Below, piece after piece: positions 1 through 64,000 of a stretch of 64,000 nucleotides of DNA. A program made the translations under genes and the position numbers. The notes below the pieces were generated by a model that saw nothing but the letters and a program-made list of their open reading frames with translations, searched no databases and was not told the DNA's origin. Source of the DNA: a candidate division KSB1 bacterium (GTDB lineage: Bacteria > Zhuqueibacterota > Zhuqueibacteria > Residuimicrobiales > Krinioviventaceae); NCBI GenBank assembly GCA_034521575.1, contig JAXHMJ010000001.1, positions 124,001 to 188,000 on the forward strand. Reading direction: 5' to 3'. Each line of letters begins with the position of its first letter. Within the stretch, counting starts at the first letter, position 1.

Positions 1-896
1 ATCAACGGTGAGCTGAGCACGCCGCCGTCGCTTCCCCGGAAAAAACCGTTTTCAGGAATGATCCCGATCAGAATGATGACGACCAGAACAATCAGCGTGA
101 GCAGGGCAATCAGCAGTCCCTTTTTTTCCGTTTTTGACAGGGTGTCCAGGGATTCTTTTTGGTCCTTGTCTGGTTCATACTTGCCCAGTCTGGGTTCCAC
201 AAGCTTTTCAGAAACGAGCGTGCCGGCGATAGCGATCACAAAGGTGGACGCGACCATAAAAAAATAATTGGCGGTGGGATTGACCGTATAGGCGGGATCC
301 AGGATTCTGGCGGCTTCCTGGGACAAGCCGGCCAGCAGCGGATCAACCGTGCCCAACACCAGATTGGCGCTGAATCCGCCCGACACCCCGGCAAAGGCGG
401 CGGCCATTCCCGCCACAGGATGCCGGCCCACTGCCAGAAAAATCACCCCGGCAAGCGGTATCAGCAACACATAGCCGACGGAAGAAGCGACATTCGACAG
501 GATACCGGCTAAAACAATCACGAACGTCAATAACAGTCTGGGAGAATTCAGCACCAGCAGCCGAATGACCGCATTGATCAGTCCGCTTTGTTCGGCAATC
601 CCGATCCCCAGCATGGCGACCAGTACAATTCCCAGCGGCGCAAAGCCCGTAAAGTTGTCCACCATGTTCAGCAGAATGCGGTGCATGCCGTCAATGGACA
701 GGAGGTTGACCGGTTCGATAATGTCTTTGGTGCCCGGATGAACCACCTGCCATCCCCATTCATGGCCCACAGCCGACAGGATCAGTGTGGCCAGTGCAAA
801 ACATGCAAACAATGTGGCCGGATGCGGCAGGGCATTGCCTGCCCGTTCCGTCCAGTTTAATAGTCGTTGAAAAACGCTTGTTTTGGGTTTAACCAT
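1..896 (-). CDS. AbgT-family transporter, C-terminus beyond left edge
   Basis: The minus strand is open from an ATG at 896 to the window edge, giving 298 residues. The N-terminus (MVKPKTSVFQRLLNWTERAG, then NALPHPATLF) and a later stretch near residue 225 (ANYFFMVAS, then EKLVEPRLGKYEP) are hallmarks of the AbgT family, inner-membrane carriers of p-aminobenzoyl-glutamate or, in MtrF-like members, of sulfonamide-type drugs. Several hydrophobic helices alternate with short loops as expected. A purine-rich AAAGG lies just before the start. The family is usually about 500 residues, so roughly 40% is missing off the left edge. The substrate cannot be told from sequence; family assignment is firm. 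Confidence 0.88.
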   Translation of the reverse strand, partial: MVKPKTSVFQRLLNWTERAGNALPHPATLFACFALATLILSAVGHEWGWQVVHPGTKDIIEPVNLLSIDGMHRILLNMVDNFTGFAPLGIVLVAMLGIGIAEQSGLINAVIRLLVLNSPRLLLTFVIVLAGILSNVASSVGYVLLIPLAGVIFLAVGRHPVAGMAAAFAGVSGGFSANLVLGTVDPLLAGLSQEAARILDPAYTVNPTANYFFMVASTFVIAIAGTLVSEKLVEPRLGKYEPDKDQKESLDTLSKTEKKGLLIALLTLIVLVVIILIGIIPENGFFRGSDGGVLSSPL

Positions 897-1216
897 ATCC
901 TTTTCAATCTTTTCGTGATGATTCTGATTATGGGTAAAATACGGCAACAAGCAGAAAAAGGCAAGGGCAAAGTCATTTCCCGGGAACTGATAAACCACAG
1001 AGGACTGCACCGGCGAATTGTTATGGCGCAGTTTTGCGAATCGACGATGGAATGTTTTGGATCGCCCGGAACCTTGATTCCGGAGGGGTGCGGGGAAAAG
1101 ACATCCGTTGCCAGAGTGCCGGTTAAAGACTTTTGCAGCTCAGTTTTGAATCATGGTTTTCATGCGCTGTCTACCGGGATGGAACAGGAGAAAAGAGGGG
1201 GATGGGGCGTCTTTTA
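897..1216. other. Intergenic stretch, no supported gene
   Basis: Between the AbgT start and the toxin remnant there is no convincing gene. A plus-strand open frame (867-1223) has no recognisable domain, no ribosome site and an unusual composition, so it is not called. The stretch holds one copy of a 23-bp repeat (1060-1082) whose second copy lies beyond the antitoxin at 1696-1718. Confidence 0.5.
1060..1082 (+). repeat. 23-bp direct repeat, copy 1
   Basis: An exact 23-base match to 1696-1718 in the same orientation. The unit contains a small palindrome, CGGAA-ccttga-TTCCG. The two copies bracket the toxin/antitoxin module. Sequence just after both copies is also loosely alike (a GGGTGC core), which suggests a short dispersed REP-like repeat rather than chance. 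Confidence 0.6.
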
Positions 1217-1382
1217 TTATTGATCTCCGGGTATGATTAGCGGTATAATATTCCGCTTGTTTTGTCTATAGATTTTGAAATCGCTGTCTATTGTAAAAAT
1301 GATGCTATCATGGCACTTGTCATGTTTATTGAGATATGCGACCAACGGGCCGAGTGTCCACAATGACTCTTTTATTTTTCAT
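1217..1382 (-). pseudogene. PIN-domain (VapC-like) toxin remnant
   Basis: Directly after the antitoxin, with an ATGA overlap at 1379-1382, the minus strand encodes MKNKRVIVDT, then after one extra base GPLVAYLNKHDKCHD, then TIDSDFKIYRQNKR and IIPLIIPGDQ with a stop at 1217-1219. The first two pieces match the N-terminus of PIN ribonucleases (the catalytic Asp of VDTGPLVAYL), the last piece matches their C-terminus (acidic TxDSDF followed by IPLI). The central 70-90 residues of a normal ~130-residue PIN domain, with other acidic active-site residues, are gone. A +1 frameshift and an internal deletion therefore make this a dead toxin gene. Confidence 0.8.
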
Positions 1383-1618
1383 TCACCATACCCTTGCAAA
1401 TACTCTTTATTCCCGGACAGGTTTCGAGGCGCCTCTACGCTCCCAGCCAGATCCTTTGTAAAATCTAAAAATGATCCTTCAAACCGGGGATCATCTTTGG
1501 AAAAATATTCCAAAAGCGCAATACGAACAATTTCAGATTTGCTCATTCCTTTGTTTTTAGCATAGGAATTGAGCTGTGCTTTCAATCCGTCCGGTACTTT
1601 GAATGTCAAAGTGTTCAT
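1379..1618 (-). CDS. Ribbon-helix-helix antitoxin (VapB/CopG-like)
   Basis: A 79-residue protein. The first ~45 residues form a ribbon-helix-helix: beta strand NTLTFKVPDGL, helix AQLNSYAKNKG, then MSKSEIVRIALLEYFSK. The C-terminal tail (GSFLDFTKDLAGSVEAPRNL) matches the toxin-binding tail of antitoxins paired with PIN toxins. A GAGGT ribosome site lies 6 nt before the ATG. The stop overlaps the start of the toxin remnant (ATGA), the usual coupling in these operons. Since the partner is broken, the antitoxin may be an orphan, or may neutralise a related toxin elsewhere. It probably binds the inverted repeat just upstream and represses itself. Confidence 0.85.
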   Translation of the reverse strand: MNTLTFKVPDGLKAQLNSYAKNKGMSKSEIVRIALLEYFSKDDPRFEGSFLDFTKDLAGSVEAPRNLSGNKEYLQGYGE

Positions 1619-1634
1619 GTTTTTACCTCATCAG

Positions 1635-1663
1635 ATATTACTTTTATGACAATAAGGTAATAT
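1635..1663. promoter_or_regulatory. Candidate antitoxin operator (inverted repeat)
   Basis: ATATTAC (1635-1641) and GTAATAT (1657-1663) form a perfect 7-bp inverted repeat with a 15-bp spacer, 17 bp upstream of the antitoxin start. Ribbon-helix-helix antitoxins commonly bind such sites to autoregulate. Binding is inferred from position only. Confidence 0.45.
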
Positions 1664-1695
1664 ATTTTCTGTAAAAGTCAATTGTTTTTAAAACA

Positions 1696-1718
1696 GATCG
1701 CCCGGAACCTTGATTCCG
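1696..1718 (+). repeat. 23-bp direct repeat, copy 2
   Basis: Second exact copy of the unit at 1060-1082, placed on the far side of the antitoxin gene and its operator. The following ~60 bases contain further short GC-rich motifs typical of dispersed repeats. From here to about 1850 I see no gene. Confidence 0.6.
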
Positions 1719-1856
1719 TGTGGGTGCTGTAAAGCTACGGGATGTATATGCTGTCGGTGCGACGAATATGCAGAATCGATTTTAATGTATTTATTTTTGC
1801 ATTTCACACAATTGAGAATAATCAATTCAAAAAAACAGAAAAAATTCAATTTTTTA

Positions 1857-1885
1857 TTGACAATACCGTTTCTTTTATCTACTTT
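1857..1885 (+). promoter_or_regulatory. Sigma-70-like promoter of cassette copy 1
   Basis: TTGACA (1857-1862), a 17-bp spacer and TACTTT (1880-1885). The same arrangement, TTGACA-N17-TAATTT, stands at the same place in copy 2 (5681-5709) although the spacer sequence has changed; conservation of the boxes but not the spacer supports promoter function. Transcription would start near 1892. Confidence 0.65.
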
Positions 1886-1891
1886 TCTATT

Positions 1892-2292
1892 AGGGAGTTA
1901 AGAGAGGGAGATTCCAACTATTATAGGGATTTGATAATCTTGCCAAAAAAAAAGACATGTTCATTTGAAAAACTGTATCTTTTTGATATGGCGGTCACTC
2001 ATGCGCCGACAGTTTGAATCCATAAAGGTGAGTTGATTCCGGTCCTGTCAAGGCCGGCAGCCGGGGTTGATCCGGGATGTGGGCGGATTAAAGCGTCTAA
2101 AAAAATGATTTCACAATCTGAGCGGGTTTTTCTTTCCCCCGGGGTAAACGTCATAGAATAAAAAGCGGGGATACCGGCTGTGAAATTTCTGATCCAAAAA
2201 CAAACATCATCAATAAACAGGGAGGACCATATGAAAACATGATTCTTTAACCCGTCTCAAACAAAATAACCCGTTTTAGAAAGGAGACCCTT
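1892..2292 (+). promoter_or_regulatory. Long conserved 5' leader, copy 1
   Basis: About 400 nt separate the promoter from gene A1, with no coding frame: a 4-base length difference from copy 2 in the C/G-rich part (near 2135) shows it is not read as protein. From 1970 on it is almost identical to the copy 2 leader (5800-6121). It can fold: GATTTCACA (2107-2115) pairs with TGTGAAATT (2179-2187), and CCGG-rich hairpins lie at 2040-2080. Near its end a strong ribosome site (GGGAGGA) precedes a conserved 3-codon frame ATG AAA ACA TGA (2231-2242), then AAAGGAG serves gene A1. It may be a cis-regulatory RNA; I do not recognise a known riboswitch class. Confidence 0.5.
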
Positions 2293-2760
2293 ATGTTGAA
2301 CCGCGGCATACTTTTATTTTGCGCCTGTGTTCTGTTCATCGGCGCCGGCCGCACACAAAGCATTTCGGAACAGCTCAAACAGGCGGACTGTCAGTTTGAA
2401 ATTTATTATGAAGACCAGAAACTCGATGTGATTAAACAAATGATCACAAAACGTGCTGTGCATTATCAAGATACGGAAGGGGGTTATGCCTATGAAACCT
2501 ATTTTTTAGAGTGGGTGTATGAAAATGGACATGAAATAAAAGATGATTCTCAAACTCAAGCGCATTTTTATACATCACAAAATCAGAAAATTCATAGTAT
2601 TCGTATTGGGTGGTCTGATTATTTGTCACATGAATACCTGCGCAAAAAAAATCAGTCTCCCAAAAATAATAATTTTAAACGCTATTATTATAGCATCAGT
2701 CTTGAAAAAGTACCTGTCTTTGTTTTAGATGATACATTTAAAATCGTCATCAGTAAATAA
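2293..2760 (+). CDS. Small secreted protein A1, unknown function
   Basis: 155 residues starting with a signal peptide (MLNRGILLFCACVLFIGAGR, cleavage likely after GRTQS). No known family recognised. It is a paralogue of A2 at 6122: residues 1-53 are nearly identical, the middle (about 54-125) cannot be aligned, and the end is again similar (YYSISLEKVPVFVLDDTFKI against YFSISLIDVPVFILDNTYKI). An AAAGGAGACCCTT ribosome site precedes the ATG. Gene B1 follows after 24 nt, so A and B are likely co-transcribed. It would act in the periplasm or outside the cell. The role, perhaps as partner of the large B protein, is inference only. Confidence 0.75.
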   Translation: MLNRGILLFCACVLFIGAGRTQSISEQLKQADCQFEIYYEDQKLDVIKQMITKRAVHYQDTEGGYAYETYFLEWVYENGHEIKDDSQTQAHFYTSQNQKIHSIRIGWSDYLSHEYLRKKNQSPKNNNFKRYYYSISLEKVPVFVLDDTFKIVISK

Positions 2761-2784
2761 TAATCTCAAACAAGGGGAAACAAC

Positions 2785-3078
2785 ATGTTATCAAAAAATC
2801 AGGTTTACGTGTTTTGCATTCTTTTTCTTTTTACTTCTATCGGATTCTCCAGCCCGGGTTCTCCCAATCAACTTACGATGTCTCCGAATGATCCCATGCG
2901 AGACCCGGATTGGGATCATTCCGATAACAGTATGACGGTGGATATTTATTGTGATGATGGCGCTCAACCTGATATTGAATTGCCCCGGAATAAGGGAGGT
3001 ACATTTAAAAGTGAGAAAATCGCGCATTTTAAAACTATAAATTCTTCAAGGACAAAACAATCCAGCTGTTTGCTATAA
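2785..3078 (+). pseudogene. Truncated copy (B1) of the giant secreted protein
   Basis: 97 residues. The first ~45 match the start of the 1195-residue protein B2 at 6609 closely (signal peptide LSKNQxYVFCILFLFTSIGF, then MSPNDPMRDPDWD and DNSMTVD), after which the sequence no longer aligns and stops at 3076-3078. The stop lies 16 bp before the IS1380 element, so that insertion did not itself cut the frame; an older deletion or rearrangement did. It may still be translated and exported as a short peptide, but it lacks the beta-helix and sorting domain of B2. Confidence 0.7.
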
Positions 3079-3094
3079 TAAACGGTAAGTATAA

Positions 3095-3115
3095 CCTAAA
3101 TTGATCGATTTATAA
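3095..3115 (+). repeat. IS1380 left terminal inverted repeat
   Basis: Matches the reverse complement of 4801-4821 with a perfect first 10 bases (CCTAAATTGA) and further matches after that; it abuts the TATAA duplication at 3090-3094. Confidence 0.85.
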
Positions 3116-3373
3116 GGGCACCAAATAAAACCGGCGCAAAATGTTGCCGGTGCCGTCTTTTTCTATTTGTTTTCATCTGAAATAACTTCTTATTACGCAA
3201 TCAACCTTGCTTTTTGAACTGATTTTGCATTAAAGTCAGAGAATTATCAGTGTAACGGCATACTTCTCCCATTGTTTAGCTCTTTAATACGATTAATTTT
3301 TATTATGTTTTACGTCACAAATGCGGGTTCATACTCCTCAATGAATGACCATAATTTTAAAATCTTCAGGGAA

Positions 3374-4701
3374 TCATAGACTGTCTGTGTTACCCTTCAG
3401 TATAATTTTTCCGCCTGTTGTCACAATTTTGGCTGCAAAATCAATCATGATCCGACGAAAGGTATTGGGGTAAGCGGTAACTGGCACTGCTTCACAGGGG
3501 ATGTCCCTTTTATATGCTTCAAAAAGAAAATGGCTAATGATCATCAAATAGTAAAAAACTCTATTCATACCGAAACGCTTAAATGGTAACTGTTCTCTTC
3601 CAGCAAATTCTTTCTGTGATCGGTGTACTAATTCAGCTCTACCTCGACTGTGGTTTAACTCGATAATCTTTTCGGCCTTGAGATAATTGCCACTACCAGC
3701 ATTGATTAGTTTTTCATCCAGCTCACTGTTTCGGCCTATATTGGTATAGATTACTGAATCCGGTTGTGCAAAATCAAATAAGAGTTGACCATTTTCCTCA
3801 GCTTTCTGCGAGGTAAAAATACAACGGCGAAATGTCTTCCATGATTTGAGGCGATTAGCAAATTCGACAAAAGTCCATGTCTGTCTATAAGAACGAAAAG
3901 CATCATAACTAAGATTGTTAACATATTGTTTAATATCGTTATATATTTTCCCGGCACAAACATAATGAATACCAAGGCGTTGTTCAAAGAACCGAAAGTT
4001 CTGGTCATCCATAAAACCACTGTCTGTTAGCAGAATGATTGGAACATCTTTATAGCGACGTCGAATAGCTTTGACCAGACGCCCCACTGACTTTATAAAG
4101 TCGCTGCCATGATTACAATGAACATCTCCGGCTCGGAACAGCGCATCAACAACATAAGGCCCCCAACTAATTTGCATAGGCTGGAATCCTTTTTTATTTT
4201 TATAGGTCACATTTGAGCCTTCACGCTTTTTAGCGCCGTCATTGTCGAAAACTACGCTGTCACCAAAAGAATAACTTCTTTGGGTTGTTCAATAATAAGT
4301 CGCCAAATAAACATCTCCAACAAAAGAGACCGAAATATCATTTGCCCAACAAAACTGAACTTGCGAAACATCCTTTTGATTTGATGGGATGTTGCCATTT
4401 GTTCCGGGCGATTTTCGAGCACTGCAGCATAGGCTTCATCGTTTTTTCGACGATCAAAAGAACAGATTGACATATCCGTACCATCAATAAACCAAGCAAA
4501 AAGCTGTTTGACAAACTGACGGTATCCCAGTCCTTTAGAAGAGCCTTTTAAAAAGCTAAAAACGTTTTCAAATAGAGAATAGAATCGAATTTGGTCAATA
4601 TATCTAAGAAAAAACAACAGACCACCACGACCGCTAATTTTATCTTTTGTGATCTCAATTTTTGATATTTTAGGTTGCGTTGTATCGGTTTTTTTCTGCA
4701 T
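3374..4701 (-). pseudogene. IS1380-family transposase, frameshifted
   Basis: Two minus-strand frames, 4701-4252 and 4210-3374, together make a full DDE transposase of about 440 residues. The first ends ...IIEQPKEVILLVTA; the second frame resumes as GDSVVFDNDGAKKREGSNV then TYKNKKGFQPMQISWGP, both typical of IS1380 (PF13701) proteins. The break lies in the run ATTCTTTTGGTGAC near 4255 (one T short). IS1380 members use a single frame and there is no known programmed shift, so this is a mutation or sequencing error. The second frame contains the LLTDSGF acidic motif and the conserved C-terminal RFGMNRVFYYL region. Confidence 0.85.
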
Positions 4702-4800
4702 ATTATGGCTACCTTTTGGGTTTTGTTGTTATTCTTTTTATTGGTTACACAACTAAAATAATAACAAACTATTATAAACCCAAAAAGGTTTTTTATTTTT

Positions 4801-4821
4801 TTAAAAACCGCTCAATTTAGG
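4801..4821 (-). repeat. IS1380 right terminal inverted repeat
   Basis: Inverted partner of 3095-3115, immediately followed by TATAA (4822-4826), the second copy of the target duplication. Confidence 0.85.
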
Positions 4822-4847
4822 TATAAATTAAAATTATAGGCATTGTT

Positions 4848-5621
4848 ATGGTTATTTATAATAATAAAATTGAAAAAATCAATGTGATTCTGGTGTCTTT
4901 GTTTATTTGGATGTCATGTGATAATCCGGTTAGCAATGATAAAGTCGATGAGGTAAAATTCCCGGACCCCGTCGTTGAAAAAACCGTGCGGGATGTAATC
5001 GATAAACCAACCGGGATAATTGAAAAAACTGACGTGGAAAACATCAGATCATTGGTTATAGGAGCGCAAGCAGAAAATTTAGAGGGTATTCAGTATTGCA
5101 GTGGATTGGTTGATCTGACAGCCAGAAATTGTAAAGTAAGCGATTTAACTCCGATTGAAAATTTAGTAAAGCTCAAATACCTGGATCTGGAATATAATCT
5201 GATTAAAAATATAAAACCATTACAAAATTTAGTACACTTGAAAAAGTTGTTTTTATCATATAATAGAATTATTGATATTTCATCCATTATAAATTTGGAT
5301 ACGCTTGAAATAGTGACACTATCTTGTAATCAAATTGATAGTCTGCCAAATTTAAAAAATATGCGGCATTTGAGAAATGTGTTCTTTGATTTCAATAATA
5401 TATCTACCATGGAACCGTTTTTGGAATTATCGAGCATTGAAAATATAGCCATATCCCATAATAGAATTATCGATTTAACAATACTTTATAACGCAAGCTG
5501 GTTAACGGCGCAAAGGAATATTTATATTCATCTCAAGTCCAATCCTTTGGATGAAAACAGTATTAATAACATTATTCCGGATTTAAAAGATAGATATGAT
5601 GTGCGTATTTATTATCAGTAA
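4848..5621 (+). CDS. Leucine-rich-repeat lipoprotein
   Basis: 257 residues. The N-terminus has a basic stretch, a hydrophobic core (INVILVSLFI) and a lipobox WMSC with Cys24, so it is probably lipid-anchored. From about residue 60 to 220 there are six or seven 22-residue internalin-type leucine-rich repeats (pattern LxxLxxLxLxxNxIxxIxPLxNL, for example LKYLDLEYNLIKNI and LKKLFLSYNRIIDI). Such repeats bind proteins or peptides. The gene starts 27 bp after the insertion sequence; before that insertion it would have followed gene B1 closely, perhaps in the same transcript. The region is markedly A+T rich compared with flanking housekeeping genes, which fits acquired DNA. Confidence 0.8.
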   Translation: MVIYNNKIEKINVILVSLFIWMSCDNPVSNDKVDEVKFPDPVVEKTVRDVIDKPTGIIEKTDVENIRSLVIGAQAENLEGIQYCSGLVDLTARNCKVSDLTPIENLVKLKYLDLEYNLIKNIKPLQNLVHLKKLFLSYNRIIDISSIINLDTLEIVTLSCNQIDSLPNLKNMRHLRNVFFDFNNISTMEPFLELSSIENIAISHNRIIDLTILYNASWLTAQRNIYIHLKSNPLDENSINNIIPDLKDRYDVRIYYQ

Positions 5622-5680
5622 TGGTTGCTTAAATCATAGGATTTTATATCAATGATTAATAAAAAAAAATTAATTTTTTA

Positions 5681-5709
5681 TTGACAATAAAGTTTTTTTT
5701 ATTTAATTT
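5681..5709 (+). promoter_or_regulatory. Sigma-70-like promoter of cassette copy 2
   Basis: TTGACA (5681-5686), 17-bp spacer, TAATTT (5704-5709), at the same position relative to the leader as in copy 1. Confidence 0.65.
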
Positions 5710-5715
5710 TCTCCA

Positions 5716-6121
5716 AGGGAGTTAAGAGAGGGAAATTCTAACTATTATGGGGGTTTTATAATCTTTTTTTGTTACCAAAAAGAAAATACTTGTTCATTTG
5801 AAAAACTGTATCTTTTTGATATGGCGGTCACTCATGCGCCGACAGTTTGAATCCATAAAGGTGAGTTGATTCCGGTCCTGTCAAGGCCGGCAGCCGGGGT
5901 TGATCCGGGATGTGGGCGGATTAAAGCGTCTAAAAAAATGATTTCACAATCTGAGCGGGTTTTTTCCCCGGGGTAAACGTCATAGAATAAAAAGCGGGGA
6001 TACCGGTTGTGAAATTTCTGATCCAAAAACAAACATCATCAATAAACAGGGAGGACCATATGAAAACATGATTCTTTAACCCATCTCAAACAAAATAACC
6101 CGTTTTAGAAAGGAGACCCTT
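5716..6121 (+). promoter_or_regulatory. Long conserved 5' leader, copy 2
   Basis: Counterpart of 1892-2292. After a more variable start (5716-5790) about 320 nt agree with copy 1 except for a handful of substitutions and a 4-base gap. The pairing GATTTCACA (5940-5948) with TGTGAAATT (6008-6016) and the mini-frame ATG AAA ACA TGA (6060-6071) behind GGGAGGA are both kept. This is stronger conservation than in the neighbouring coding sequence, pointing to a functional RNA, to recent duplication, or to gene conversion. No gene is seen between 5622 and 6121. Confidence 0.5.
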
Positions 6122-6580
6122 ATGTTGAACCGCAGCATACTTTTATTTTGCGCCTGTATCCTGTTCACCGGCGCCGGCCGCACGCAAAGCATTTCTGAAC
6201 AGCTCAAACAGGCGGACTGTCAGTTCGAAATTTATTATGGAGACCAGAAACTCGATGTGATTAAGCAAATGATCACAAAACGTGGTATAATAAAAGGGCA
6301 TGCTGAAGGCGATTATGCTTATAATTCGTATTTCCTCGAGTTTTTATACCAAAGTGATTTAATAATTAAAAAAAAGGAAAAAGGAAAAGCATGGATGTTA
6401 TTAAAAGTAAAATTTATTTCAGAGGCTGATGTTATTTTAAAAGAAACAGTTTTAGACGACGAGGAAATGAAAGATAGTATAATAGAAGGGGAGAGGCAAA
6501 AGTATTTTTCTATCAGCCTTATAGATGTGCCCGTTTTTATCCTAGATAATACTTACAAAATCAACATTATAAAACAATAA
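6122..6580 (+). CDS. Small secreted protein A2, unknown function
   Basis: 152 residues, paralogue of A1 (2293-2760). Signal peptide MLNRSILLFCACILFTGAGR; the shared N-terminal segment runs to about residue 53 (EQLKQADCQFEIYYGDQKLD), then a lysine-rich variable middle, then the shared ending FSISLIDVPVFILDNTYKI. The pattern of two conserved ends around a divergent core is the main thing visible. Gene B2 follows after 28 nt. No enzyme motif is seen and I do not recognise the family. Confidence 0.75.
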   Translation: MLNRSILLFCACILFTGAGRTQSISEQLKQADCQFEIYYGDQKLDVIKQMITKRGIIKGHAEGDYAYNSYFLEFLYQSDLIIKKKEKGKAWMLLKVKFISEADVILKETVLDDEEMKDSIIEGERQKYFSISLIDVPVFILDNTYKINIIKQ

Positions 6581-6608
6581 AGCTAAACAAGATTTAAGGG
6601 GAAATAAA

Positions 6609-9600
6609 ATGTTATCAAAAAATCAGTTTTATGTGTTTTGCATTCTTTTTCTTTTTACTTCTATCGGATTCGCCAGCCCGGGTTCTTCCAATCAAATTAT
6701 GATGTCTCCGAATGATCCCATGCGAGATCCTGATTGGGATTGGTATTCCGATAACAGTATGACGGTAGATTTATATTGCAATAAGGGAAATAGATCAAAT
6801 GTTGAGCTGCCCTGGAATGTCGCAAACTATTATATTTCTCGAGTTTTTGTTCAAGGTGGTATTAAAGATATTTACCCATCGGATGGCTGGGAGCTCTTAC
6901 TTCGTGATTTTGGGACGGAAACCCGGAGCACACCCTGGCCCTATTTTATCCTTTATAACAGGTATCGTGGATTATTAAGGTTGGTTTATTACGGTTACCC
7001 TCAGAGTGAACCTGTTGCATACGCGGTTGCAAAATTTGAATTTATTGAGAGTTACAGTCCTATTTTCGAACTATCGCAATTAGAGCATGCTGGTTACTTG
7101 AATGATCATTCTGCACAGGATAAAGTCGAAGAATTTCATGTCTTTGGCGAGTATCGCGAGGAAAAATGGAATTATTTTGATTTCCCGGTTTCCGGGTACG
7201 ATCCTGAAATTCATACAAAACAAGTCGAGGTTAGCATTGATATTCATTTGTTCTCAGAATTCAAAGTTGAACTGACAGGGTCAACTGAAGTTGATATAGC
7301 AGGTAGTCCATTAGATTTTCGGGCTGAAGCAGACAATGGAATAGTTTCAGCATTGGCCGAAAGCTATGCGTCTGGAAAGAAACTTTACACCGGCATTGCC
7401 AAAGAATGGAAAAGTATAGATGATGCTCAGGATAAATTGAAAGAATTACAAAAGTGGGCAAGATCGGTTTCCGGAAATCCCTGGTGGGCACAGTTATTGG
7501 ATAATATTGCCAATATTGGCAGTGCTGACTGGATACCCGCGTTGGGGCCAGTTGCAGCAATTATTAATTTTATAAATGGTGGTGGTTCCAGTAACAGCGA
7601 TAACCTTCCGATAGCTGTAAGCCTGTTGCCGCGTACGATTACCTTGAAGGGCACTCTTACACAAGAATGGGGGGTTGATGCCTTAACTTTTTATCTGCCG
7701 GGTTGTAATGTGGCATATCCATCTCAGGAGATATCGAGAAACGCAGTACCACTCTATAACAAGCCATTGGGTGTTTTTAACATGGTGGAAAAGCCGACAG
7801 TAGATTATGGATATCAATACTCTCATTCCGTGGATGATGATCTCTGCGATCCCCCAACCATGGCAAGGGATTATTTTGATGTTTATTATCGCCTTACTGA
7901 CAATGTGACATTCGTTGTTAATCCTTATGTGTTTGATCTTGCCAAAAGTTCAGTGAAATTTTCATATGCTTCTGAAGAAGCGGGCGACATATGTGATTTT
8001 ATTAATTTGAATAGCGCTGATTTTTATTCCGATTATGTGGAACATATGCAATATGTGTCATTGGATTATCAATCTTGCAGCAAATCTCTTGGATATGGAG
8101 CGCCGGAGGTAAAAGCCACTTTATTGGCGGAATTGGTTCCTTATGATGCGGATGCGAATTTTGTACCCGCGCAGGTCATTAAAGCGTATGATATCGAACT
8201 CGGCAATGATCTTGGTTTGATAAATCCGGCAACACCCATTTATCCATTTGATATCGTAACACAGAATATTTACACCAACACCACATTGCATTCCTGTAAA
8301 ATTGTACAGGACATAACGGTTTCCGGGTGTACCTTGACCATCGCGCCCGGGTCTATCATTTTATTGGCGCCGGATGTAAAGTTATCCATTGCATCCGATG
8401 CCAGTCTTGTGGCCGAGGGAACCCTTGAAGAACCCATACGCTTTTACCGCTTGAACGCAGACTATTCCTGGGACCAGGTTGAGCTCAGCGGCAATAACAA
8501 CTCGTTTGAGTACTGTGTCTTTAATGGCGGCACCTGGAACGTCCATGTGGTGAACGGCACAGGCAACTGTTTTGAAAATTGTACGTTCATGAATGGCGTG
8601 CGCGGATTTTATGCTTCCGGGAATGTGAATCAGTTTGTTCTGGACAAGTGCCTGGTCACCGGAAATTCTGATATCGGTGTTTATGCAACTCAATGCTGGG
8701 CCAGTATTAAAAACAGTACCATTACCGCCAATGGAGGGCAGGGCATTCGTATTCTGTCCGGCAAGCTGGGTTATTACACCCCCGGTTATTTTACAAATAA
8801 TTATATTTATGGCAATGAAGGTCACGGTATAGGTGTCAAAGGAGACCTCTATCTCGGCTATGGAACCACGCCCGGCAACAACTTGATCTTTAACAATGGC
8901 GGTGAAGCCGAAATCAAAGTTGAAAATTATTTCGGCAGCCATGTTTATCAGTCAAGCTACGGCGGTCTGTCAGATATTTTTGACGATGATTTGGGATATT
9001 ATGTTTATAATGCGAGCGCTTCACCTGTGAACGTTATTGATAATTTCTGGGGCACGGAGAATGGCCCGGAAGGCGGGTCTGCGCGTTTTCAGGGCACTGT
9101 AACCTGGAATCCTTATGAAAGTGAGGCACAGACCTATACGGAAATTGTAGGGATGCATCCCGGTTTACAAAAGCGATCTGCAAACCAATTTTACAGGCCT
9201 GAATATCGGATCATTCCCAAACAGGTTGCATCGGAAAATCAGCCGGAATGTGTGAATACGGCATTCAGCCGTTTGGAAAAACGAATGATGGAACTCATCA
9301 ACCTCATTGCTTCCGATGAGTATGACAGCAACACCGCGACCCGGATATTGGAACTGTATCAGTTGTCAAAAGAAGATCCCGAGGATAAACTGGGATTAAA
9401 ACAACAGATAAAAGCAATTCTTCGGGATAAAAGTAATAAAGGAAAATATTTTTATAAAAACAGCTCAAATTATAAAAATCTGTCGTCTGAGCAGAAAAAA
9501 GCCCTTCAGTACAATGCCGAGATTGCAATGCTCGCGGAAATTGATGAGAAAATTCAAAACTATCAATTGCAGTTTGCGCTGGCGGAATCGAAACCCATAA

Positions 9601-10196
9601 AGTCTGATTATGACCGGCAACTCGACGATGCCCTGGCGCTGTTGTACGATGTAAAGCCGTTTATTAAAGCCGATGATCACTTTCGTGAATTGTTGGATTT
9701 CGAGGTGTCGCTTCTGCAATGGTCGGGCCGGTACAAAGAAGCACACAAATATTTGATAAAGCTGATCAAACATGTGGAAAAGAACAATATTAAGGGTTAT
9801 TCTTATTCAGACACCTATGAACTATGGGAAGAAGACCTTTTATATGTAATAGAGGGAAATGCCAAGATTGGTAAATATGGGTCAAAGGACAATACGATTA
9901 AAAATAAAACAGTTCCATTGTGCTTTGCATTGAGTCAAAACTATCCCAATCCGTTCAATCCCGAGACTCGTATCACTTACGACATCCCGGAAGCGGACCA
10001 GGTGATCATTGATATATATGACATTCAGGGGCGCAAAGTAACCACCTTGTTAAACAGAACCGTAGAAGCGGGGCAGCATTCTGTTTCCTGGCACGGTAAA
10101 GATGACTATGGAAATCAGGTTGCGTCCGGAATGTATCTGTACCAAATCCGTTACCAGGACCGTGTCGCCACACGTAAAATGTTATTCATGAGGTAA
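6609..10196 (+). CDS. Giant secreted beta-helix protein (B2) with type IX sorting domain
   Basis: 1195 residues. Order of parts: signal peptide (1-22); a region of unknown fold (about 23-560) that includes a hydrophobic helical patch (IGSADWIPALGPVAAIINFI, about 300-320); a right-handed parallel beta-helix (about 590-830) with short Asn/Gly-rich rungs such as FEYCVFNGGTWN and FENCTFMNGV; a helical region (about 870-1080), TPR-like near its end; and a C-terminal sorting domain (about 1108-1195) beginning LSQNYPNPFNPETRITYDIP and ending in basic MLFMR. Such domains direct export by the type IX system and attachment to the surface. Beta-helices often bind or cleave polysaccharide, but no catalytic set is evident. 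It is the intact partner of the stub at 2785. A terminator follows. Confidence 0.85.
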   Translation: MLSKNQFYVFCILFLFTSIGFASPGSSNQIMMSPNDPMRDPDWDWYSDNSMTVDLYCNKGNRSNVELPWNVANYYISRVFVQGGIKDIYPSDGWELLLRDFGTETRSTPWPYFILYNRYRGLLRLVYYGYPQSEPVAYAVAKFEFIESYSPIFELSQLEHAGYLNDHSAQDKVEEFHVFGEYREEKWNYFDFPVSGYDPEIHTKQVEVSIDIHLFSEFKVELTGSTEVDIAGSPLDFRAEADNGIVSALAESYASGKKLYTGIAKEWKSIDDAQDKLKELQKWARSVSGNPWWAQLLDNIANIGSADWIPALGPVAAIINFINGGGSSNSDNLPIAVSLLPRTITLKGTLTQEWGVDALTFYLPGCNVAYPSQEISRNAVPLYNKPLGVFNMVEKPTVDYGYQYSHSVDDDLCDPPTMARDYFDVYYRLTDNVTFVVNPYVFDLAKSSVKFSYASEEAGDICDFINLNSADFYSDYVEHMQYVSLDYQSCSKSLGYGAPEVKATLLAELVPYDADANFVPAQVIKAYDIELGNDLGLINPATPIYPFDIVTQNIYTNTTLHSCKIVQDITVSGCTLTIAPGSIILLAPDVKLSIASDASLVAEGTLEEPIRFYRLNADYSWDQVELSGNNNSFEYCVFNGGTWNVHVVNGTGNCFENCTFMNGVRGFYASGNVNQFVLDKCLVTGNSDIGVYATQCWASIKNSTITANGGQGIRILSGKLGYYTPGYFTNNYIYGNEGHGIGVKGDLYLGYGTTPGNNLIFNNGGEAEIKVENYFGSHVYQSSYGGLSDIFDDDLGYYVYNASASPVNVIDNFWGTENGPEGGSARFQGTVTWNPYESEAQTYTEIVGMHPGLQKRSANQFYRPEYRIIPKQVASENQPECVNTAFSRLEKRMMELINLIASDEYDSNTATRILELYQLSKEDPEDKLGLKQQIKAILRDKSNKGKYFYKNSSNYKNLSSEQKKALQYNAEIAMLAEIDEKIQNYQLQFALAESKPIKSDYDRQLDDALALLYDVKPFIKADDHFRELLDFEVSLLQWSGRYKEAHKYLIKLIKHVEKNNIKGYSYSDTYELWEEDLLYVIEGNAKIGKYGSKDNTIKNKTVPLCFALSQNYPNPFNPETRITYDIPEADQVIIDIYDIQGRKVTTLLNRTVEAGQHSVSWHGKDDYGNQVASGMYLYQIRYQDRVATRKMLFMR

Positions 10197-10267
10197 CGTA
10201 TGAAATCGTTTATCATCACAAACAATCGATAAGAATAAAGTGTTGTTTGTCCGGTCCTTTAGTAACA

Positions 10268-10296
10268 AAGCCTGGTGCTGTAGCACCGGGCTTTTT
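10268..10296 (+). terminator. Rho-independent terminator after B2
   Basis: GCCtGGTGCT (10270-10279) pairs with AGCACCgGGC (10282-10291) around a tight loop, followed by TTTTT. It ends the leader-A2-B2 transcript. Confidence 0.85.
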
Positions 10297-10704
10297 AATA
10301 TAAACATTCTTCAAGGAAGCTGCAAGATTATCATTAACAGTATTGTTCGTTTTTACAGCATGCTTTCAATAGTCTCGATCGTGCTGTTACCCCCGGAACC
10401 GAGGGGGCGGCGGGCTCATGCTGCCGGCGGGACGGATGTCCCGGTTCAGTATGCATCCCGGATGGATATCCGGAGTGATCTTGAATGCGTTTTCAGGCTA
10501 TTCAATGCTTCCATCGGCTGTGCCAAGTGCCCATGAACGAAGCAGACAAAGACGGGGTCGAATGATTCCGGTTCAAAAGTAAAACTTTATTGTATTTTGT
10601 TGATGTGATTTCTATATTAAAATAATTCATTTGGTCTATCCTTACGCGAATGTTGTTTTTTATATTGCGGATTGTATCTGACTTTTTTTTTCCTGCGAGG
10701 TTCA
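10297..10704. other. Intergenic stretch with palindromes, no gene
   Basis: No supported reading frame. The left part contains a cluster of hairpins (10390-10473, listed separately), the right part is A+T rich and presumably carries the promoter of the antiporter gene, though I see no clear pair of boxes. Confidence 0.5.
10390..10473. repeat. Cluster of short GC-rich palindromes (REP-like)
   Basis: Three inverted repeats in 84 bp: CCCCC/GGGGG (10390-10394 with 10403-10407), CGGGAC-GGAT-GTCCCG (10428-10443) and CCGGAT-GGAT-ATCCGG (10458-10473). The last two share a 6-bp stem length and the same GGAT loop, 14 bp apart, so they look like two copies of one element type. They may be a repetitive extragenic palindrome or a structured small RNA. 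Confidence 0.5.
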
Positions 10705-11886
10705 TTGGATTCTGCAGCAACAAGGTTTATTATCCTGGGAGCTATGCTTGCTCTGAGTATAGTGGTTGATTTTTTTTCAAACCGCACCGGCATGCCCGGA
10801 ATATCTTTGCTGGTCCTGCTGGGGGTGTTGTTTGCCGTTGTATATCAAAATATTTTGGGGTATCAAAACGAATCCATCCTCGGTGACTTGACGGAACCGT
10901 TGATCAATCTGGCTTTGGTGATGGTGGCGTTTTTACTGGGCGGTGATCTGACGATTTCGCGACTGAAATCAAAAGGAAAGATGATCTTTGTGATCTCGCT
11001 GTCTGTTCTGCTTATTAGCGCCGCAACTGTCGGCGCGGGGCTTGCGTTTTTGGGTTATTCGGTTGTCCCGGTTATTGCTCTTGCAGCCGTTTCTGTAGCC
11101 ACTGATCCGGCTGCCGTTCGTGCCGTGGTCAAGGATCAATTCGGCGATCATCGTGATTCTTCTCCTACAGCTAAAGTTTTGCTCGGCATTGTGGCGATCG
11201 ATGATGCTTATGGAATTATCAGTTTTGCTGTTGCAGTGGCGTTAATCGGGTGGTTTACGGCAAACGCCGGCACGCAGGTTCTGATAACGGCTGGCTGGGA
11301 ATTGTGTGGCGCCTTGCTTGTCGGCGCTTTAATCGGTTTGCCCGCCGCAAAATTAACCGGTCGGCTTCGACCGGGCGAACCTACTCAGGTTGAAGCCTTT
11401 GCCATTGTGTTGTTGCTGGTGGGCCTAACCACCTGGCTGCACGTTTCTTCCTTGCTCGCAGCCATGGTCACCGGCTTTTTGGTGGCGAATTGTTCCAGGC
11501 ATCACACGCGCTCCTTTCGTGAAATTGAAAATATTGAATGGCCCTTTATGGTGTTTTTTTCGTGCTTTCCGGCGCCAGCATCGATCTGAGTTATGTCGGC
11601 AAAGCTCTGGATGTATTCTTTATCTTTATTATTTTACGTCTTTTGGGACGTTTTTTCGGTGGATGGCTTGGGGTGCATCTTTTGTCAAAACAAAACCGAA
11701 AACAGCTCTCTCCGCTCATGGGGTTTGCTTTAACCCCGCAGGCTGGAGTCGCTATGGGAATGGCATTGCTGATTGCGGAACGTTATCCGGAGAGCGGAAC
11801 TTTGATTGTCTCTGTTACTCGTTGCTTCTACGGTGTTTTTTGAACTCATTGGGCCTGTTCTGGTGAAACGCGTTTTAAAACAGTGA
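10705..11886 (+). pseudogene. Monovalent cation/proton antiporter (PF00999), two frameshifts
   Basis: Reads as a ~390-residue CPA-family sodium or potassium/proton exchanger. The first frame holds many membrane helices and the exchanger core ATDPAAVRAVVKDQ and GIVAIDDAYGIISFA. The frame breaks in a run of seven T (11554-11560), where eight would give FMVFFFVLSGASIDL, and again at an extra C near 11820, after which VASTVFFELIGPVLVKRVL ends at TGA 11884-11886. Both breaks are single-base and both neighbours align well, so the gene may be intact in reality. Start chosen at TTG 10705, six bases after GCGAGG; the ATG at 10744 is an alternative. It would exchange Na+ or K+ for protons across the inner membrane. 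Confidence 0.8.
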
Positions 11887-12018
11887 ATGTTGTACCGCCC
11901 CTCTTTTTATCTCTTTGCCTTGTTATTTCTTGAAAATTTCTGAAAAAAAACATTGTTTATTTTGATTATTTGATTATCTTTGCCAGTTTTAATTGTTTAC
12001 TGAAAAAGGAAAAGATCT

Positions 12019-12618
12019 ATGTTATTGATCATTGATAATCAAAGTGCGTTCTTGAAAAAATTCAAGCGTCAGTACTTGTCGGAGCAGGATTTCGATTATG
12101 TGGTGTTTGATCACAACCAACCCATTACATTGTCTGCAAAAACGCAGATCAAGGGTGTAATGCTGTCCGGAGGTCGTGGCAATCCGTATGAACCCCTTAA
12201 TTTGACGTCCAATTATGTGGCATTGATGAATTTTAATGTTCCGGTCATCGCTTTCTGTCTCGGGCATGAAATTCTGGCGGTTGCGCATCGCGGCCGTATT
12301 AAAAAATGTTCCGAGTATCATGGCAAACGTGAACTTGTAACAATTACCCAACCCGATGATCCGATTTTCGCCGGTCTGGGAACAACAGAATTGTCTCTTA
12401 TCAAACGGCATGCTTTTCATGTCTCTGAACTTCCTGCTTCCTTTATCAGCCTGGCTGCATCCGAAACAACGCCAAATGAAATTATCAGGCACGCTGAAAG
12501 ACCGCTTTACGGATTTCAATCTCATCCGGAAGCGTCTGGCGGACCCGGAATAAAAATAATCGAGAATTTTTTAAAACTATGCGGTATATACCAGGAACAT
12601 GAGGTCGCCGGCCTATGA
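12019..12618 (+). CDS. Class I glutamine amidotransferase
   Basis: 199 residues with the full triad: Cys80 in VIAFCLGHE, His169 and Glu171 in GFQSHPEASG. The fold and motifs match the glutaminase subunit of GuaA-type enzymes, which release ammonia from glutamine for a partner synthetase. Length fits a stand-alone glutaminase. It overlaps the following ATP-grasp gene by 4 nt (ATGA), so the two are co-translated and probably form a complex in which ammonia or the hydrolase activity serves the ligase. It is not next to guaA, pab, trp or car genes, so the usual partners are excluded by context. An AAAAGGAAAAG ribosome site precedes the ATG. Confidence 0.85.
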   Translation: MLLIIDNQSAFLKKFKRQYLSEQDFDYVVFDHNQPITLSAKTQIKGVMLSGGRGNPYEPLNLTSNYVALMNFNVPVIAFCLGHEILAVAHRGRIKKCSEYHGKRELVTITQPDDPIFAGLGTTELSLIKRHAFHVSELPASFISLAASETTPNEIIRHAERPLYGFQSHPEASGGPGIKIIENFLKLCGIYQEHEVAGL

Positions 12619-14750
12619 AAGTTGCAATTATTTATAACAAGGATATACAAGGTGTCATCAATCAGTTTGGCATGCAGAATAAAGAGTTTTACAATGAAAG
12701 GACGGTAAACCGTGTTGCCGCAAGTCTGGAAAAATCCAATCACAATGTAATGGTGCTGGATGGAAATAAACAGATTGTAGAACGGCTTGAAACTTTTATG
12801 CCCCGGGTGATGGAAGGCGAACAAATGGGCATGGTGTTTAATATGGCCTACGGGATACAAGGTGAAAGCCGGTATACGCATATTCCCAGCATGCTGGAAA
12901 TGCTCGGTGTGCCGTATGTGGGGTCTTCGCCTTCAGGACATGCTCTGGCATTGGATAAGGTTCTGACCAAGATCATCTGGAAAAGCCATTCACTTCCGAC
13001 CCCTGATTTTTGGGTGTTCAATTCGGCGGATCAGGATATGAGTATGGTAAAATATCCGGTTATAGTCAAACCCAAAATGGAAAGCGTGTCTTTTGGTTTG
13101 AGGATTGTGGACAATGACAAAGACCTGAAACAGGCGGTCCAGTTTATTATTGCCGAGTATTCTCAGAATGCATTGGTAGAACAATTTATCCCGGGACGCG
13201 AATTTATTGTCGGACTTTTAGGAAATTCTCCTCTAGAGACATTTCCTATTCTGGAAATAGACCTGCAGGGAGATCGGAATGCGATACAAACGATGGATGA
13301 TAAACAAAAAGTGCCCCGTGAGAAAATATGTCCGGCGCATGTATCCCCGGAAGTGGCTGAAAAGATGCAGAAGCTCAGTGTTCAGGCCTTTAAGGCGCTG
13401 GATCTTCGCGATTTTGCCCGGGTTGATATTCGTTTGGATCAGCATGATAATATTTATCTTTTGGAAATTAATTCAATGGCGAGTCTGGGGCAATCCGGTT
13501 CCTATCCCGCAGCTGCAAGAGTAGCCGGCTATAGTTATGAAGCGCTTGTCAATAAAATGCTGGATGTCGCTTCGGTGCGTTATTTTTCCGATTCTTTACA
13601 CCATGTTGCCGATGAAAAATCCAGCAAGTCGCTTGCAGTCAGAATGCGGTCTTTTATTAAAACACGTCAAACTCAGACGGAGATGTTTTTAAAAAAAATA
13701 ATTGATACCAACACACATATTCGCAATGTGGATGGCGTTAATTTCTGCAGTGAAATCATCAGTTCCGAGTTGAGTCAACTGGGATTCAATCGGGAAGTGT
13801 ATCCTCAGCTCGAAGTGGGAAATCTTTACTATTTTTCCAACACCTATGACAAGGTTGATTATTTGCTTTTACTCTCGCTTGACAACCGGGTGAAACTCGC
13901 GGATCAGGAGAATTTTAGCAGCAACGAGCAATATCTTGAAGGCACCGGGATCTGGGAATCAAAAGGCGGTATTGCTATTGTTGTCTCTGCGCTGAGGACG
14001 CTGCGGTTTACCAGGCTGCTTCGAAAAAAGAAAATTGGCATCCTTTTGATTACTGATTCCACGATTGACGGGAAATATTCGAAAACGATTATTCAACAAA
14101 AAGCAGCTCATGCTGAAAAGATCATTGCAATGAGCGGTTCTTCGCGCAGCGGCGGACTGGTGACATCACGATCGGGTTCGGCTTCTTATCGTTACGACAT
14201 CAAATTAACACAGCGGAATTCCGCAGAACAGGTTTCAATGGCAGGAGTGGCTTTTAATAAAACACTGGCTGCCATTATTGATTTGTCAAAAAACGACAGT
14301 GAAAATGTCATTGCTCCCTATGATATTCAATTCAAAAGCAATATTTTCAAAGTATTTGCCTATGGTACAGCCGGTATCAGTGTCAGATATAATTCAAAGG
14401 AAATATTTGATATTATTGAGAAACGTATTAAAAAAATCACAAGCACACAAAAACGAAATAAAATTTATCAGGTTCATTTTGAAGGCGGGAGCCGGCGGCC
14501 GGCTATGCCGGAGACCGAGGCCATGCAGAAATTTTATCAGGATATTAAAAGGCTCAGCAAGTCCATTGACGTGAGAACCACCAAAGAGCACCGCTGGTCT
14601 TCATCTGATATCTGTCATATTCAATCCGATCAGCCCAAGATTGACGGAATGGGGCCGACCGGGGAATTTATTACAACAACGAATGAGCGGATCCTCAAGC
14701 ACAGTCTGATAGACCGGTCTCTACTTCTGGCTCTTGTGCTCGGACAATAA
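12615..14750 (+). CDS. ATP-grasp ligase fused to an inactive M20-type domain
   Basis: 711 residues. Residues 1-320 resemble D-Ala-D-Ala ligases: VIVKPKMESVSFGL (149-162), EQFIPGREF (189-197), and the Mg/ATP-binding end ARVDIRLDQHDN (268-279) plus LLEINSMASLGQSG (282-295). Residues 350-711 follow the outline of CPG2-like M20 carboxypeptidases (helical NVDGVNFCSEII, GTGIWESKGGIAIV, GGLVTSRSG, IDGMGPTGE), but most metal ligands are missing: the His of HxD is Ser421, the Asp of DMKGG is Glu448, the EE pair is Thr483-Ile484, and the last His is replaced by Thr. The C-terminal half thus looks like a binding domain. With the overlapping amidotransferase it may make an amide or peptide bond on a glutamate-ended compound. 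Product unknown. Confidence 0.8.
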   Translation: MKVAIIYNKDIQGVINQFGMQNKEFYNERTVNRVAASLEKSNHNVMVLDGNKQIVERLETFMPRVMEGEQMGMVFNMAYGIQGESRYTHIPSMLEMLGVPYVGSSPSGHALALDKVLTKIIWKSHSLPTPDFWVFNSADQDMSMVKYPVIVKPKMESVSFGLRIVDNDKDLKQAVQFIIAEYSQNALVEQFIPGREFIVGLLGNSPLETFPILEIDLQGDRNAIQTMDDKQKVPREKICPAHVSPEVAEKMQKLSVQAFKALDLRDFARVDIRLDQHDNIYLLEINSMASLGQSGSYPAAARVAGYSYEALVNKMLDVASVRYFSDSLHHVADEKSSKSLAVRMRSFIKTRQTQTEMFLKKIIDTNTHIRNVDGVNFCSEIISSELSQLGFNREVYPQLEVGNLYYFSNTYDKVDYLLLLSLDNRVKLADQENFSSNEQYLEGTGIWESKGGIAIVVSALRTLRFTRLLRKKKIGILLITDSTIDGKYSKTIIQQKAAHAEKIIAMSGSSRSGGLVTSRSGSASYRYDIKLTQRNSAEQVSMAGVAFNKTLAAIIDLSKNDSENVIAPYDIQFKSNIFKVFAYGTAGISVRYNSKEIFDIIEKRIKKITSTQKRNKIYQVHFEGGSRRPAMPETEAMQKFYQDIKRLSKSIDVRTTKEHRWSSSDICHIQSDQPKIDGMGPTGEFITTTNERILKHSLIDRSLLLALVLGQ

Positions 14751-14791
14751 TTTGTATTGATGCGGCCAGGGCATAATGATTTCGCCATGAA

Positions 14792-15082
14792 TTATTTTTG
14801 AAAATCTACAACCACGGCCTGATCACGGACTGTATTGATAAAATCCTTGACCTTGATATGTTCGGGATGATCTCTGTAAACTTTAAAATCAGATTCAGTT
14901 TCAAAAGAGGAGATCAGCACAATATCAAAGGCCGCCGGTGATTCTGCAATATTCACGCCTATTTCATAATCCCGGATTTCTTTGATGAGAGCGGGCAGTG
15001 CCTCCAGTTTTTCCTGAACTTTATTGATATTGTCAGTCCGGGAGCTGTCTTTTATAGTCCACATGACAACATGCTTGATCAT
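14792..15082 (-). CDS. Dabb-family stress-responsive alpha/beta-barrel protein
   Basis: 96 residues, starting MIKHVVMWTIKD with the typical His of Dabb proteins, then helix, strand GVNIAESPAAFDIVLISSFE and YRDHPEHIKVKDFI. These small dimeric ferredoxin-like barrels (PF07876) are of varied or unknown function. It starts with an ATGA overlap with the HAL2-like gene upstream, so it is its operon partner. The start is fixed by that overlap. Confidence 0.85.
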   Translation of the reverse strand: MIKHVVMWTIKDSSRTDNINKVQEKLEALPALIKEIRDYEIGVNIAESPAAFDIVLISSFETESDFKVYRDHPEHIKVKDFINTVRDQAVVVDFQK

Positions 15083-16055
15083 AAATCACCCTTCTGGATA
15101 CGTTCTATGGTTTCGATGGTCTGGTTGTGAAAGATTCCATTGGTTACGACTATACCTTTGTTGTCTTTTAGTGTTTGTCCCAGACCGAAATTCAGGGGGG
15201 TTCCGAAAATATCGCTGACCGTGCCGCCTGCTTCCTGTACAATTATCGCTCCGGCAGCATGATCCCAAATTTTTTCGCGATACTGATCATCTCTGGGATA
15301 ACGCAAGTATATGGCCACATCCCCGCGCGCTACTACGGCGTATTTGCATTGACTGTCAATTCTCAAGGGATCTCCCCCGATATTCAGAGCATCGGATATT
15401 TTTGTGTGTACAGAGTGGGCGGAATGGGCGCTTTCTACCGATTCGACAAAACGCGCATTTCCCGGGTCCGTATCTACTTTAATGCGCACAGCCTCGCCGT
15501 CTTTCAGGGGCTGTAAAAATGCGCCTTCTCCCTTGACGGCGTACAACAAGGCGCCGTTTCCCTGTTCAGGATGGTCAAAATCCAGCGACAGATTCGGACA
15601 TCCGAGAACGCCCAGCTGCAGTTCGCCGTCTTTAATAAGCGCAAGCGCTACCGCGTATTGATCCTGGCGCAAAAATCCTTTGGTGCCGTCGATCGGATCC
15701 AGTGTCCAGAAATACGGGGCAGTATCCGTGCCTGATCCGCGTCCAATTGCGTTCAGCATGTCCTTTTCTGATACATCAACCTGTGCTTGTACAAGGCCCA
15801 GTACTTTTTGCCGCATATCCGGGTTTTTCGCCAGAACGGATGGATCCTCCTCGCCGATCAGCGGAATATCGGGAAACTCTTGTTCCAGCAAATGGCTGAT
15901 AACGGCCTGACTGCCGAAATCGGCAATCGTGACAGGCGAGCGATCTTTTTTTCATAGGTATCTTTCTGCACCAGCCTGGATTGAACGTATTGACACAAAC
16001 GTGAGGCCTGACGCACAGCATCGATGGCACAACGCAGTTCCTTTTTGAATTTCAT
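15079..16055 (-). CDS. 3'(2'),5'-bisphosphate nucleotidase (HAL2/CysQ-like), one frameshift
   Basis: Inositol-monophosphatase superfamily, about 325 residues. Metal-site motifs are GEEDPS, WTLDPIDGTKGFLR and WDHAAGAIIVQEAGG; the GTKGFLR form is the one seen in HAL2 enzymes that degrade PAP to AMP during sulfate assimilation. The N-terminus (MKFKKELRCAIDAVRQASRL) is in another frame from the rest: the junction is a run of seven A on the coding strand (15946-15952), where eight would give YEKKDRSPVTIADFGSQAV. A single-base error is likely. A GAGGG ribosome site precedes ATG 16055. It is coupled to the downstream Dabb gene. Confidence 0.85.
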
Positions 16056-16242
16056 CTTGCCCTCATATTAGACTTTAACGTTTGAAAAATAAAGATAAGG
16101 ATTTTATGACAGTAATTCAAATACAAAGCTGAAATTGTTTTGCCAGATTTTGTTCGCATTTCAAAAATCTATTTGTTATTTTTTATAAATAGTCTATTTT
16201 AAACCAAGATCAGGCCTTACCTGCCTCTGGAAAGGATTTTAA

Positions 16243-17040
16243 ATGGCTTCGATAATCATAGATTCTCATGTGCATTTGTATCCCGTTTTTTCAATTGAAA
16301 ATGCGCTTCAAAGCAGTATACAAAATTTCATGTCTCTTGAAAAAAATATCCCTGATTCTGAAAAGGGGGCGCTTTGCCGAATCTGGCTTTTGACGGAACG
16401 GTCTGACATGCATGTGTTTCAAACATTACTGGATTTGGATTCGTCGACTTTTTCCGCCGGGCCGGGACGCAATAACGAGTGTGTTTATATTTATGACAAT
16501 GATACTTGTGTGCTAACCGTATTTCCGGGACGTCAGTTGATAACAGCGGATCGGCTTGAGATCTGTGCTCTGGGGTGCAAAATTGACCTTCCGGATGCTC
16601 ATCTGTCTACCCGGGAGACGATTCTAACTGTTCAAAACGAAGGGGGGATAGCGGCTGTGAATTGGGCGCCCGGCAAGTGGTTTGGAAAACGCGGTAAAAT
16701 CGTTGCAGCGCTGTTTGATCATTTTTCTCCCTCGGAACTGCTGATCAGCGATACAACGATGCGGCCGGCTGTTTGGCCGACCCCGCGCTTGATCAAAAAA
16801 GCGAGAAAACAAGGGTTTCAAATGCTTTGCGGCAGTGATCCTCTGCCCTTTAAAGGAGAAGAAAAGTGGCTGGGAACCTATTGCACCGTGACACGAGGAA
16901 CGTGGAATGACGAAAATCCGAAACAGTCATTGAGGAAATTGCTTTTGCATCCGGACTTTCCTTTAAAAACATATGGAACCCGCAGCGGTTTGTGGTCATT
17001 TACAAAACGGCAATATAAGATTATGAAAAAAAATAAATGA
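16243..17040 (+). CDS. Amidohydrolase-like metal-dependent hydrolase, function unknown
   Basis: 265 residues. The start IIIDSHVHLYP carries the DxHxH metal pair of TIM-barrel amidohydrolases and related phosphoesterases, and a later LCGSDPLPF resembles a strand-8 Asp region. The rest is not close to a family I can name; conserved-looking elements are NWAPGKWFGKRGK (about 147-159) and ISDTTMRPAVWPTP (about 168-181). The stop overlaps the next gene by 4 nt (ATGA at 17037-17040), and that gene overlaps the following one in the same way, so three genes are translationally chained. No signal peptide, so it acts in the cytoplasm. Confidence 0.6.
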   Translation: MASIIIDSHVHLYPVFSIENALQSSIQNFMSLEKNIPDSEKGALCRIWLLTERSDMHVFQTLLDLDSSTFSAGPGRNNECVYIYDNDTCVLTVFPGRQLITADRLEICALGCKIDLPDAHLSTRETILTVQNEGGIAAVNWAPGKWFGKRGKIVAALFDHFSPSELLISDTTMRPAVWPTPRLIKKARKQGFQMLCGSDPLPFKGEEKWLGTYCTVTRGTWNDENPKQSLRKLLLHPDFPLKTYGTRSGLWSFTKRQYKIMKKNK

Positions 17041-18677
17041 AACGAAAAGAACTGCAAATTTACAGCGTTCTGATTTTATGGATTTTCGTTTCCAGGGTTT
17101 ATGCAGCGGATTCAACTGTCTTTGATATAACCTCTTTGGTTCGCGGGGAGAATATTCGGCAACACTTGAATGTTTTGGCGCATGATTCACTGATGGGCCG
17201 CGGAACCGGGAGCGTCGGTGAATCTAAGGCTGCCGTTTATATCCGTGAACAGCTCAAGCAGATGGGAATTCTTCCCGGCTACCGCCATTCCTATTTTCAG
17301 TCTGTTCCCCTGCACAGCAGTAAACCGCTTGCAGAATCCCGCTTTGAGGTATTTATCCGGCAGGATACCCTGAATTTTAAACTCAATGAAGATTATGTTC
17401 TGTTGAAATCCGGTGAGCAGACGTTTGTGCCGCAGCCCTTACCTCTGGTGTTTGTGGGGTATGGAATTGTGGCGCCGGAATATGATTACAATGACTATCA
17501 GGCGCTGGATGTCCGCGGAAAAATAGTGGTATATCTTTCAGGTGAACCGCTTTCTCAAACATTCGGTCCGGATGCAGCTGTTTACGGACTTGCTGCTTCC
17601 AAAGAACGCATTGCTGTATCACGCGGCGCACGCGGCAGTATCTTGATTTCTCTCCATGATACAACCACAGCCCACTGGCAGCGCCGTGTCACAAAATATG
17701 TATTCCCTGATGTTAATCTGGCATATTCCCCGACCAGCCATCTCAGCGCCATGGTTGATCCTCAAGCTGCGTCTGTACTGTTCAAAGATGCCGGGTTTTC
17801 GTTTGCACAAGTGCTTTGTATGCATAAAGACAAATCATTGCTCAGTTTTCCGCTGGAAACCCGAATTGCGTTTCGGGGAAGGTTTTCTCAAAAAGAATTC
17901 ATATCGCAAAATGTGCTCGGTCGTCTGCCGGGTGATCACCCAAAATATCGTGATCAAACTTTGATCGTATCGGCGCACTATGATCATTTGGGAATTGGTC
18001 CGTCTGTTAAAGGTGATTCAATCTATAATGGGGCCGTGGATAATGCTCTGGGCAGCGCCGCAATGCTTGAACTGGCGCGTGCATTCAAGACTATTCGCAA
18101 GAATCGGAGAACGATCCTGTTCTTGTTTACAACAGGTGAGGAAAAAGGATTGCTGGGTGCCCGCTATTACCTGGACCACCCGATTACACCGTTATATAAA
18201 ACGGTGGCGAATGTGAACATTGATGGCCTGGCTGTATTTGACCGCTTTAAAAGTGTGATAGGAGTGGGACATCAGCTCTCTACATTGGGGCAAACACTTG
18301 AATGGATGTCAGATCAGTATGGATATCGTATCGATCCCATTCCGGACCCCTTTATTGCAAAGGAATCGTTTTCCCGTTCCGATCAGATTGAATTTGCCAA
18401 AGCCGGCATCCCATCCATGTTGATCATGGAGGGGCTAAATTATGTACATCTCACTCCGGAGCAGGGGCTGAAAAAGCATCTGGACTGGATGCAAAATATT
18501 TATCATACCCCATTTGATGACCTGCAGCAACCCATTCATTTCAATGCAGTTCAGCAGCATGCCCGGTTTTTAGCGGCTTTTATATGGACGCTCGCCAATG
18601 ATCCGGAATCGCCGAAATGGTATCCCAGTACGCCTTTCCGAAACGCGCGTCTGCAAACCATAGCGGAGAAAAGATGA
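17037..18677 (+). CDS. Secreted M28-family zinc aminopeptidase
   Basis: 546 residues. A signal peptide (about 1-23, ending VYAA) is followed by MGRGTGSVGESKAAVYI, typical of M28 N-termini, a PA-type insert (about 130-240) with VGYGIVAPEYDYNDYQALD and VRGKIVVYL, then the catalytic part with zinc ligands in LIVSAHYDHLGIG, NGAVDNALGSAAMLELA and FTTGEEKGLLGA. It would trim peptides in the periplasm or outside. Length is normal for PA-containing members. Coupled by ATGA overlaps to genes on both sides. Confidence 0.92.
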   Translation: MKRKELQIYSVLILWIFVSRVYAADSTVFDITSLVRGENIRQHLNVLAHDSLMGRGTGSVGESKAAVYIREQLKQMGILPGYRHSYFQSVPLHSSKPLAESRFEVFIRQDTLNFKLNEDYVLLKSGEQTFVPQPLPLVFVGYGIVAPEYDYNDYQALDVRGKIVVYLSGEPLSQTFGPDAAVYGLAASKERIAVSRGARGSILISLHDTTTAHWQRRVTKYVFPDVNLAYSPTSHLSAMVDPQAASVLFKDAGFSFAQVLCMHKDKSLLSFPLETRIAFRGRFSQKEFISQNVLGRLPGDHPKYRDQTLIVSAHYDHLGIGPSVKGDSIYNGAVDNALGSAAMLELARAFKTIRKNRRTILFLFTTGEEKGLLGARYYLDHPITPLYKTVANVNIDGLAVFDRFKSVIGVGHQLSTLGQTLEWMSDQYGYRIDPIPDPFIAKESFSRSDQIEFAKAGIPSMLIMEGLNYVHLTPEQGLKKHLDWMQNIYHTPFDDLQQPIHFNAVQQHARFLAAFIWTLANDPESPKWYPSTPFRNARLQTIAEKR

Positions 18678-19498
18678 AGCAACTTTTAATCCTTTTTTTC
18701 TCATTTCTGTTAAGCTGTCAGCCGTATGTCCATGATTCCAGTATGCTTTACTTAAAGGGGTCTTCCACCATGCTTCCGATGGCGCGTGCCTGGGCGGAAG
18801 CCTTTATGCTCAAGCATTCCGGTGTTTCCGTGTATGCCAACGGGGGCGGCACAGCCAAAGGCGCTGCGGAATTGGCGCGCGGGCGCGTCGATTTCTGTAT
18901 GGCCTCCCGTCCTCTGCTCCCGAATGAAGCCAGATTACTGGCCGAAAATTTCAATACCGTCGGGATGGCCGTGCTGGTTGCCAAGGATGCCCTGAGTATT
19001 TATTTGAATCCCCAAAATCCTGTACGTTCGCTGTCCCTGTCACAGCTCGAACGCATCTATTCGGGAGATATTACATCCTGGGACCAGGTGGGCGGCGACA
19101 ATCGACCCATTCAGCTCATTCACCGTCTTTCCAATTCCGGTACATTTTTGTATTTTAAAGAACATGTACTGTCCGGACGCCCCTATGCTGCGAACGGCGT
19201 CAAGGTTATGACCAACCGGGAAATGATGTCTGTTGTGTCTCAGCATGTGAATGCCATTGGTTATGGCGGCGCCGCTTTTGGAAATAATGTTCTGCATTGT
19301 GCTGTTGACAATGTGCTGCCCACCGCTGAAAATGTGGCCGGCGATACCTATCCCATAACCCGTTATTTGTATCTGTACAGTATAGATACACCCAGAGGGC
19401 TGCAAAAAATGTTTGTAGATTGGGTGCTAAGTGAACAAGGCCAGGATATTGTAAGACAATCCGGATATTTTCCGATATGGACCCGGAATGAACGCTGA
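18674..19498 (+). CDS. PstS-like phosphate-binding lipoprotein
   Basis: 274 residues from ATG 18674, which overlaps the previous stop (ATGA). A short lipoprotein signal ends in FLLSC (Cys15). The mature part has PstS features: LKGSSTMLPMARAWAE, GGGTAKGAAELARGRVDF, LERIYSGDITSWDQVGG, SNSGTFLYFKEHVL and AIGYGGAAF. PstS-type proteins bind phosphate and deliver it to PstCAB; none of those genes is next to it, so it may work with a distant transporter or as a sensor. An upstream in-frame start at 18617 would overlap the peptidase by 60 bp and spoil the lipobox, so it is not used. Confidence 0.85.
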   Translation: MKQLLILFFSFLLSCQPYVHDSSMLYLKGSSTMLPMARAWAEAFMLKHSGVSVYANGGGTAKGAAELARGRVDFCMASRPLLPNEARLLAENFNTVGMAVLVAKDALSIYLNPQNPVRSLSLSQLERIYSGDITSWDQVGGDNRPIQLIHRLSNSGTFLYFKEHVLSGRPYAANGVKVMTNREMMSVVSQHVNAIGYGGAAFGNNVLHCAVDNVLPTAENVAGDTYPITRYLYLYSIDTPRGLQKMFVDWVLSEQGQDIVRQSGYFPIWTRNER

Positions 19499-19524
19499 TT
19501 TCAATTTTATTAAAGTTGATTTTT

Positions 19525-19821
19525 ATGATCAAATGGAATTCCGGAAAATATTTGTTGTATGCTTTGACTGTGATCTTACTGGTCGCGGTTTTGGCGAGTA
19601 CAGCTCATGAATTTTTTCACAATCATGAACCAGGATTTGAGTCAAGAGATACCTGTCCCGTTTATTATATTGCCTTGATGCTGTTATCGGCCTGGATCCT
19701 TTTGGTCACTGTTGTTTTCAAATGCATTCGATGTGAATCCTGCCTGTTTGCTGTTTCAGTTTGTTTTGCCTCTCTCCCGTTTTACTCTTTGCCTGAACGC
19801 CGGGCACCGCCTGTGTGCTAA
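19525..19821 (+). CDS. Small two-helix membrane protein, unknown
   Basis: 98 residues from ATG 19525. A first hydrophobic helix (YLLYALTVILLVAVLAS), a histidine cluster HEFFHNHE, a second helix (YYIALMLLSAWILLVTVVF) and a Cys pair (CIRCESC). No family recognised. It lies just before a His-rich lipoprotein and a TonB receptor; the histidines and cysteines hint at a role in metal handling, but this is inference. No strong ribosome site is seen, which lowers confidence. Confidence 0.5.
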   Translation: MIKWNSGKYLLYALTVILLVAVLASTAHEFFHNHEPGFESRDTCPVYYIALMLLSAWILLVTVVFKCIRCESCLFAVSVCFASLPFYSLPERRAPPVC

Positions 19822-19875
19822 TGCGAATGATTTGGACAGTATATTCAATGATCATGTATACACAGGAGGTAGATT

Positions 19876-20331
19876 ATGAAGACTGCACTCAAATGGACAG
19901 CTATGCCTGCACTTTTGTTTTTTCTGAGTGTGGGGTGTGATCAGGATAATCCGGTAGCACCCCACAATCATGAACATGCGGAAGCAGTGGGGCTTGTTCT
20001 GTTTCAAGATTCTCAGGAAATAGTCCGTTATCAGGACGGCAATATGAGCGGGGAGGTTAATTTGACCGTTGGAGAAAAAACGCCATGGCTTGCAGTCAGT
20101 TTTATTGATGAACATGACGGTCATTTGTTTGTCCCTGAAGGAGATCATTATTCAATGGCCTGGTCTGTTGCCGATGAATCTGTGGCGGAGATTGAACAAT
20201 CAGCGGACAATATCTGGTTGTTCCGTATTCTGGGTCAGAAGCAGGGACAGACAGAATTCGAAATCAAAATAATGCATGAGCAGCATGCTGATTTTGTCTC
20301 TTTGCCGATTCCCATTCAGGTTGAACCTTAA
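19876..20331 (+). CDS. Histidine-rich lipoprotein, probable metal-binding partner of TonB receptor
   Basis: 151 residues with a lipoprotein signal ending in SVGC (Cys21). Just after the anchor is HNHEHAE, and later EHDGHLFVPEGDH and MHEQHAD, so there are three His/acid clusters. No enzyme motif. Such small His-rich lipoproteins are often encoded next to TonB receptors for zinc or other divalent metals, as here. A clear AGGAGG ribosome site lies before the ATG. Metal preference cannot be read from the sequence. Confidence 0.7.
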   Translation: MKTALKWTAMPALLFFLSVGCDQDNPVAPHNHEHAEAVGLVLFQDSQEIVRYQDGNMSGEVNLTVGEKTPWLAVSFIDEHDGHLFVPEGDHYSMAWSVADESVAEIEQSADNIWLFRILGQKQGQTEFEIKIMHEQHADFVSLPIPIQVEP

Positions 20332-20344
20332 TCTTTAAAAAAAC

Positions 20345-20378
20345 GACAGTTTCCGGGGAAAACCAGCCGGAAACTGTC
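20345..20378. promoter_or_regulatory. 12-bp perfect hairpin between lipoprotein and TonB receptor genes
   Basis: GACAGTTTCCGG (20345-20356) and CCGGAAACTGTC (20367-20378) pair perfectly with a 10-nt loop. There is no T-run after it on the plus strand, so it is not a classic terminator for the lipoprotein; on the minus strand it is followed by a T-run. It could protect the upstream mRNA end, partly attenuate, or end antisense transcripts. Confidence 0.55.
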
Positions 20379-20400
20379 AATTACAACAATAGGATTATGA

Positions 20401-22614
20401 ATGCACATGAAACAGGCTTTACATATTTTAATCTGGATTGTGGCTTTACAGCATCCTTTAACGGCACATCCCGGCGGTACGGGGAGCATGGCAGGAACTG
20501 TAAAGGATAAAGAAACCGGAGAGCCGGTTGGTTTTACTTATTTGTTGATTGACGAAATACACTTTTGGCAACGGTCTGATAGCAAGGGCGAATTTGTCTT
20601 TGATAATATTCCGGCGGGTGTGCACTTGTTGAAAACTTATCGATTGGGCTATCAGGAAACAGCTATAAGCGTGACGATTCATGAGCACGATGTTACCCGG
20701 CTTGATATTGTACTGCAGCCGGCACCGGTCATGCTGAGTGGTGTGGAATTGACAGCACATCGGGTCCATAAAGATACAACACTTGAAAATCCGGATTTAT
20801 TGGTATCGGACCGTAAATTGCGCCAAAATATGGGGATGACCATCGCAAATACGCTCAGTAACGAACCCGGTCTTGATGTCATTTCAATGGGGCCGGCCCC
20901 GGCACGCCCTGTACTGCGCGGTTTGGGAGGTGATCGTTTGCTGTTGCTGGAAGACGGCGAACGCACCGGTGATCTTTCCGCCACATCTGCCGATCACGCG
21001 GTTTCTATTGATCCCATGACAATATCCCGAATCGAGGTGATTCGGGGGCCTGAGGCATTTTTGTATGGTTCAAATGTGATGGGCGGGGTGATCAATGTGA
21101 TTCGTGAGGCGATACCGCACACCAGGCCGAGCCGGATGACAGGAACCTTTACCCTGCTGGGTGAAAGTGTAAACCGGGGAGGCGCTGAAGCTCTGGAACT
21201 CGGGCTGCCTGTTGGTCCTGTTTCTCTTCGGGTTGATCAAAGTCTGAAAACCGCTGGAGATATGCACACACCGGCAGGTGTGCTGAAAAACACCTCAATC
21301 CGTACTGCCAACGCAGCCCTGGGAGCCAGTCTGGTTCAGAAGTGGGGATATATCGGCGCATCCGGGGTTATCTACGATTCGCAATATGGTATACCGCCCG
21401 ACCCGATTGCCGGCCATCCGCTCGGCGTGGATATTGAAATGCGTCGGGAACAGACTGCTTTTGAAGGTATGTTTAATTTACGGGCTTCCACACTTCGCCA
21501 TTTAATGATCAGACATCAGTATTCACGTTATCAACATCAGGAGCTGGAAGCTTCCGGAGACCTTGGTATGGAGTTTGGCGTGGTAACCCATAATCTTGCC
21601 GCTGTTCTGCATTTTTGTCATTGTGGATGGCTCAATAATGCACGAATTGGATTTTGGGGCGAACACAAGGATTATGCTTCAGGAGGTTTGACATTCACAC
21701 CGTCGACGCGTGAATTGGCGGGTGCCCTCTATTTTTACAATGAATATATCCATAACCGCTGGTCATTCAACGCAACAGTGCGTTATGACAAGCGTGATAT
21801 ACAACCGGATGAACAATATACCTCGCGCCGAGTTGGTGTGATCCGAAATCGATATTTTTCCGGTTTGTCTGGTGCATTGTCCGGCCATTACCGGTTCCGG
21901 AATTTTAACCTGGGCGCAACGGTGAACCGCACATTCCGCGCCCCTGTCGTTGAAGAATTGTTTTCAGAAGGGCCGCATCTGGCTGCTTACTCGTACCAGG
22001 TGGGCAATGCGGATCTGGAGCGGGAAACCGGGTGGGGCATTGATTTGTTTGCCGACTATCAGTTGCCATTTTTGACTCTGCACGGTTCCGTGTTCTGGAG
22101 TGAGTTTAACAATTACCTGTTCCCCCGGAATACAGGTGAAAGAAGCTGGAGGCGCGCTGACCTTTATTTGTATCGGTATATAGATCAAGCTGCGTCGATA
22201 TCCGGTTTTGAAGGTTCTGTCAAATGGACGCCATTTTCTTTTCTGATCTTGAATGCTCAACTGCAGTATGTAAGAGGAACTTTGAAAACATCCCGGGACC
22301 CCATTCCCCGCATACCTCCCATATCAGGAAAAGTTGGGATGAGCTATGCCCGCGGACCTTTATTGTTTAGTTACTATTTACGCGGTGCCGGGCGTCAAGA
22401 CAGAGTTGGCAAGTTTGAATCCCCGACACCCGGATATATTGTGCAGGATATTAAACTGGAATACCTGTTGTCCGGACATCGTTTCTTGCATACACTGTCT
22501 GTAAATATTGAAAATATTGCCAATACCGAATATAGGCGGCATTTAAACCGGATCAAAGAAATTATGCCGGAAGCGGGCCGCAATATTAAATTGTTATACA
22601 AAGTCTATTTTTAA
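20401..22614 (+). CDS. TonB-dependent outer-membrane receptor
   Basis: 737 residues: signal peptide (about 1-22); a carboxypeptidase-D regulatory-like beta domain (about 28-115) starting GSMAGTVKDKETGEPVG; a plug (about 125-235) with RPVLRGLGGDRLLLLEDGER and RIEVIRGPEAFLYGSNVMGGVINVI; and a 22-strand barrel ending in Phe. Size and order are standard for this receptor type. Motifs in the plug resemble those of zinc/copper-type receptors more than SusC proteins, and the upstream His-rich lipoprotein supports metal uptake. Substrate uncertain. Energised by TonB-ExbBD encoded elsewhere. Confidence 0.9.
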   Translation: MHMKQALHILIWIVALQHPLTAHPGGTGSMAGTVKDKETGEPVGFTYLLIDEIHFWQRSDSKGEFVFDNIPAGVHLLKTYRLGYQETAISVTIHEHDVTRLDIVLQPAPVMLSGVELTAHRVHKDTTLENPDLLVSDRKLRQNMGMTIANTLSNEPGLDVISMGPAPARPVLRGLGGDRLLLLEDGERTGDLSATSADHAVSIDPMTISRIEVIRGPEAFLYGSNVMGGVINVIREAIPHTRPSRMTGTFTLLGESVNRGGAEALELGLPVGPVSLRVDQSLKTAGDMHTPAGVLKNTSIRTANAALGASLVQKWGYIGASGVIYDSQYGIPPDPIAGHPLGVDIEMRREQTAFEGMFNLRASTLRHLMIRHQYSRYQHQELEASGDLGMEFGVVTHNLAAVLHFCHCGWLNNARIGFWGEHKDYASGGLTFTPSTRELAGALYFYNEYIHNRWSFNATVRYDKRDIQPDEQYTSRRVGVIRNRYFSGLSGALSGHYRFRNFNLGATVNRTFRAPVVEELFSEGPHLAAYSYQVGNADLERETGWGIDLFADYQLPFLTLHGSVFWSEFNNYLFPRNTGERSWRRADLYLYRYIDQAASISGFEGSVKWTPFSFLILNAQLQYVRGTLKTSRDPIPRIPPISGKVGMSYARGPLLFSYYLRGAGRQDRVGKFESPTPGYIVQDIKLEYLLSGHRFLHTLSVNIENIANTEYRRHLNRIKEIMPEAGRNIKLLYKVYF

Positions 22615-22634
22615 AATCAGCAGAGGCTGGATGC

Positions 22635-22838
22635 TCAAACCTCTCCGTTCTGTACCAGTCTGGCAAAGTGTTCAAACGAACGGTCATAGGTACGTTCCGC
22701 TGAAGCGGGAAATGCGCATGCCGGAAGTTGGCGCGAACGGAGATGATATTGTATACAGTCACAGCACATGCCTTTTCGGGGACAGGGTTCATAAGAGCAG
22801 TTACAATTGTCCATGTTTCGGGTTTGTTTGCATTCCAT
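22635..22838 (-). CDS. DUF6485 cysteine-rich small protein
   Basis: 67 residues with eight Cys near the N-terminus (MDNCNCSYEPCPRKGMCCDC) followed by YHLRSRQLPACAFP, the signature of DUF6485. The cysteines suggest a metal or iron-sulfur site; function unknown. A GAGGATAG ribosome site lies in the end of miaA, 7 nt upstream of which the gene begins, so it is the last gene of a mutL-miaA transcript. The plus-strand frame over the same bases has no such signature. Confidence 0.8.
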   Translation of the reverse strand: MECKQTRNMDNCNCSYEPCPRKGMCCDCIQYHLRSRQLPACAFPASAERTYDRSFEHFARLVQNGEV

Positions 22839-22845
22839 ACTATCC

Positions 22846-23790
22846 TCATTTATCCTTTAGATACATTAACAATTCATTTACTATACTGTTATCATCGTAT
22901 TGATGCAAATCCAGCCAGTGAATCCGGTCATCCTTGCGAAACCAGGTGAGTTGGCGTTTGGCATAATGCCTGGAATTGATCTTGATCTGTTCGATCATTG
23001 TTTGTTTATCAAATTTGCCGTTCAGATAATCAAAAACCTCCCGATATCCCACGGTTCTCAGAGCGTTGTATTCCGGTGTATACCCCATATCCCGCAGTCT
23101 GCGGACTTCATCGACAAGTCCCTGTTCGATCATGCAGTCAACCCGATGTTCTATGCGGGTGTACAGTGTTTTACGTTGACGGTACAGGCCAATGAAAATC
23201 GGTACAAAATCCGCGGGATTGGGGGGCAGTGCGCGGTAGCGTGATAGGGGTGTACCGGTGAGTTCGTAAACTTCAAGCGCGCGAACCACGCGCTGTGTGT
23301 CATTGGGATGCAGTCGCGCGGCTGTCTCCGGATCAACATGTTGCAGCATTTTAAAAACCCGATCGCGTCCCTGGTCCCGGATTTTTTGACGCCATTTTTG
23401 TTTGATCGCAGGGTCCGAACGCCCCGGAGCGAACAACCCGTCCACCAGAGCCTGAACGTAAAATCCCGCTCCTCCTGCCACCAATGCCTGTTTGTTGCGG
23501 TTTTGAATCTCATGAATACAACGACGGGCCTGCCGTCCGTATTCACCGGCGCTGAAATACCGGTCGGGATTTCGGCAGTCAATAAAGTGATGCGGAACCC
23601 GGCTCAATTCTTCGGGCGTGGGTTTGGCGGTGCCGATATCCATATAGCGGTAAATTTGACGTGAATCTGCAGATACAATTTCGCAATCGAGCTTTTCTGC
23701 TGTTTTCAAAGTAATTTCTGTTTTCCCGACTGCTGTAGGACCGACAATGATCAGGACTTTATGTACGTTCAAATCGCTCATCCAGTTCAT
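22846..23790 (-). CDS. miaA: tRNA dimethylallyltransferase
   Basis: 314 residues. It carries the P-loop IIVGPTAVGKTE (15-26), the substrate motif SADSRQIYRYMDIGTAKP and the GGAGFYVQAL element, all diagnostic for MiaA, which puts a dimethylallyl group on A37 of tRNAs reading UNN codons. Length is normal. The start overlaps the end of mutL by 32 nt (Met4 at 23781 is an alternative start), matching the common mutL-miaA order. Confidence 0.96.
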   Translation of the reverse strand: MNWMSDLNVHKVLIIVGPTAVGKTEITLKTAEKLDCEIVSADSRQIYRYMDIGTAKPTPEELSRVPHHFIDCRNPDRYFSAGEYGRQARRCIHEIQNRNKQALVAGGAGFYVQALVDGLFAPGRSDPAIKQKWRQKIRDQGRDRVFKMLQHVDPETAARLHPNDTQRVVRALEVYELTGTPLSRYRALPPNPADFVPIFIGLYRQRKTLYTRIEHRVDCMIEQGLVDEVRRLRDMGYTPEYNALRTVGYREVFDYLNGKFDKQTMIEQIKINSRHYAKRQLTWFRKDDRIHWLDLHQYDDNSIVNELLMYLKDK

Positions 23791-25531
23791 CCAGAGTCAA
23801 TGTGATGACGGTGGGTCTGCCATGCGGACAAAAATAGGGTGTATCGCAGGCAAATAGTTGGTCTATTAAAGCGCTCATCGATTCACGGCTCAGGCGTTCT
23901 CCGGTCATAATCGCCGACCGGCAGGCCACACTTTTGGCAACCCGTTCCCGTATATCCACTTCCGTTCCCTGTTTCAGTTTGTACTCGTCCAGGATACTTT
24001 GGACGAGTCGATCCGTGTTGGTGGTGCGCATATCGGCCGGCACTCCCTCGACGACTATGGTACGACCGCCGAATCCCTTGATGGCAAAACCAATTTTATG
24101 TAAAAACGGCAGTATTTCCATCAGATATTCGAAATTGTCCGGGCTTAATTCAATGGTTTGTGGAAATAAAAGTTGTTGGGAGGAAGCCGATTGGGAATCC
24201 ATAAGGCTCTTAACTTTTTCGTACAAAATACGCTCATGTGCCGCATGCTGATCAATAATCACCAAACCGCTTTTAATTTGCGCCAGGATATATTTATTAT
24301 GCAGCTGCCAAAGCATTTTTTCATCGTCCTGTTCGGCTTTCGGTTCCTGAGCTGCCGGCATAAAGGGGGAAGATGGAGCAGGGGGAGTTGGGTCCTGTGA
24401 CTCTCCCGGTTGGGGCTGCGCGTCAAAATCAATGCGCGTCTGGTCGGGATTGACCCGCAGTTCGCTTGCAATCGAGGATTTGAACCGGGGGCGGCTTAAT
24501 TGCTGTGCCGGTGCAGATTGCATGTTGGGCACCACATCGTCTTTTTTCAGCGCCCTCAAAACAGCGCCCCGCACCAGCGAAAACAGCATTTGCTGATCCG
24601 CAAATTTGATTTCACTTTTTGTGGGATGCACATTAACATCGATCCGTTCCGGGTCCATTTCAAAAAATAAAATATAAACCGGATAGTGACCCTTGGGTAT
24701 CAATTCTCCATAAGCGGACATCATGGCTGCGCTCAGTGTGCGGTCATTGACATAGCGGCCATTGACGAAAAAATACTGATCGCCGCGGGATTTGCGATAA
24801 TATTGTGAATTGCCGAGGTAGCCTTTGACTTTGAATACAGCATTTACTTCATTCAGTTCAAGGAGATCGTTTTGTACGCCCGAGCCCAGTACATCAATGA
24901 TTCTCTCTTTTAAAGTTGTCGCTTTCAGATTATATATCTGCCTGTCGTCATGGATAACAGTGAACTCGATTTCCGGATGCGACAGGGTGAAATGATTCAT
25001 CATGGTCAGGCAATGACGATACTCGGTCGAGTTTGCGCGCAGGAATTTTTTACGCGCCGGTGTGTTATAGAACAGATTTTTAATTGAGAGGGAGGTGCCC
25101 GGATTGCCGCCGGTACGGTCCATACTGATGACCACACCGTTTTCTAAATATAAATGCGCTCCCTCAATTTGATCCCGAAGCACGCTTTTCATTTCAACAC
25201 GCGAGACCGATGCAATGCTCGCTAACGCTTCTCCCCGGAACCCGAGAGTAGAGACCCGTTCAATATCCTGAATGCTGGAAACCTTGGATGTGGCGTGTCG
25301 CTGGAACGCCATAATTGCGTCCTGCTCATCCATACCACTGCCGTTGTCCATAATCTGTATGAGAGCCGAGCCGCCCTGTTTGAGGATTACGGTAATAGAA
25401 TCCGCCCCCGCATCAATGGAATTTTCCACAAGTTCCTTGACCACTGAAGAAGGACGGTCAATCACCTCTCCGGCTGCAATTTGATTGATGAGCTTTTCAG
25501 GTAATACCTTTATTTTTCCATCTGCTTGCAC
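23759..25531 (-). CDS. mutL: DNA mismatch repair protein MutL
   Basis: 590 residues. The N-terminal GHKL ATPase has KELVENSIDAGAD, DNGSGMDEQD and TLGFRGEALASIASVS. The C-terminal part has DQHAAHERILYE and CPHGRP, the metal-binding motifs of MutL endonucleases, so this is the nicking type found in bacteria lacking MutH. A Pro/Gln-rich linker (about 345-395) joins the halves. It links MutS mismatch recognition to strand cutting. First gene of the mutL-miaA-DUF6485 group. Confidence 0.96.
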   Translation of the reverse strand: MQADGKIKVLPEKLINQIAAGEVIDRPSSVVKELVENSIDAGADSITVILKQGGSALIQIMDNGSGMDEQDAIMAFQRHATSKVSSIQDIERVSTLGFRGEALASIASVSRVEMKSVLRDQIEGAHLYLENGVVISMDRTGGNPGTSLSIKNLFYNTPARKKFLRANSTEYRHCLTMMNHFTLSHPEIEFTVIHDDRQIYNLKATTLKERIIDVLGSGVQNDLLELNEVNAVFKVKGYLGNSQYYRKSRGDQYFFVNGRYVNDRTLSAAMMSAYGELIPKGHYPVYILFFEMDPERIDVNVHPTKSEIKFADQQMLFSLVRGAVLRALKKDDVVPNMQSAPAQQLSRPRFKSSIASELRVNPDQTRIDFDAQPQPGESQDPTPPAPSSPFMPAAQEPKAEQDDEKMLWQLHNKYILAQIKSGLVIIDQHAAHERILYEKVKSLMDSQSASSQQLLFPQTIELSPDNFEYLMEILPFLHKIGFAIKGFGGRTIVVEGVPADMRTTNTDRLVQSILDEYKLKQGTEVDIRERVAKSVACRSAIMTGERLSRESMSALIDQLFACDTPYFCPHGRPTVITLTLDELDERFERT

Positions 25532-25758
25532 AATTTCCTCTCAAATCAATATTAAACATTTAGTATACTCAATTTATTTGTCATTTTCAAGGCCAAAGTC
25601 ATTCAGGGGTTTATAAAATACTGATTTATATAAAATTATAATATTATGGCTGTCGGATGTTTTGGCAGCTCGTTTATCCGGGTCTGCAGAAAACTCTTTT
25701 TGTTGGAGAAAAATTATACTATATTTTCTTTTTAAACAAAAACTGAAATGTTCGGGTT

Positions 25759-26832
25759 ATGCGAATCCTTGATCGATATATTGCTTTAAAATTTGTAGGA
25801 ATTTTTGTTTTTGCTATTTTTGCGTTTCTGAGTATTTTTGTCATTGTTGACCTGATTGAGAATCTTGACGATTTTATCAAAAATGACGCGTCCACTCGGA
25901 TCACAGTGCTATATTATTTTTATTACTTGCCGTTTATTTTTGTTCTGATACTGCCGGTGACCTCACTGCTTTCGAGTCTTTTCAGCGTCGGTACGTTGGC
26001 CCGCCAAAATGAGATCGTAGCCATGAAAGCGGCCGGAATTTCGCTCTACCGAATTCTGGCCCCTTTGTTGATTCTTGGTATCCTGATCAGTGTTCTTTCG
26101 CTGGGTGTGGCCAATTATTTTTTACCCGGCGCCACGGAACGTCAAAATATGATCGAACGGGTTCATCTGAACAAGCGCAAGAACGTCAATCGTATCTCAA
26201 ATGTCTGGATCAAGGATGATTCCACAAATCGCATCAGCATGCGGTATTTTGATGTCATTGAGAATACAGGTAATGTGGTCAGCATCCGGAGATTTGAAGG
26301 ACGTGAATTGCGTTACAGGCTGGATGCCCGCAAAATTATCTGGAAAGATAGCGTTTGGGTCTTGTACAACGGATTTGAGCGTTATTTTCAGAAAGATCAG
26401 GAAACTGCAATTTCGTTTAACCGGAAAGTATTTGAAAAAACCACGCTCAGACCGGAAAATATAAAGCGCATGACGAAAAGTCCGGAAGCCATGTCCTATG
26501 CAGAGTTGAAAGCATTCATCCAGGAAGTCAAGCGCAATGGTGGAGATCCGGACCGCTGGCTTGTGGACTTGTATCTTAAACTTGCGCTGCCTTTTGCCAA
26601 TTTTATTATTATTCTTTTCGGGGCTCCGCTGTCCTCATCTCAAACGTACCGGAGCGGCAACGCCAAAGGATTCGGCATCAGTCTGGGAGTAACGTTTGTT
26701 TATTTCGGAATACTGAAAACCACCCAGGCGCTGGGTCATACCGGCGCTCTGCCTCCCGGACTTGCAGCGTGGTTTGCGAATATTGTTTTTGGCCTATTGG
26801 GTGGCTGGGTGTTGTTCAAGGCAAAAAAATAA
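25759..26832 (+). CDS. lptG: LPS export permease, LptF/LptG family
   Basis: 357 residues. The N-terminus MRILDRYIALKFVGIFVFAI and the six-helix layout with a periplasmic beta-jellyroll (about 140-250) are those of YjgP/YjgQ permeases that, with LptB, pull lipopolysaccharide from the inner membrane. LptF and LptG cannot be told apart firmly here; the SYAELKAFIQEVKRNGGDPDRW stretch favours LptG. It implies an LPS-bearing outer membrane. No second permease gene lies beside it. Confidence 0.88.
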   Translation: MRILDRYIALKFVGIFVFAIFAFLSIFVIVDLIENLDDFIKNDASTRITVLYYFYYLPFIFVLILPVTSLLSSLFSVGTLARQNEIVAMKAAGISLYRILAPLLILGILISVLSLGVANYFLPGATERQNMIERVHLNKRKNVNRISNVWIKDDSTNRISMRYFDVIENTGNVVSIRRFEGRELRYRLDARKIIWKDSVWVLYNGFERYFQKDQETAISFNRKVFEKTTLRPENIKRMTKSPEAMSYAELKAFIQEVKRNGGDPDRWLVDLYLKLALPFANFIIILFGAPLSSSQTYRSGNAKGFGISLGVTFVYFGILKTTQALGHTGALPPGLAAWFANIVFGLLGGWVLFKAKK

Positions 26833-27059
26833 AAGCGCCGGACTATTCCTGATGGGGGAAAGAGGTATACTGCCGCTAAAAGAAAATATGTATTGGTTGG
26901 ATCTTTCGCCCTCTACGAAAAAGCTCACGAATAATGAGGGACAGGATTGACCAATATTGTAACCGGGGTACACAAAATTGCACAGTAATGACACATCAGC
27001 CGGAAAAAAACAAAATGGATGATAATATTTTGTTTTTATCAAAAGACCTTTAATCGCTC
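26833..27059. other. Intergenic stretch, no gene seen
   Basis: Between lptG and the glycosidase-like gene. Short frames in it lack ribosome sites and homology-type motifs. The right end carries the promoter described at 27060. Confidence 0.5.
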
Positions 27060-27087
27060 TTGATTTTATACGATTGATATATATACA
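27060..27087 (+). promoter_or_regulatory. Candidate promoter of the secreted glycosidase gene
   Basis: TTGATT (27060-27065), 16-bp spacer, TATACA (27082-27087), about 120 bp upstream of the ATG at 27211. Spacing and boxes fit a sigma-70-type promoter. Confidence 0.45.
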
Positions 27088-27210
27088 GTTACTCGGAGTT
27101 AATTTTATTGTATGGATACGATATTTTTGGCGTTTTATAAATATTCTGGAAAGAATGGCAAAAAAATTGCTATATCTCTGTTGAACAATTTTAGCATGAG
27201 AGAGGTCCAT

Positions 27211-29781
27211 ATGCGTAGTAATGCCAAAACTATTTATATTTTATTAACAGGGTTATTTGTTTGGGCAACTGCAGGTGCAAATTCCCTTGAACAGAACAGC
27301 GATTATGTTTTGGAGATTGACGAGCCTCTTCTCGGGAGTCCGACTGCCGGGACTGTTAATGGCGGGGAATTTACTGATGAGGGTTGGAAAACGCTCTCAA
27401 GAAAAGATTATATAGAGTGGCAGATTCCCACATGTAACAAAGGTAAAGTTGAATTTGACGTTACTGGACTCTATGACAGCAATGATGTATTTCCCAATTT
27501 AAAATATTATAACGGAGAGTTGGTCGATGATGCCGATGTTCATTATACACTTTTTAATATGTGGGATTTGGATTCGGACCGGAGCTGGTTCGGCCAATAT
27601 GTAGATGGTATCCGAATGTGGCACAATCCCTACAAATGTATGGCGCATTTGTTCGGATTTGTAGAAGGTGATCGATGGAAGTGGAAACATGGTCGTTTCC
27701 GGCTCAATGTCAGCGCTTTTGAAAGTGGATATGATTCTGACCCGCATGCTTTTGAAACCGAATACGGACCGATCGAGTGGCAGCGTGAACGGGTTTTTCG
27801 TGTGAAACTGGTTTGGGGTGAAGGACACATGTATTATTACATCAATGATACGTTACAGGTCCATTGTGATTATAGTACATTTGGTGAAGAGTATGCACCG
27901 CCGGAACATATGTTGACTCTTGGATCCGCTGAACATGCAACCGGATTTTCAATGCAGGTGCCGCAGTTAATTACCTATTCCAATTTAAAGTTTTACCGCA
28001 GTGAAGATAAAGAACCGCCTCAGGTTGAATCGTTTACTCCGGGTGATGGTGAAAAAGATGTAGATTTGACCGCTTATATTGCACTGACTTTTAGTGAAAG
28101 TGTGAACATGCAATCCGTACAGAATTCTTTTTCTATCCAGCCCGCCGTTAATTTTAGTTCTGATATGACCGGAAATACATTCTATCTCCGGCTTGACGAA
28201 TTGCTGCAGCCTTCTACGACGTATACTGTAAATCTTTCAAATGGTGTGCAGGATAAATCCGGTAATACTCTGGCTGATCCCTTTACGGCCTCGTTTACCA
28301 CCCGGGCTGCTGATATTACAAAAGTGCCCCAATATGATGTTTTTGAATTGCCCCTGGTTGCTGCAAATACACCTAGCAATTCCTACACAGATTATACTCT
28401 GCATGCAGTTTTCACGGGTCCTTCACAAACCATAGAAATTGATGGATTTTGGGACGGCGGAAACATCTGGAAAGTCCGTATGGCCCCGACCGAAGTGGGA
28501 GTCTGGAGTTATACCATTACAGGGGATGATCCGAATTTCAACGTATCCGGTGCTTTTACCTGTGTTGATTCTGATAAAAAGGGATTTATTATCAAGAATC
28601 CCGCGAATCCGTATACGTTTTCATACAGCGATGGAACACCGTTTCTGTGGAAGGGTGAAACCAGCTGGCGTCTTTATACAAAGCTTTTACCTTACGAAGG
28701 CCGATTCAAGGAATACATACAGCTGCGGCATTCCCAGGGCTATAATGTGGTTCAAAGTATTGTGGTCAGTTATATCAATGGCGATGAATTCTGGGCCAAT
28801 GAGGGAGGAACGGCTTTTGAATTAACCAGCACCGGCAAGAATTATAACAAATTGAATCCTCAATATTATCAATGGATTGATCGAAGAATCAAGTACATGA
28901 ACGATTTGGGTATGGTGCCGGTTATATTTTTTACCTGGGCGCAGGAATATATGAAATTTACCAATGCCCAATTTAAACTGTTTGAAAAATATCTGGTATC
29001 CCGCTGGGCTGCCTACAATGTCATGTGGTGTATCTGCGGTGAATACAATGAAGCTTACAGTGAAGGAACCACAACGGCAAGTGAATGGAGTGACCATGGT
29101 CGGTATGTGTATGGACTCGACCCCTATGATCATATTATAACTTACCATCCGTCCGGCCGGGGATCATGCGCGGAATTTGGCGGCACGGAATGGTTGGGAT
29201 GTATCATGCATCAGACCGATGGTTCTGAACACAATAATGTCCTGAATGATAGGATTTATTCAAAGCCTGTGGTCAACGGTGAATATGCCTATCCCGGCTG
29301 GGATGAATATGGCAAATTGCGGGAAGGTGCTTGGGAAGTATTCACCGCCGGTGGTTTTTCAACTGCTGGTTTTTTTCGTACTTTTGCACCCGATAAAGGC
29401 GGGTGGGATCCGGAAGCTGATATGCAGGAGCAGCTGGAATATATGTATTATATTGAATTTGTAGAAAAGACCAGATGGTGGGAACTGCAACCGCATGATG
29501 AACTTGTCACCAATGCCATTTGTGCTGCAAATCCCGAAAAAGAATATGTCATTTACTCCCATGCAGGCGGCACCATTGAGGTTGATCTCTCAGCTGTATC
29601 CGGAACGACCCGATATCAATGGCTTAATCCCATAACAGGGGAATATAGTAATCCTGAAGACATATCAGGCGGAAACACGGTGTCGCTCACCGCTCCGTTT
29701 TCCGGGGAAGCTGTGCTGCATGTCGGAGATATTAAAGATTCAATGGCTCCGACTGCACCCAAGGGGTTGTCGGTTTATTAA
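27211..29781 (+). CDS. Secreted DUF4038/DUF5060 glycoside-hydrolase-like protein
   Basis: 856 residues from ATG 27211, which follows GAGAGG at proper distance and begins a clear signal peptide (MRSNAKTIYILLTGLFVWAT). Parts in order: an N-terminal beta-sandwich of carbohydrate-binding type (about 28-260), an SbsA-like Ig domain (about 270-360: PPQVESFTPGDGEKDVDLT), DUF5060 (about 370-455), a DUF4038 TIM barrel (about 460-750, FLWKGETSWRLYTKL onward), and a C-terminal beta domain (about 755-845). DUF4038 proteins include GH140-like enzymes acting on plant pectin side chains. The chain stops right after TAPKGLSVY, the usual first strand of an Fn3 domain, and has no sorting domain, so it seems cut short. 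An in-frame start at 27112 is rejected: no signal peptide. Confidence 0.85.
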   Translation: MRSNAKTIYILLTGLFVWATAGANSLEQNSDYVLEIDEPLLGSPTAGTVNGGEFTDEGWKTLSRKDYIEWQIPTCNKGKVEFDVTGLYDSNDVFPNLKYYNGELVDDADVHYTLFNMWDLDSDRSWFGQYVDGIRMWHNPYKCMAHLFGFVEGDRWKWKHGRFRLNVSAFESGYDSDPHAFETEYGPIEWQRERVFRVKLVWGEGHMYYYINDTLQVHCDYSTFGEEYAPPEHMLTLGSAEHATGFSMQVPQLITYSNLKFYRSEDKEPPQVESFTPGDGEKDVDLTAYIALTFSESVNMQSVQNSFSIQPAVNFSSDMTGNTFYLRLDELLQPSTTYTVNLSNGVQDKSGNTLADPFTASFTTRAADITKVPQYDVFELPLVAANTPSNSYTDYTLHAVFTGPSQTIEIDGFWDGGNIWKVRMAPTEVGVWSYTITGDDPNFNVSGAFTCVDSDKKGFIIKNPANPYTFSYSDGTPFLWKGETSWRLYTKLLPYEGRFKEYIQLRHSQGYNVVQSIVVSYINGDEFWANEGGTAFELTSTGKNYNKLNPQYYQWIDRRIKYMNDLGMVPVIFFTWAQEYMKFTNAQFKLFEKYLVSRWAAYNVMWCICGEYNEAYSEGTTTASEWSDHGRYVYGLDPYDHIITYHPSGRGSCAEFGGTEWLGCIMHQTDGSEHNNVLNDRIYSKPVVNGEYAYPGWDEYGKLREGAWEVFTAGGFSTAGFFRTFAPDKGGWDPEADMQEQLEYMYYIEFVEKTRWWELQPHDELVTNAICAANPEKEYVIYSHAGGTIEVDLSAVSGTTRYQWLNPITGEYSNPEDISGGNTVSLTAPFSGEAVLHVGDIKDSMAPTAPKGLSVY

Positions 29782-29830
29782 AAATCTGTAAACCGGGATG
29801 ATACATTTTTTTTCTTCTGTTATAAAATAT

Positions 29831-29868
29831 AGCATGCTGCTTTTAGTCAGCATGCTCAAGCTTTTTTT
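29831..29868 (+). terminator. Terminator after the glycosidase-like gene
   Basis: AGCATGCTG (29831-29839) and CAGCATGCT (29848-29856) form a 9-bp stem, then CAAGC and seven T. It separates the secreted enzyme from otsA. Confidence 0.75.
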
Positions 29869-29924
29869 CGGGATTTATTCCGGATATACTGATCTTGAAT
29901 CATTCAGAAAGGATAATGGAATTA

Positions 29925-31310
29925 ATGAATCGTATTCTCGTTGTTTCAAACAGGCTGCCTGTCAATATTTCAAAACGTAACGATAAACTTGAATTCATAC
30001 AAAGTGCCGGTGGATTGGCGACCGGAATGAGCGCCTTGCAGAAAACGTACGAGATGGTCTGGATTGGATGGCCGGGAATTACCCGCTACACAAAAGATGA
30101 AAAAAATGAAATCATCTCTAAACTGGGTGAAAATCAGCTCGTTCCTGTATTTTTGACTCAACAGCAGGTTGAACAGTATTATGATAATTTCAGCAATCGT
30201 ACCATTTGGCCTCTTTTTCATTATTTCACACAATACACCAATTATGAAGAGAGCAGCTGGGACGCGTATAAAAATGTGAACGAACTGTTCGCACGTCATG
30301 TTCTCGATCAATATCATGAAGGTGATATGATATGGATTCATGACTATCATCTTATGCTTGTTCCCGAGATGGTCCGTCGTGAACAGCCTGACGCATCCAT
30401 CGGCTATTTTTTACATATTCCGTTCCCTTCATTTGAGATTTTTCGTTATTTGCCCTGGAGAGATTCTGTGCTGAGAGGAATCATGGGAGCCGATTTGATT
30501 GGTTTTCACACATTTGATTATGCGCGGCATTTCAGCAGTTCCATCATGCGGTTGCAGGGTTTGGAGCATTATCTGGGACAGGTCTTTTATGACGAGCGAA
30601 TGGTGAGAATTGATACATTCCCCATGGGGATCAATTTTGAAAAATACGCCGGTGCGCCCGCAACCAAAGAAGTTAAAAAACAGGTCAAACACTATAAAAG
30701 TATTTGCAAGGAAAGCAAGGTCATCATATCCATTGACAGACTCGATTACTCTAAAGGCATATTACAGCGCCTGCATGCCTTTCATCAACTGCTGCATGAT
30801 GAACCGGATATCAAGGGCAAGGTCACATTGATTTTGCTTGTTGTACCCTCAAGGGATAAAGTCGATTCTTATCAAATCTTAAAGCAGGAAGTGGACGAAT
30901 TTGTAGGACGTATTAACGGTGAGCACGGCAGTATTTCCTGGACACCTATCAAGTATTTTTACCGTTCCCTGCCTTTTGAAAAGGTCAGTGCGCTTTATAG
31001 TATGGCTGATATATGCCTGGTCACTCCATTCCGGGACGGTATGAATCTGGTTGCCAAAGAGTTTGTTGCCAGTAAGGAAAAAGGAGATGGCGTACTTATA
31101 CTGAGTGAAATGGCGGGATCTGTTAATGAACTCAGCGAGGCCATTGTTATAAATCCAAATGACATTAAGGATATTGTGGTTGCCCTGCAAAGTGCGCTCA
31201 AAATGCCCAGGGATGAACAGCAAAACCGGATTCAGAGCATGCGCAATCGTCTCAAACGTTATGATATTTACAAATGGGCTGAAGATTATCGACAGGCTGG
31301 TCAATGTTAA
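29925..31310 (+). CDS. otsA: Trehalose-6-phosphate synthase
   Basis: 461 residues from ATG 29925 (MNRILVVSNRLPVNI; an AAAGGA lies 11 nt upstream, and in-frame ATGs at 29895 and 29916 are alternatives). GT20 family: SAGGLATGMSAL, WPLFHYF, VWIHDYHLML-like IWIHDYHLMLVP, GFHTFDYARHF, DRLDYSKGI, and the end RDGMNLVAKEFVA. It makes trehalose-6-phosphate from UDP-glucose and glucose-6-phosphate. The ending RYDIYKWAEDYRQAGQC looks like a shift of the linker that in fused enzymes continues into the phosphatase; see otsB. Confidence 0.93.
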   Translation: MNRILVVSNRLPVNISKRNDKLEFIQSAGGLATGMSALQKTYEMVWIGWPGITRYTKDEKNEIISKLGENQLVPVFLTQQQVEQYYDNFSNRTIWPLFHYFTQYTNYEESSWDAYKNVNELFARHVLDQYHEGDMIWIHDYHLMLVPEMVRREQPDASIGYFLHIPFPSFEIFRYLPWRDSVLRGIMGADLIGFHTFDYARHFSSSIMRLQGLEHYLGQVFYDERMVRIDTFPMGINFEKYAGAPATKEVKKQVKHYKSICKESKVIISIDRLDYSKGILQRLHAFHQLLHDEPDIKGKVTLILLVVPSRDKVDSYQILKQEVDEFVGRINGEHGSISWTPIKYFYRSLPFEKVSALYSMADICLVTPFRDGMNLVAKEFVASKEKGDGVLILSEMAGSVNELSEAIVINPNDIKDIVVALQSALKMPRDEQQNRIQSMRNRLKRYDIYKWAEDYRQAGQC

Positions 31311-32121
31311 ATCCCATCAAGATCATTCGCGTGTTAAATTGCTGCGTCCTGAGCTGCGCAATCGTTTGGTGCAGGATTATCAGAGTAAGAAAAAGCGCCT
31401 GATTCTATTGGATTATGACGGCACCCTCGTTCCCTTTGTTCCCAAGCCATCAAAAGCCAGACCGGATGATGAGCTTGTTGATATTTTGAAATTTCTGAAC
31501 GCCCAGGAAAATACCCGTGTCGTATTGATCAGCGGTCGTGACAAGGAGACGCTAGCAACCTGGATGCATGATATTGATATTGACCTCATCGCTGAACACG
31601 GTGCGTGGATAAAAGAACAGGGCGGAGACTGGAATACTCTGGAGCCTCACGCCCAGGACTGGAAAGATGAGGTGCGGCAGATACTGGAATCTTATGTAGA
31701 TCGGACTCCCGGCGCCTTTATCGAAGAGAAAACGTTTTCACTGGTGTGGCATTATCGGCGTTCCAGTATCGGATTGGGTGAAGTGCGTGCCCGCGAGCTC
31801 GCGGAAACGCTTGGGTATTTTACTCTGAATATGAATTTGCAGATACTGGAGGGCAGTAAAGTGATAGAGATCAAAAGCGCCGGCATCAACAAAGGACGGG
31901 CTGCAATGCATTTTCTCGAAAAAGATGAGTGGGACTTTGTCATGGCAATCGGAGATGACTGGACGGATGAAGATACATTCAAGGCGCTGCCGGAACATGC
32001 CTATTCCATCAAGGTCGGATTTGGCACTACGGTTGCCCGCCATAATGTTAAATCCTATAATGAAGTGCGTACGATTTTAAGGCAATTAAGGGAAAGAGAT
32101 GCTGATAAAGCCAATCATTGA
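31261..32121 (+). CDS. otsB: Trehalose-6-phosphate phosphatase (possibly C-terminal half of one fused protein)
   Basis: HAD-family phosphatase of about 265 residues with LLDYDGTLVPF (nucleophile Asp), VLISGRDKETL, AEHGAWIKE and AIGDDWTDEDTF. It turns trehalose-6-phosphate into trehalose. Its frame overlaps the end of otsA, has no good ribosome site, and IIDRLVNVKSHQDHSRVKLL reads as the normal linker of bifunctional TPS-TPP proteins. Loss of about two bases near 31285 would explain the split, so a single ~730-residue protein from 29925 to 32121 is likely. The start given is the nearest in-frame ATG. Confidence 0.85.
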   Translation: MIFTNGLKIIDRLVNVKSHQDHSRVKLLRPELRNRLVQDYQSKKKRLILLDYDGTLVPFVPKPSKARPDDELVDILKFLNAQENTRVVLISGRDKETLATWMHDIDIDLIAEHGAWIKEQGGDWNTLEPHAQDWKDEVRQILESYVDRTPGAFIEEKTFSLVWHYRRSSIGLGEVRARELAETLGYFTLNMNLQILEGSKVIEIKSAGINKGRAAMHFLEKDEWDFVMAIGDDWTDEDTFKALPEHAYSIKVGFGTTVARHNVKSYNEVRTILRQLRERDADKANH

Positions 32122-32275
32122 TGATCGGGAACTGTTGTGTTGTTCGTTCAATATGACAAAAGCGAGTCATGCTGATTTGCAGTCAGATGTGTTACAGTTT
32201 GCTGGTCTTTTTCTCTGATCACCCGGTTGATTAAAGATCGCAGGGGGTGACGGATAGAACGTGTCGGATTGATGA

Positions 32276-33060
32276 ATGAATTTGTTCAAGCATAAAAAAA
32301 CCGGAATTGTTTTTGGCGGCGGCGCCGCCCGCGGGTTTGCACATATTGGAGTTGTAAAGGTGCTGCAGGAAGCGCAATTAAAATTCGATTGCATTGTCGG
32401 CAATAGCGCCGGCAGCATTGTGGGAGCCCTGTATGCCAATGGAATGCACTGGAAAGAAATGTACGAGTTGGCTAAAACCATCAAACCCATTGATATCATC
32501 GGATTGAACATAAAATCTCCGGGATTGTTCAATTCAGAAAAAATAGAAAAACTGATCAAAAAGAATGTTCAGGCGACAAGACGTTCGAGGATCTGCGAAC
32601 CCCCTATCGTTGCGTGGCAGTAGACATCAAAACAGGAGAACTGGTGGTGCTTTCAAAGGGCGAGCTTGCTTTGGCCTTGCGCGCCAGCTGCAGTATCCCC
32701 GGTATTTTTACCCCCACCCCGGTGGATGATAAATTGCTGATCGATGGTGGTATTCTTGACAGTGTCCCGGGAAATATCGCCTATGACATGGGGGCCCGCT
32801 TCATCGTTGGAGTGAATTTAAATGCTGACCGTTCGCTGTTCAAACTACCCAAAACCGGGCCTGATACGGTTTTCACTGCCCTCAAGATTATTATGAATCA
32901 TAACACCCGGGTGGGCCTGCAGAACGCCAATGTTGTCATTGAACCTGATTTAAAGCGTATCGCTCATTACGATATCCGAAAACTGGACGAGCTTGTGGAA
33001 CTGGGAGAGCAGGCCGCCCGTCAGCGTATCAAATACATCAAACGTCGGGTAAAGACCTAG
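32276..33060 (+). CDS. Patatin-like phospholipase (RssA type), one frameshift
   Basis: About 260 residues over two frames. The first frame has the oxyanion loop FGGGAARGFAHIGVV and the nucleophile elbow IVGNSAGSIVG (Ser in GNSAG); the second has VAVDIKTGELVVLSKG, ALRASCSIPGIFTP and the catalytic Asp in LLIDGGILDSVP. The join falls near 32583, where GAC AAG ACG TTC GAG GAT CTG reads on as DKTFEDLRTPYRCVAVD. With the break repaired the length is normal for bacterial patatins, which are lipid acyl hydrolases. Its stop shares the palindrome CTAG (33057-33060) with the stop of the convergent next gene. Confidence 0.85.
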
Positions 33061-33893
33061 AACAGATTGTAACTCAGGCCCACCCCGATCATTTCCTTGA
33101 TCTGCCGTTTCGACGAGATGGTTTTATCATACAGCAGTTGCATATTCATGGTAAAATCAATATATTGGGTGAATTCAGCTGTGATTTCCATGTCCCATCT
33201 CACATCCGTTTCATCTATTCGATGCAAATTTGAGAAAATTTCGAGCTTGGATACGATTTTGCTGGTTTTTGTCATTTTCTTTTTCAAATCGATGACTGAT
33301 TCCAGGCCGTATTCGATTCTTGTTTTCTCGATTTTGCTGGTAGCCCGATCATCCGCAAACGGTTTTGCATGGTCGGACGTGATTGTCTGTTTGGAGGAAA
33401 ACCCCAGACGGGCTTTAAAGAGGTCCGAGGGATTATAGTTTAATCCGATGCTTTCACGGAAAAATGCCGGGTCGAAAAAGTTCGAACGCTCGGTTTTGCC
33501 ATTTGAATAATCGTATCCCGCTGCAAATTGCGTTTCACCGGTTGCAGATATGAATGGATTGACAATCGATGTCAGTTGCTGGGTATACACGGATTCCAAT
33601 TTGATTTCATCAACGGTTTTTCGCGCGCCCTGATCTCCGATTTTGCTTTTTCCATAACCGAGTTTGCCGGAATGAGACAGGTTATAAAGCTTATTTTTTT
33701 TGGTAAATTGAAAAGACAGTCCGGTCTGCCAGGCAAAGGCGTCTTCACCTCCCTGAACGTAATTGTCAAATTGCGATCGAGTCAGATTTAATGAAAGATT
33801 ACCTGCTTTTTCCCAGGCAAGGTTTGAATCCTGAGCAAATGCAAAACGGGTGACACAAAATATCATCAATATCGGAAGAATAAAGCGGTGCAT
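33057..33893 (-). CDS. DUF3078-like outer-membrane beta-barrel protein
   Basis: 278 residues from ATG 33893 (AAAGGA 7 nt before; signal peptide MHRFILPILMIFCVTRFAFA). The mature part starts WEKAGNLSLNLTRSQFDNYVQGGEDAFAW, the opening of DUF3078 proteins found in Bacteroidota and relatives, and goes on as amphipathic strands ending in Phe (VGLSYNLF), as expected for an outer-membrane barrel. Function unknown. An upstream ATG at 33944 would overlap the HAD gene and bury the signal peptide, so it is not used. Confidence 0.8.
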   Translation of the reverse strand: MHRFILPILMIFCVTRFAFAQDSNLAWEKAGNLSLNLTRSQFDNYVQGGEDAFAWQTGLSFQFTKKNKLYNLSHSGKLGYGKSKIGDQGARKTVDEIKLESVYTQQLTSIVNPFISATGETQFAAGYDYSNGKTERSNFFDPAFFRESIGLNYNPSDLFKARLGFSSKQTITSDHAKPFADDRATSKIEKTRIEYGLESVIDLKKKMTKTSKIVSKLEIFSNLHRIDETDVRWDMEITAEFTQYIDFTMNMQLLYDKTISSKRQIKEMIGVGLSYNLF

Positions 33894-33918
33894 TATGTCA
33901 TCCTTTCTTTTGACTTGA

Positions 33919-34599
33919 TTAGCCGAGGATTTCCAGTACATCAACTGTTGAACTCAGATCATCAAAAAGGAAATCCGGGTTATACGCCTGAAGGTCATTG
34001 CGTGTATAGCCTGCTGCGGCAACGGCAACCGAATTGACGCCATGCGGTTTTGTGCATTCAATATCCCGGGGCGTGTCTCCTATGATGTAAACATGTTCGG
34101 CAGCGATAGTCTTTTCCGTCCTGTTTTCAAAACGGGACACTGCGATGGGTACAAGTTCCGAACGGTCGTTAGAATCATCGGAAAACGCTCCAAAGGAAAA
34201 GTATGAATCTAAACTGAAATGACCAATTTTAATATATCCGCTGTCCTGCCAGTTCCCGGTGAGCAGACCCAGATAAATGTCCTGTCGATGTTTCAGTTCG
34301 GGTAAAAGATCTGTGATGCCCGGCATCACCCGTTTTTTCGCATTGGGCTTTTCAATTTCATGTCGCAGAATTTGAAAATACAGTTTTTTGTATTCTGACA
34401 TTGCCGCAGGATTTGGAGTTTGTTCTATTTTCTGGAACGCATCCTGTAAAATCAATTCATCGGTCCGGCCTGACAATGAAATGTTCGCAAGTATCTCTGC
34501 ATGCCCATACAATTCTTCAAAAGCGCGGTTCATCGCTCGTTTTCCGGCTCCGCCGCTGTCTATCAATGTACCGTCTATGTCAAATAACAATAATTTCAT
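33919..34599 (-). CDS. HAD-family phosphatase (phosphoglycolate-phosphatase-like)
   Basis: 226 residues from ATG 34599. HAD motifs: I LLLFDIDGTLIDSGGAG, II GLLTGN, III/IV HVYIIGDTPRDIE. The helical cap is between motifs I and II, as in Gph-type enzymes. Substrate uncertain. An AGAGG ribosome site sits 6 nt before the ATG; the GTG at 34605 would start inside it. The gene for a small zinc-ribbon protein lies 12 bp upstream on the same strand. Confidence 0.87.
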   Translation of the reverse strand: MKLLLFDIDGTLIDSGGAGKRAMNRAFEELYGHAEILANISLSGRTDELILQDAFQKIEQTPNPAAMSEYKKLYFQILRHEIEKPNAKKRVMPGITDLLPELKHRQDIYLGLLTGNWQDSGYIKIGHFSLDSYFSFGAFSDDSNDRSELVPIAVSRFENRTEKTIAAEHVYIIGDTPRDIECTKPHGVNSVAVAAAGYTRNDLQAYNPDFLFDDLSSTVDVLEILG

Positions 34600-34611
34600 G
34601 CTCACCTCTTT

Positions 34612-34776
34612 CTATATAATCCATTTTAAAAGTATCCAGATAAATAAAATCAGCATTCCCAGCGCGATCCATTTCAATGTGGATTTGGGCTGCGGGAATT
34701 CATAACCGCAAATAGGGCAGATTTCTTCCTGTTTTTCAATTTCTACTGCGCAGGAAGGGCATTCTTTTTTGGCCAT
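34612..34776 (-). CDS. 54-residue zinc-ribbon membrane protein
   Basis: Short frame starting MAKKECPSCAVEIEKQEEIC with CPSC...CPIC, a four-Cys zinc ribbon (Cys6, Cys9, Cys20, Cys23), followed by YEFPQPKSTLKW and a single membrane helix IALGMLILFIWILLKWII. This zinc-ribbon plus one-helix plan is common for small tail-anchored regulatory proteins. A GGAACGA lies before the ATG. It is transcribed with the HAD gene. Confidence 0.75.
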   Translation of the reverse strand: MAKKECPSCAVEIEKQEEICPICGYEFPQPKSTLKWIALGMLILFIWILLKWII

Positions 34777-34895
34777 TTCGTTCCTTTTTGTTTAAAGTTT
34801 AGCTAAAATTTGTATAAAAATCAAGACTGTTGTTAAAAGCCAGACATTGACAAAGGTCGGATTAATTGATATATTTTGATGGGCATATCTCCTGA

Positions 34896-36063
34896 ATGCA
34901 ATGTGTGAATGCGATGAAATGGATAATCTCACGTAAAAATAATGTTTTATATTTGATACTGATATTTAATCGGAAAGGTAAAAAATTGCAAGACTATATT
35001 GATAAACTAACCAATGTCTGTTCGTTGATGGATGCGCATGATTATGAAAAAGCCGAACCTTTTCTGGAGCAGCTTGTGGGCGACAATCCTGATGAGCAGC
35101 GCCTGGATGCTGTAACGCTGCTGGCACGCTGTCAGCTGGCGCTGGAACAATTCAAAGACGCGCTTTACAATTATCAGTTTATCGCTGAACAGGATAATCC
35201 TGTTTATTTGCAGAATCAGGGGGAGGCTGCGCTGGTGTCTGGGGCAGCCGGAACAGGCATACCATTATTTCCAGGCTGTTCCCGAACAGGAGCGCAAGCT
35301 GGATTATTATATGCTGTGCGCTGTAACCGAATATAAACTCGGTTTTATGAAAAAATGTGTCTCATCTCTTGGACAAATTGTCAGAATAGGCTTTGAATGG
35401 GAAGATGAGGACCCTCTGGATCACGTCATTCGTCAGATTTTACCCATTCCCGAATATCATGATTTTGAACATATTTATATCGATATTCTGGAGCAGGAAC
35501 AGGGTGAACGCTCAACCGCTCAAAATCGCTGGTTTTATATTACCGCTCCGATCTATGAGATTTTTCGAGCCGGCTCTGAACAGCAGCGGAATCGCCGCAT
35601 TTTAAAGGTGATTCATGGTCTCTCTCCGTCATTCAACAGGGATTTTATCGAATCCGGCCGGCAAAAACTGGAACATATCATCAAGGATTTTTCAAAGTCC
35701 GGGGCAGATGCAAGATTTGGCGCTTCGGCTCTTCAGGCAATGGAAAACAGCGACTGGCAGTCATGCGCCCGGTTGATTCTTGCCGTTATTCTGGAGCACC
35801 TGAAACAGTTTGCAGAGATGTTGGGCCTGTCGCCAAAAAACATCGAAGCCTCGCAACTCCAGACTCTGGCGCCCCTGCTTCCGCTTCGGATCGCCACTGC
35901 GGTGATGCTGATTTATTTTCAGAGTGATCCGCGAAATAAAATTCAGACGGAGGCTCTGTTAAAATTAAATGAGAATCAAATATCCGCCATCCTGGCGGCT
36001 GGATTTATTGCATTTTATCAGGAAATCGACCGTTACGCGGGCGGCAAAGAACGTCCTGCATGA
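34896..36063 (+). CDS. TPR-like helical protein, one frameshift, unknown function
   Basis: About 370 residues in two frames. The first frame gives LQDYIDKLTNVCSLMDAHDY, then EKAEPFLEQLVGDNPDEQ and a TPR-type pair; near 35240 the reading shifts so that GQPEQAYHYFQAVPEQERKL continues the repeats into YMLCAVTEYKLG. The C-terminal ~230 residues are helical with no known motif (EHLKQFAEMLGLSPKNIEA). The start is uncertain: ATG 34896 is furthest upstream, but TTG 34986, a few bases after GGAAAGG, fits better. Cytoplasmic; function not recognised. Confidence 0.6.
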
Positions 36064-36167
36064 GCTAAAGTGAATGGTTTTTATTTGTTTTTGGCCATAA
36101 ATTTTTTATATTTCAGAATGCTTAAAATCTGTGCAGTTGTTTTGATCTGTATTCCGGTGCTATAAAG

Positions 36168-36962
36168 ATGGCCGCTATTAATGACATTACCCTGGGTCAG
36201 TATATACCCGGTGATTCATTCATATATCAGCTGGATCCGAGGACAAAACTCATTGCCGCGATTCTGTTCATGACCTCTCTTTTGCTATCCCTGGATCCGG
36301 TTGTTTTGATGATATTCTTTGTGTTGTCCATTCTGATCGTCAAGTATAGCGGGCTGCCGCTCAGGCTGGTGTTTCGCAATCTCCGGCCTTTTCTATGGCT
36401 GTTCGGTCTTACACTGTTTATTCATATGGTTTGGACCAAAGGACAGCCGGTTCTTGAGCTGCCGGGTTTGTTAACGGTTACCCGAGAAGGAATTCAACTG
36501 GGTGTGATCTATGCGCTACGGCTGGGTTTGCTTATTTTGTTCGCTGCTGTTCTCACATTGTCGACCTCGCCGATCGAGCTCACAGACGCACTGGATGTCA
36601 TGATGTCTCCCTTGAAACGGCTGAAACTGCCGGTTCATGAGATTGTACTCATGCTCACACTTTCTTTGCGGTTTATTCCGACACTGCTGCAGGAGGCACA
36701 GCGGATTCGGAATGCTCAAATTTCCCGCGGCGCTTCGTTTGAAGGGTCGTTGAAAAAGAAAGTACAGAGCATTATCCCAATTATTCTGCCCCTGTTTATT
36801 TCGGCATTCCGTCGAGCCGATGAGCTGGCGCTCGCCATGGATGCCCGTTGTTATTCAGGCGGTGAAGGGAGAACCTGTTATCAGCGTCTCGAGTTTTCAG
36901 GTAAAGATTATGCAGTATTATTGATATCATTTTTGATCATGGTTACAAGTATTGTTCTTTAA
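36168..36962 (+). CDS. ecfT: ECF transporter transmembrane protein EcfT (CbiQ family)
   Basis: 264 residues. N-terminal GQYIPGDSFIYQLDPRTKLIA, membrane helices, and the two coupling motifs SRGASFEG and DARCYSGGEGRT that contact the EcfA ATPases. EcfT is the shared energy-coupling subunit for vitamin or metal uptake. No EcfA ATPases or substrate subunit lie alongside, so they must be elsewhere. The truA start codon follows the stop after one base, so the two genes are in one operon. Confidence 0.92.
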   Translation: MAAINDITLGQYIPGDSFIYQLDPRTKLIAAILFMTSLLLSLDPVVLMIFFVLSILIVKYSGLPLRLVFRNLRPFLWLFGLTLFIHMVWTKGQPVLELPGLLTVTREGIQLGVIYALRLGLLILFAAVLTLSTSPIELTDALDVMMSPLKRLKLPVHEIVLMLTLSLRFIPTLLQEAQRIRNAQISRGASFEGSLKKKVQSIIPIILPLFISAFRRADELALAMDARCYSGGEGRTCYQRLEFSGKDYAVLLISFLIMVTSIVL

Positions 36963-36963
36963 A

Positions 36964-37713
36964 TGGCTCGTAATATTAAATTGACCATAGAGTATGACGG
37001 CACAGATTTTTGCGGTTGGCAAATTCCAGCCGAACGACCGTACCGTGCAGCAGGAGCTTGAGCGCTCTTTGTCCCTGCTGACCGGAGAGACGATAAAAAC
37101 CACAGCGGCCGGACGCACAGATTCTGGTGTGCATGCCTGTGGACAGGTGGTAAGTATCAAAACGGACAGCAGTTTGCCGCTCTCTGCTTTTGTTCGCGGC
37201 GGCAACTCGCGGCTTCCCCGTGACGTCCGAATTGTCTGTGCTGAACCGGCTGCAGATGATTTTAATGCCAGATACAGCGCGCTTCGACGCCATTACCGCT
37301 ATTATATTACCACTCGTCAACGCGCGTTAGGCAGAAGATATGCCTGGTATTACTGGCATAGCCTTAATGCAAACCGTCTGCAGCAGGCTGCAGGATGCAT
37401 TCTGGGACCCCGGGATTTTAAAAGTTTTTGCCAAAAGAATGCCGCGGTTAACCATTACATGTGTCATGTATACAAAGCTCGCTGGTTTATACTGGATGGT
37501 TATATTTGTTTTGATATTTGTGCAAACCGGTTTTTACACAATATGGTTCGATCTCTGGTCGGAACCATGGTGGAGATCGGCGCCGGCAAACAATCTGTCG
37601 ATCATATAACTGAGATTTTAGATGCAAAAGACCGAAGCAGCGCAGGACCTACAGCGCCTGCTTTGGGCCTTTTTTTGATCAAGGTGGATTATAATCAGGA
37701 GCGTGACAAATAG
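36964..37713 (+). CDS. truA: tRNA pseudouridine synthase A, one frameshift
   Basis: About 249 residues. ATG 36964 gives MARNIKLTIEYDGTDFCGWQI, then near 37024 an extra base moves the frame and QPNDRTVQQELERSL goes on. The catalytic Asp is in AAGRTDSGVHACGQVV; FCQKNAAVNHYMC and RFLHNMVRSLVGTMVEIG are later TruA motifs. It makes pseudouridine at positions 38-40 of tRNA anticodon stems. As an essential-type gene with one clean break, a sequencing indel is more likely than loss. Confidence 0.9.
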
Positions 37714-37733
37714 AATAACCAAACGAGGTTGTG

Positions 37734-38390
37734 ATGAAAATATTTATTGATACTGCAAAACTTGATGAAATCGAAAAAGCTGTATCCATGGGAGTTTGTG
37801 ACGGCGTTACGACAAATCCGACATTACTTTCCAAAGTGGAAGGATCGGCCGAAGATATTTACAAAGATATATGCAAAGCAGTGAATGGACCGGTTTGTGC
37901 GGAAACAGTCGGCGCAACCGCCGAAGAAATTGTCGCGGAAGGCGAAGAGCTTTCCGGGATTGCAAAAAATATTGTAGTCAAGAACACCCTGTACTCGCGA
38001 CGGACTTTTGGCCGTCAAACAGCTTGAAGAAAACGGGATTCCAACGAATGTGACACTGGTGTTCAGTCCGATGCAGGCTTTACTCGCTGCCAAGGCCGGT
38101 GCATCTTATGTTTGTCCGTTTGTCGGCAGGCTCGATGATATCGGCGATACAGGCGTGGAACTGATCGAGCGAATTTTGCCAGATTCTATGGGAATTACGA
38201 GGATTCCGACTGAATTACTTATTGTTTGCCAGTCCGGGGCACCCTGCATGTACAGCAGACAGCGATGCTGGGTGCGCATATTGCAACCATTCCATTCAGT
38301 GTGGTCGAAAAAATGGCTCAGCATCCGCTGACCGATATCGGTGTGCGTCGTTTTCTGGATGACTGGAATAACGTCAAGGATAGAATCTGA
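37734..38390 (+). CDS. Transaldolase / fructose-6-phosphate aldolase-like, several frameshifts
   Basis: About 215 residues when joined, the size of the short TalC-type family. [20 protein letters not shown] and [14 protein letters not shown] open the barrel. The frame shifts near 37983, resuming with [18 protein letters not shown] and [18 protein letters not shown]; again near 38180-38250, where [16 protein letters not shown] and [18 protein letters not shown] fall in different frames; the end [15 protein letters not shown] is normal. The Schiff-base Lys expected near residue 84 falls where the frame first shifts and so cannot be read with certainty. At least three indels in 300 bp mean either a true pseudogene or poor local sequence. 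Confidence 0.8.
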
Positions 38391-38400
38391 GGAGTTTGAC

Positions 38401-39597
38401 ATGAAATCCATATTCAGAGCTTTGGGTTTTTTTATTCTCGGTTGTATTTTTGCATTTGGTTATTTAACGGTTTGTACGGAGCAACAGAGCGGTCAAGCCT
38501 CTATGCATATGGCGACAACTCTGGCACAGGATGTAGAGGACGCCAATAGATCCGTTCAACCAGTCACGCCATACCGCCATCACCCGGGCGATCGCACATG
38601 TGAGTCCCGCTGTGGTCGGCATCGGGGCCGTGACCGCCGTGCGGCAGTATTATCAGCAAAGTCCGTTTGCGATGATCCGTTCTTTCGTCATTTTTTTCCC
38701 GCGCTACCGGGTAGATGCGGGAGGTGGAAAGCCTGGGACCCGGATTTTCTATTTGATGCCCAGGGTCATATCCTGACCAATTACCACGTGGTCGAAAATG
38801 CGGTGGAAACCATTGTGACTTTACCCGGCGGAGAACAATACGATGCCAAACTGATCGGCAGTGATCCCAAGACTGATATCGCGGTTCTGAAGATCAGCGG
38901 AGATGACGGGTTCCCGTTTGCCGAATGGGGTGATTCCGATGATGTCGTTATCGGTGAATGGGCGATTGCCATTGGCGATCCTTTTGGACTGTTTGATGTG
39001 TCCGCCAAGCCCACAGTGACGGTGGGCGTGATTAGTGCCCTGGACCAGGATTTCGGCCGGCAGGCCCGAAACCGCTATTACGAAGATATGATTCAGACCG
39101 ATGCAGCTATCAATTCGGGCAACAGCGGCGGCCCTCTGGTGAATTGTAACGGCCAGGTTATCGGCATCAATACGTTTATTTTTTCCGGCAGCGCCTCCGC
39201 GGGTACCAATATCGGCCTCGGTTTTGCTATCCCTGTAAATCGGGTCAAACGACACCTTGAAGATCTGATAGAGCATGGCAGAGTGAAACGTGATTTCTGG
39301 ACAGGGATTCAATACGATGAACTGACCCGTATGGTGGCCGGTTATCTCAAGCTAAAAAACACCGATGGCGTGATTATTACTGATGTGGAACCCCAAAGCC
39401 CCGCGGAAAAAGCCGATCTGCAGATCGGCGATGTTATACTGAGAATGAACGGAGAAACCATAAAAACAGGAAAAGATGTCAAGCGTATTATTGAATCCAA
39501 AGATTTAACCCAGGGAGATGTTCTGACGCTGGAAATCTACAGGCGGGGCAAACGCCTGAATAAAAAAGTAAGACTTGAACCCTATCCCAAGGAATAG
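38401..39597 (+). CDS. HtrA/DegP-family periplasmic serine protease
   Basis: 398 residues from ATG 38401 (GAGG 7 nt before). An N-terminal membrane anchor or signal (ALGFFILGCIFAFGYLTVC) is followed by the trypsin-like domain with catalytic His in ILTNYHVVE, Asp in PKTDIAVLKI and Ser in INSGNSGGPLVN, and one PDZ domain (about 305-395). The stretch 38560-38750 is partly out of frame: other frames give HTAITRAIAHVSPAVVGI and VRQYYQQSPFA, the expected HtrA N-lobe, so several indels cancel out. The true protein is probably intact. It degrades or refolds misfolded envelope proteins. Having one PDZ domain, it is DegS-like in layout. Confidence 0.88.
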   Translation: MKSIFRALGFFILGCIFAFGYLTVCTEQQSGQASMHMATTLAQDVEDANRSVQPVTPYRHHPGDRTCESRCGRHRGRDRRAAVLSAKSVCDDPFFRHFFPALPGRCGRWKAWDPDFLFDAQGHILTNYHVVENAVETIVTLPGGEQYDAKLIGSDPKTDIAVLKISGDDGFPFAEWGDSDDVVIGEWAIAIGDPFGLFDVSAKPTVTVGVISALDQDFGRQARNRYYEDMIQTDAAINSGNSGGPLVNCNGQVIGINTFIFSGSASAGTNIGLGFAIPVNRVKRHLEDLIEHGRVKRDFWTGIQYDELTRMVAGYLKLKNTDGVIITDVEPQSPAEKADLQIGDVILRMNGETIKTGKDVKRIIESKDLTQGDVLTLEIYRRGKRLNKKVRLEPYPKE

Positions 39598-39602
39598 ACA
39601 GG

Positions 39603-40898
39603 ATGATAGAACGATATACGCGTCCGGAAATGGGCGCCATCTGGAGCGACCAGAATAAATATCAGACCTGGCTGGATGTTGAGGTCGCCGTATGTGAAGC
39701 CCAGGCGGAGCTGGGGGCAATCCCCACACCGGCTGTGAATACTATACGGGAAAAAGCTGATTTTACTGTAGAACGCATTCTTGAAATCGAAGAGGATGTG
39801 AAACATGATGTCATTGCCTTTTTAACCACGGTTGCGGAATATGTCGGGCCGGATTCGCGCTATATCCATGCGGGTATGACGTCATCTGATTTGCTGGATA
39901 CGGCGCTCGCTTTGCAAATACAAAAAGCATCCGAACTCATCAGAAAAGATCTTTTGGACATTCAAGCGGTTTTGAAAGATCAGGCGCTGCGTTACAAGGA
40001 TGTTGTCTGCATTGGACGAAGTCATGGAATCCATGCCGAACCCACAACGTTTGGGCTTAAAATGGCGCTCTGGTACGATGAAATGCGCCGCAATCTGGAA
40101 CGGTTTGAGCATGCCGCCCGGAATGTCAATCGGGGTATGATTTCAGGCGCGGTCGGAACCTTTGCCTTTATTGATCCGCAGGTTCAGGATAGGGTGTGTG
40201 AAAAACTTGGCCTGGATTCCACCCCTGTTTCAACGCAGGTGATTCAGCGGGACGTACATGCCGAGTATATGACCGCTCTGGCGCTTGTGGGAGCCACAAT
40301 TGAAAAAATTGCCGTTGAAATACGGCATCTGCAGCGCACCGAAGTGCTGGAAGCGGAAGAATCGTTTGCTAAAAAACAAAAAGGTTCATCAGCCATGCCG
40401 CATAAACGCAATCCCATTGCCAGTGAAAATCTGAGCGGACTGGCGCGTCTGCTCCGCTCCAATGCATTGGCGGCTATTGAAAACGTAGCCCTGTGGCATG
40501 AACGTGATATCAGTCATTCCTCCGTGGAACGGGTTATCTTTCCGGATAGCTGTATTTTGGTGGATTATGCATTGGCTCGGTTGACCCGGGTGTTGAAAAA
40601 TCTTCTGGTGTATCCGGAGCATATGGAACGGAATTTAAATCTTACCCAGGGCCTGATTTTTTCTCAGGCTGTACTGCTTGAACTGACCAAAGCAGGCTTT
40701 ACCCGTGAACAGGCCTACAAGCGGGTGCAGGATAACGCCATGGACTGTTGGAAGAACAATCGTTCATTTCAGCAAGCTATTTTGAACGATAACGAGATTA
40801 CAAAAAAATTAACCAAAGAACAAATTGAATCCTGTTTTGATAAAAAACATGCGGTACGGCATGTTGATTCGATATTTCGAAAAGTGGGATTGCTGTAG
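39603..40898 (+). CDS. purB: Adenylosuccinate lyase
   Basis: 431 residues with RYTRPEMGAIWSDQNKYQ at the start, TSSDLLDTALALQ, GRSHGIHAEPTTFG and the fumarase-superfamily signature GSSAMPHKRNPI. It cleaves SAICAR and adenylosuccinate in purine synthesis. Length is standard. It starts 5 bp after htrA and is followed by purC, the gene for the enzyme making its SAICAR substrate. Confidence 0.97.
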   Translation: MIERYTRPEMGAIWSDQNKYQTWLDVEVAVCEAQAELGAIPTPAVNTIREKADFTVERILEIEEDVKHDVIAFLTTVAEYVGPDSRYIHAGMTSSDLLDTALALQIQKASELIRKDLLDIQAVLKDQALRYKDVVCIGRSHGIHAEPTTFGLKMALWYDEMRRNLERFEHAARNVNRGMISGAVGTFAFIDPQVQDRVCEKLGLDSTPVSTQVIQRDVHAEYMTALALVGATIEKIAVEIRHLQRTEVLEAEESFAKKQKGSSAMPHKRNPIASENLSGLARLLRSNALAAIENVALWHERDISHSSVERVIFPDSCILVDYALARLTRVLKNLLVYPEHMERNLNLTQGLIFSQAVLLELTKAGFTREQAYKRVQDNAMDCWKNNRSFQQAILNDNEITKKLTKEQIESCFDKKHAVRHVDSIFRKVGLL

Positions 40899-40933
40899 AT
40901 ATTAATTTTGGGTCATTCAGGAAGGAGAACGTT

Positions 40934-41596
40934 GTGAAAGAAAAAATATTTGATTCTAATGAATTTGAAGGCATATTGACTGACAAGGACGATCAGGTCT
41001 TGATACTATTCAAAAATGATCTGGTCTCGCTTAAAGGTGAAAAAAAAGGAACGGCCAAACACAAAGCAAGAATTAACTGCAAACTGGCTGTCTATTTGTA
41101 TCGTCTGATTTCCAGTTATCTGGTGTTGACACACTTTGATAAACAAAAATCGGAAAAAGAAATTCTTGTCAAGCCTGTCGAAGAACTGCCTTTTCATGTC
41201 AAAATTACAAATTGGCAAGACAAGCAAAAACTCAGCGGTCCGAAAATCGAATACATACGGGATGATGAAGACGATGAACAGGTTATTGATAGTGATGCGA
41301 TTCTTTCCGAGGAATGGATGGGACGCCAGAGTTTGACCGAATTGCGGCGTAACAGTTTGAAAATCAACGTGGTGCTGACGGATTTTTTCAAACGCCGGGG
41401 GCTGGATTTAACCACGCTGCAGTTGCGTTTTGGGAAAATTGATGAGAATCTGGGTGTGTGCAGACCGATCACGTTTGATCGTTGTGAACTCAAAGAAATC
41501 GACGGGAGCCAGCAATATGATTATGCGGCTCTGAATCGCAATTCCGATAAAACGGATGGACTCTATCAAACTCTGGATGAAAGGATTATATTTTAA
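40934..41596 (+). CDS. purC: SAICAR synthase, divergent
   Basis: 220 residues from GTG 40934 behind AAGGAGA. Family matches: LKGEKKGTAKHKARINCKLA (nucleotide loop), EILVKPVEELPFHVKITNW, IEYIRDDEDDEQVIDSDAIL, LTELRRNSLKINVVLTDFF and LQLRFGKIDENLG. It differs from the norm in the RN of VRNIAAGSL, which here reads ITNWQDKQKL, and in a short C-terminus. PurC joins aspartate to CAIR using ATP. Its place after purB supports the assignment despite the divergence. Confidence 0.82.
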   Translation: MKEKIFDSNEFEGILTDKDDQVLILFKNDLVSLKGEKKGTAKHKARINCKLAVYLYRLISSYLVLTHFDKQKSEKEILVKPVEELPFHVKITNWQDKQKLSGPKIEYIRDDEDDEQVIDSDAILSEEWMGRQSLTELRRNSLKINVVLTDFFKRRGLDLTTLQLRFGKIDENLGVCRPITFDRCELKEIDGSQQYDYAALNRNSDKTDGLYQTLDERIIF

Positions 41597-41600
41597 CCCT

Positions 41601-42269
41601 ATGAGAATACATCGAGAAGGTTGGGCCACATTGGCTGGATTGGCTGTGTTTATCATGGCCACAGGAGGGTTTGCCTGGTATTTTCAGTTAACGCCGCTGC
41701 TTGTATTGACAGCGATTGTGATGGTCTTGTTTGTGTTTGTGATCTATTTTTTCCGGGATCCCGAACGTAGGCCCCCGGAAGGTTTGCAGTATGTGGTGTC
41801 GCCCGCTGATGGAAAAGTGGTGGATGTGGTGGATATTAATGAAAAAGAATTTTTCAAAGAGTCTGTTACCCGGATTTCTATTTTTCTTTCCTTATTTGAT
41901 GTGCATGTAAACTGTTCACCCCTTTGCGGGCAAAGTGGAACATCTTTGAAATGCAAACGCGGAAATTTTTATCCCGCGCAGACAGAGCGTGCAGCAAAAT
42001 GCAATGTTTCTCTGTTCACCGGTCTGGAGACCGAGTATGGAAAGCTGGCGTTTCGTCAAATTACCGGCATGCTGGCCAGACGTATTGTTAATTATCTAAA
42101 GCATGATCAACGCGTGGATACCGGTCAAAAAATCGGCATTATCAAATTTGGTTCGCGCGTGGAAGTTTATCTCACCGATGCGTTTGAATGCCGGGTTCAG
42201 GAAGGAGACCGGGTTCGAGCCGGAGAAAGTATTATCGCAGCAGTGGCTGACCGAAATCATGCAAGATGA
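41601..42269 (+). CDS. psd: Phosphatidylserine decarboxylase proenzyme, short type
   Basis: 222 residues from ATG 41601. Motifs: YFFRDPERRPPEG, VSPADGKVVDV, RISIFLSLFDVHVN and the self-cleavage site IKFGSRVEVYL, where Ser becomes the pyruvoyl group. This is the short, archaeal-type Psd common outside Proteobacteria. Residues coded by 41905-41950 look wrong (CSPLCGQSGTSLKC), while the next frame gives HPFAGKVEHL as expected, so two cancelling indels are likely. It overlaps pssA by 11 nt; together they make phosphatidylethanolamine. Confidence 0.9.
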   Translation: MRIHREGWATLAGLAVFIMATGGFAWYFQLTPLLVLTAIVMVLFVFVIYFFRDPERRPPEGLQYVVSPADGKVVDVVDINEKEFFKESVTRISIFLSLFDVHVNCSPLCGQSGTSLKCKRGNFYPAQTERAAKCNVSLFTGLETEYGKLAFRQITGMLARRIVNYLKHDQRVDTGQKIGIIKFGSRVEVYLTDAFECRVQEGDRVRAGESIIAAVADRNHAR

Positions 42270-42981
42270 GCGATATTTAACAATCCCCAATCTGTTTACA
42301 TCCATTAATTTATTTTGTGGATTTGTATCCGTAACTCTGACCGTTGCCGGAGATTATTCTGCGGCTGCCTGGTTGATCGTGATTGCCGGGATTATCGATG
42401 CGTTTGACGGGTCTGTGGCGCGTTTGCTCGATGGGCGCACGGAATTCGGACTGGAGATGGATTCTCTGGGAGATGTCATCTCTGCCGGTGCGTTGCCCCG
42501 TCTGTGCTGGTTTATGTGTATCATTTTCGCTTTCTGGGCCATCGCGGAGCTCTGGGCCTGATATCTGGCCTTTATGCCTTTGCTGTTTGCTACATTCAGG
42601 CTGGCTCGTTTTAATGTTTTAGCCTATCGTGAAGGTAAAAAACGTGATTTCTGCGGAATGCCCGCTCCGATGGCTGCTGCAACATTGGCAGCCGCTGTTA
42701 TTATGGCTGAATTCACCGGAATGCCCGTTTTCCGCAGGGTAATAGTGGTGTTAATCCCTTGCGTGAGTTTACTGATGGTGAGTCGGATGGAGTTTGCGGG
42801 TTATCCCCGGTTTACTCTGAGAGAACGCGGCAGAAACCGGACACGTCTCATTATACTGATGATCACAATCGTGGTTGCATTTTTTACACCGGAACTCACG
42901 CTTTTTACCGCCATGATGATTTATCTTGTATCCGGGCCTGTTTTGTTTATAAAGGAACGAACATCAAAACAGGATCGTTAA
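42259..42981 (+). CDS. pssA: CDP-diacylglycerol-serine O-phosphatidyltransferase, two cancelling frameshifts
   Basis: About 240 residues. The start MQDERYLTIPNLFTSINLFC and the CDP-alcohol transferase motif DAFDGSVARLLDGRTEFGLE, then MDSLGD, are in the same frame as the end (RLARFNVLAYREGKKRDFC, GMPAPMAA). Between about 42490 and 42590 that frame holds TGA (42559-42561), while the next frame reads VAPSVLVYVYHFRFLGHRGA and LGLISGLYAFAVC, typical membrane helices. Two indels thus cancel. It makes phosphatidylserine at the inner membrane, the substrate of Psd, which overlaps its start. Confidence 0.9.
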
Positions 42982-43157
42982 CAGACTATAAAGTAAATGT
43001 TAAATGATAGGAATGTGTTAAGATATTGATATTTATAAAGTAACAAAAATTTAGGCATTGTTTTTTTATCTTGAAGAATTGCTTGAATTTGAACTTAATG
43101 CTTGCAATTTATAATTCTCTGCAATATATTTTTAGTTCATCTTTGATGGAGGTTGAA

Positions 43158-43325
43158 ATGTTTCCGGCAATGGGTATGCAAGAACTGTTAATTATTATGC
43201 TCATCGTCCTGTTGTTGTTCGGATCCAAACGTTTACCGGATATTGCCAAAGGCATTGGTAAGGGTATGCGGGAGCTGAAAAAGACAGCGGAAGATGTTAA
43301 AAAAGAGATTGATATTCGTGATTAA
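43158..43325 (+). CDS. tatA: Sec-independent translocase TatA
   Basis: 55 residues from ATG 43158, six bases after GGAGG. One N-terminal membrane helix (QELLIIMLIVLLLFGSKRLP) with the FG-x-x-x-LP hinge, then an amphipathic helix DIAKGIGKGMRELKKTAEDV. This is the pore-forming Tat component that moves folded proteins across the inner membrane. A second TatA-like gene follows directly; tatC is not in the window. Confidence 0.92.
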   Translation: MFPAMGMQELLIIMLIVLLLFGSKRLPDIAKGIGKGMRELKKTAEDVKKEIDIRD

Positions 43326-43347
43326 TTAATATTTGGAGGACTGTGCA

Positions 43348-43553
43348 ATGTTAGGTTTTCTTGGCGCACCGGGGTCCGCTGTCGTGTTGTTTGTGGTTTT
43401 GCTGCATCTTTGGCGGGGAACGTTGCCGGAATTGGCAAAAGGGATTGCGGAAAAGGTCTGCGTGATTTTAAAAAAGCATCCACAGAGGAAGATAAACAGC
43501 CTGATACTCAAACCCCTGAAACATCTGAAGAAAAAGAGACAAATAAAGAATAA
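43348..43553 (+). CDS. Second TatA/E-like gene, frameshifted
   Basis: Starts MLGFLGAP behind GGAGG. The membrane part and LPELAKG are in view, but the frame shifts at about 43370 and 43440; reading on in the other frame gives CGKGLRDFKKASTEEDKQPD and a Lys/Glu-rich tail ending at TAA 43551-43553, a normal TatA ending. About 67 residues. Tandem tatA genes are common in this group and may serve different cargo. Confidence 0.75.
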
Positions 43554-43571
43554 TCCCCTTTTAACGTGGTA

Positions 43572-43600
43572 AAAGGCATGGCTTGGGTATGCATGCCTTT
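43572..43600 (+). terminator. Possible terminator hairpin after the tatA pair
   Basis: AAAGGCATG (43572-43580) and CATGCCTTT (43592-43600), loop of 11. Only three T follow in the stem end, so termination strength is doubtful; it lies 66 bp before gatA. Confidence 0.4.
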
Positions 43601-43666
43601 CGCATCTCAACAGACTAAACCGTTTATTCCAATTATTGAAAAACTCTAACGAGGACCAGACGTATT

Positions 43667-45091
43667 TTGCAAAAGTTAGGACAAGACTTTACAACGATAC
43701 GAAACGGCCTGAAAAAAGGTGATACAAGCTGTGCCGAATTGACAGCCGCTTATCTGGAGCGTATTCAACACAGCGAACTGGATGCATTTATTTCCGTTTT
43801 TGAACAGTCCGCCATGCAACAGGCTGAGCAGGTGGATCAAAAATTGCGTGACGGTAAAGCCGGGAAATTGGCCGGTCTCGTTTTGGGTGTCAAAGACCTG
43901 ATTGCGTTTAAAGACGGTCTGACCACGTGTGGATCAAAACTCCTGTCTAATTTTAAATCCCCTTACAATGCCTTTGTCATCGACCGGTTGAGTCGGGAAG
44001 ATGTGATATTTATCGGTAAAACCAATATGGATGAATTTGCCATGGGTTCATCCAACGAGACCTCCTTTTTTGGTCCGGTAAAAAATCCGCATGATTCTGA
44101 GCGTGTGCCGGGAGGCTCCTCGGGTGGATCCGCTGCTGCCGTTGGGGGTGGATTGTGCACAGCGGCATTGGGCAGCGATACCGGCGGTTCCATACGACAG
44201 CCCGCTGCCTTTTGCGGGGTGGTGGGATTAAAGCCGACTTATGGTCGTGTGTCCCGTTTCGGCCTTGTGGCGTTTGCATCTTCACTTGATCAGATCGGCC
44301 CGATTACACACTCGGTCAGCGATGCCGCATTGCTGATGAATGCTATTGCCGGCTATGATCAGCGGGATTCTACCTGTGCCGAATTGCCAGCGCCGGATTA
44401 TACAACATTTTTAGATCAGGATGTCAAAGGGTTGCGTGTGGGGTTGCCCGGCGAATATTTTGCCGAGCAGCTTGACCGTCAGGTCGAAGAGCCGATACGC
44501 CGCGCTGTGGAGAGGCTGAGCGCGCAAGGCGTGGAATTCGTTGATATATCCCTGCCGCATACGGAATACGGTGTGGCGGCGTATTACATTATCGCCCCGG
44601 CAGAGGCCTCAGCCAATCTGGCACGCTACGACGGGGCACGCTATGGAAAACGGGCGGAGACGATACAAAATCTCGAAGAGATGTATGTAAAATCGAGAAC
44701 CGAGGGATTCGGCGAAGAAGTCAAACGCCGAATTATGCTGGGAACCTATGCGTTGTCATCCGGCTATTATGAAGCCTATTATCTCAAAGCGCAAAAAGCC
44801 CGTACCCTGATCAAGCAGGACTTTGAAACCGCCTTTAAATCAGTTGATTGTATCCTGGGTCCTGTTGCCCCGACAACCGCTTTTAAACTGAATGAAAAAA
44901 TAGATGATCCTTTGACCATGTACCTCACGGATGTATACACCGTCCCCGTGAACCTGGCCGGCCTTCCCGCTCTTTCTTTACCCTGCGGCAAGGATGATAA
45001 CGGTCTGCCCGTCGGTATGCAATTGATTGGAAAACCGTTTGATGAAGAGACCCTGATAAGGATCGCGGATTTTTGGGAAAAAATGCAATGA
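43667..45091 (+). CDS. gatA: Glu-tRNA(Gln)/Asp-tRNA(Asn) amidotransferase subunit A
   Basis: 474 residues from TTG 43667, with GAGG upstream. Amidase-signature triad: Lys in [10 protein letters not shown], and the two Ser in [12 protein letters not shown] and [13 protein letters not shown]. This subunit frees ammonia from glutamine for conversion of misacylated Glu-tRNA(Gln). Next to gatB; gatC is not seen nearby. Length normal. Confidence 0.96.
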
Positions 45092-45107
45092 TTTCACGGA
45101 AAACAAT

Positions 45108-46559
45108 ATGAGATACGAACCTGTAATTGGTCTTGAAGTTCATATCCAGTTAAAAACAAATACGAAAATATTCTGCGGCTGCTCCACGCAGTTCGGCGCT
45201 GAACCGAATTCCCAGGTCTGTCCCGTCTGTCTGGGAATGCCCGGGGTTCTTCCCGTGTTGAACAAGCGTGTCATAGAGTTTGCCACGCGGCTTGCGCTGG
45301 CTACAAAGTGCCGCATCAATGAACAATCCATATTTGCTCGGAAAAATTATTTTTATCCGGATTTGCCCAAGGCTTATCAGATCTCTCAATTTGAACAACC
45401 TTTTTGTGAACATGGAGAGCTCCTGATTGAGGTGGACGGCGAGCCCGGCACGATAGGTGTTACCCGCATTCATCTTGAAGAAGATGCCGGCAAATCACTG
45501 CATGCGGAATCGTTTGTCTCGCGTGATGAAACCCTGATTGATGTGAATCGCTGTGGTGTTCCCCTGGCTGAAATGGTCAGCGAGCCGGATTTCCGATCGC
45601 CGAAGGAAGCCTATGAATATCTGGTGCGTCTGCGCCAAATTGTCCGTTACCTGGGTATCTGTGACGGCAATATGGAGGAGGCAGTCTGAGGTGTGATGCC
45701 AATATCTCTGCGTCCCGCGGGTAGAGCCACTCTCGGTGTTAAAACCGAATTGAAAAACATGAATTCGTTTCGCGCCGTCGAAAAAGCCCTGGAATTTGAA
45801 ATTCATCGTCAGGAAATGATGTTAGAGTATGGAAAGCCTGTGCAGCAGCAGACACTTTTATGGGACGCCAACCGAAATGTTGCAGAGCCGATGCGCAGTA
45901 AAGAATACTCGCATGATTACCGATATTTCCCGGAACCTGATCTGGTCCCCATTCAGGTAGATCAGATGTTTGTCAACAGCATCCGCGATGCCATGCCGGA
46001 GTTGCCGGCTGCCAAGAAAGAGCGGTTTATTAGAGAGTTTAATTTGCCGGAATATGATGCGCAGGTGTTGACTGAAACCCCGGAACTGGCCGTATATTTT
46101 GAAGAAACAGCTTTGCGACTCAATAATAAGAAAATGGTCAGCAACTGGGTGATGGGACCTGTGCTCAGGGCGTTGAAAGAAACCGGCGCTTCGATCCAGG
46201 AGTTTAAAATTTCTTCCTCGGCGCTGGCTGAACTTTTGGCCCTGCTTGAGGCGGATGAAATCAGCTCCAAATCCGCTGAAACCGTGTTTGAGGACATGCT
46301 GAAAACGGAAAAAACCACAACTGAAATTGTCAAAGAAAAAGGCCTGAAACAGATCAAGGACAGCGGCGTTGTTCAACAAGCTGTGGATCAGGTCATAAAC
46401 GCAAATCCGAATGAAGTGAACGAGTTTATCGGCGGTAAAGAAAAGATATTTGGTTTTTTAATGGGACAGGCTATGAAGATCACTCAGGGAAAGGCCGATC
46501 CCAAACAGATACAATCTCTGTTGAGAGAAAAATTAACTCAATTAAAGAATGAAAAATAA
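45108..46559 (+). CDS. gatB: Aspartyl/glutamyl-tRNA amidotransferase subunit B, two cancelling frameshifts
   Basis: About 483 residues. [20 protein letters not shown], the zinc Cys set ([14 protein letters not shown]), [13 protein letters not shown] and HLEEDAGKS are in frame, as is the C-terminal half from [11 protein letters not shown] to the YqeY-like tail. At 45675-45710 the frame reads EEAV[15 protein letters not shown]; the expected [10 protein letters not shown] is in the next frame (GGC AGT CTG AGG TGT GAT GCC). One lost G and one further indel cancel. GatB activates the tRNA-bound glutamate. The in-frame TGA is a by-product of the indel, not recoding. Confidence 0.93.
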
Positions 46560-46574
46560 TCAGGATATGTAATT

Positions 46575-47135
46575 ATGGTCACAACATCTGATTTTCGCAC
46601 AGGATTGATCGTGAAAATTGACGGAGAGCTGTTTACCATCACGGAATTTCAGCACGTTAAAATGGCACGCGGAAGTGCGTTTACCCGGACCAAGCTTAAA
46701 AATTTGAAAACCGGCCGGGTGCTGGAGAAAACGTTCAGGAGCAGTGATAAACTGGAAGATGTACGTGTAGAACGGCGTGAGATGCAGTTTCTTTATCGTG
46801 AAGGTGATATACTGATTTGCATGGACAATGAAACCTATGAACAATTGATGATCGGCGAGTCAGTACTCACTCCCAATGCTGATTTTCTGAAAGAAGGCCA
46901 GCAGATCAGTGTGCTGATGAACGGAGACGAACCGGTTGCCGCAGAAATGCCGTTTTTTGTGGAACTTGAGGTAACCGAAACGGAACCCGGAATGAAGGGT
47001 GACACCGTATCGGGCGCTACCAAACCGGCCAAACTGGAATCAGGCGGTACCGTGCAGGTGCCTCTCTTTATCGAGCAGGGAGAAAAGGTCCGAGTGGATA
47101 CGCGTACCTCTGAATACATGGAACGCGTGAAATAA
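46575..47135 (+). CDS. efp: Translation elongation factor P
   Basis: 186 residues of three beta-barrel domains. It helps ribosomes through polyproline stretches. The tip loop reads HVKMARGSAFTRTK, so Arg32 stands where many EF-Ps have the modified Lys and where the EarP group has a rhamnosylated Arg; the usual Pro-Gly before it are Met30-Ala31. The C-terminal signature (GDTVSGATKPAKLESGGTV) is normal. Common neighbour of accB/accC, as here. Confidence 0.96.
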   Translation: MVTTSDFRTGLIVKIDGELFTITEFQHVKMARGSAFTRTKLKNLKTGRVLEKTFRSSDKLEDVRVERREMQFLYREGDILICMDNETYEQLMIGESVLTPNADFLKEGQQISVLMNGDEPVAAEMPFFVELEVTETEPGMKGDTVSGATKPAKLESGGTVQVPLFIEQGEKVRVDTRTSEYMERVK

Positions 47136-47155
47136 AAACAAAAGCGGGAGTCATT

Positions 47156-47638
47156 ATGGGCTCAAAAAATATTCGTGAATTGGTTAAAATTGTTGAGCAA
47201 AGTGGTATAGACGAACTTGAAATTAAAACATGGTGGGGCAAAAATATCCGAATTTGCAAACGTGCCGGACATCCGGTGGATGTGGCGGATTATCCACATC
47301 AGACCATACCGGTGCACAGTGGACCGGTATCCGGAACATCCGCTGCGGCCCCGCAACCCGTTGCTGAGGCGCCGGAAGAAAAATCCTTCAAGGCGGGGAA
47401 TGAATTCAAAGCGCCGATGGTGGGAACCTTTTACTGTTCTCCATCGCCGGATGATGAACCTTATGTTAAAGAAGGTGATGTGGTCACACCCGGTCAGGTG
47501 CTATGTATTATAGAGGCTATGAAATTGATGAATGAAATCGAAGCCGAAGAAAAAGGACGTATTGTAGAAATTCTGGTTAATGATTCGCAACCGGTTGAAT
47601 ACAATCAGCCTTTGTTTATAATCGAACCGTTAAGCTAA
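47156..47638 (+). CDS. accB: Biotin carboxyl carrier protein of acetyl-CoA carboxylase
   Basis: 160 residues. N-terminal helix ([20 protein letters not shown]), a Pro/Ala-rich hinge (about 60-80) and the biotinyl domain with Lys123 in IEAMKLMNE. It carries CO2 on biotin for malonyl-CoA formation in fatty-acid synthesis. It precedes accC by 16 bp. Confidence 0.96.
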
Positions 47639-47654
47639 TTCTGCAGGAAAGCCA

Positions 47655-49001
47655 TTGTTTAAAAAAATAATAATAGCCAATCGAGGTGAGATCGCGCTTC
47701 GTATTATTCGGGCCTGTAAAGAACTCAACATTCAAACCGTTGCCATCTACAGCGAACCTGATGAAGATTCTCTGCATGTCCGGTTTGCCGATGAAGCTGT
47801 CTGTGTTGGACCGGGACCCAGTCCGCAAAGTTATTTGAATATACCGCGGCTGATCAGTGCAGCTGAAATCACCAATGCGGACGCTATTCATCCCGGATAC
47901 GGCTTTTTAGCAGAGAGCGCTTATTTCGCTGAAATTTGTGAATCGTGCAATCTGCATTTTATCGGTCCGTCTCCCCAGATCATCAATCAAATGGGAGACA
48001 AGGCATTCGCAAAAGAAGAAATGAAAAAAGCGGGCGTTCCCACAATTCCCGGTTCGGACGGCGTGATCAAGACCTATGAAGAAGCCATTGAGGTGGCCCG
48101 GGACATCGGATATCCGGTTATCCTAAAAGCGGTAGCCGGCGGCGGCGGACGCGGTATGCGTGTGGTCAACGAGCCGGATCAGTTGAGAAATGCTTATCAG
48201 TCCGCTCGTGTGGAAGCTGAATCTGCGTTCAAAAATCCGGATTTGTACATGGAGCGGTTTTTCCAGGCGCCCCGCCATATCGAAGTCCAGCTTCTGGGTG
48301 ACAAACATGGTAACGTGGTGTCGCTTGGAGAACGGGATTGTTCGGTGCAGCGCAAGCATCAGAAACTGATCGAAGAGTCGCCCTCTCCAGTGGTGACCCC
48401 GGAAATGCGTGAGCAGTTGAATCAGACTGCGGTGAATGGCGCCAAGCGGGTCGGATACAACAGTGTGGGAACCATCGAGTTTCTGATGGACAGCAAGGGT
48501 CAATTTTTTTTTATGGAAATGAATACCCGTATACAGGTAGAACACACCGTAACTGAGCAAGTATTTGGTATGGATCTCATAAAAGAACAGATCGCAGTTG
48601 CGGCCGGTGAACCTTTGAGAAAAAACCTGGAAAAGTTTAAAATCAGAGGACATGCAATCGAGTGCCGGATCAATGCAGAAGATCCGTCCAACGGCTTTAG
48701 GCCCAGTCCCGGCATGATCACAAGCTTTCATACCCCCGGCGGCGTGGGGGTGCGCGTGGATACGCATGCCTATGCTCATTATGTGATACCACCTTTTTAC
48801 GATTCGCTGATCGCCAAATTAATCACGCACGGCAGGGACCGCAGCGAGGCGATTGAACGCATGATCCGGGCGCTTGAGGAATTTGTGATTGAAGGCGTAA
48901 AAACCACAATTCCGATGCATATTGCAATCATGAATAATGAAACATTTCGGTCCGGGAAATTTGATACTAAATTTTTGGAACAGGAAACTATTTTATATTA
49001 A
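47655..49001 (+). CDS. accC: Biotin carboxylase of acetyl-CoA carboxylase
   Basis: 448 residues from TTG 47655 ([20 protein letters not shown]). ATP-grasp enzyme: [65 protein letters not shown] and the [14 protein letters not shown] end. It carboxylates the biotin on AccB. The TTG start is supported by the family N-terminus and by AGGAAAG upstream. Confidence 0.97.
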
Positions 49002-49025
49002 AAAAAAGTTATCAAAGGAGGCGTT

Positions 49026-49403
49026 ATGAACGTACCGGAGGAGTTAAAATACTCGGAAGAGCACGAATGGGTGCGCGTAGAAGATAATGTCGCTACAATT
49101 GGTATTACCGATTACGCTCAGGGTGAACTGGGTGACCTCGTGTTTGTCGAATTGCCTTCCAAAGGAGACGATGCGGAACAGTCTGAATCTTTGGGAACCA
49201 TTGAAGCGGTTAAAGCGGTCTCTGATTTGTTTTCTCCCGTTTCGGGTAAAGTGGTTGAAATCAATGAAAGCCTGGCAGATGACCCTGAAGCTGTCAATCG
49301 TGATCCGTACGGAGACGGCTGGATGGTCAGGATCGAACTGTCAAATCCGTCGGAACTTGATGATTTGATGGATGCACCTGCTTATCAAGAAAAAATAAGT
49401 TGA
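49026..49403 (+). CDS. gcvH: Glycine cleavage system H protein
   Basis: 125 residues, lipoyl Lys63 in SLGTIEAVKAVSDLFSPVSG. It shuttles the aminomethyl group between P, T and L proteins. AAAGGAGG precedes the ATG by a good distance. Followed after 9 bp by gcvPA. Confidence 0.97.
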   Translation: MNVPEELKYSEEHEWVRVEDNVATIGITDYAQGELGDLVFVELPSKGDDAEQSESLGTIEAVKAVSDLFSPVSGKVVEINESLADDPEAVNRDPYGDGWMVRIELSNPSELDDLMDAPAYQEKIS

Positions 49404-49412
49404 GAGTTTATT

Positions 49413-50753
49413 ATGCCTTTTATTCCCAATTCTGATCAGGATCGTCACGATATGCTGAAAGCGATCGGTGTCGAAACATTCAGTGATTTGATCCGGATGA
49501 TTCCGGATGATGCTTTGTTTGAGGGTGAACTGGATTTACCCGAACCGTTGAATGAACTTGAAGTGAGACGCACCCTGGATGCGCTTTCTCGTGAAAATGA
49601 GAACTGTGACGATCATATCTGCTTTTTGGGGGGCGGCGCTTATGATCATTATGTTCCTGCGGCGGTTAAACATATCATTCAGCGATCTGAGTTTTATACG
49701 GCCTACACTCCTTATCAGCCTGAGGTCAGTCAGGGTACTTTGCAGTCCATTTATGAATATCAAACCATGATCTGCGAATTGACCGGCATGGATGTGGCGA
49801 ATGCCTCTATGTATGACGGGGGTTCGGCTCTGGCTGAAGCCGCTCTTCTCGCCTGCGCTACGACGCGAAGAAATACGATCCTGGTTTCCGCTACTGTGAA
49901 TCCGAATTATGTGGAAATCATTAAAACCTATTGTCACGGCCGTGGAATCAATGTGGTGACCTTGCCCCGCGATAATCATGCGGTTTTTTTGCAAACACTT
50001 GAGAAACAAATAAATGACCGGACCGCAGCGGTCATTTTTCAGCACCCGAACTATCTTGGATATTTTGAACCCGTTGAAGAGATTGCGCGTCTGACAAAAG
50101 AATCCGGAGCCCTGCTCATTTCTTCGAATGATCCCATTTCTCTAACTGTTTTGCGGCCGCCCGCTGATTACGGGGTGGATATTGCCACGGGTGAAGGACA
50201 GGCTCTGGGAAATCCGCTCAGTTACGGCGGCCCCTATCTTGGAATTTTTGCCTCTGACAAGAAATTTGTACGCAAAATTCCCGGGCGCATTGTCGGTAAA
50301 ACTGTGGATAAAAACGGACAGCCGGGTTTTGTGCTTACATTACAGACCCGGGAACAGCATATTCGGCGGGAAAAAGCGACCTCCAATATCTGTACAAATC
50401 AGGGGTTAAATGCGTTGGCGGCAACAGTTTATATGGCCTTGATGGGAAAACAGGGTCTGCCGGAAGTTGCAACGCAATGTCTGCAAAAAAGCCACTATCT
50501 TGCGGGAGAGATTTCAAAATTGGATGGATTTGGCATTAAATTTGATGCTCCATTTTTCAAAGAGTTTGTGGTCCAGACCTCTCATCCCGTGGACAAGGTC
50601 ATGCAGGTCTGCCGGGAAAATAAAGTGTTTGCCGGAATACCCCTGAAGAATTATGACGATAATCTGAGTGACTGTTTTTTATGTGCCGTAACGGAAAAAC
50701 GGACAAAAAAGGAAATGGATGCGTTTATTAATATTCTTCGGGAACTTTTGTGA
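49413..50753 (+). CDS. gcvPA: Glycine dehydrogenase (decarboxylating) subunit 1
   Basis: 446 residues: MPFIPNSDQDRHDMLKAIG start, FLGGGAYDHYVPAAVKHI, YTPYQPEVSQGTLQSIYEYQ, GMDVANASMYDGGSALAEA and REQHIRREKATSNICTNQ. This is the split-type P protein; the PLP lysine sits on subunit 2 (GcvPB), whose gene does not follow here. gcvT is also absent, so the complex must be completed from other loci. Confidence 0.95.
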   Translation: MPFIPNSDQDRHDMLKAIGVETFSDLIRMIPDDALFEGELDLPEPLNELEVRRTLDALSRENENCDDHICFLGGGAYDHYVPAAVKHIIQRSEFYTAYTPYQPEVSQGTLQSIYEYQTMICELTGMDVANASMYDGGSALAEAALLACATTRRNTILVSATVNPNYVEIIKTYCHGRGINVVTLPRDNHAVFLQTLEKQINDRTAAVIFQHPNYLGYFEPVEEIARLTKESGALLISSNDPISLTVLRPPADYGVDIATGEGQALGNPLSYGGPYLGIFASDKKFVRKIPGRIVGKTVDKNGQPGFVLTLQTREQHIRREKATSNICTNQGLNALAATVYMALMGKQGLPEVATQCLQKSHYLAGEISKLDGFGIKFDAPFFKEFVVQTSHPVDKVMQVCRENKVFAGIPLKNYDDNLSDCFLCAVTEKRTKKEMDAFINILRELL

Positions 50754-50916
50754 TTTACAAAAGTATTAGATAAAAATCTTGATTATATAAATGTAATTCC
50801 ATAACTTTTGAAAAAGGAGAGAGCTTATAAAAATTTGCTAAAGGTCTTTTTAAAATTAAAAAACCATGATTGATATACGAGAGTGTTTAAATTGAACCTT
50901 TAGGTAAATTTTTATA

Positions 50917-50997
50917 GGCTCACTTGCGTTACGGTATAACCGAATGACAACAAGTGAGCTCCATGACGGAGTTGTCTTGATGCGTTCGGTTTTTTTT
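50917..50997 (+). promoter_or_regulatory. Structured leader with competing hairpins and a terminator before the PorV gene
   Basis: Two stems cannot form at once. Stem 1 pairs GCTCACTTG (50918-50926) with CAAGTGAGC (50951-50959), with CGGT-ATA-ACCG (50932-50942) inside. Stem 2 pairs AACCGAA (50938-50944) with TTCGGTT (50985-50991) and GACAAC (50946-50951) with GTTGTC (50971-50976), and runs into a T-tract (50990-50997), a terminator. The layout is that of an attenuator or riboswitch expression platform, 40 bp before the PorV gene. It could also just end the gcv transcript. No known riboswitch recognised. Confidence 0.55.
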
Positions 50998-51037
50998 GTT
51001 TTAGGAAACAATGAAAATTATTCATAGGAGGAAGATG

Positions 51038-52129
51038 ATGAATACGAGATTTATCCTGCTAATTGCAGTCCTGATCGTTGCGGTATCCGCGGGACAGGTG
51101 TTTGCGGTGAGTGATGCCGCCGTTCTCTCATTGATGATTTCTCCCGGCGCACGCGCCGCGGGAATGGGAGAGGCGTTTGTGGCGGTCGCCAATGATGCAA
51201 CAGCGCCGTTCTGGAACCCCGCCGGATTGGCCAATATTAAGAACAAGGAACTGCATTTTATGCATTCCAAGTGGCTGCCCAATCTGGCCGATGATCTGTT
51301 TTATGATTTTGCTTCTTTTGTCTATCCCATGCAGGATATCGGAACGTTTGGCGTCAATGTCACGTTTCTGAATCTGGGTGAACAAATTCATACGGATGAA
51401 ACCGGCAATCAGCTTGGAACTTTTAACAGTAACGAGTACTCGATTGCCGCGACGTATGGCACCAAATTGTCGCAGGACTGGGCAGTCGGCCTGGGGCTGC
51501 GTTATATTCGCTCAAATCTTTCCAGTGTCAGCGTCGGTGCTGAACAGGGCGACGGAATCGGTAATGCCTTTGCGTTTGATCTGGCGACCATGTACACCCT
51601 GCCGTTTCATCGCAAACTGACATTGGGTATGAATTTGTCGAATATGGGCCCTAAAATTACCTATGTTGACGCCGCACAGGCCGATCCGCTTCCCACAAAT
51701 CTCAAACTTGGTTTTGCTTACAATGTTGTTGAAAGCGAATACAACAAGCTGACCGTGGTGGGTGATCTGAATAAAATGATGGTGACCCGAGACAACGATG
51801 GATCCGCGGACCCGTTTTACCAGGCATTGTTCACATCACCCTGGATGGTTGAAGAGACCACGACCACAGAAAATGATGACGGAGAAGAGGTTACGAGCAC
51901 TGAAAAAATGTTCAACGGAACTGTGAGTGGCGGACTCGAATACTGGTACAGCGGTATTTTTGCTCTGCGCGCCGGTTATTACTGGGATCAACCCGGTGAA
52001 GTCGAGTTTTTCTCCTTTGGCGGCGGTGTTCAGTATCATCTGTATCGGTTTGATTTTGCCTACGTGGCGGCGGACGAAGGACATCCGTTGGCCAACACCA
52101 TGCGCTTTTCATTGACCATCGGTGTATAG
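51038..52129 (+). CDS. PorV-family outer-membrane protein
   Basis: 363 residues from ATG 51038, six bases after AGGAGG; signal peptide to about residue 23 (GQVFA). The mature start LSLMISPGARAAGMGEAFVAVANDATAPFWNPAG is the mark of PorV/UPF0164 proteins, FadL-like barrels; PorV is the type IX shuttle that carries cargo to the attachment complex. The two sorting-domain proteins in this window make that role sensible. Many paralogues exist per genome, so this one may serve a single cargo, perhaps the next gene's product. Confidence 0.88.
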   Translation: MNTRFILLIAVLIVAVSAGQVFAVSDAAVLSLMISPGARAAGMGEAFVAVANDATAPFWNPAGLANIKNKELHFMHSKWLPNLADDLFYDFASFVYPMQDIGTFGVNVTFLNLGEQIHTDETGNQLGTFNSNEYSIAATYGTKLSQDWAVGLGLRYIRSNLSSVSVGAEQGDGIGNAFAFDLATMYTLPFHRKLTLGMNLSNMGPKITYVDAAQADPLPTNLKLGFAYNVVESEYNKLTVVGDLNKMMVTRDNDGSADPFYQALFTSPWMVEETTTTENDDGEEVTSTEKMFNGTVSGGLEYWYSGIFALRAGYYWDQPGEVEFFSFGGGVQYHLYRFDFAYVAADEGHPLANTMRFSLTIGV

Positions 52130-52145
52130 AGGTAGATTCACAGCG

Positions 52146-52174
52146 GGGCTGCGTTTCCGCAGCCCTTTTCTTTT
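52146..52174 (+). terminator. Terminator between PorV-like and M6-like genes
   Basis: GGGCTGCG (52146-52153) and CGCAGCCC (52158-52165), TTTC loop, then TTTTCTTTT. Strong stem; the next gene begins 26 bp later, so it may only partly stop transcription. Confidence 0.75.
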
Positions 52175-52199
52175 GAGAATTGTTACAAGAGAGTACGGT

Positions 52200-55100
52200 A
52201 TGGTTATATCCAGAATACAACGACTGGTTTTTTTTCTACTGATTCCGGTATGGCTTTTTGCAGCAGAGTCTTATCCATTCAAAAAAAATGCCCACCGCCT
52301 TACCCAAACGGATCCCCTTGGGACCATTCAAAGATTTCTTCAGCAGGATCAATCGTCGCAGCATCGGGATACTTTGAAAATTATGGCGCTGCGCGCCGAG
52401 TTTGTTGAGGATAATCTGGCAACAACCACGGGAAACGGTAAATTCGATCTGTCCGATACCTCCGGTTACCAGATAGACCGGCCTCCGCACAACCGGACGT
52501 ATTTTTTGCACCAATTAATGGCGCTAAAGAATTATTTTAAAACCGTGTCCAACGGTAATCTGATTTTGGAATATAAGGTCTGGCCGTCCGGTGAAACGGA
52601 CGCCTATCCGCTTCCGGAGAATATGGTTTACTATAGCGGCGAGGAAGATACCACCAAACAGAAGATTCGCTGGTGTGAACTGGTGCGCGATGCCGTTGCG
52701 GAAGCCGAGCGGCAGGATGCCCCCGATTTTTCCGCTTATGATGTGTTTCTCATATTCCATGCCGGAGTCGGAGCGGATATTCCGTTTGATTTCGATACCG
52801 ACACCGTACGACATTCAATCCGCGTTTGTCGATTTTGAAACATTCCGGAAAGACGTTCCGGTGACAATGCACCCGGTTATCAGGGGGTGCCTGCAGGAGA
52901 TACGTTTGTCAAAGAAGCGATTATTCTGCCGGAAACCCAGAATCAGGAAGACCAGAATCTGGGGCTTCTCGGAACCATGACCCTGTTGATGGGCAGCCAG
53001 ATCGGTATGCCCAGTCTGTTCAATACCGAAACCGGCCGCGCCGGCGTCGGAAGGTGGGGGCTGATGGATCAGGGGTCGTTCAATTATAACGGTCTGATCC
53101 CGGCTCATCCCTGCGCCTGGACCAAACTGTATATGGGGTGGGAAGAGCCCGTCGTGGCCAACGCTATCGACGAAATCGAGATCGGTTCATTTTCCACACA
53201 GGCCGATCACCTGATAAAGATACCCATATCCTCCAGAGAATATTTTCTTCTGGAAAATCGTCAGCGCGATCCCAATAACGACCGTCTGAGTTTCGGGCGC
53301 GATGAACAGGGACGCCGCGCCCAGTTTGATTCCACGTTCTCAATTGCTGTAGAATCCGGACTGGGTGTGATTACACGTGTTGATGAATACGATTTTGCGC
53401 TTCCGGGGTCGGGGATTCTGATCTGGCACATCGATGAACGTGTCATCGAAGAGAATCTTGCCTCCAATACGATCAATAATGATATCGATCACCGCGGCGT
53501 GGATCTCGTAGAGTGTGACGGTCCCCAGGATATCGGTCAGCGGTACGGGATGTTCACACCGGGTTACGGAACCGAATCCGGTGATTATTGGGACCCCTAT
53601 TGGGATGACAATATCTCGCATAAATATGTAAATGGTGAAAAACCCGTCGAGTTTTCATCGACCAGTATCCCGAGCAGCAATGCTTATGGACAGGCCAGAA
53701 CGTTTATCCGCATCTCTGAATTCAGTTCCCGGGATACCCTGATGACCTGCCGGATTTCCAATGATCTGCATGTGCCCGGATTTCCGCAGTACGCCGATTC
53801 GCCGTTTGGGCCGGGCGCGCTTCGATGGCTGAATGATCGTGCCGAATCCGGAAACGGCGTCATTTCCGCTGTGTCCCGCGACGGCAAGATTTACGCCTGG
53901 AACCGTGACGGCAAACTGATTGACAATGACGAATCTGCAACGTTCACCGATTATACCGGCCGTTCCCGTACGCTTCCCGTGGCCCTGGCCGCTGATCTCC
54001 AGGATTCGCTAAATGTTGCGCCTCTGTCTTTTGATTATGACGCTGACGGATTTGAGGACCTGGTCCTCCTGTCCCGTTCCGGTCATGTGACCGTGTGGTC
54101 TTTGAACGACCGGGATGACGACGGAATAGCGGATACACTTGCTGCTGTAAAATTGGATCATGTTCCAACGTCCGCTGTAATCTCGGGGGATAAACTCCTG
54201 GTTGGCACTCTTTCCGGTGCAGTGTACTGGATCAACCTGTCTTTTAATTTAACGGTTGAACACATAATCAATGTATGCAGCGAACCGATTTCTCACTGTC
54301 ATGTGGTGACCGCTGAAAATACGGCTGTTTTTACATCCACAGCCGGACAGATATATGCCTATCAAATGAATTCGAGTCCGCCCGAACCGGCATGGCAGTC
54401 TCCCCTGGCCGGAAACGGCGATGCGTTTTACAGTGTCTCTGTGCGTGAAAAGAACGGACAGTTGTCATTGCCGTTGGCGGTTCTCTCCAATGACGGTGCA
54501 TTAACCCTCATCGACAGCCAGGGCAATGTTTACAAAAAAACCGAGCCGAATATTGCATTTACCAACAACAGTCCGCCTGCATTGAGTGATCTGGATGCCG
54601 ACTCGATTCCGGAAATCATTTTTGCGGACGCCCGGCATCTGGGCGCTTATGACTGGACCACAGGGGTGCCGGTGATGAATTTCCCCAAAACCTTTTCTCA
54701 GGAAAATCCCGGCGGTTATGCTCCGTCTCCGGTGTGCCTGAAAAACGGCTTGATTGTACTGGCTACCTCGAACGGACTTTTACGCGTGTTTGATTCAAAA
54801 GGGGAACAACGGAAGATTCAGCCGCTGCAAGGTCCTCTGACTGCCGGCGGTCCTTTGCGCACGGAACCGGTGCTTGCCGGAAATGTGTTTGATGAGACTG
54901 TATTGTTCGCACTCTCTGAGGATGGATTTTTAAACGCCTACGGACTGTCTGATATGCCGGCGACCTGGGCTCAGTACGGCGGAAATGCAAAAAATCAGTT
55001 TTCCATGTATTTTGAGACATCCGCAAACCCGGCCCCGGAAGACAAAAATATTTTAAGTAAAGCCTTTTGCTATCCGAATCCGGCGCGAGGTTCGGAAACC

Positions 55101-55328
55101 TTTATCCGCTTTCGGCTGCAGAAGCGGGCGGAACAGGTCAGTCTGAGAATTTATGATATTGCCGGCGATCTGTTAACGGAAATCCAGCAGGTCGAAGCCG
55201 CAGCCGGTGATAATGAAATACGCTGGGAGCTGGATCAGGTGCAAAGTGGCGCTTATATTGCCAGACTGCAGGTAGACAGTTCGACCGAAACCCGAGTAAA
55301 GTTTATTAAAATTGCTGTGATCAAATGA
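52200..55328 (+). CDS. M6-like secreted protein with propeller and type IX sorting domain, two frameshifts
   Basis: About 1040 residues. Signal peptide (LVFFLLIPVWLFAAE); an M6 (immune inhibitor A-like) region with YFLHQLMALKNYFKTVSNG and YDVFLIFHAGVGADI; frame shifts near 52810 and 52875 (YDIQSAFVDFETFRK lies in one frame, APGYQGVPAGDTFVKEAIIL in the next); then MPSLFNTETGRAGVGRWGLM. Where true M6 peptidases have HEFGHxLGLPD this has LLMGSQIGMPS, so the zinc site is lost. A beta-propeller of FG-GAP type (about 545-880) and a C-terminal sorting domain (CYPNPARGSETFIRFRL to FIKIAVIK) follow. Probably a surface or secreted binding protein. Its stop overlaps the next start (ATGA). Confidence 0.82.
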
Positions 55329-58327
55329 GAGATATACGGAATTTATTAATAACGTTCTTTGGATGTATTTCGCTGCTTGCCGCTCAGACCGATTATCATC
55401 ACCCGGAACTGGACTGGTATACGCTCGAAACAGAACATTTTCAGATTCACTATCACCAGGGGGCTGAGCGCACAGCCCGGGTCGTGGCTAAAATCGCTCA
55501 GGATATTTACGATCCCGTTACAGATTTGTACGATTGGGAACCCGACGGACCGGTGCATTTTATCATCAAAGACCATGATGATATCTCCAATGGTGCGGCG
55601 TATTATTATGACAATAAAGTCGAGATATGGGCGCCGCAAATGACATTCATCCTGCGGGGGACGCATAATTGGCTGCGCAATGTGGTCACCCATGAATTCA
55701 GCCATATGATCTCACTCGGCGCCGCGCGTAAAATGTCCAGGCATGTTCCTGCTTTTTATTTTCAATGGATCAATTATGAAAAAGAAAAGCGTCCGGATGT
55801 GCTGTACGGCTATCCCAATGAAATAGCTTCATATGCCGTGGCAAACACGATCATCCCGATGTGGCTGGCCGAGGGCATGGCGCAGTACATGGCTCCGGAT
55901 CTGGATTACGACCGCTGGGACACCCACCGCGATATGCTGATTCGAACAGCGGTTCTGGACAGCAGTCTGCACTCTTTCACTGAAATGGGTGTGTTTGGCA
56001 AAAACAGTATCGGCAATGAACGCACCTATAATGCCGGATACGCGCTCACCCGCTATATCGCTCATCATTTTGGTCCGGAATCCATGCAACAGCTCACGGA
56101 TCATTTGAATGATCCGCTGACTTTTTCAGTGAACGCGCCGATCAATAAAGTGACGGGTCTGGATGCTGACGAATTGTATAAACAATGGCATCAGCATCTC
56201 ATCCGATATTATCAACATGCGACGGATTCCCTGCGAAATCATACAGTGGCCGGCGAAAAACTGGTAAACAAGGGGATTGGAAACATTGCACCCGTCTGGT
56301 CTCCGGACGGCCGTCAAATTGCCTATTGCGGTTCTCCGGGCTCGGATTATCTGACCCTGACGAGCCTGAAGGTTATGTCTTTGCAGGATAATAAAACGCA
56401 TGTTTTGAAATCCGCTGTTAACAGTAAATTGTCCTGGTCGCCGGACAGCTCGCGCCTGCTTTACGCCCGCAAAGAGGCCAATAAACATCATTCTCATTAT
56501 AATGATCTGTATGTGTATAATCTCGAGACAAAAAAAGAAATCCAGCTGACCCGGGATCTGCGGGTGATGGATCCGGTCTGGATGCCGGATGGAAAAAGAA
56601 TGCTTGCCGTACAGCAGGCAGACGGAACGGATAATCTGGTATTGATTGGTGAATCCGGTAAAATCGAAAAAAGACTGACAAACTACCGCTTTGGCCAGGG
56701 TGTATACGGTCCCTCTGTGTCTGCTGACGGACGTTATGTTGTGTTTTCCCGTTCCCGCAGCCACGGCCGCAATCTGTTGTTATACGATTTCGATACAGAA
56801 ATTCTGGATACGCTTATTTCCGAGGGGGATGCCCGCGATCCGTTTTACACCGATGACGGACGCATATTTTTTTCCTGGGATCGCTCCGGGATCGCCGATA
56901 TTTACAGCATCAAACCGGATCAGGACGATCTGAACTTGAAACAATGGACCCGGGTTCTCGGCGGCGCGTTTATGCCCGCGTACCATGATTCGGCCGGGCT
57001 GGCGTTTTCACTGTTTGATTCAAAAGGCTACAAGATATCGGTCATCCGTCATCCGGAGCCGCTGAACAACCAGAACGCCTATCAACCCGATCCTGAAATC
57101 GCTCCGGAATTATGGCTTGATATCGACAGCTCCCGTCTTGCGGACGTCAGACATTATGACGATACTCAGCTCCCGGATATGGAAGCGCAAAAATACGGCA
57201 TCACCTATGGCGATTTGATGTTTATGCCCCGTGTTATGATTGATTCCAATCAGGTTAAACTGGGTACATATTTTTACGCCAACGAGATACTGGATCGATT
57301 GAATGTGTTCGGCGGCGTCGGTATGAATGCGCGCAAAGACCTGGATGCGTTTTTGATGTTTGAATGGAAAAAATGGCGCCCCACTTTGTTTACAGAGTTT
57401 TATGCGGTCACCCGAAATGTCGAACGTACTATTGCCGTTATCGAGGATTATCCCAAAAAAGTGCCGGTTGATATCTCGTTCCGTCTGCTGGAAGGGGATA
57501 TCGGCGCCCGCTATCAAATTACCGATCATCAGACTTTGCAGGCCGCCTATGTACACAGCCAGTATATGAGTCATATTCATAGTTTCTTTTTTGAACCGCA
57601 GGGTATCCAGTTTGAATCACCGGCCAATACTTATTTTTATGGCAATCATTTGCGGCTGAACTGGGATATTGATCAAAAACCCCCGTCGGTTACTTCGTCC
57701 ATCAGTCCGTCCGCCGGACGCCAAATCAATGTCGAGTATTCTTTTGAATGGAATCGGTTCTTTGAGGATTTTTCAACCGAAGACGAAGGTGTTCTGCCCA
57801 AACGTATTTATACAAACTATAACTATAACAAGATACAAGTGGCATGGCACGAGTACCTGGGTATTCCGTTTTTGCGCGACCATAGTTTGAACGCTTCATT
57901 CAAAGCCGGTTATATCGATCGGCCGGTGGATAGTTTTTTTAATTTTTATGCTGGCGGTTTGCCGGGTTTGCGCGGTTATCCGTTTTACAGCATTGAAGGC
58001 CGGAAAATGTTCATCGCCCGTTTCAATTACCGTCTGCCATTGTTTACACGCTGGCAAAAACAGTTTTTTCATCTGACCACCAATCATGCCTATCTTACGG
58101 CGTTCATGGATGTGGGTGATGCCTTTGACCGCGATGCATTCGATGTGTCTGAATTGAAAAAAGATGTCGGACTCGGCCTGAGACTGTCACTGTTTTCGTT
58201 TTACGGATTCCCGACGGCCCTGTCTGTAGAAGCCGCTTATGGCCTGGATACTGTTTATAACCAGGATCTGGCCTATGGCAATGAATGGCGTTATTATGTC
58301 ACACTATTGTTTGATTTTATGAATTAA
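55325..58327 (+). CDS. Outer-membrane fusion: gluzincin metallopeptidase, TolB-type propeller, Omp85-like barrel
   Basis: 1000 residues. Signal peptide (1-20). Residues 25-290 form a gluzincin peptidase: HEFSH (His123, Glu124, His127) and third ligand Glu183 in MWLAEGMAQYM. Residues about 305-600 hold TolB-type repeats (IAPVWSPDGRQIAYCG, KLSWSPDSSRLLYARK, VWMPDGKRMLAV, GPSVSADGRYVVFSRS). Residues about 640-1000 form a barrel of the BamA/surface-antigen type, with GGLPGLRGYPFYSIEGRKMF and a final Phe-Met-Asn. No POTRA domains. The barrel could anchor, or export, the peptidase-propeller part. All zinc ligands are present. Overlaps the previous gene by 4 nt. Confidence 0.8.
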   Translation: MRDIRNLLITFFGCISLLAAQTDYHHPELDWYTLETEHFQIHYHQGAERTARVVAKIAQDIYDPVTDLYDWEPDGPVHFIIKDHDDISNGAAYYYDNKVEIWAPQMTFILRGTHNWLRNVVTHEFSHMISLGAARKMSRHVPAFYFQWINYEKEKRPDVLYGYPNEIASYAVANTIIPMWLAEGMAQYMAPDLDYDRWDTHRDMLIRTAVLDSSLHSFTEMGVFGKNSIGNERTYNAGYALTRYIAHHFGPESMQQLTDHLNDPLTFSVNAPINKVTGLDADELYKQWHQHLIRYYQHATDSLRNHTVAGEKLVNKGIGNIAPVWSPDGRQIAYCGSPGSDYLTLTSLKVMSLQDNKTHVLKSAVNSKLSWSPDSSRLLYARKEANKHHSHYNDLYVYNLETKKEIQLTRDLRVMDPVWMPDGKRMLAVQQADGTDNLVLIGESGKIEKRLTNYRFGQGVYGPSVSADGRYVVFSRSRSHGRNLLLYDFDTEILDTLISEGDARDPFYTDDGRIFFSWDRSGIADIYSIKPDQDDLNLKQWTRVLGGAFMPAYHDSAGLAFSLFDSKGYKISVIRHPEPLNNQNAYQPDPEIAPELWLDIDSSRLADVRHYDDTQLPDMEAQKYGITYGDLMFMPRVMIDSNQVKLGTYFYANEILDRLNVFGGVGMNARKDLDAFLMFEWKKWRPTLFTEFYAVTRNVERTIAVIEDYPKKVPVDISFRLLEGDIGARYQITDHQTLQAAYVHSQYMSHIHSFFFEPQGIQFESPANTYFYGNHLRLNWDIDQKPPSVTSSISPSAGRQINVEYSFEWNRFFEDFSTEDEGVLPKRIYTNYNYNKIQVAWHEYLGIPFLRDHSLNASFKAGYIDRPVDSFFNFYAGGLPGLRGYPFYSIEGRKMFIARFNYRLPLFTRWQKQFFHLTTNHAYLTAFMDVGDAFDRDAFDVSELKKDVGLGLRLSLFSFYGFPTALSVEAAYGLDTVYNQDLAYGNEWRYYVTLLFDFMN

Positions 58328-58350
58328 AATCAAAGCTTGGAGGAAATACG

Positions 58351-59148
58351 GTGAGGATTTTCAGCTTTTTGATTCTAATTTGTTTAACAGCCGGCTCATT
58401 GTCTGCGTCAGGCTTGGAAAATTATATGCGCGAAACCACCATGCCGCCGGTTCAGCTGTCACAGACCGATGCGTCTGAACATGCAGGCCTGAAAAATGTC
58501 AAGGCCGCTCTGTTCATGTCGGCAGCCCTGCCCGGCGCCGGTCAGGCCTATGCGGGAAACTGGCTGAAAGCTGCTCTTTTTGCGGCTGTGGAAGCGACGG
58601 GCTGGACCCTGTATGCGGTTTACAATGAAAAGGGTAAAGATATCCGCTCCGAATTCCACAGCTATGCGCATACCCATTGGAGCGAATCCTCGTACTGGAA
58701 ATGGGTGGCGCATCAGGCCGGACTGGAATACAACGCTGATGATTTGACGGATTTGCGCGAGTGGGAGCATGAACATTTCAGTCACGGACTGCATGAACAG
58801 AAAGATCAACAGTACTATGAGATGATCGGAAAATACCATCAGTTCAATTACGGTTGGGATGATTTCAGAAACGAATATTCGATAACGATGACCCACCAGG
58901 AATTGAACAATATCGAAACCGAAAACCGTCACACCTATGAATCAAAACGCAATGATGCGAACCAGGCGTTCCGCACCGCCACATCCAGCGTGACGGTTGT
59001 CATGCTCAACCATATTCTCAGCGCCGCGGATGCGGCCTGGACCGCGTATTCCTTTAATAATCGGAGCGCGACACTGTCTCTCAAGGCCGAACCCCTGTAT
59101 TTTGATCAGGATTTACAAACTGTACTGTCTTTACGTGTAAATTGGTGA
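58351..59148 (+). CDS. DUF5683-like membrane protein 1
   Basis: 265 residues from GTG 58351 after TTGGAGGAA. Signal peptide (1-19), then KAALFMSAALPGAGQAYAGN, the G-x-GQ-x-Y motif and paired hydrophobic stretch of DUF5683, a charged middle rich in His/Trp/Tyr (about 85-190) and a C-terminal helix pair (VVMLNHILSAADAAWTAY). Function unknown. The neighbour at 59154 has the same plan, so the two are likely partners from an old duplication; both follow the peptidase-barrel gene in one operon. Confidence 0.72.
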   Translation: MRIFSFLILICLTAGSLSASGLENYMRETTMPPVQLSQTDASEHAGLKNVKAALFMSAALPGAGQAYAGNWLKAALFAAVEATGWTLYAVYNEKGKDIRSEFHSYAHTHWSESSYWKWVAHQAGLEYNADDLTDLREWEHEHFSHGLHEQKDQQYYEMIGKYHQFNYGWDDFRNEYSITMTHQELNNIETENRHTYESKRNDANQAFRTATSSVTVVMLNHILSAADAAWTAYSFNNRSATLSLKAEPLYFDQDLQTVLSLRVNW

Positions 59149-59153
59149 ACTCT

Positions 59154-59876
59154 ATGCGAATTTTATTATTGTCTCTAACGTTATTTTGCTCACTTGCAGC
59201 TGCTCAAACATCGCATCTTGCGGATGAATGGTACCAGACCTCTCCATCGTTCACCGGCCTGCAGACGATGCAGTCCGAATCCCCCGGCGCTGCGCTGCAG
59301 CCTGAAAAAAACAGGGGCAAGGCGTTTTTCATGTCTTTGCTGGTTCCGGGATGGGGACAGCGGTATACAGAATCGCGTAACAAGATGCTGGCTTTTTTCG
59401 CTGCCGAGATCGGTCTGTGGATGACCTGTTCCGGTTTTGAACTGTACAGCGACTGGCGGCGCCAGGATTACCGCGCCTATGCCGCCCGCTATGCTGATGT
59501 CGATCTTGATGGTAAATCCGACAGTTACTTTATCGATGTCGGGAATTTTAACACTATTCATGATTATAACGCATACAAACTGCAGTGGCGTCAGCTCGCT
59601 GAATATTACGATGATGTTGATGCCAATTACTGGAACTGGCAGAGTAAAGAGCATCGTGAAGAATTTGATGATTTACGCATTTCTTCGGATACTGCTCATA
59701 ACCGCGCAACCATGATGCTCGGTTTTATCATGGCCAATCATGTCATCAGTGCGGTTGATGCGCTGATCTCCGCCAGCAGACACCATAATCAACAGACGGT
59801 TCTGGACTGGAACCTGTTTCTGGGCGACGGTTATTATACGCCGCGTGTTCATTTCACCTTGACTAAACACTGGTGA
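59154..59876 (+). CDS. DUF5683-like membrane protein 2
   Basis: 240 residues from ATG 59154 (GTG 59145, overlapping the previous stop, is an alternative). Signal peptide (LLLSLTLFCSLAAA), AFFMSLLVPGWGQRYTESRN with the same G-x-GQ-x-Y motif as its neighbour, a Tyr/Asp-rich middle with DVDLDGKSDSY, which looks like a calcium-type acidic loop, and FIMANHVISAVDALISA near the end. Same domain plan as the gene before. Function unknown. Confidence 0.72.
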   Translation: MRILLLSLTLFCSLAAAQTSHLADEWYQTSPSFTGLQTMQSESPGAALQPEKNRGKAFFMSLLVPGWGQRYTESRNKMLAFFAAEIGLWMTCSGFELYSDWRRQDYRAYAARYADVDLDGKSDSYFIDVGNFNTIHDYNAYKLQWRQLAEYYDDVDANYWNWQSKEHREEFDDLRISSDTAHNRATMMLGFIMANHVISAVDALISASRHHNQQTVLDWNLFLGDGYYTPRVHFTLTKHW

Positions 59877-59906
59877 TCATTCTGCGAATCTGCAGAGGTT
59901 TTCTCT

Positions 59907-61214
59907 TTGAGTTTAATACTATTTGTTTCGCTTTCCGTTCTGATATTTGTTTTTCTCGCGGCGTTTTCTGTTGCGTCCCTAACTGAAAAAGAGTACAGAG
60001 CCTTTAGCATTTCTGCTGTTTTGACGGCGATTTTCCTTTTAATGCATACGGGACTGGTTATTTTCAATCCCGGATGGCTCTGGGGGATGAACCTGCTTTA
60101 TTTTTTCCTGGTCGTGTTGTTCTTTATCCCCGCTGCTTCTTCTGATCTTGTAAACCTGAATCCCCAACCCATTGATGAACGAGATATTATGTTCGCCCGC
60201 GCCCGTTATCAGCCGGGTTTACGAGCCTATCAGGATTATTATACCCGAAATCCGCAAAAACAAAAAATCGACGATCAAATCCGTTCGCTGCCCGATCTCT
60301 TGAGCCCGGGCGGACCCTACTATGATGAGCGGTCCGCATCGATGGCGCATTTGTTTTTTGCAGAAACGGAACGTCTGGCGCAGCGGGCGGAAGGTGAGCC
60401 GGCTCTGGAACAGACACCGCTCAGTCCGGATGACGCGGCGGCACAGCTTAAATCAATGGCGCGTTCACTGGGGGCTGTGGACAGCGGGATTGCCCGAATA
60501 CGGCCCGAGTATCTTTATACGCATATCGGACGCGGTCAGGGCGTTTATGGCGATCCGATTGATCTGGATCATCCCCGGGCTCTGGTCTTTGCGGTCGAGA
60601 TGAAGTACAATCGGGTGCGTCAGGCGCCGAAGATTGCCGTCACTCTCGAATCCGCTGAACAATATCTGCAATCCGCTCATATTGCTGTCACAGTGGCAGA
60701 GTATATCCGTTCACTGGGCTATCCGGCGCGCGCTCATATCGACGGCAATTACCGGCTGATGCTTCCCGGTTTGGCGTCGGACGCGGGGCTGGGCGAAATT
60801 GGCCGTTTGGGGTATCTGATTCATCCGAGGTTCGGGGCTCGTGTCCGTCTGGCTGCGGTCAGCACGACGCTTCCGATCGCTGAGGACGAGCGTCGGGTGT
60901 TTGGCGTACAGGATTTTTGTGCGATTTGCAAAAAGTGTGCATCCAATTGTCCGGCTGGCGCTATTTCCTTTGGCCCCAAGAAAAATGTGCGCGGTGTGAT
61001 CAAATGGTCTACTTGTCAAGAGGCGTGTTACCGTTACTGGCGAAGCATCGGCACGGACTGTGGACTGTGTATGCGCATATGCCCCTACAGCAAACCCGAT
61101 ACATGGACGCATAACCTCATTCGCAACCGGATGGCTCATTCCGCACCGGCCCGTCGGCTCGGGGTTTATGCGGATGATCTGTTTTATGGACAACGCCGGT
61201 ATAACCGCGAATGA
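59907..61214 (+). CDS. Membrane-anchored reductive-dehalogenase-like iron-sulfur protein
   Basis: 435 residues from TTG 59907. Three N-terminal membrane helices (about 1-22, 33-53, 60-78) are fused to a cytoplasmic or periplasmic domain. Its core has SDAGLGEIGRLGYLIHPRFG and two cluster sites: CAICKKCASNCP (Cys338, 341, 344, 348) and CGLCMRICPYS (Cys385, 388, 392) with Cys370/374 before it. This matches reductive dehalogenases (PF13486-type) and the related QueG; the FGVQDFCAICKKC run is typical of the former. There is no Tat signal and no rdhB-like anchor gene; the anchor is built in. Substrate unknown; cobalamin use is expected from the family. Confidence 0.8.
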   Translation: MSLILFVSLSVLIFVFLAAFSVASLTEKEYRAFSISAVLTAIFLLMHTGLVIFNPGWLWGMNLLYFFLVVLFFIPAASSDLVNLNPQPIDERDIMFARARYQPGLRAYQDYYTRNPQKQKIDDQIRSLPDLLSPGGPYYDERSASMAHLFFAETERLAQRAEGEPALEQTPLSPDDAAAQLKSMARSLGAVDSGIARIRPEYLYTHIGRGQGVYGDPIDLDHPRALVFAVEMKYNRVRQAPKIAVTLESAEQYLQSAHIAVTVAEYIRSLGYPARAHIDGNYRLMLPGLASDAGLGEIGRLGYLIHPRFGARVRLAAVSTTLPIAEDERRVFGVQDFCAICKKCASNCPAGAISFGPKKNVRGVIKWSTCQEACYRYWRSIGTDCGLCMRICPYSKPDTWTHNLIRNRMAHSAPARRLGVYADDLFYGQRRYNRE

Positions 61215-61276
61215 CTTGCTTTTCGTGTTCAAACTTTATACATTATTCTAAAGTTAATACTTGACGAGGAGGAGTT

Positions 61277-61870
61277 ATGGAAAATGGATTTCAGCCCGGA
61301 GATATTTTTTTTACCCGCGGAACCGGTTTTATCAGCAAAGCTATCCGGCTTTTTTCGCGTTCGTTCGGTGAAAGCCGGACCCGCGTGAACCACGTGGGCC
61401 TTGTCGTCACCGCCGGCTCTGTGAAAACATGCCGGGTGGTGGAAGCCCTGCATGTGGTGCGCCGTCATTCCCTTTGGAAACGCTACGGTCCGCCCAAGCC
61501 TGATCGTGTTGCTGTGTATCGGCCGCTGAATCTCAGCAGGGAGGAGATAGAGATTCTTGTTGAGGAAGCCAATGAACAGGTCGGGAAAACTTATGGATAT
61601 CTCAAACTGCTGGCCCACTTGTTGGACTGGTTCCTGCAGGGCGCGTATGTGTTCCGCCGATTAACCCGAAACAAGAACTATCCCATCTGTTCCTGGCTGG
61701 TTGCGCATGCCTGTTCCAAAATTGACAAGCATTTCGGTGTTGATCCCGGTGCGGCGCAGCCGGATGATATCTGGGATTTTGTTCTCTCGAATCCGAAAAA
61801 ATATATGCCGGTGTACCCTTTGGGACCGTTGGCAGCCGATGATGAGCCCAGACGTCTGGACAAGAAATAG
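61277..61870 (+). CDS. YiiX/NlpC-type permuted papain-like hydrolase
   Basis: 197 residues from ATG 61277 after GAGGAGG. FQPGDIFFTRGTGFISKAIR is the usual opening; the catalytic His39 in VNHVGLVV comes before Cys138 in YPICSWLVAHA, the permuted order of YiiX/YaeF enzymes. Such proteins cleave amide or thioester bonds of lipids or peptidoglycan fragments. No signal peptide seen. A run of basic residues closes the protein. Confidence 0.83.
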   Translation: MENGFQPGDIFFTRGTGFISKAIRLFSRSFGESRTRVNHVGLVVTAGSVKTCRVVEALHVVRRHSLWKRYGPPKPDRVAVYRPLNLSREEIEILVEEANEQVGKTYGYLKLLAHLLDWFLQGAYVFRRLTRNKNYPICSWLVAHACSKIDKHFGVDPGAAQPDDIWDFVLSNPKKYMPVYPLGPLAADDEPRRLDKK

Positions 61871-62032
61871 ATCAAGAAACGGGGATACAATTCGGCTATC
61901 CGAAATTTTTAACGGTGATTCAATCAATAGAAAAACTGTATAGGTACGGGCTGCCCGGGTATCAGTATCACTCTTTGACGTTTTGAAGGTAAATCAGCAT
62001 TTGCGTCACCATAGTGTCAAGACATGCGATGC

Positions 62033-63181
62033 TTATTCAAAATGCTTCAGAGCGTTCTGCATACGGTCGAGCGCGAGTTTCAATCGGGAGCGCTGACAGC
62101 CAAAATTCAGGCGTACGAAACCCGGTCCTTTGAAAAACATCCCGTCCGATAATCCCACCCTGGCCTGCTCGAAAAAAGCCTGCGGTTTTTTGATACCGGT
62201 TTCGCGTGTGTCGATCCAGGCCAAATAAGTGGCCTCCACCGGGGTCATCGATAGCCCGGGCATGGCGTTAATGCGATTGTGAACCATTTGTGCATTGATC
62301 CTCAAGTAGGTCAAAAGCGTCCGGAGCCAGTTTTCTCCATGCTCATAAGCCGCCATAGCGCCCCGGTAAGCAAAAACATTGGGATGCGGGACAATTCCTT
62401 CAATGCTCTGCTTGAATTGCTTGCGCAATGTCGGATTTGAAATGACGGCAAAAGACAATCCCAGTCCGGGTAAATTAAAGGTTTTACTGGGCGCCATCAG
62501 GGTGAGGGTTCGGTCTGCAATTTCGGGTGACAGAGAAGCCATGGGAATATGAGTGCGGTTGCTGTCCAGCAGCAGATCGCAGTGAATTTCATCCGAACAG
62601 ATGATCAGGTCATGATCGATGCAGATTTGCGCCGTCTGTGTCAACTCTTTGCGATCAAAGGCTCGCCCCAGAGGATTATGAGGATGACAGTGAAGAAACA
62701 GGCGTGTTTTATCAGAGATTGCATCGCACATCGCGTCAAAATCGAATTCATAGCGGTTCCGGTTCTTTGTCATGGAAAATGTCTGTAATTGCCGATCCAT
62801 ATTGCGGGGCGCGGACAAAAACGGCGGATAGATCGGTATGCTTGACAGGACTGCATCGCCCGGACTGCCGATGCTGCCGCAAACCGCATTTATCCCGCAA
62901 ACCAGTCCGGGAAGCCACACCAGCCATTCCGGTTGTATTGTCCACTCGTAGCGCTGCTGCATCCTCTGTACAATAGCCGCTGTCAGATCGAGCGGCGGCA
63001 AAGTATATCCATATACGCCGTGTTCGGCGCGTTCAACCAGGCTTTGAATGACCCGAGGGGGAGATTTGAAATCCATATCCGCCACCCACATGGGAAGTAT
63101 GTCAGTCTCTTTGTAGCGGTCCCACTTTAAACTTTCAGTGCCGTTCCGGTTTATTTTTTGATCGAAAGCTGAACTATCCAT
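62033..63181 (-). CDS. MalY/PatB-type PLP C-S lyase or aminotransferase
   Basis: 382 residues, fold-type I. LPMWVADMDFKSPPRVIQSL at the start is the mark of the MalY/PatB group, which cleaves cystathionine or cysteine to release thiols. The PLP Lys is in LMAPSKTFNLPGLG; CHPHNPLGRAF and CSDEIHCDLLL supply the other cofactor contacts. Length normal. Exact substrate unknown. Transcribed away from the GNAT gene at 63386. Confidence 0.9.
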   Translation of the reverse strand: MDSSAFDQKINRNGTESLKWDRYKETDILPMWVADMDFKSPPRVIQSLVERAEHGVYGYTLPPLDLTAAIVQRMQQRYEWTIQPEWLVWLPGLVCGINAVCGSIGSPGDAVLSSIPIYPPFLSAPRNMDRQLQTFSMTKNRNRYEFDFDAMCDAISDKTRLFLHCHPHNPLGRAFDRKELTQTAQICIDHDLIICSDEIHCDLLLDSNRTHIPMASLSPEIADRTLTLMAPSKTFNLPGLGLSFAVISNPTLRKQFKQSIEGIVPHPNVFAYRGAMAAYEHGENWLRTLLTYLRINAQMVHNRINAMPGLSMTPVEATYLAWIDTRETGIKKPQAFFEQARVGLSDGMFFKGPGFVRLNFGCQRSRLKLALDRMQNALKHFE

Positions 63182-63298
63182 AATGACCTGTCATGTTATA
63201 ATTAATATTGTTTTCCAGTTTGCATACCCAATAGTACGAATCCCGGACACGAACTCAAATAGAAAATTATTTAAAACTTTATTTTTCTGTAAAAGCAG

Positions 63299-63327
63299 TT
63301 GTGCAAAAGGTATGAATTTTGTATAAT
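63299..63327 (+). promoter_or_regulatory. Promoter of the GNAT gene
   Basis: TTGTGC (63299-63304), 17-bp spacer, TATAAT (63322-63327, perfect). Start of transcription near 63334, about 50 nt before the ATG at 63386. Confidence 0.6.
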
Positions 63328-63385
63328 GATACTGTGTTATTGTATATAAAACCGAAATTGATTTGCATCAAAGTGAAGAGACAGT

Positions 63386-64000
63386 ATGGCCCATATCCGG
63401 CAGATGAGCAGCAACGATTTGAATCTGGTCAATGCTCTATTATCCCGTGCCTTTACCCAGGGGCGGGTAGATGATGGTTATATGCACTCGCATGTACCGT
63501 TATGCCAGACTGATTTTTTGAAATGGTATTATAATCAGAACCCTGAAGGCTGTTTTGTGCTGGAGCATGAATCGCAGTGCCGGGGAGCCGCTTTTACGCA
63601 CTTGTGGGGGGATACGGGCTGGTTTGGTCCGCTGGCCATTGCCCCGGAGCGGCATCTGACAGGTCTGGGCAAACAACTGCTGCTGCACTGCATTCGATAT
63701 TTAAAGATGAAAGAGTGTAAAACCATTGGCCTGGAAACCAATCCGCGCAGCAAACGTAATATCGGGTTTTACGGCAGAATGGGATTTGTACCATCCTTGT
63801 TTTCAGTGGATATGATGTGTTCCCTCAGCATGGCCAAAATACCGGTCACTCCTCCGCATCAGACCATACGATATTCCCGTCTGAGTGAAAAGGACAGGAA
63901 CGAAATGCGGGTTCGGATTCAGAGATTGACCGCCCAAATCGACCCCGGGGCCAGTTACACCGAGTTTATCAAGCAGACCGATGCCAGTCGTACCGGCGAC
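63386..64000 (+). CDS. GNAT acetyltransferase, C-terminus beyond right edge
   Basis: Open from ATG 63386 to the window end, 205 residues. MAHIRQMSSNDLNLVNALLS opens a GNAT fold; WFGPLAIAPERHLTGLGKQL holds the acetyl-CoA loop (R-x-x-x-G-x-G), and ETNPRSKRNIGFYGRMGFVP is the usual last strand and helix. After that (residue ~150 on) a second segment begins that could be another GNAT-like domain, so the whole may be a double-GNAT protein. Target unknown. Confidence 0.8.
   Translation, partial: MAHIRQMSSNDLNLVNALLSRAFTQGRVDDGYMHSHVPLCQTDFLKWYYNQNPEGCFVLEHESQCRGAAFTHLWGDTGWFGPLAIAPERHLTGLGKQLLLHCIRYLKMKECKTIGLETNPRSKRNIGFYGRMGFVPSLFSVDMMCSLSMAKIPVTPPHQTIRYSRLSEKDRNEMRVRIQRLTAQIDPGASYTEFIKQTDASRTGD

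Follow-up and report, generated by a model that had tools for sequence, protein, structure and literature searches.

A predicted zinc protease, TolB-like propeller and Omp85-type barrel in one protein of candidate division KSB1 bacteria, encoded beside a T9SS shuttle gene

Here, we report a single protein of a candidate division KSB1 bacterium in which, judged from its sequence, a zinc protease that is apparently active precedes a TolB-like propeller and an outer-membrane barrel of the BamA type. The gene lies in a 64,000-nucleotide stretch of assembly GCA_034521575.1 (the window; Table 1), and an ortholog or ortholog fragment was found in 77 of the 82 genomes surveyed in the candidate-division-KSB1-like phylum, its own genome counted. 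In most members of the phylum it is accompanied by the gene of the type IX secretion system (T9SS) shuttle PorV and by that of an M6-like inactivated metalloprotease (M6i).

Table 1. Coordinates, within the window, of the cassette genes and of the predicted parts of the gluzincin-propeller-Omp85 protein
Feature	Position	Strand	Basis or remark
PorV-like T9SS outer-membrane shuttle gene	51011..52129	+	PorV_fam 4.3e-91; T9SS_OM_PorV 247 bits vs cut-off 250
M6i, inactivated metalloprotease (M6-like) carrying a type A sorting tail of the T9SS	52200..55328	+	NF052323, Por_Secre_tail; start 52200 is the author's choice
Gluzincin-propeller-Omp85 gene, 1000 aa	55325..58327	+	ATG start; ortholog or fragment in 77/82 phylum genomes
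Likely Sec signal peptide, ~residues 1-20, without clear lipobox	55325..55384	+	Judged by eye
Predicted gluzincin (Peptidase MA-like) domain, ~residues 22-311	55388..56257	+	Peptidase_MA_2; alignment A5 with paralogs
HEFSH zinc motif, residues 123-127	55691..55705	+	Orthologs 52/52; HExxH in 9/9 paralogs
Glu183 in WLAEGMA, predicted third zinc ligand	55871..55873	+	52/52 orthologs
TolB-like propeller, six PD40-type repeats, ~residues 312-600	56258..57124	+	PD40, TIGR02800 and 4r40 matches
Omp85-type barrel (very probable), ~residues 612-1000	57158..58324	+	Pfam and profile-profile comparison
GGLPGLRGY (Omp85 loop L6 'RGY'), residues 877-885	57953..57979	+	G877, G878, G881, G884 and Y885 in 52/52
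DUF5683 protein a	58351..59148	+	PF18935 1.3e-9
DUF5683 protein b	59142..59876	+	PF18935 2.4e-7

Domain composition of the protein

From the 77 genomes, 52 orthologs were extracted and aligned; 50 of them entered the ortholog profile A1 (L065 and L083 were omitted for their long starts) and 27 the barrel profile A4, and L047 was left out as a duplicate of L004. The combination of HExxH with a downstream Glu that defines the Gluzincin / Peptidase MA group was found in all 52, with H123, E124, H127 and E183 invariant. In the protein itself the Pfam match to Peptidase_MA_2 (5.6e-9, above cut-off) is limited to residues 175-292 and thus covers Glu183 but not HEFSH; in L085, a paralog from the same genome, the match spans residues 63-264 and includes HExxH (9.1e-12). 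HExxH and WxxEGxA are both present in all nine paralogs examined, which were taken from the listed matches to the protein and do not constitute a random sample. Conservation of the catalytic residues in orthologs and of the motifs in paralogs therefore argues that the protease is under selection. The domain gave no significant match to any solved metalloprotease, the best being BepA at E 0.4, and the assignment of a protease fold thus rests on Pfam and the motif.

The propeller was recognized by PD40 in Pfam (2.9e-20), by the TolB model TIGR02800 in NCBIfam (2e-27, under that model's equivalog cut-off) and by comparison of profile A1 with the TolB structure 4r40 (6.1e-33). PD40-type motifs near residues 326, 372, 420, 466, 509 and 555, the last of them degenerate, support six blades.

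The C-terminal region is, on sequence comparison, very probably an Omp85-type barrel. The protein scored 22.0 bits against PF01103 in the Pfam scan, just below the 24-bit cut-off, and 24 bits, flagged as above it, in the genome search; among the 12 PF01103 matches in its own genome it is the weakest. By hhalign, the 27 ortholog barrels (A4) align with nine paralog barrels (A6) over 335 columns at a probability of 99.7% (E 5.4e-26). Matches of the paralog barrels to BamA structures reached E 7.6e-6 for the whole sequence and 0.012 for the best single stretch, and the ortholog barrels matched TamA at 7.7e-4 over only ~110 residues around the RGY motif. In paralog L085 the matches to Peptidase_MA_2, PD40 (8.9e-22) and Omp85 (PF01103 positions 23-325 of 325, 2e-17) all exceed the Pfam cut-offs, and the match to the BamA model TIGR03303 (2.5e-13) runs to the end of the model while falling far short of its equivalog cut-off. 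Among the other paralogs scanned, Omp85 was above cut-off in L091 and weak in L086, and it was not listed by the Pfam scan for L088, L089 and L090. A hallmark of the Omp85 superfamily is the RG[F/Y] motif of loop L6, and a motif GGxxGx[R/K]GY was found in 51 of the 52 orthologs, with R in 38. Omp85 barrels have 16 strands; in the barrel region a home-made score counted 18 amphipathic segments, at least two of them doubtful, and it marked segments in the protease and propeller domains as well. AlphaFold models, each from a two-sequence alignment, had pLDDT values of 36 for the full length and 28 for the barrel, too low to serve as evidence.

No POTRA family, the domain that accompanies the barrel in BamA and TamA, was matched at E<=1 in the Pfam scan, and the arrangement is that of WD40-Omp85 proteins, a TolB-like propeller N-terminal to a barrel and no POTRA. 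The first-pass annotation had read the protein as a complete gluzincin site and a six-bladed propeller in front of a BamA-type barrel with an RGY motif and no POTRA domains, and each element of this reading is upheld, the barrel by sequence profiles and the sixth blade by a degenerate motif.

Outside the phylum survey, a close-relative scan of genome contigs returned 13 stretches with a pattern and a single relative at 52% identity, L004, itself a candidate division KSB1 bacterium and the only named relative in that scan. Two scans of viral contigs found no relatives, and none of 17 plasmid records covered 80% of the query. The best plasmid match was a Salinibacter protein with PD40 repeats, in which a region resembling the protease narrowly missed its Pfam cut-off and a barrel was not matched.

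A conserved cassette with T9SS genes

In all loci with sufficient flank the genes follow one another on a single strand as PorV, M6i, gluzincin-propeller-Omp85, DUF5683, DUF5683 (52 loci, counting that of the window). M6i adjoins the gene in 51/51 loci with at least 600 b upstream (50 by script, L083 by separate inspection) and PorV lies upstream in 46/46 loci with a 4.5 kb flank; on the other side a DUF5683 gene follows in 51/51 loci with 500 b and both follow in 47/47 with 1.5 kb. The gap between M6i and the gluzincin-propeller-Omp85 gene has a median of 11.5 b over 50 loci and exceeds 300 b in eight of them. The stop-start coupling to the M6-like gene that had been noted earlier is real in the window, where the two genes share an ATGA overlap, but it is not general, a 4-base overlap being found in eight of the 50 loci, none of them among the eight with long gaps.

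Matches to the SprA and PorU models were found in 82/82 genomes (80 and 73 above cut-off, respectively). The possibility that the gluzincin-propeller-Omp85 protein replaces PorU was rejected on the same PorU matches. PorV is FadL-like, and at E<=1e-45 the T9SS PorV model matched exactly once in each of 77/82 genomes, 26 of these matches being above cut-off. The match was located less than 10 kb from the gluzincin-propeller-Omp85 gene in 60 of the 73 genomes having both; for the 13 exceptions, the contig with PorV breaks off within 1.9 kb of the last cassette gene that it carries. Among the 25 PorV-family matches of its own genome, the cassette PorV ranks first. In F. johnsoniae, PorV recognises type A tails, according to the accessible text of PMC12618676. 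The gluzincin-propeller-Omp85 protein had no match in Pfam or NCBIfam to Por_Secre_tail, the C-terminal sorting domain of T9SS cargo.

M6i was matched by NF052323 in 75/82 genomes at E<=1e-40 (26 above cut-off), and HExxH was found in none of 47 full-length copies; by sequence it would be a catalytically dead protease and T9SS cargo. Its reading frame is interrupted near 52.80-52.89 kb in assembly GCA_034521575.1, with a stop at 52836-52838. Since this copy is the only one with an internal stop among the M6i matches listed, and SprA of the same genome is likewise split between two open frames, the break is likely an assembly error and less likely a real lesion.

In the remaining five of the 82 genomes only paralog-level matches were found. 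The contig stops inside M6i in G036, G029 and G070. G023 is 70% complete. G017 (87% complete) has no ortholog although the contig continues: PorV is directly followed by a DUF5683 gene and the contig runs on past them. Neither M6i at E<=1e-40 nor a second DUF5683 gene was seen there, and SprA and PorU are retained. A T9SS can thus exist without the gluzincin-propeller-Omp85 protein, and G017 suggests that it can persist without the pair that this protein forms with M6i. This is one genome and one event.

A closer association of these two genes may also be reflected in their divergence. Over the 45 loci with all five genes, no pair had a higher distance correlation than M6i and gluzincin-propeller-Omp85 (0.784, or 0.685 as a partial correlation). 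This full-length value is partly an effect of length, and the comparison was therefore repeated with all genes trimmed to 223 columns. The partial correlation then dropped to 0.42 +/- 0.07. Neither gene gave a higher value with any other partner, though this one only ties with that of PorV and DUF5683 protein b (0.415), and the raw correlation of 0.59 is lower than the 0.61-0.69 of the pairs formed by PorV and both DUF5683 genes. As the distances of related genomes are not independent, the correlation is support and not proof. M6i and gluzincin-propeller-Omp85 look like a sub-unit of the cassette, and from synteny, joint absence and covariation of the sequences we infer a partnership between them. 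The earlier suggestion that the pair may act together thus gains backing from the adjacency in 51/51 loci, the joint absence in G017 and the strongest partial distance correlation.

Possible functions of the protein

The explanation we favour, tentatively and with doubt only slightly the heavier, is a zinc protease that is anchored in the outer membrane, faces the periplasm, serves as a docking platform and works with M6i. A Sec signal peptide would bring the protein to the periplasm and BAM would insert the C-terminal barrel into the outer membrane, so that the protease and propeller would remain on its periplasmic side, like the enzyme domain of PlpD; it is because of this analogy that we place both domains in the periplasm, tethered by the barrel. 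The propeller may dock partners or clients. The protease might clip misassembled outer-membrane or T9SS-linked clients, or mature one of them, in a role comparable to that of the separate protease BepA on LptD at the BAM complex. M6i, the putative dead cargo, would be a dedicated partner acting as client, cap or regulator. The term 'self-anchoring' in the first-pass annotation is the natural reading of an N-terminal domain covalently linked to an outer-membrane barrel.

Alternatively, though with a probability that we consider rather low, the protein could be an Omp85 factor of the TamA/BamA kind that assembles or inserts some of the outer-membrane proteins, in which the propeller is BamB-like and the protease serves as accessory quality control, with PorV, SprA or further barrels of the T9SS as clients. 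The L6-type motif of the barrel and the adjacency of PorV are in line with such a role, and Heinz and Lithgow take assembly as the default role and liken WD40-Omp85 proteins to a BamA-BamB fusion (accessible text of PMC4104836). The lack of POTRA matches in Pfam and the rank of the gene as the weakest Omp85 match in its genome argue against it, as does PlpD, in which an Omp85 barrel carries an enzyme and no assembly role has been shown in the text available to us (PMC11116518).

It is unlikely that the N-terminal domain binds zinc or a peptide and cleaves no protein, the whole being a structural, TolB/Pal-like linker from the outer membrane to the periplasm. No domain is matched more strongly than the TolB-like propeller and solved proteases were not significantly matched, as such a linker would have it, but the presence of the general base Glu124 and all three predicted ligands in 52/52 orthologs would be unusual for a purely structural domain.

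Self-export, in which a type Vd-like barrel carries its two N-terminal domains out onto the cell surface, seems very improbable: it follows the older view of patatin-Omp85 proteins treated in PMC4104836 and PMC11116518 (both as far as their text was accessible), but the propeller and the ~290-residue protease are bulky folded domains, surface delivery is provided for by the T9SS genes of the organism, the protein has no T9SS tail match, and the patatin domain of PlpD, formerly thought to be exported, was placed by experiment in the periplasm (accessible text of PMC11116518). The 'self-exporting' half of the initial proposal is accordingly not borne out, as no observation favours export and the PlpD enzyme domain is described there as exclusively periplasmic. 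The linkage of the gene suggests a membrane-anchored protease or an assembly factor rather than a self-exporting protein.

Relation to known systems and meaning

WD40-Omp85 proteins were described in silico in 2014 by Heinz and Lithgow, and share with the present protein a TolB-like propeller that precedes an Omp85 barrel without POTRAs; they differ in that no word starting 'peptidase' occurs in the main text of that article and no T9SS cassette was found in its accessible text (PMC4104836). In PlpD, or patatin-Omp85, proteins an enzyme domain is likewise fused to the N-terminal side of an Omp85 barrel, but the enzyme is a phospholipase, a POTRA is present and a propeller is not mentioned in the accessible text (PMC11116518). 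BepA of E. coli, an M48 metalloprotease, is alike in function only, being periplasmic and engaged in outer-membrane protein assembly, where it acts in LptD maturation and degradation (PMC8423444, as far as accessible); it is a separate protein and its sequence matches the protease domain no better than noted above. NF052323 (T9SSA_dep_M6i) in NCBIfam is matched by the neighbour M6i and covers only that neighbour. The family PF00149 is that of the metallophosphoesterases. It is on this family, another one than Peptidase_MA_2, that the 'metalloprotease' Omp85 subfamily of 2014 is based in the accessible text of PMC4104836.

The BAM complex of F. johnsoniae resembles the cassette in that an Omp85 barrel is partnered with the FadL-family barrel BamG and large surface subunits, and differs from it in having a BamA with POTRAs and BamG in the place of PorV, with 'peptidase' and 'propeller' occurring 0 times in the main text (PMC12611786). 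By analogy with BamA-BamG-BamH of Bacteroidota, one may speculate, at long odds, on a T9SS-fed outer-membrane machine of the phylum and perhaps its neighbours, in which a protease resembling BepA, a propeller of the BamB/TolB kind and a barrel resembling BamA would be fused in one chain beside the FadL-family PorV, and M6i would be a surface subunit delivered by the T9SS.

No description of the gluzincin-propeller-Omp85 order or of the cassette was found in the open-licence PMC literature as judged by titles and the starts of abstracts. Propeller-Omp85 proteins are already known from that literature; the protease domain and the T9SS cassette were not found in it. The finding would place a protease inside an Omp85 protein and link that protein phylum-wide with PorV, the T9SS shuttle, as well as with a dedicated pseudoprotease. 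If true, a further enzyme-on-Omp85 scaffold would stand beside PlpD, and one conserved operon would link outer-membrane quality control or assembly with the T9SS.

Cassette arrangement elsewhere in the phylum

In genome G017 a DUF5683 gene immediately follows that for the T9SS shuttle PorV (locus L136, 8188-10137), and neither the M6-like inactivated metalloprotease (M6i), the protease-Omp85 gene nor a second DUF5683 gene was seen at this locus. More than 1 kb separates M6i from the protease-Omp85 gene in the genus g43 (genomes G080 and G081; loci L149, 90-431, and L076), and in G080 this space includes a weak PorV-like match. In many loci of the phylum, as in the window (see table), a glycine dehydrogenase (GcvPB-like) gene precedes the cassette.

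Related proteins and a family label

Coordinates of the upstream neighbour and of two related proteins
Feature	Position	Description
Glycine dehydrogenase (GcvPB-like) gene	window 49413-50753	upstream of the cassette
Paralog L085, own genome	5936-9073	1045 aa; architecture as in the protease-Omp85 protein
Salinibacter plasmid protein L122	3000-4901	protease-like and propeller parts; annotated 'basic secretory protein-like'

The paralog adjoins a protein (4653-5924) that by eye appears GWxTD-domain-like. No barrel match was obtained for the Salinibacter protein. PF00149 is a metallophosphoesterase family. Section 10 of the in silico survey by Heinz and Lithgow (2014; PMC4104836) gives PF00149 as the defining family of its 'Omp85-metalloprotease' subfamily.

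Frame breaks and T9SS-related families in the genome

The reading frame of the M6-like gene is interrupted at window 52836-52887 and SprA is likewise split (G000:C5:126661-131855); the occurrence of both in one genome suggests that assembly errors underlie the interrupted M6-like frame. A search of this genome returned 25 stretches matching the PorV family, 18 of them marked as exceeding the cut-off. Apart from M6i itself, the genome has 52 matches to the C-terminal portion of its model (NF052323), a few of them in frames containing stops; these matches amount to many T9SS type A tails.
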